Assembly: GCA_031268615.1 (NCBI GenBank)
Contig: JAIRWZ010000069.1
Location: forward strand, 1-16,522
From: Actinomycetes bacterium
GTDB taxonomy: Bacteria > Actinomycetota > Coriobacteriia > WRKU01 > WQUG01
Length of the DNA stretch: 16,522 nt
Reading direction: 5' to 3'
Shown piece by piece: positions 1-16,522 of the stretch (the first letter of the stretch is position 1; every line of letters begins with the position of its first letter). The translations under genes and the position numbers were made by a program. Below the pieces are notes generated by a model. It had not been told where the DNA came from. It did not search any database and was given only the letters and a program-made list of their open reading frames with translations.

Positions 1-210
1 TTTCAGGCCTTCGGCCAGTTGGATACCGGTCACGCCGGGCATGTTAATGTCGAGGAAAATGACGTCAGCCGGAGTCTTTTTTATCAGCACAATAGCGTCA
101 CGTACATTGGACGCCTCACCGACAACCTTGACCAGATTGGTTTCTTCCAGCTGAAAGGCCAGTTCGCTGCGCGCGGGCATTTCGTCGTCGATTATGAGCG
201 CCCGAATCAT
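1..210 (-). CDS. Response regulator, receiver domain (partial, cut by left edge)
   Basis: Only the first 70 residues are present; the gene runs off the left edge of the window. They form the front of a CheY-like receiver domain: the acidic pair D8-D9, a hydrophobic beta-strand, and FLDINMPG with the likely phospho-acceptor D54. The MIRALIIDDE...AR opening is typical of LytTR/AlgR-type regulators, but the output domain lies outside the window, so the subfamily is inferred. The start ATG overlaps the stop of the upstream glycosyltransferase (ATGA). An AAGG ribosome-binding site sits seven bases before it, inside the end of that gene, so translation is probably coupled. A sensor kinase may follow to the left but cannot be seen. 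Confidence 0.9.
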   Translation of the reverse strand, partial: MIRALIIDDEMPARSELAFQLEETNLVKVVGEASNVRDAIVLIKKTPADVIFLDINMPGVTGIQLAEGLK

Positions 211-1505
211 AGTATCGCCTTAAACGAACCGGTCAGAGCGCTGCGGTCAATGTTGCGCTCTCCGGTAAACAATGAATGCAGCGCCACGTCGCGCCAGATT
301 TTGGTCAGGGCGTGGCTCCAGACGCGTTGCAGCGCAAAGTAGTTGACGCAATTCTCACGCGCATAGGTCGAGGCATGGCTTAGGGAATCGAAGGCAACCC
401 GCCAGAAGTCACCACGGTTTGGACCGGATATCGCGTGCAGGATAGCGGTGATGAACGCGCGGGGCATGATGGATGACGCGATAAACTCTCCCGGGAAGGG
501 CATGAGCGACGCCGGGCTGACCTGCGCCAGGTCAACCTGTGATTTGGCGAATTCCAGCTTGCGATGTTCGTAGACGAAACGGTAGACATTTTGGCGAAAC
601 CGCGCCGCTTCGCCGCGACTGACTGATGGTTTCTGACGAATGGACCACTGGTCGTCCAGATAGACATCCCCGCCATGCAGTCGGGCGTTGATGACGTAAT
701 CCACGTCTTCGCCCCGCATAATCCAAGGGTCAAAGGCGATTTTCGTATACATCTCACGATGAATTGTCAGACAACCTCCAAAGGCAAACTGGGCACGGTG
801 CATTTGAGGAGGACGCAACGCGGTCTGCACTGCCTTGTTAAACGCCTCGTTGTAGTGCCACAACATATCGGCCCAGTGTTGCTCATATTCGTTATAGTAA
901 TTGCCTTGCAGGTCGCGCACCAAGCCTGATTTTGCAAACAGATAGCCGCCGGAATGAATAGGGTGACCAATGCCAAAGGTTGCTTTGTGCAAAAAATCGG
1001 GGCTTTCGACGAGTTCATCATCGTTGATGAACACGATGGCGTCAGCGCCAAAAATCGCCGCCACTGCCAAGCCCAGGTTGCGCACAGCGCCGTAGCTGCG
1101 CAGCGAAAAAGCGCCCGTTAAGGCGCCCAGTTCCAGCTGGTCCAGGCGGCGATAGAGCGAGCCTGCCTCCGTCGTGCCGAATACAAAGATGTCCAGCCCG
1201 GGGAACTGCTCGACGATGGCCCGCACGCGCTCGTCCGCGCGTACCTCGATAGCCGCGTCATCGGTTGCGACCAGAATGGCAATCCTGCCCAGTCCCTCAA
1301 CGCCGCAAAGCGAGTTCAAGCAATCTGCCAGTGGCGGATGTTCATCAGACAGCGAGGTCGGATGGGAAAACGGTGCGTCAGGGGTACCGGTGCCGGTACC
1401 GCTTGAACTGCTTCGACGACGTTCGGGCCGACTGTCGCTGCCCGCACGGGCAGAGTCGCCTTTCGTCCAGAACGTCGGTATTACTACCATTGGGTTGATG
1501 TCCAC
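207..1505 (-). CDS. Glycosyltransferase, GT-A (family 2-like)
   Basis: A 432-residue protein, probably cytoplasmic or membrane-associated, that should transfer a sugar from a nucleotide-sugar donor to a surface glycan or similar acceptor. The substrate cannot be read. It opens with VVIPTFW, the usual first strand of a GT-A fold. The motif INDDE (about residues 160-164) fits the metal/nucleotide-binding DxD position. RGEDVDY (about 264-270) fits the conserved acidic ED motif near the catalytic base. Residues about 15-52 are an extra Ser/Thr/Gly/Pro/Arg-rich stretch containing SSSSGTGTGTP, which interrupts the N-terminal Rossmann-like region where such enzymes normally go straight on to the next helix. 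The start chosen is GTG at 1505 with GGGAG upstream; an in-frame ATG at 1490 is also possible. The stop overlaps the response-regulator start by four bases. Confidence 0.8.
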   Translation of the reverse strand: MDINPMVVIPTFWTKGDSARAGSDSRPERRRSSSSGTGTGTPDAPFSHPTSLSDEHPPLADCLNSLCGVEGLGRIAILVATDDAAIEVRADERVRAIVEQFPGLDIFVFGTTEAGSLYRRLDQLELGALTGAFSLRSYGAVRNLGLAVAAIFGADAIVFINDDELVESPDFLHKATFGIGHPIHSGGYLFAKSGLVRDLQGNYYNEYEQHWADMLWHYNEAFNKAVQTALRPPQMHRAQFAFGGCLTIHREMYTKIAFDPWIMRGEDVDYVINARLHGGDVYLDDQWSIRQKPSVSRGEAARFRQNVYRFVYEHRKLEFAKSQVDLAQVSPASLMPFPGEFIASSIMPRAFITAILHAISGPNRGDFWRVAFDSLSHASTYARENCVNYFALQRVWSHALTKIWRDVALHSLFTGERNIDRSALTGSFKAIL

Positions 1506-1546
1506 CTGATAAAACTCCCTTAAATCCTGTTGCCATGTAAGGGGTC

Positions 1547-1575
1547 ATTATAACGCAGAACCACACATTAGGAAA
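1547..1575 (-). promoter_or_regulatory. Candidate promoter for the glycosyltransferase-regulator pair
   Basis: Read on the minus strand there is a perfect TATAAT at 1552-1547. The hexamer 17 bases upstream is TTTCCT, a poor -35. The position about 40 bases before the GTG start is reasonable. The call rests on the -10 alone. Confidence 0.4.
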
Positions 1576-1607
1576 TTGGCGGGGTTATTAGTGCGGCACA
1601 ACTGTTT

Positions 1608-1631
1608 TCTGGTGTGGACGCACTCACTCCT
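1608..1631 (+). repeat. Dispersed 16-bp word, copy 1 (intergenic)
   Basis: Positions 1613-1628 read TGTGGACGCACTCACT exactly. The match to other copies extends outward (CTGG before, CCT after). It lies in the divergent intergenic region between the glycosyltransferase and groES, upstream of the groES promoter. Confidence 0.75.
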
Positions 1632-1700
1632 GTTCTGTGAAATGTCGATGAAATCTGTGTGATAGAGACTTAGATTTTCTAAAAAATCTTGCGCAGGGTC

Positions 1701-1729
1701 TTGATTTTTGGGGAAGGCACTTTTACAAT
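1701..1729 (+). promoter_or_regulatory. groESL promoter (sigma70/sigmaA type)
   Basis: TTGATT at 1701-1706 and TACAAT at 1724-1729 are separated by exactly 17 bases. Just upstream, 1672-1689 is an A/T-rich inverted repeat (AGATTTT, spacer CTAA, AAAATCT), placed where an UP element would contact the RNA polymerase alpha subunit. Transcription should begin near 1736, directly before the CIRCE operator. Confidence 0.85.
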
Positions 1730-1738
1730 GGGTCGGCG

Positions 1739-1765
1739 TTGGCACTCGGATGGGTCGAGTGCTAA
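1739..1765 (+). promoter_or_regulatory. CIRCE operator (HrcA binding site)
   Basis: TTGGCACTC, nine bases, GAGTGCTAA. This is the CIRCE consensus TTAGCACTC-N9-GAGTGCTAA with one mismatch in the left arm. It sits at or just after the predicted transcription start, where HrcA represses groESL until heat stress. The hrcA gene itself is not in the window. Confidence 0.95.
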
Positions 1766-1782
1766 CGGCAGACAGGGAAGCA

Positions 1783-1800
1783 TTGGGGCGCCGTCCCCAA
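1783..1800 (+). other. Short hairpin in the groES 5' untranslated region
   Basis: TTGGGGCGCCGTCCCCAA can fold with a six-base-pair stem and a six-base loop, between CIRCE and the groES ribosome-binding site. No U-run follows, so it is not a terminator. It may stabilise the mRNA 5' end. Confidence 0.4.
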
Positions 1801-1828
1801 AAGAATCGAGACTTTGGAGGAGGAAGCT

Positions 1829-2116
1829 ATGAAACTGAAGCCACTGGGCGATAACATTATCGTCAAGCAGGCGGCGGCCGAAACCCAGCTGAAGAGCGGG
1901 CTGTACGTGCCGGACAGCGCGACGGAAAAGCCGCAACAGGGCGAGGTCCTGGCCGTCGGTGAGGGAAAGCTGAACAAAAAGGGTGAGCGTATTCCGGTCG
2001 ATGTGAAGGTTGGCGACGTAGTGATTTACAGCAAATATGGTGGCAACGAGGTCAAGCTTGATGATGAGGAATACATCATTTTGAAGTCTGACCAAGTCTA
2101 CGCCGTGGTTCTGTAG
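1829..2116 (+). CDS. groES: Co-chaperonin GroES (Cpn10)
   Basis: A 95-residue protein, the normal GroES length. It forms the heptameric lid that closes the GroEL folding chamber in the cytoplasm. The start [13 protein letters not shown], the mobile-loop region around residues 16-32 ([14 protein letters not shown]), [14 protein letters not shown] and [12 protein letters not shown] are all family hallmarks. The ATG at 1829 is chosen because a strong GGAGGAGG lies seven to ten bases before it; an upstream in-frame TTG at 1814 overlaps that ribosome-binding site and is rejected. It is the first gene of the CIRCE-controlled operon, 13 bases before groEL, so the two subunits are made together under HrcA control. 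Confidence 0.98.
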
Positions 2117-2126
2117 GAGGAGATGA

Positions 2127-3755
<1,629 letters not shown>

Positions 3756-3758
<3 letters not shown>

Positions 3759-3803
3759 GAAGTGACCGTTGTAAGAGGTGACCGTTGTAAGAGGTGACCG
3801 TTG
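3756..3803 (+). repeat. 16-bp tandem repeat, three copies, starting at the groEL stop
   Basis: Units at 3756-3771, 3772-3787 and 3788-3803. Units 2 and 3 are identical (TAAGAGGTGACCGTTG) and unit 1 differs by one base. The first TAA is the groEL stop codon, so the repeat seems to have expanded out of the gene end into the 3' untranslated region. Confidence 0.9.
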
Positions 3804-3835
3804 GCAAACGAACGAACACCGCCAGCCAACGCAAC

Positions 3836-3869
3836 AAAAGGGACAGGCTTACAGGTCTGTCCCTTTTTT
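3836..3869 (+). terminator. Rho-independent terminator of groESL
   Basis: The stem AAAAGGGACAG (3836-3846) pairs perfectly with CTGTCCCTTTT (3857-3867) around a ten-base loop and ends in six T. The A-run on the left arm means it may also stop transcription coming from the right. Confidence 0.93.
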
Positions 3870-3891
3870 ACGTCCCTCTTATGTTCCTAGT

Positions 3892-3915
3892 TTAAGTGAG
3901 TACGTCCACACCAGC
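3892..3915 (-). repeat. Dispersed 16-bp word, copy 2 (intergenic)
   Basis: On the minus strand, 3910-3895 reads TGTGGACGTACTCACT, an exact match to the consensus TGTGGACGYACTCACT. GCTGG precedes it, as in copies 5 and 6. It lies between the groEL terminator and the convergent ATPase gene and faces copy 3 in inverted orientation. Confidence 0.75.
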
Positions 3916-3976
3916 ACCTCTTGTAACTTGTTGCTGACCTTGGCACTAAATTCTGAAGCTATTGAGGGCATGCAAG

Positions 3977-3992
3977 TCTGGACGTACTCGCT
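3977..3992 (+). repeat. Dispersed 16-bp word, copy 3 (degenerate)
   Basis: TCTGGACGTACTCGCT has two mismatches to the consensus and is followed by TCT as in copies 5 and 6. With copy 2 it forms an inverted pair (AAGTGAGTACGTCCA against AAGCGAGTACGTCCA) about 65 bases apart. Confidence 0.55.
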
Positions 3993-4036
3993 TCTTATTT
4001 GTGTTGAAGAACAATAAGCGCAACAGTTTTGCTGTT

Positions 4037-5242
4037 TCAGGCGATACCTGTCGCTGGTTTATTGAAGAGGGGGACTTTACCCAGCAAAAAGCTTTCCAGC
4101 GAATGGGACGAATCTCCCACCACAATGTTGAAGGCATTTGGGTTGCGCCGGATGAACTCGTAGATGCCACCCGAAGTTTTCGGCTGCCCGCTTTTTACTT
4201 CGATTGCCGTGACTGACGATCCGCTTTGTATCACGAAATCCACCTCATAGTTCCCGTCACGCCACCAATACACGTCAAAACCTTCCGAGGCTCCCCGAGC
4301 CAACAGGTATGCGCCGACAGCGCTTTCTACCAGATGACCGAAACGAGTCGAATCCGCACGCAAATCCAGACCAGCACCGAGGAACGCAACGGCCATCAGC
4401 GAGGGGTCATACGCCATCAGCCGTGGTGAGCTGTTGCGCACCGTCAGCGGACGCTGCGAATATTTTTGCAAACCGCACAGCAGCCCGGCATGCGCAAGTA
4501 GCTCCAGGTAATGGGCCAGCGTCGTCACATTTCCCGCATCGTCCAATTGCCCTAAGAGCTTCTTATAGGACACTTCCTGCCCTGAGTAAGCGCTGCCCAG
4601 AAAAAATAGCTGCCGCAGGAGCGCTGGCTTTCGGATGGCTTCTAAGGCTAGTACATCTTTTGACAGTGTTGCTTCAATGATGGCATCCTGCATGTAGTTT
4701 CGCCAACGCGAAAGGTCATCGCGTAAAGCAGCCGCACCGGGATACCCACCAAAGGTCAGATAGTCATCCAGCGTATACTTAAAGGCATCGCGGCATTCTG
4801 TTAAAGACCAGTGTGGGCAGCGAATAAGTTCGAATCGTCCCATGAGCGATTCCGTCAAACCGGATTGCAGCATGAGCGACGACGATCCGGTCAATATGAC
4901 CCGCAGGTCAATACCGGAACGCGCATCTGCATCCCACAGGGCTTTGACGACGCTAGACCAGCGGGAAACGTTTTGTACTTCATCCAACGCAAGCACAACG
5001 GAAGGACTGTTGTTAGAAATCATGGCACGCGCATAGTTCCATTCTCGCTCAATCCAGGCACGTCCCTTATCCAGTACAGAGTCAATGCTGGCAAAATGAC
5101 ACGGAATGTCGCACTGCGCAAGCGCCTGAGTCAGTGCTGTCGTCTTGCCCGTCTGGCGTGGGCCCATAAGAACCTGCATGAAATGACGAGGTTCTTGCAT
5201 TCGTTGCAACAATACTTCGACCAAAGGACGTTGGTATTTCAT
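4037..5242 (-). CDS. AAA+ ATPase with DUF4143 and nuclease-like C-terminus
   Basis: A 401-residue cytoplasmic protein of the widespread ATP-binding/DUF4143 family, whose cellular role is not established. The N-terminal P-loop domain has Walker A GPRQTGKTT (27-35), Walker B VVLALDEVQ with D87-E88, and a sensor-like ILTGSSS (116-122). A helical, winged-helix-like middle section follows. The C-terminal DUF4143 region carries E333-x-D335 and E348-x-K350 (YEVDFVIQ...IEVKSG), the spacing of a PD-(D/E)XK nuclease-like fold. Whether it cuts DNA is unknown. The start ATG has AAGGGAG five bases upstream. The gene lies tail-to-tail with groESL and upstream of it sits an inverted-repeat operator candidate. 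It shares only the family architecture with the second ATPase at 6380-7648. Confidence 0.92.
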   Translation of the reverse strand: MKYQRPLVEVLLQRMQEPRHFMQVLMGPRQTGKTTALTQALAQCDIPCHFASIDSVLDKGRAWIEREWNYARAMISNNSPSVVLALDEVQNVSRWSSVVKALWDADARSGIDLRVILTGSSSLMLQSGLTESLMGRFELIRCPHWSLTECRDAFKYTLDDYLTFGGYPGAAALRDDLSRWRNYMQDAIIEATLSKDVLALEAIRKPALLRQLFFLGSAYSGQEVSYKKLLGQLDDAGNVTTLAHYLELLAHAGLLCGLQKYSQRPLTVRNSSPRLMAYDPSLMAVAFLGAGLDLRADSTRFGHLVESAVGAYLLARGASEGFDVYWWRDGNYEVDFVIQSGSSVTAIEVKSGQPKTSGGIYEFIRRNPNAFNIVVGDSSHSLESFLLGKVPLFNKPATGIA

Positions 5243-5278
5243 TTTTCTCCCTTCGCGTCAGGTTTGCTCTTAGTAGAG

Positions 5279-5313
5279 TGTATCATTTTGTTCGTTATAC
5301 TGACCAAAATGAT
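5279..5313 (-). promoter_or_regulatory. Promoter and inverted-repeat operator of the DUF4143 gene
   Basis: ATCATTTTG (5282-5290) and CAAAATGAT (5305-5313) are perfect inverted repeats with a 14-base spacer. On the minus strand TTGGTC (5307-5302) and GATACA (5284-5279) are 17 bases apart and could serve as -35 and -10. A protein bound to the repeat would cover the promoter, suggesting repression. The remaining sequence from 5314 to 5463 shows no gene. Confidence 0.5.
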
Positions 5314-5463
5314 TGGTTGCGTTGAACGTTTTAGGGACACATTTTAGTGACGCATCTCTAGTCTAGCTTGGTCTTTGTCCCGCAGATGGCAATCAACTGG
5401 CAGGTAAATATGTATGCTTCCCTGCTGGTTTGCGGCAAACGTGACAGGTCGTTGGAGATACGA

Positions 5464-5853
5464 TTACCACAGTAGGGACAGGCCGGGTAGCGTGGAGAAG
5501 GTCGTGTCGCTGCTGACCAGCGTCAGACCTTCCAGCATTGCCTGTGCTGCCAGCATTCGGTCAAAGGGGTCGCGGTGCTGCCAATCCAGCCGAGCCGCCA
5601 CATAACAATGTCGCGAGGTCAAATCCATTGTGCTTGCACCTATAGTTTCAATTAGTTCTGGCCAGGCTTCGACGATTACCTCGCATTGGGGCAGTTTCCC
5701 CAAGCGATACTTGTTCGCAATTTCATAGGAGCTGATAGCCGATACGAACAGTTCATTTTCTACCGCCATGACTGCTCTTTCAGCTGCCGCGCTGACACGA
5801 TGTGGCTCGTTGACCGCCCACAACAGAATATGAGTGTCCAGCAATAACCGCAC
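5464..5853 (-). CDS. vapC: PIN-domain toxin, VapC family
   Basis: A 129-residue PIN-domain protein, the usual size for VapC toxins, which are metal-dependent ribonucleases acting on RNA in the cytoplasm. The acidic residues expected at the active site are present: D6 in LLLDTHILLW, E44 in SSYEIANK, D95/D98 in RDPFDRMLAAQA, and D116 in LVSSDTTF. The RDPFDR motif places it in the branch paired with Phd/YefM-type antitoxins. The start is GTG at 5853, three bases after the antitoxin stop, with GGGAAT before it inside the antitoxin gene. That arrangement is typical of coupled toxin-antitoxin translation with the antitoxin first. The RNA target cannot be read from sequence. Confidence 0.93.
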   Translation of the reverse strand: MRLLLDTHILLWAVNEPHRVSAAAERAVMAVENELFVSAISSYEIANKYRLGKLPQCEVIVEAWPELIETIGASTMDLTSRHCYVAARLDWQHRDPFDRMLAAQAMLEGLTLVSSDTTFSTLPGLSLLW

Positions 5854-5856
5854 GGT

Positions 5857-6093
5857 TTATTCCCACAGCGCCAGTTCGTCTTCGGGCAGGGGGTCGAAAA
5901 AGCTGTCGGGCAGAGGCGGTAAATCTAAATCTTTCAGAAATCCCAATTCGCGTTTAGCCGGTTTCTCAATCAGCTCAAGGCGTGCATAGGGCACCCCGCG
6001 TTTCGCGATAATCACCTTGTCGCCACGCCCCAGCGAAGCCAGCAGACGGGATAGATTTGTTTTTGCGTCCTGCACGTTCATCGTAATGGTCAT
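5857..6093 (-). CDS. Antitoxin, Phd/YefM family
   Basis: A 78-residue antitoxin. Residues 1-42 (MNVQDAKTNLSRLL...VIIAKRGVPYARLELI) form the Phd/YefM DNA-binding fold, which dimerises and represses its own promoter. The acidic, proline-rich tail FFDPLPEDELALWE is the segment that wraps and blocks the PIN toxin in this family. The first ATG (6093) is preferred because GGGAGG lies eight bases upstream. The gene is directly upstream of the toxin with a three-base gap, and a strong promoter with an inverted-repeat operator lies ahead of it. Together they form a complete, apparently functional toxin-antitoxin module. Confidence 0.93.
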   Translation of the reverse strand: MTITMNVQDAKTNLSRLLASLGRGDKVIIAKRGVPYARLELIEKPAKRELGFLKDLDLPPLPDSFFDPLPEDELALWE

Positions 6094-6129
6094 CAGGCAC
6101 CTCCCAGATTTCCAAGCTCGTAGGCTCTT

Positions 6130-6176
6130 AGCATAGCGCAGCCAGATAATCTGGTCAAGTTGAGTTGACCAGATTA
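6130..6176 (-). promoter_or_regulatory. Toxin-antitoxin promoter with 12-bp inverted-repeat operator
   Basis: On the minus strand TTGACC (6158-6153) and TATGCT (6135-6130) are 17 bases apart, a good sigma70 promoter. The -35 lies in one arm of a perfect inverted repeat: TAATCTGGTCAA (6147-6158) and TTGACCAGATTA (6165-6176), spacer six bases. This is the expected site of autorepression by the antitoxin-toxin complex. Confidence 0.8.
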
Positions 6177-6252
6177 GGTTATGCCGCTCGCCAAATCTCG
6201 CAACACGTATACTCTCGCCATGTACACCCCCGATGGCAGCCGGTCCACCTGA

Positions 6253-6332
6253 CTATTTCTGTAGAAATAGACTACTAACTCCCGTAGAAATAGACTATTA
6301 ACTCCCGTAGAAATAGGCTATTATAGAGCCTA
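6253..6332 (+). promoter_or_regulatory. 23-bp iterons and palindromes before the second DUF4143 gene
   Basis: Two near-identical 23-bp units (6261-6283, 6284-6306; one base different) and a partial third (6307-6325) each begin GTAGAAATAG[AG]CTA. Unit 1 is preceded by an inverted copy: CTATTTCT (6253-6260) against AGAAATAG (6263-6270). Units 2 and 3 contain AATAG-N-CTATT. The array ends in TAGGCT (6314-6319) / AGCCTA (6327-6332), which encloses a possible -10, TATTAT (6319-6324). No good -35 is visible, suggesting an activator or a repressor array. Confidence 0.6.
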
Positions 6333-6379
6333 TGCGCAGTTCATTGGAACGTGACAACGGAAAGGAAACGGAAATACTT

Positions 6380-7648
6380 ATGCACTATATACCGCGGTTG
6401 CTTGATGAAAAACTTGCGTGGTTGGTCGGGCATCTTCCGGCTGTTGTCATTGACGGTGCGAAATCAGTCGGAAAAACGGCTTCCGCCCAACGGTTGGCAC
6501 AGACAGTTTTTGAGCTGGACCAAACGCCAGTGCGCGAGACGCTGCTGTCCAGCCCCCGACTGTTAGAAGAGTCTGCGCCACCGGTACTCGTGGATGAGTG
6601 GCAGCGCGCACCCGAAATCTGGGACAGACTACGCCGGGCAGTGGACGCTGACGACGAGCGCAGCCACTTTATGCTGACCGGAAGCGCCTATCCCTTGGAC
6701 GCGTCCCTGCATAGTGGAGCGGGACGAATCGTCCACCTCAGGTTGCGTCCGTTTTCCCTTAGCGAGCGGGGACTGGGAACATCGACAGTCAGCCTGAACG
6801 CTCTGCTGGAATCATCTGATGTCAGCGTTGTCGGTCAGACAGACCTTGAATCTATAGATTATCTGCATGAAATCCTAAAATCAGGTTTCCCTGCCATCCA
6901 CCGTCAGGCACCGACAATCGCCGGAGTACGACTGGACGGCTACCTTGACGATATCGTAGAGAGACGAGTCCCCGAACAGGGGGTTGAAATCAGGAAACCG
7001 CAGACGCTACGAAACTGGCTGCGTGCGTATGCTGCCGCAACCGCCAGCACAGCGTCTTATGAAACGATACTGAACGGAGCTACCCCCGGCGAAGACAACA
7101 AGCCAGCGAAAAGGACAACTCTCATCTATCGCGATGTACTCGCCTCGCTCTGGTTGATAGATCAGATTGACCCTTGGCTACCCATGAATACAACCTTTGC
7201 CTACTTGGGGCGCTCTCCCAAGCACCATCTAGTTGATCCGGGACTTGCCGCAAGACTGCTCGGACTGACCGAAAAAAACCTGCTAAAAAGTAGCGAGGGC
7301 ACGGTACTGGGTCCACAGAAAAAATCCCTGTTTGGCAGGTTGTTCGAAAGCCTCATCGCCCAAAGCCTGCAAACCTACTGCCTCGTCTGCGACGCAAAGC
7401 TCTATCACTTGCGCACCTCAACTGGCGCGCATGAAATCGACTTCATCGTGGAGCGGGGGCGAGACATTGTTGCAATTGAGGTCAAATTCGCCGCCACCGT
7501 TGAGGGCAAAGAAATGCAACATCTGCAATGGCTGGAAAGACAGTTCCCCGAATATCGGGTGACCAAAGCGCTGGTCAACGTCGGGGCACGGGCTTACACG
7601 CGCGATGACGGCATACACGTGATACCGGCGGCTCTCTTCGGACCCTAG
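6380..7648 (+). CDS. AAA+ ATPase with DUF4143 (second copy, divergent subfamily)
   Basis: A 422-residue ATP-binding/DUF4143 protein of unknown cellular role. The N-terminus MHYIPRLLDEKLAWLV...VVIDGAKSVGKT places Walker A at about 26-33. Walker B is PVLVDEWQ with D72-E73, followed by the sensor-like FMLTGSAYP (97-105). The C-terminal region has the nuclease-like pattern E352-x-D354 and E367-x-K369 (HEIDFIVERG...AIEVKF). The start at 6380 fits the usual family opening. An in-frame ATG at 6332 would lie inside the terminal palindrome and almost at the predicted transcription start, so it is less likely. The protein is clearly a different subfamily from the 4037-5242 gene. It is transcribed away from the toxin-antitoxin pair and faces the permease tail-to-tail. 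Confidence 0.9.
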   Translation: MHYIPRLLDEKLAWLVGHLPAVVIDGAKSVGKTASAQRLAQTVFELDQTPVRETLLSSPRLLEESAPPVLVDEWQRAPEIWDRLRRAVDADDERSHFMLTGSAYPLDASLHSGAGRIVHLRLRPFSLSERGLGTSTVSLNALLESSDVSVVGQTDLESIDYLHEILKSGFPAIHRQAPTIAGVRLDGYLDDIVERRVPEQGVEIRKPQTLRNWLRAYAAATASTASYETILNGATPGEDNKPAKRTTLIYRDVLASLWLIDQIDPWLPMNTTFAYLGRSPKHHLVDPGLAARLLGLTEKNLLKSSEGTVLGPQKKSLFGRLFESLIAQSLQTYCLVCDAKLYHLRTSTGAHEIDFIVERGRDIVAIEVKFAATVEGKEMQHLQWLERQFPEYRVTKALVNVGARAYTRDDGIHVIPAALFGP

Positions 7649-7730
7649 CGACGAATGCGCAGTGAGTATTGAGCCTGCCCCTGGCTTGACCGGAGACAGA
7701 CTCAAGTCACTCACTTAGCGTTTTTCGTCG
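7649..7730. terminator. Long imperfect hairpin between convergent genes
   Basis: Three nested inverted pairs: CGACGAA (7649-7655) with TTCGTCG (7724-7730), AGTGAGT (7661-7667) with ACTCACT (7709-7715), and TTGAG (7669-7673) with CTCAA (7701-7705). It fills almost the whole gap between two converging stop codons, so it is probably a bidirectional transcription barrier. There is only a short T-run (7721-7725), so intrinsic termination is uncertain. Confidence 0.5.
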
Positions 7731-7735
7731 AGCGG

Positions 7736-9121
7736 TTAATCGACGATACTGGACAGTTCTTCGTTTTGTTCGGCTTCTGCCTTTGTGCCGCCTATGGACA
7801 AAATCAGGTTCAGGACTATGCCGAAAATCGCGGCGGTTGCGATGGCGGGCAGCTTGATACCGAAAAACGGGATACCGTTCGGACAGGCATAGTAGCCGCC
7901 GACCCCGATAATCATCGTCACGGCGATGACCGACAGGTTGCGCGCGCTGAACATGTCAACCTTTTTTTCAATCATGATGGCGACGCCCTGAGCGGCAATG
8001 ACGCCGAACAGGAATATGCAGGCGCCGTTGATGACCGCGCCGGGCACCGTGTTGATAAAGTTTGACAGCGGCGTCACAAAGCTCAACAAAATCGCCAACA
8101 CTGCCGCCACTCCCAACATGACGACGCTGAAGTTTTTCGTAATCGCCATGGTCGAGATGTTTTCTCCATAGTTCGTGCCGGCAGGCCCTCCGAACAGGGA
8201 CGCGATGATGTCACCCAAGCCGTCGCCAACCAGATTGATACCCAGTTTGTCGGCAATGTGATAGGGCTTTTTACCCTTTTTGCGGGCCAGGTCATTCACG
8301 TAGATGTCTAACTGAAACAGGTGCGCCGTCGATTCTGGAATAGTCGCGATGGCAATCGGCATGATTGCCAGCACTGCTGGCCATGCCGTGACATCCGGCA
8401 GGGTGAAATGGGGCAGACTGACAAAGCCTTGCGAAAATACCGCGGAAAAATCAACGATGGTCGGGCCGCCCACAAACGGCGACAAGAGCGCCGCAACATA
8501 GCCGACGATAATCCCGAACAAAATGGGCAGCTGGCCCAACACGCCTTTCAGGTACACGGAAAAGCCAACCGTTGCCAGCAAGGTAATCAGCGCGATAACC
8601 CAGGAAGCATTGACCGCGGTATCGGCAGTCGCGTCATACCCGATAGCAGAAGTCAGCGCTGTGCCGGCCAGCGTAATGCCGATAATCAGCGCAATAGAGC
8701 CGGTAATGGTCGGCGGCAGAACCTTTTCGATTTTCTCCATCCCGAAACGCGACACAATCAGACCCGCCACAATAGAGACCAAGCCCGACATGATAATGCC
8801 GAACTGTGCCTGACTGATAATCGCGTCGGGCGCCAGACCATTGGCCATGAGCTGGCCGCTGGTCATCGCCATAATCGGCGCCAAATAGGAAAACGACGAG
8901 CCGTAGTACAGCGGGATTTTCCCGCGGGTGACCAGCAAAAATCCCAGGGTCGCCAGACCGCTGGCAAAAATGGTGGTCGAAACATGAAAACCGGTCAGCA
9001 GCGCGACGGTGACGGTAGCGGGAAACATCACCAGCACTTGCTGCAGCGCGAACAACAGCAGCTTGCCTAACGACGGTGTTTCATCAGGCAAATACCCCAG
9101 TTCGCTTTTGATTGTTGCCAT
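7736..9121 (-). CDS. Uracil/xanthine permease (NCS2 family)
   Basis: A 461-residue, multi-spanning membrane protein of the nucleobase-cation symporter-2 family, which imports uracil or a purine base with a proton. It is rich in hydrophobic helices from about residue 18 on. Key family positions are visible: IPESTAHL with E263 and H267 in the substrate-binding helix, and GGPAGTNYGENISTMAITK (311-329), the counterpart of the GGxxxTxYGEN motif of uracil permeases, with E320. The LPDETPSLGKLLLFALQQVLVMF opening also resembles UraA. Uracil is therefore the likeliest substrate, but not proven. The ATG at 9121 is chosen because GGGAGG sits about seven bases upstream; an in-frame start at 9190 would add an unlikely Arg/Gly-rich leader. 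Confidence 0.92.
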   Translation of the reverse strand: MATIKSELGYLPDETPSLGKLLLFALQQVLVMFPATVTVALLTGFHVSTTIFASGLATLGFLLVTRGKIPLYYGSSFSYLAPIMAMTSGQLMANGLAPDAIISQAQFGIIMSGLVSIVAGLIVSRFGMEKIEKVLPPTITGSIALIIGITLAGTALTSAIGYDATADTAVNASWVIALITLLATVGFSVYLKGVLGQLPILFGIIVGYVAALLSPFVGGPTIVDFSAVFSQGFVSLPHFTLPDVTAWPAVLAIMPIAIATIPESTAHLFQLDIYVNDLARKKGKKPYHIADKLGINLVGDGLGDIIASLFGGPAGTNYGENISTMAITKNFSVVMLGVAAVLAILLSFVTPLSNFINTVPGAVINGACIFLFGVIAAQGVAIMIEKKVDMFSARNLSVIAVTMIIGVGGYYACPNGIPFFGIKLPAIATAAIFGIVLNLILSIGGTKAEAEQNEELSSIVD

Positions 9122-9424
9122 TCGATTCCTCCCTTTCTCTTCCGGACTGCCCCTACCCGTTCCCGCGCGTGCCACAAACGCCGACAACACAGACTTGCGC
9201 CAAAGCCAAAGCCGAAGCCGAAGCCAACGCCAACGCCAACGCCAACACTAACACCGGAAACGATATCTTCGTTTGCCATGATAAACTATTGTCTGCGTGC
9301 GTGGGAACGCAAAAGAGAGAAAAAACGCGCGAGACGAAATAGAACTGAAACACTGACGAGAACTGCGGGACCGCACGGAGGTCTGTACGGGGCGCGAAAG
9401 CGCGTGAGGGGGCGAAATAAGGCA
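9122..9424. other. Divergent intergenic region, permease / hypC
   Basis: Apart from the hexanucleotide repeat at 9199-9252 this holds an inverted repeat AAACGA/TCGTTT (9258-9263, 9269-9274) and, just before hypC, small hairpins: TGCG/CGCA (9364-9375) and GCGC-GAAA-GCGC (9392-9403), the latter with a GNRA tetraloop. These could be a structured hypC leader. I see no convincing -35/-10 pair on either strand and no credible gene. Confidence 0.5.
9199..9252. repeat. Hexanucleotide repeat upstream of the permease
   Basis: Eight contiguous units of GCCRAM: GCCAAA twice, GCCGAA twice, GCCAAC four times (9199-9246), then ACTAAC. The homogeneous blocks suggest slippage. It lies about 80 bases before the permease start, in its likely 5' untranslated region. 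Copy number changes would alter leader length without touching either flanking protein. Confidence 0.9.
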
Positions 9425-9706
9425 ATGTGTCTGGCGATACCGGCGCAGCTGCGCGAGAAAAAGGGCACCAATCTGGCAATCGCTGAAGTCATGGGCGCGA
9501 CGCGCACCATTTCTCTGGATTTGACGCCAGCGGCAGAGGTCGGCGATTGGGTGCTGATGCACGCCGGGTTTGCCATCGAAATCGTCGATGAACAGTTCGC
9601 CAACGAAACGCTGGAGCTGCTGCGTGCCCTGCCTTTTGCAGAGGAGGAAGCGCCCCCGCCCGCAACATTCCAAACAGCTGCGAAAGCGACGGCCGCCAAT
9701 GCCTGA
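9425..9706 (+). CDS. hypC: Hydrogenase maturation chaperone HypC
   Basis: A 93-residue HypC/HybG-type chaperone. It carries the Fe(CN)2CO group with HypD and delivers it to the large subunit of [NiFe]-hydrogenase. The N-terminal MCLAIP, with the essential Cys2 exposed after Met removal, and GDWVLMHAGFAIEIVD (40-55) are diagnostic. The last 20 or so residues are an Ala/Pro/Thr-rich tail beyond the usual core. The ATG at 9425 is required to give MCLAIP; longer upstream frames are ruled out by that. Spacing to a ribosome-binding site is not ideal (GAGGGG far upstream, AAGG close). The stop overlaps hypD by eight bases. Confidence 0.97.
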   Translation: MCLAIPAQLREKKGTNLAIAEVMGATRTISLDLTPAAEVGDWVLMHAGFAIEIVDEQFANETLELLRALPFAEEEAPPPATFQTAAKATAANA

Positions 9707-10829
9707 TTTCAACTCAAGCGGATGGCGCGACCCGGATATCGCGCGCCGATTAGTTGCCGGCATCCACGCACGGGCGGCGCAATTGAGTGAGTGCGTCCAT
9801 ATTATGGAAGTCTGCGGGACGCACACCATGTCCATTGCGAAAAATGGACTGCGGGGACTGTTGCCGGAAAACGTGCGCCTGCTGTCCGGACCGGGCTGTC
9901 CGGTCTGTGTGACGGCAAACGCGGACATCGACCACGCTATCGCTCTGGCAGGTATCGACGGGGTCACCGTGGCTACCTTTGGCGATATGCTGAAGGTACC
10001 CGGATCTTCGACCTCGCTGGCAGCCGAAAAAGCGGCCGGCGCTGACGTGCGCGTCGTCTATTCCCCTCTGGACGCTTTGGAGTTAGCTGAACGTGAGCCG
10101 GAGCGTCAGATTGTCTTCATTGGCGTGGGTTTCGAGACCACCGCGCCCACGGTTGCCGCTACCATTAAGCGAGCGGCAGCAGCGCAGCTGGACAATTTCA
10201 GCGTATTTTCCGCGCACAAAACCGTACCGCAAGCGCTGCGCGCTATCGCGTCTGACCCCGACATTGCTCTCTCCGCGCTGATTTTGCCCGGACACGTATC
10301 CACTATCATTGGCGTTGCTCCTTACGAGTTTTTGGCCGATGAATTCGACATCCCCGGTGTGATTACCGGCTTTGAGCCAGTGGATATCTTGCAGGGTATC
10401 TACCTGTTGATACAACAGCTGGCGGAGAGTGCGAGGGGGACCGGACAGGTATCTATCGACATCGCTTACGGTCGTGGCGTACGCGGTGAAGGTAATCCGC
10501 ACGCCGTCGCCTTGATTGAGGAAGTGTTTGCAGCGGACGACGCCGAGTGGCGCGGTCTGGGAGTCATCCCCGGTACCGGACTGACCTTGCGGGAACCCTT
10601 TGCCGCCTTTGACGCCCGTCGGCGTTTTTCTCCTGAGGTCGAGCCTGCCCGCACGGTGAAGGGCTGCGAGTGCGGGGATATCTTGCGTGGTATCAAACGC
10701 CCCGATGAATGCCGGCTCTTCGGGCGCGCCTGCGTACCGGAACGTCCGGTTGGACCGTGTATGGTGTCATCCGAAGGTTCCTGTGCGGCTTGGTATCGCT
10801 ATGGAGATGGGAGTGGTTATGCCGCATAA
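9699..10829 (+). CDS. hypD: Hydrogenase maturation protein HypD
   Basis: A 376-residue iron-sulfur protein on which, with HypC, the Fe(CN)2CO unit of [NiFe]-hydrogenase is assembled. HIMEVCGTHT contains C39 and GPGCPVC contains C67 and C70, the conserved redox/iron-ligating cysteines. C-terminal cysteines at about 323, 325, 338, 345, 354 and 362 (KGCECGDIL...DECRLFGRAC...GPC...GSC) include the [4Fe-4S] ligands. The ATG at 9699 lies within the last codons of hypC. No strong ribosome-binding site is seen, so it is probably translated by coupling. Residues 30-35 are encoded by one copy of the dispersed 16-bp word, on the opposite strand. Confidence 0.97.
   Translation: MPDFNSSGWRDPDIARRLVAGIHARAAQLSECVHIMEVCGTHTMSIAKNGLRGLLPENVRLLSGPGCPVCVTANADIDHAIALAGIDGVTVATFGDMLKVPGSSTSLAAEKAAGADVRVVYSPLDALELAEREPERQIVFIGVGFETTAPTVAATIKRAAAAQLDNFSVFSAHKTVPQALRAIASDPDIALSALILPGHVSTIIGVAPYEFLADEFDIPGVITGFEPVDILQGIYLLIQQLAESARGTGQVSIDIAYGRGVRGEGNPHAVALIEEVFAADDAEWRGLGVIPGTGLTLREPFAAFDARRRFSPEVEPARTVKGCECGDILRGIKRPDECRLFGRACVPERPVGPCMVSSEGSCAAWYRYGDGSGYAA
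9786..9801 (-). repeat. Dispersed 16-bp word, copy 4 (inside hypD)
   Basis: The minus strand reads TATGGACGCACTCACT, one mismatch to TGTGGACGYACTCACT. It falls just before the codons for the conserved MEVCGTHT motif, in a part of HypD that is normally variable. Confidence 0.65.
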
Positions 10830-11988
10830 GCGCACAGGCACAATAGGCGACGCTGACAAAATAGCGCTGGCACACGGTTCAGGGGGGACCCTCATGCGTC
10901 GTTTGATTGAGGATGAGTTTGCCACCGTATTTTCTGACGTGCAGCTGGAGGACGCGGCTACCTTATGCCTGCCTTTGATATCCCAGGCTCGCACATTGGG
11001 GGAAGGCCTGGATTCCGGCTCGGGGGCCGGAATGACGGTAAAGTCGGGGGCCGGAATGACGGTAAAGTCGGAGGCCGGAATGACGGGGGAAGAGGCTTTT
11101 GGCACAGCGGCGGCTGGCCGGATTGCCTTTTCTACTGATACCTTTGTGGTGCAACCGCTCTTTTTCCCCGGTGGGGACATCGGCCATCTGGCTGTGTGCG
11201 GTACCGTGAACGACGTTGCCACCGCTGGAGCCACCCCGCTGTGGCTGTCGGTGGGCTTTGTTTTGGAGGAAGGCTTCCCCCTGGCTGACTTGCGTCGCAT
11301 TCTGCATTCTATGGCAACAGTCGCCCAGGAAGCAGGGGTCAAGATTGTCACCGGAGACACCAAGGTGGTCAACCGAGGGGCAGCCGATGGCATTTTCATC
11401 AACACCGCTGGTGTGGGCGTACTCACTTCTGCTCATCAGCTTTCCGCCGCCGCCGCCCGTCCCGGAGATGTCGTTTTGCTCTCCGGAAGTATCGGCGACC
11501 ATGGCATTTGCATCATCAGTCAACGCGAAGGTCTGGCCTTTTCTACCGATATCGAAAGCGACGCGGCGCCGCTGAACCAGCTCTGCGCTGACGTCTTAGC
11601 CGCCGCGCCCGACACGCGGCTCTTGCGCGACCCGACGCGCGGGGGTCTGGCCTCGGCGCTGAATGAAATCGCCGACGCCTCGCAGGTTTCCATCGAGGTT
11701 GATGAGGCCAGCGTTCCTGTCAAAGACCAGGTTCGCGGCGCCTGCGAGATGTTGGGCTACGATGTGTATCAGGTTGCCAATGAGGGAAAAATGATTGCCA
11801 TCGTCCCGGCCGCACAAGCTGACGCCGCGCTGCGTGCGCTGCGTGCCAACGCCTACGGCAGCGACGCTGCCATCATCGGGCAGGTCAGCGCTGATTATGC
11901 GCCCGGACGCGTCGTCGTGCGCAACGCCTTTGGCGCCACGCGCATTATGGATACCTTAGTCGGAGAACAACTGCCCCGCATATGTTAA
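10819..11988 (+). CDS. hypE: Hydrogenase maturation protein HypE, with repeat insertion
   Basis: A 389-residue HypE, which dehydrates the carbamoyl group received from HypF on its C-terminal Cys to thiocyanate, the cyanide source for the hydrogenase iron. The AIR-synthase-like ATP-binding core is intact: ALAHGSGGTLMRRLI (about 17-31), FFPGGDIGHLAVCGTVNDVA (115-134) and VTGDTKVV. The protein ends correctly in PRIC with the essential terminal Cys. Residues about 53-99 are an extra segment not found in ordinary HypE, containing GAGMTVKS twice and EAGMTG. It comes from a palindromic/tandem repeat inserted in frame. The start ATG at 10819 has GGGAG five bases upstream and overlaps hypD by 11 bases; ATGs at 10801 and 10807 lack such a site. 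Confidence 0.95.
   Translation: MPHKRTGTIGDADKIALAHGSGGTLMRRLIEDEFATVFSDVQLEDAATLCLPLISQARTLGEGLDSGSGAGMTVKSGAGMTVKSEAGMTGEEAFGTAAAGRIAFSTDTFVVQPLFFPGGDIGHLAVCGTVNDVATAGATPLWLSVGFVLEEGFPLADLRRILHSMATVAQEAGVKIVTGDTKVVNRGAADGIFINTAGVGVLTSAHQLSAAAARPGDVVLLSGSIGDHGICIISQREGLAFSTDIESDAAPLNQLCADVLAAAPDTRLLRDPTRGGLASALNEIADASQVSIEVDEASVPVKDQVRGACEMLGYDVYQVANEGKMIAIVPAAQADAALRALRANAYGSDAAIIGQVSADYAPGRVVVRNAFGATRIMDTLVGEQLPRIC
11007..11086 (+). repeat. In-frame palindromic and 24-bp tandem repeat within hypE
   Basis: CCTGGATTCCGGC leads into a palindrome, ATTCCGGC (11012-11019) and GCCGGAAT (11026-11033) with a six-base loop. The right half is then repeated: 24-bp units at 11022-11045 and 11046-11069 are identical, and a partial third copy runs to 11086 with one change. 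The GGATTCC...GGAATGAC pattern resembles dispersed palindromic elements of other bacteria, such as dRS3-like repeats. All lengths are multiples of three and the frame stays open. Confidence 0.88.
11407..11430 (+). repeat. Dispersed 16-bp word, copy 5 (inside hypE)
   Basis: Positions 11412-11427 read TGTGGGCGTACTCACT, one mismatch to the consensus. Including the flanks (GCTGG before, TCT after) 22 of 24 bases match copy 6 in pgi, in the same codon phase, although the two proteins are unrelated. Confidence 0.6.
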
Positions 11989-13379
11989 ACAATGCCCGCA
12001 AAGCTCCCTCTGTCGTCGCGGAACTGCAAGCGTTGCGCCAACGCGTTCATGCCGCCTTCACGCCACGCGATATCGTCGTGTTGGGCATGGGCGGCTCGAC
12101 GCTGGCAGCACGCGTTCTGTCTGAGGTGTATACAAGCGAGCTGCGACATCTGGGAGTGCGCCTGCGTATCATCGACACAAGCGAGCCGCATACCGTCAGC
12201 GCTGCGTTGGACGCCACTGACGCCGCGGACACCCTCGTGTTGGTTTCGTCAAAGTCCGGCGCTACCGTAGAAACGAAGGCGCTGTGCTGCCTGTGGTTCG
12301 CGAAACTGCGCGAGAATCTGGGCTCGGCAGAAACTGCCGCCACCCATTTCATCGCGTTGAGTGACGCAGACAGTCCCCTGCAACAACTGGCTCACCGGGA
12401 GGGTTGGCAGGCCGTCATCACAACGCCCGCGGACACAGGCGGTCGTTTCTCCGCGCTGACCGCTTTTGGTTTGGCGCCCCTTGTGCTAGCGGGAATCGAC
12501 CCCGGTGACCTGCTGAAAAGCGCACTGTCCATGGAAGACGATTGCCTGGCCGGACTGAAGGTTGGCGGCGACCCGGCGTCCTCGCTGGCAGCAGTCATCT
12601 ATGAGCGCTACCGCGCCGGACGCGACAAACTGTTGCTGGTACCCCCGGCAGAGGTACCTACCTTTGGGCTTTGGCTGGAACAGCTCCTGGCCGAATCTTT
12701 GGGCAAAGACGGGCACGGTATCATCCCTCTGCCCTGCGACCCTCTGCGCGCCCACAATTTATTGGTAGCCGGGAGGGATTGTCAAGAGTTTGTCCTCCCC
12801 AGTACTCTGTCAGCCGCAGGTATGGGAGCTGAATTGGTTCGCTGGATATTTGCGACGCAGCGCCTGGGCCAGCTGATGGGCGTCAATCCCCTCACCCAGC
12901 CCGATGTTGCCGCCGCAAAGGTGAACACAGAAGAGTTGCTGGCACGCGGAGCGGGCGAGGTGACAGGGAGCGAACTGCTTGGTTCAGGTAAAAATCTTAG
13001 CACCCATGAGCTGGCCGAATTGCGAGGGGGAAACCGGCCCCGTCTCGACCTTCCTCCCCGGACAACCCACCTTGTCCTGCTGGTATGGCTTCCTGAAACT
13101 CGCGAGGTCATTGCTGGTGTGGACGCACTCACTTCTCAATTGGAGCGGGAACTGGGGGTGCCTGTCTGTGTGGGATATGGCCCGCGCTACCTGCACTCGA
13201 CCGGGCAGCTGCACAAGGGTGGTCCCGACACGGGCGCCTATCTGTTTCTGTCGGAGACGGAGACGGATGATTTCGACCTGCCCCTACCGGAGCGACCCTA
13301 TACGCTGCGGCAACTGTACGCCGCGCAAATGGCGGGCGACCAGGAGGTCTTGCGGGAGAGGGACCGCGCGTTGTTGTAG
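11982..13379 (+). CDS. pgi: Phosphoglucose isomerase, transaldolase-fusion type, stand-alone
   Basis: A 465-residue cytoplasmic SIS-fold enzyme expected to interconvert glucose-6-phosphate and fructose-6-phosphate. Visible motifs are VLGMGGSTLA (33-42), SSKSGATVET (89-98, phosphate binding), GGRFSALTAFGL (153-164), WLEQLLAESLGKDG (231-244, with a candidate catalytic Glu) and STGQLHKGGPDTG (406-418). The pattern, and the C-terminal LRQLYAAQMAGDQEVLRERDRALL-like end, match the isomerase half of bifunctional transaldolase/phosphoglucose isomerases rather than classic Pgi. No transaldolase domain is fused here. The ATG overlaps the hypE stop by seven bases, so translation is probably coupled. A copy of the dispersed word lies at 13113-13136. 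Confidence 0.88.
   Translation: MLNNARKAPSVVAELQALRQRVHAAFTPRDIVVLGMGGSTLAARVLSEVYTSELRHLGVRLRIIDTSEPHTVSAALDATDAADTLVLVSSKSGATVETKALCCLWFAKLRENLGSAETAATHFIALSDADSPLQQLAHREGWQAVITTPADTGGRFSALTAFGLAPLVLAGIDPGDLLKSALSMEDDCLAGLKVGGDPASSLAAVIYERYRAGRDKLLLVPPAEVPTFGLWLEQLLAESLGKDGHGIIPLPCDPLRAHNLLVAGRDCQEFVLPSTLSAAGMGAELVRWIFATQRLGQLMGVNPLTQPDVAAAKVNTEELLARGAGEVTGSELLGSGKNLSTHELAELRGGNRPRLDLPPRTTHLVLLVWLPETREVIAGVDALTSQLERELGVPVCVGYGPRYLHSTGQLHKGGPDTGAYLFLSETETDDFDLPLPERPYTLRQLYAAQMAGDQEVLRERDRALL
13113..13136 (+). repeat. Dispersed 16-bp word, copy 6 (inside pgi)
   Basis: Positions 13118-13133 read TGTGGACGCACTCACT exactly, identical to copy 1, with GCTGG before and TCT after as in copy 5. It encodes the peptide AGVDALTS near the end of the isomerase. 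Confidence 0.72.
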
Positions 13380-13393
13380 GGGTGTCGTAGGGC

Positions 13394-14044
13394 CTATGGT
13401 AGGGAGGGGCTTCGTTTGGCAGGTTGGAATTCGCGCCACGCGATACGTTTGAGTGCGGTGGAGGTAAGGGAGCTGAAAAAATCGCTGATAACGACTACCG
13501 TGCAGTACGGAAAGTTGTCGGCTGGCAACAGATGGTCGGCGTTTGAGGGGATTGCGCTTGCTTCCAGAAATATCAAGGTGCGGGGACCCAGGACATCGAC
13601 GTAGGCTGAAACTTTCTGGGTGTCGGTAGCGGTGACGGTGCTGGTGGTGTCGGTAGCGGTGACGGTGCTGGTGGTGTCGGTGGTGGGGGCGGTGCTGGTG
13701 GTGCTGGTAGCGGTGACGGTGCTGGTGGTGGCAGCGGTATCGGTGGTGGCAGCGGTATCGGTAGTGGTGACGGCAGCGGTGGCGTCGTTGATGTCGGGCA
13801 GACAGAGGAGCGCGAGCTGCACCGGACGGTAGCCCAATCCAACGCCAGCTTTCGTCAGGGCTTCCGTTTCAGCAGCTGTCAGCGACGCGCGCGCGCGACC
13901 GGTTACACACAGCACATCAGCCCAATACGCGCCTCCAACTGGGGCCAAGCCATTGCCACCCCGACCCAGCTCGGCCAGTGCGCGTGTTCGTATGCGGGAG
14001 CCCAGCTCTGTCGGCGACAACGATATGTACGGCGTCAAATCCAT
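13394..14044 (-). CDS. Unrecognised protein with Thr-rich repeat linker
   Basis: I do not recognise this 216-residue protein. It has two ordinary-looking parts, roughly residues 1-88 (including YWADVLCVTGRARASL and KAGVGLGYRPVQLALLCLPDI) and 144-216 (VSAYVDVLGPRTLIFLEAS...CTVVVISDFFSSL). They are joined by a linker of about 55 residues made almost only of Thr, Ala, Ser, Val and Asp, encoded by a minisatellite. No signal peptide or membrane segment is obvious. It follows the glycan polymerase/ligase gene by 45 bases on the same strand and may belong to that operon. The ATG at 14044 is preferred over a TTG at 14062; neither has a clear ribosome-binding site. It ends 14 bases from the pgi stop, tail-to-tail. 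Confidence 0.7.
   Translation of the reverse strand: MDLTPYISLSPTELGSRIRTRALAELGRGGNGLAPVGGAYWADVLCVTGRARASLTAAETEALTKAGVGLGYRPVQLALLCLPDINDATAAVTTTDTAATTDTAATTSTVTATSTTSTAPTTDTTSTVTATDTTSTVTATDTQKVSAYVDVLGPRTLIFLEASAIPSNADHLLPADNFPYCTVVVISDFFSSLTSTALKRIAWREFQPAKRSPSLP
13621..13782. repeat. In-frame 27-bp and 18-bp minisatellite
   Basis: Four 27-bp units (13621-13647, 13648-13674, 13675-13701, 13702-13728): the first two are identical and the third is diverged. Then three 18-bp units follow (13729-13746, 13747-13764, 13765-13782), the first two differing by one base. On the minus strand they encode TSTVTATDT-type 9-residue and TDTAAT-type 6-residue repeats. Every unit is a multiple of three, so copy number can change without frameshift. 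Confidence 0.93.
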
Positions 14045-14089
14045 ACGCACAGGATAGCGCAAACCAACGACAAGCGCGGCACCAAACAG

Positions 14090-16258
14090 CTATTGCGCCG
14101 GCTGCGCGGCGGGTTGACTGGAGGCTTCCAAACTTTGCAGCAGACTGGCGGCGTCACTGAAGTTGCTATCGTGTTCGACGCAGTAGCGCAACTGTTCCTC
14201 GGCCGCGGTCGTATCTCCCAACGCTGACAGAGTCATGGCGTAGGTATAGCGCAGAGCCAGACCGTCGGGCGTTGCCTTAATCTGCTTTGCGGCGATGTCG
14301 GCGCTCTTTTGCAGGTAGGCGCGCCCTTGCTCACCACCGACGGCTTCTCCTAACCGCGAATAAAAGGCGGTCACCATGAGATAGCTGTCGTATTCCCAAG
14401 GAGACAGCTCGATGAGACGAGTGCAGAGGGCCTCGGTCATTTCGATTTTCTTCGCCGCGTCTCCCGCCATGAACTCATCAGTCCACTGTTGCCCTGTGGC
14501 TGGCGTGGCTTGCGGCGGCTGCGCGGGATTAGACGCGGCTTCTATCGTAGCTTCGGCTGCCGTAGTGACCTGATCGGTTAGATAAATTTCCAGATAAGGG
14601 TTATAGCGCATGGTCTTTTCCATCGCGGACAGCGCAGCAGACGTATCCTGTTGTTGCGCTGCGGATTTCTCGACCAGGAAGTAGTGGTCAGCCATAGCCA
14701 AGCGCACGGCAAAAACGATGGGAACGAACAGGGCAAGCGTCGCGACAAGCGCAAGCGGTTTGGCCGCTTTGGTTTCATGGGACCAGGATGGGACCGCGTA
14801 GACCTTCGCGTGCGGCACCAACAAAGCGCCCAGAAAAACCCAGAGCAGAAAGGTCGCCCCAGGCAGGCTCAAGCCAAAGAACAGATGAACGTTATAGGTA
14901 ACGCACGCCGCCAACAAGCCCGCGTACAGTATGCGGGCGCCGCCGCCTGTGTGGTCGTCCGCGTCCGGGCGTTTCAGCGCGGTTTTAGCAGCTAACACCA
15001 GCACCCATCCGATAGTGACGTAGAACAGCGCGCAGCCAATGACACCAATGCCGGCTGCCAGCTGCAGTGGAAAGTTATGAACGTTGTCAGCAACGGACCT
15101 ATACCCCGCGTCCTGCGCGTAGGCAGCCGGAGCATATTTGCGGAAAACCAAACGAAAGGTATCAGGCCCAAAGCCAAAAATGGGACGAGCTTTGATGGCT
15201 TTGGCAGCCGCGTTCCAAATTTCGAAACGAGTCACCGCGGAGCCACTGCCAAACTCAAATATAGATTTGACCCGTATGGCAAAATTCATGACGGCGTCTT
15301 TGGCCGACAAGGACCGCACGATAAACGCTATGACCGCTACTGCGACAGCTCCTGAAAATCCCGTATCCAGCAGTTCCCACCGGGTTCGTTGGCGCACAGC
15401 ACAGACCACGAGCAAGGCAAAGCCAACGACACTGGCAACCCAAATCGAACGCGAAAACGCGGTGATGACCACAGCCGCGTTAATCAGAAACACAACCCAG
15501 TAAAAAGCGCGCCAGCTCGTGCGTTTCTCGGCCAATGCCAAACCCAGGGTCACAAACACCCCAAAGGCCAGAAAACCGACCAGCAGGTCAGGATTGCCGT
15601 AGGTGGAAAATGACCGGTTAGCCTCGAAAGGCAGCTCTCCCCACTGCATGAAATCCTGTCCGAAGGCCTGCAACAGACCATAGCCTGCCACAAACAATGA
15701 CGACCAACACAGCGCCTGCGCCAGCTGCTTTATGCGCGCTGGCGTCGTGGCATATTGCAGCGTCAAAAAGAACAGCACAGCATACATGAGATACGACCAC
15801 ATACCATCATACCGACGGTATTTACCAAAAAAAGCCGTCGGGAGGTTAACCGACACAAGGGTCGAAATCCCAATCCAGACCATCAGCCCCAACAGCAACC
15901 ACATGACCTTATGCAAACGAATCTCGCCGCCGTTTTGCACAATATCCCAAATCCAAGCAATCAGCGCAATCGCTGTCCCGATACGCAAGGCCAGCACTTT
16001 CACCGTGTCAAAGCTGTCGGCAAAGCTCAATCCCAGCCGCTGCAAAAAAGCGACGCCAAACAACAAAGGCACCAGAAAAACCAGTATTAGAATGGTCCAC
16101 CACGCAATTTTTCCCGCCGCAGTGCTATCCCGAATTGACATGATGACAGGTCGGTCGCGCCGAACTTCCCTGCTGGTCTTTTTTGCCGTTGACGCGGTTC
16201 TTTCCGGTTCCTGGTCGAACTGTCCGCCCGCGCGGTTCTTATTCTTGCGTTTTGCCAT
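14090..16258 (-). CDS. O-antigen ligase/polymerase-like membrane protein with TPR tail
   Basis: A 722-residue membrane protein of the Wzy/WaaL (Wzy_C) superfamily, which joins lipid-linked glycans to each other or to an acceptor on the outer face of the membrane. A basic cytoplasmic N-terminus (1-50) is followed by about twelve hydrophobic segments to residue about 520. Family motifs: RSFSTYGNPDLLVGFL (215-230), the loop from TRFEIWNAAAKAIKARPIFGFGPDTF (343-368) to DNVHNFPLQLAAGIGVIG (391-408) with the conserved Arg and His, and a C-terminal helical TPR-like region (530-712) that ends in a Gln/Pro/Ala tail. The ATG follows the sugar-transferase stop with no gap (TAAATG), and AAGGGG lies upstream. 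Polymerase or ligase cannot be decided from sequence. Confidence 0.87.
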   Translation of the reverse strand: MAKRKNKNRAGGQFDQEPERTASTAKKTSREVRRDRPVIMSIRDSTAAGKIAWWTILILVFLVPLLFGVAFLQRLGLSFADSFDTVKVLALRIGTAIALIAWIWDIVQNGGEIRLHKVMWLLLGLMVWIGISTLVSVNLPTAFFGKYRRYDGMWSYLMYAVLFFLTLQYATTPARIKQLAQALCWSSLFVAGYGLLQAFGQDFMQWGELPFEANRSFSTYGNPDLLVGFLAFGVFVTLGLALAEKRTSWRAFYWVVFLINAAVVITAFSRSIWVASVVGFALLVVCAVRQRTRWELLDTGFSGAVAVAVIAFIVRSLSAKDAVMNFAIRVKSIFEFGSGSAVTRFEIWNAAAKAIKARPIFGFGPDTFRLVFRKYAPAAYAQDAGYRSVADNVHNFPLQLAAGIGVIGCALFYVTIGWVLVLAAKTALKRPDADDHTGGGARILYAGLLAACVTYNVHLFFGLSLPGATFLLWVFLGALLVPHAKVYAVPSWSHETKAAKPLALVATLALFVPIVFAVRLAMADHYFLVEKSAAQQQDTSAALSAMEKTMRYNPYLEIYLTDQVTTAAEATIEAASNPAQPPQATPATGQQWTDEFMAGDAAKKIEMTEALCTRLIELSPWEYDSYLMVTAFYSRLGEAVGGEQGRAYLQKSADIAAKQIKATPDGLALRYTYAMTLSALGDTTAAEEQLRYCVEHDSNFSDAASLLQSLEASSQPAAQPAQ

Positions 16259-16522
16259 TTACCGGGCCCCTTTTCCTGTTAATACGACTTTGATAGTCTC
16301 GATTACAATTTGTAAATCCATACCAAAATTTTGATGGTACAGATACATCAAATCATACTTCAATTTGCGCTCCGGCGTCGTGGCATAACCACCGTTAATC
16401 TGGGCCAGCCCGGTCATACCCGGCTGTATGCGAAATCGCTCGCGATAGCCGGGAATATCATGCAGATACTGCTCAACAAAGGCAGGACGTTCCGGTCGCG
16501 GACCAATAAATGACATGTCGCC
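16259..16522 (-). CDS. Phosphoglycosyl transferase (bacterial sugar transferase), partial
   Basis: The last 87 residues of a WcaJ/WbaP-type sugar transferase; the start lies beyond the right edge. These enzymes place the first sugar-phosphate on undecaprenyl phosphate at the inner face of the membrane. The conserved GDMSFIGPRPERP, the PGMTGLAQINGGY segment and YDLMYLYHQNFGMDLQIVIETIKVVL are diagnostic of the catalytic domain's end. The frame is open to the last base (GGC GAC ATG), so the internal Met is not the true start. It is immediately upstream of the glycan polymerase/ligase and shares its operon, so the pair would start and finish one surface polysaccharide pathway. Confidence 0.95.
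   Translation of the reverse strand, partial: GDMSFIGPRPERPAFVEQYLHDIPGYRERFRIQPGMTGLAQINGGYATTPERKLKYDLMYLYHQNFGMDLQIVIETIKVVLTGKGAR

Follow-up and report, generated by a model that had tools for sequence, protein, structure and literature searches.

A dispersed, dialect-forming word of about 23 bases in a Coriobacteriia genome as a candidate DNA uptake signal

We analysed a stretch of 16,522 nucleotides (the window) from the draft genome G000 (1.07 Mb, 62% complete), which holds six copies of a short word. Copy 1 (1609..1631, forward strand), which reads CTGGTG-TGGACGCACTCACT-CCT, lies in the intergenic region upstream of groES, contains an exact 16-mer at 1613-1628 and scores 37.7 bits against a position weight matrix (PWM) of the word. 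Copy 2 (3892..3914, reverse strand; exact at 3910-3895; 32.1 bits) is located between the convergent groEL and AAA_14/DUF4143 genes, and copy 3 (3973..3995, forward strand; two mismatches at 3977-3992; 35.4 bits) is followed by a T-rich tail. These two copies form the first and second arms of an inverted pair, 83% complementary, whose predicted fold, the only one tried, has an energy of -37 kcal/mol (z -2.0; 7 of 200 shuffles were as good). The other copies lie within genes. Copy 4 (9783..9805, reverse strand; one mismatch at 9801-9786; 25.8 bits) is antisense within hypD (HypD, Pfam PF01924), copy 5 (11408..11430, forward strand; one mismatch at 11412-11427; 31.8 bits) is in the sense orientation within hypE, the product of which has AIRS domains, and copy 6 (13114..13136, forward strand; exact at 13118-13133; 36.8 bits) is in the sense orientation within pgi, identified by its PGI Pfam domain. 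The copies in hypE and pgi encode AGVGVLTS and AGVDALTS, respectively; they are identical at 22 of 24 bases and share the codon phase, as the first-pass annotation had claimed.

The positions, strands and mismatch counts of the six 16-mers were all as that annotation had given them. It had also regarded a chance origin as improbable, and dinucleotide shuffles bear this out, with 0.21 sites expected at three mismatches or fewer and six sites reached in 0 of 200 shuffles. The pattern is larger than had been stated, with hundreds of copies throughout the genome. In G000, exact matches to the 14-mer core TGGACGYACTCACT number 234, 117 of them on each strand, and the reversed word has 0 matches; the short word is strongly over-represented on both strands of the whole genome. 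The 16-mer occurs 442 times with up to three mismatches (reversed control, 8) and 16 times exactly (reversed pattern, 0). The word thus stands above background outside the window, and the drop to expected counts that had been named beforehand as fatal to the claim did not occur. Its presence in both orientations, between and inside genes, likewise extends from the window to the genome as a whole.

The full motif spans about 23 bases, CAGGTATGGACGYACTCACTYCT, and is asymmetric and non-palindromic. Positions 1-2 of the 16-mer are weak, A outnumbering G at base 2, while information reaches about 6 bases upstream (CAGGTA) and 3-6 bases downstream (YCT, then T-leaning). We scanned 265.6 kb of G000, a quarter of the draft, with the matrix, choosing the threshold so that the reversed control yielded 3 sites, and obtained 119 sites, about one per 2.2 kb; the matrix matches include all six sites of the window.

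We compared G000 with genomes from other genera of the family, from other families of the order and from the wider class. Hardly any exact copies of the word occur in the other sampled genomes. Sister genera carry dialects that have TGGnCnnnCTC in common, among them gt.cTGGACa.aCTCc.CC in G001 and c.gg..TGGACGcaCTCC.CC in G006. For each genome, the count of TGGnCnnnCTC was ranked among those of its 210 letter arrangements. It ranked first in G000, G001, G006 and G005 and third in G004 and G008, and a shared-core dialect is present in G001 and G006, apparently in G005, and, more weakly and tentatively, in G004 and G008. The degenerate word was counted 432 times in G000 (control, 3), 141 times in G006 (2), 110 times in G005 (4) and 92 times in G001 (3). 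TGGnCnnnCTC did not stand out from its rearrangements in the family members G002, G003 and G007 or in G009, G010 and G012, which were tested from other families of the order. In regards to G003, the degenerate word was found 23 times against 0 for the control, yet the letter-rearrangement test was not significant. Per Mb, the degenerate words of G003, G004 and G008 (14-21) do not exceed those of many other genomes of the class (up to 29), in which the controls are higher. Iterative matrix refinement, with a threshold from the reversed control, strayed in G007 and G010 towards unrelated, codon-like matrices, and weak genomes were therefore judged by the letter-rearrangement test. In four named Coriobacteriia loci (L071-L074; 3.5-21.6 kb each), TGGnCnnnCTC showed no clear excess (6 vs 3, 1 vs 5, 0 vs 3 and 8 vs 6), in stretches too short to weigh against a dialect there. 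The result for G005 is less certain, as its draft is compositionally mixed, with a GC content of 0.577 in its first six contigs and 0.495 over 19.

A lineage-specific word with dialects would also suit an intracellular self-marker, whose reader might be a defence nuclease or a recombination enzyme that spares or stimulates DNA bearing the word. A search of viral contigs for GGTATGGACGYACTCACT gave 0 matches, which fits such a marker and carries little weight, since the contigs searched may include few host-matched viruses and may miss close records. Known intracellular markers (Chi, restriction sites) are 4-8 bp in length, and Chi is strand-skewed; we consider an intracellular marker improbable.

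The hundreds of copies in G000, with a spelling near-absent in relatives, could in principle belong to a mobile element or short dispersed repeat that is tolerated within genes. No longer conserved flank accompanies the word: when 95 sites were aligned, information beyond about -9 and +24 did not exceed 0.12 bits per base, which indicates that the sites are not pieces of longer repeats or homologous sequences, the other outcome named beforehand as fatal to the claim. Orthologues align across the sites; of 77 alignments of a site with an orthologue, 17 contain gaps (0.22), and the frequency in random windows is 0.227. Moreover, a dialect site of the relative falls at the same place in 4 site-relative pairs, which represent three distinct sites of G000, where 0.43 were expected. 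The alignments show that the sites arose in place and not by insertion. The amino-acid identity at the sites was 0.315, against 0.442 overall (52 pairs), and the sites occupy stretches of low protein conservation. The dispersed-repeat explanation is largely refuted and retains hardly any probability; the coding-tolerant repeat that the first-pass annotation had offered is disfavoured, as an inserting repeat, by the lack of a gap excess in orthologues. A REP/MITE-type repeat was rejected because the word is asymmetric, lacks longer flanks and leaves no insertion signal in orthologues.

A rough gene caller places 66 of the 119 matrix sites within predicted genes, 32 of them sense and 34 antisense; the remaining 53 are intergenic, compared with an expectation of 19.5. 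This intergenic enrichment, together with the inverted pairs, one of which has a T-rich tail in a gap, is what a transcription terminator or regulatory element might produce. Across the sampled sequence of G000, G001 and G006, 28 of 28 close pairs (less than 150 bp apart) were inverted and 0 direct; 21 are reverse-forward, and 19 of the 28 are not inside one predicted gene. Against a terminator, most copies are single, more than half of the sites fall within predicted genes, in either orientation, and intergenic sites between tandem genes in G000 are co-directional in 17 cases and anti-directional in 18. Furthermore, placement simulation did not find close pairs to be over-represented in G000 (8 vs 7.2 under random placement) or G001 (10 vs 14.8), the values for G006 being 10 and 5.8. 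A terminator or regulatory role is thus very improbable.

Adjacent sites in G000 were co-oriented in 27 of 98 cases, and among neighbours at least 200 bp apart, 63 of 90 alternate in orientation (p 2e-4), an alternation of 0.70 that was reached by 0 of 127 control 7-mers. We know of no uptake word for which alternating orientation has been described. The sites of G000 are spaced a little more evenly than expected by chance (CV 0.73 vs 0.92-0.95, P 0.0015-0.003), and placement simulation gave 9.3-9.8 gaps over 5 kb where 5 were observed (P 0.012-0.025); no extra evenness was found by the same simulation in G001 or G006. A binding site for a protein that organises the chromosome, an option of the first-pass annotation, or that segregates it (by nucleoid occlusion, condensin loading, FtsK guidance or the like) would agree with a word that is dispersed, tolerated in genes and rather evenly spaced, and the alternation of neighbours could reflect looping or pairing. 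However, polar guides such as KOPS, Chi and AIMS are strand-skewed, whereas the word is divided 117/117 between the strands with alternating neighbours, and a polar guide was rejected on these grounds. Sites of the parS/Noc/SlmA type are palindromic and the word is not; its density, about 400 copies per Mb, far exceeds that of chromosome-protein sites, and a change of word between genera of one family would be unusual for housekeeping proteins. We therefore regard a chromosome-protein site as unlikely, though less so than the explanations considered above.

The com genes that the first-pass annotation had suggested looking for are present in the lineage. ComEC was found in G000 and in 16 of 17 other genomes searched, and ComEA adjoins ComEC in relatives. 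DprA was found in 13 of 14 genomes; ComEA and DprA were both searched for and not found in this 62% complete draft, in which the ComEC contig starts just before comEC. The lineage has Tad locus genes, and a T2SSE ATPase of the TadA type is present in 9 of 9 family genomes, including G000, whereas an N_methyl pilin (PF07963), the type of the known receptor, was found in none of these 9. The wordless family members G002 and G007 likewise have ComEC and Tad genes, which indicates that gene content alone does not predict the word. The Tad core genes fall into clusters shared by carriers and non-carriers alike, and no Tad gene is therefore singled out as the reader. In regards to ComEA, an SLBB domain is present in the carriers G001 and G006 (by Pfam) and G004 (by sight), and the ComEA of the non-carriers G002 and G007 lacks it. 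The ComEA of G003, which has no significant word, shares 52% identity with the G006 protein over 36-270, including the SLBB region, and in the wordless G009 and G011 ComEA seems, by sight, to carry SLBB. A link between SLBB-bearing ComEA and word carriage is only a lead from these sequences. The candidate readers are an SLBB-bearing ComEA variant and a Tad pilus subunit.

The density, strand balance, asymmetry, coding tolerance, in-place origin, dialects and com/pilus genes together favour the uptake-signal option of the first-pass annotation, and the word probably serves this Coriobacteriia lineage as a DNA uptake signal that tags DNA as 'self'. We infer competence, preferential uptake and the identity of the reading protein as parts of this explanation. 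Cells of the lineage would import free DNA, and a surface or membrane DNA receptor would prefer fragments with the asymmetric word of about 23 bp, so that such fragments would enter the cell and recombine more often. This import bias and subsequent homologous replacement would spread the word and keep it on both strands, in genes and gaps, until hundreds of copies lay about 2 kb apart. As the receptor specificity drifted, each genus would acquire its own dialect, and where the uptake system was lost, the word could vanish.

On our best reading, the signal is convergent with the DNA uptake sequence (DUS) of the Neisseriaceae and the uptake signal sequence (USS) of the Pasteurellaceae. The DUS is described as occurring inside and between genes, with hundreds to thousands of copies, with inverted pairs, and in related dialects across genera with a common short core (PMC3630211). 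The G000 word resembles it in its hundreds of copies, in lying in genes and gaps, in its inverted pairs and in its genus dialects with a shared core. Unlike the DUS, it belongs to another phylum, is about 23 bp in length compared with 10-12, is unrelated in sequence by eye, and is accompanied by pilus genes of the Tad type, with no minor pilin of the ComP (N_methyl) type found in the 9 family genomes. The neisserial DUS proper was rejected on the last of these points and because the consensus, by eye, is unlike GCCGTCTGAA. In the Pasteurellaceae, the uptake word has a weaker T/AT-leaning flank and is found about every 1-2 kb, also inside genes; the G000 word similarly has a strong core followed by a weaker T-leaning flank, a similar density and intragenic copies. 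It differs from the USS (PMC12616744) in its actinobacterial host and in its core, TGGACGYACTCACT and not AAGTGCGGT or ACAAGCGGT, and the pasteurellacean word family was rejected on sequence. The mismatch with both families' words, noted in the first-pass annotation, is upheld by this comparison by eye.

Micrococcus luteus takes up DNA via a Tad pilus. Tad-pilus-dependent DNA uptake is also described for Liberibacter crescens (PMC8513845). Uptake of this kind would fit the gene content of the G000 lineage. To our knowledge, no uptake word is known for either species, and uptake words have so far been reported only from two proteobacterial families. With somewhat better than even confidence, we propose an independently evolved, dialect-forming uptake signal in the Actinomycetota (Coriobacteriia), the first outside those two families and longer than known words, whose reader would be the SLBB domain of ComEA or a component of the Tad pilus, and not a type IV minor pilin. 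If this is true, competence is predicted in an uncultured lineage, and the carriers and non-carriers within one family provide a system for finding the receptor and the causes of gain, dialect change and loss. The word would then be an independent replicate for the question of why uptake words arise: a third case, unrelated to the others and from a different phylum, with dialects of its own and another type of pilus, which would indicate that self-tagging by uptake bias evolves repeatedly.

The six copies of the word that the first-pass annotation placed in the window, at 1613-1628 (+), 3910-3895 (-), 3977-3992 (+), 9801-9786 (-), 11412-11427 (+), and 13118-13133 (+), were all confirmed at these positions; shuffling the window gave 0.21 expected copies, and none of 200 shuffles reached six. 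The enrichment extended beyond the window to the draft genome of the same organism (G000; 1,067,089 bases in 157 contigs, 62% complete, of which the window is contig C81), where the exact 16-mer occurred 16 times and its reversed control 0 times. With up to three mismatches allowed, 442 copies were counted against 8 for the control, and the exact core TGGACGYACTCACT was present in 234 copies, 117 on each strand, against none.

We determined the extent of the word in a G000 sample of 265,610 bases, comprising the window and 20 contig stretches (long contigs known to carry a site). Of 96 sites that differed from the core at no more than one position, 95 could be aligned (the remaining site was too close to a contig end), giving the consensus g-CAGGTA-TGGACGYACTCACT-YCT followed by a T-leaning tail, in which the core was near-invariant and the flanks were weaker. 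Apart from the Y, the main variation within the core was a G in place of A at bases 4, 8, and 12. Beyond about -9 to +24, no base exceeded 0.12 bits, which indicates that the word does not belong to a longer repeated unit; the possibility, raised by the first-pass annotation, that the sites lie within longer homologous sequences was thus not borne out. A matrix search of the sample detected 115 sites above 9 bits and 2 in the reversed sequence, and the refined matrix, with a threshold that three reversed-control sites pass, detected 119 sites, or one per 2.2 kb.

According to a rough gene caller, 66 of these 119 sites lie inside predicted genes (32 sense and 34 antisense) and 53 are intergenic, against 19.5 expected. 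One codon phase was favoured by 25 of the 32 sense sites, giving peptides such as VDALTS and MDVLTS. Proteins containing sites were aligned with their relatives (77 alignments, which cover 25 of the 66 genic sites and in which some best matches may be paralogues), and a gap was found at the site in 17 (0.22), the fraction for random windows being 0.227. These results indicate that the sites arose by substitution and not by insertion, and an origin as inserted repeats was rejected for want of any gap excess. The amino-acid identity at the site was 0.315, compared with 0.442 over the whole alignment (52 pairs with family members); either the word takes precedence over the protein sequence or it becomes established at positions where the protein tolerates change. 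In four pairs (three distinct G000 sites; 0.43 expected), the relative has a site of its own dialect at the same place; for two of the four, this depends on the G003 and G008 matrices, which are weak (both genomes are members of the same family).

A segment of 5.8 kb in the window (3996-9782) is free of the word; it encodes a xanthine/uracil permease and two AAA_14/DUF4143 ATPases, along with an ORF judged by eye to be PIN-like, and is possibly acquired DNA; other long wordless gaps contain conserved genes, such as those for ribosomal proteins. Three tandem arrays of three units each were observed: a 16-mer at the end of groEL (3754-3801), a 23-mer upstream of an ATPase gene (6261-6329), and a 24-mer inside hypE (11020-11091), which adds an in-frame repeat.

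In the G000, G001 (genus g2), and G006 (genus g4) samples, 28 pairs of sites lay less than 150 bp apart; every one was inverted, 21 in the order reverse-then-forward. Their number was not in excess of random placement in G000 (8 against 7.2) or G001 (10 against 14.8) and was somewhat above it in G006 (10 against 5.8). The inverted pair between the convergent groEL and ATPase genes of the window forms a long stem followed by a T-rich tail, with a fold z of only -2.0. Site spacing in G000 was somewhat more regular than expected by chance (CV 0.73 against 0.92–0.95, P 0.0015–0.003), a regularity absent from G001 and G006 in the same comparison. Neighbouring G000 sites tended to alternate in orientation: of the pairs separated by 200 bp or more, 63 of 90 did so (p 2e-4), and with a minimum separation of 500 bp the count was 58 of 84; among 127 control 7-mers, the mean alternating fraction was 0.44 and none reached 0.70. 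Five other genomes pooled gave 169/291 at 200 bp (p 0.007) and 138/253 at 500 bp (p 0.17), and G008 showed no alternation (17/36 neighbour pairs). The alternation was noted in the G000 sample (window and L031-L050), G001, G004, and G006, and was weaker in the relatives than in G000. A possible cause is that direct repeats lying close together are avoided, as they could lead to loss of the intervening DNA.

The exact core was found in 4 of 98 relatives, with at most 3 copies each; in the phylum sample, 8 of a further 395 genomes had a single copy each. Word discovery in stretches of the relatives' genomes detected related words. G001 carries gt.cTGGACa.aCTCc.CC once per 1.2–1.3 kb and G006 carries c.gg..TGGACGcaCTCC.CC once per 2.1–2.3 kb, with strand use of 59/59 and 41/41, respectively. 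A degenerate word covering the dialects gave, against control, 432 v 3 in G000, 141 v 2 in G006, 110 v 4 in G005, and 92 v 3 in G001 (84–405 per Mb), and smaller counts in G003 (23 v 0), G004 (19 v 0), G008 (19 v 0), G007 (9 v 3), and G002 (5 v 2). The two remaining families of the order, represented by five genomes, gave 1–4 (v 0–3). In the rest of the class (a total of 396 genomes was counted), values reached 72 v 21 and at most ~29 per Mb, and these were put down to codon bias. When ranked against 209 rearrangements of its own letters, the frame TGGnCnnnCTC was first in G000, G001, G006, and G005, third in G004 and G008, and unremarkable in G003 (35), G007 (49), G002 (60), G009 (96), G010 (85), and G012 (71). 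These counts and ranks indicate that this is one family with a common word frame, whose spelling varies by genus and which some members lack. The nearest named GroEL relatives are from Coriobacteriia MAGs (75–77% identity). Base composition is markedly uneven among the contigs of G005, at 0.577 for the first six and 0.495 for all 19 (L185-L190, L243-L255), suggesting that this draft is a mixed bin. G012, from another family of the order, contains a palindromic repeat of ~32 bases, TGGGACAGwAGGGTCGGTTCCtTTTGTCCCA (L206-L210), with 48 matrix matches in 100 kb (24 on each strand, since a palindromic site matches in either orientation); it is REP-like and unrelated to the word.

Regarding uptake machinery, ComEC was found in G000 and in 16 of 17 other genomes searched, the exception being G005. 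ComEA (TIGR00426, E 1e-3) matched in 12 of 14 genomes, five of them over the cut-off, and was not found in G000 or G008; a protein query likewise gave no match in G000, G005, or G008, and the weak TIGR00426 match of G005, inside a 1,175-residue frame, is probably not ComEA. Where both could be placed, the ComEA matches and comEC are in most genomes no more than about 1.5 kb apart, and in G001 they occupy separate contigs; in the 62% complete G000 draft, the comEC contig begins just upstream of comEC. DprA was matched in 13 of 14 genomes, all except G000. No N_methyl pilin was found in the nine family genomes searched, all of which have a T2SSE ATPase, taken as TadA on the basis of the neighbouring genes. 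By Pfam, the Tad locus of G001 encodes RcpC, a TadZ-like protein, two T2SSF proteins, and a sub-threshold Flp match, and that of G000 encodes RcpC and the ATPase; within reach of the contigs and ORF picking, the Tad clusters are partly common to other loci. Tad-dependent DNA uptake is reported for Liberibacter (PMC8513845). An SLBB domain is present in the ComEA of the carriers G001 and G006 and absent in the non-carriers G002 and G007. The ComEA of G003, where the word is not significant, resembles the longer form of G006, and in two wordless genomes of another family ComEA seems to have SLBB. Across the ComEA loci compared (L299, L297, L298, and L327 against L302 and L304), SLBB was present in three word-bearing family members and absent in two wordless ones.

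Biased uptake is the most likely origin of the dispersed word, with an uptake step and a receptor that we infer: the receptor would prefer DNA carrying the word, and recombination of imported DNA would spread and repair it. Such uptake would account for the use of both strands, the tolerance of coding sequence, the in-place origin of sites, the dialects, and the loss of the word. Among the matches listed in the open-access literature, none described such a word from either Actinobacteria or Coriobacteriia, and a 2025 paper gives Neisseriaceae and Pasteurellaceae as the only families known to have one (PMC12616744). For Neisseriaceae, both dialects and inverted pairs are described (PMC3630211).
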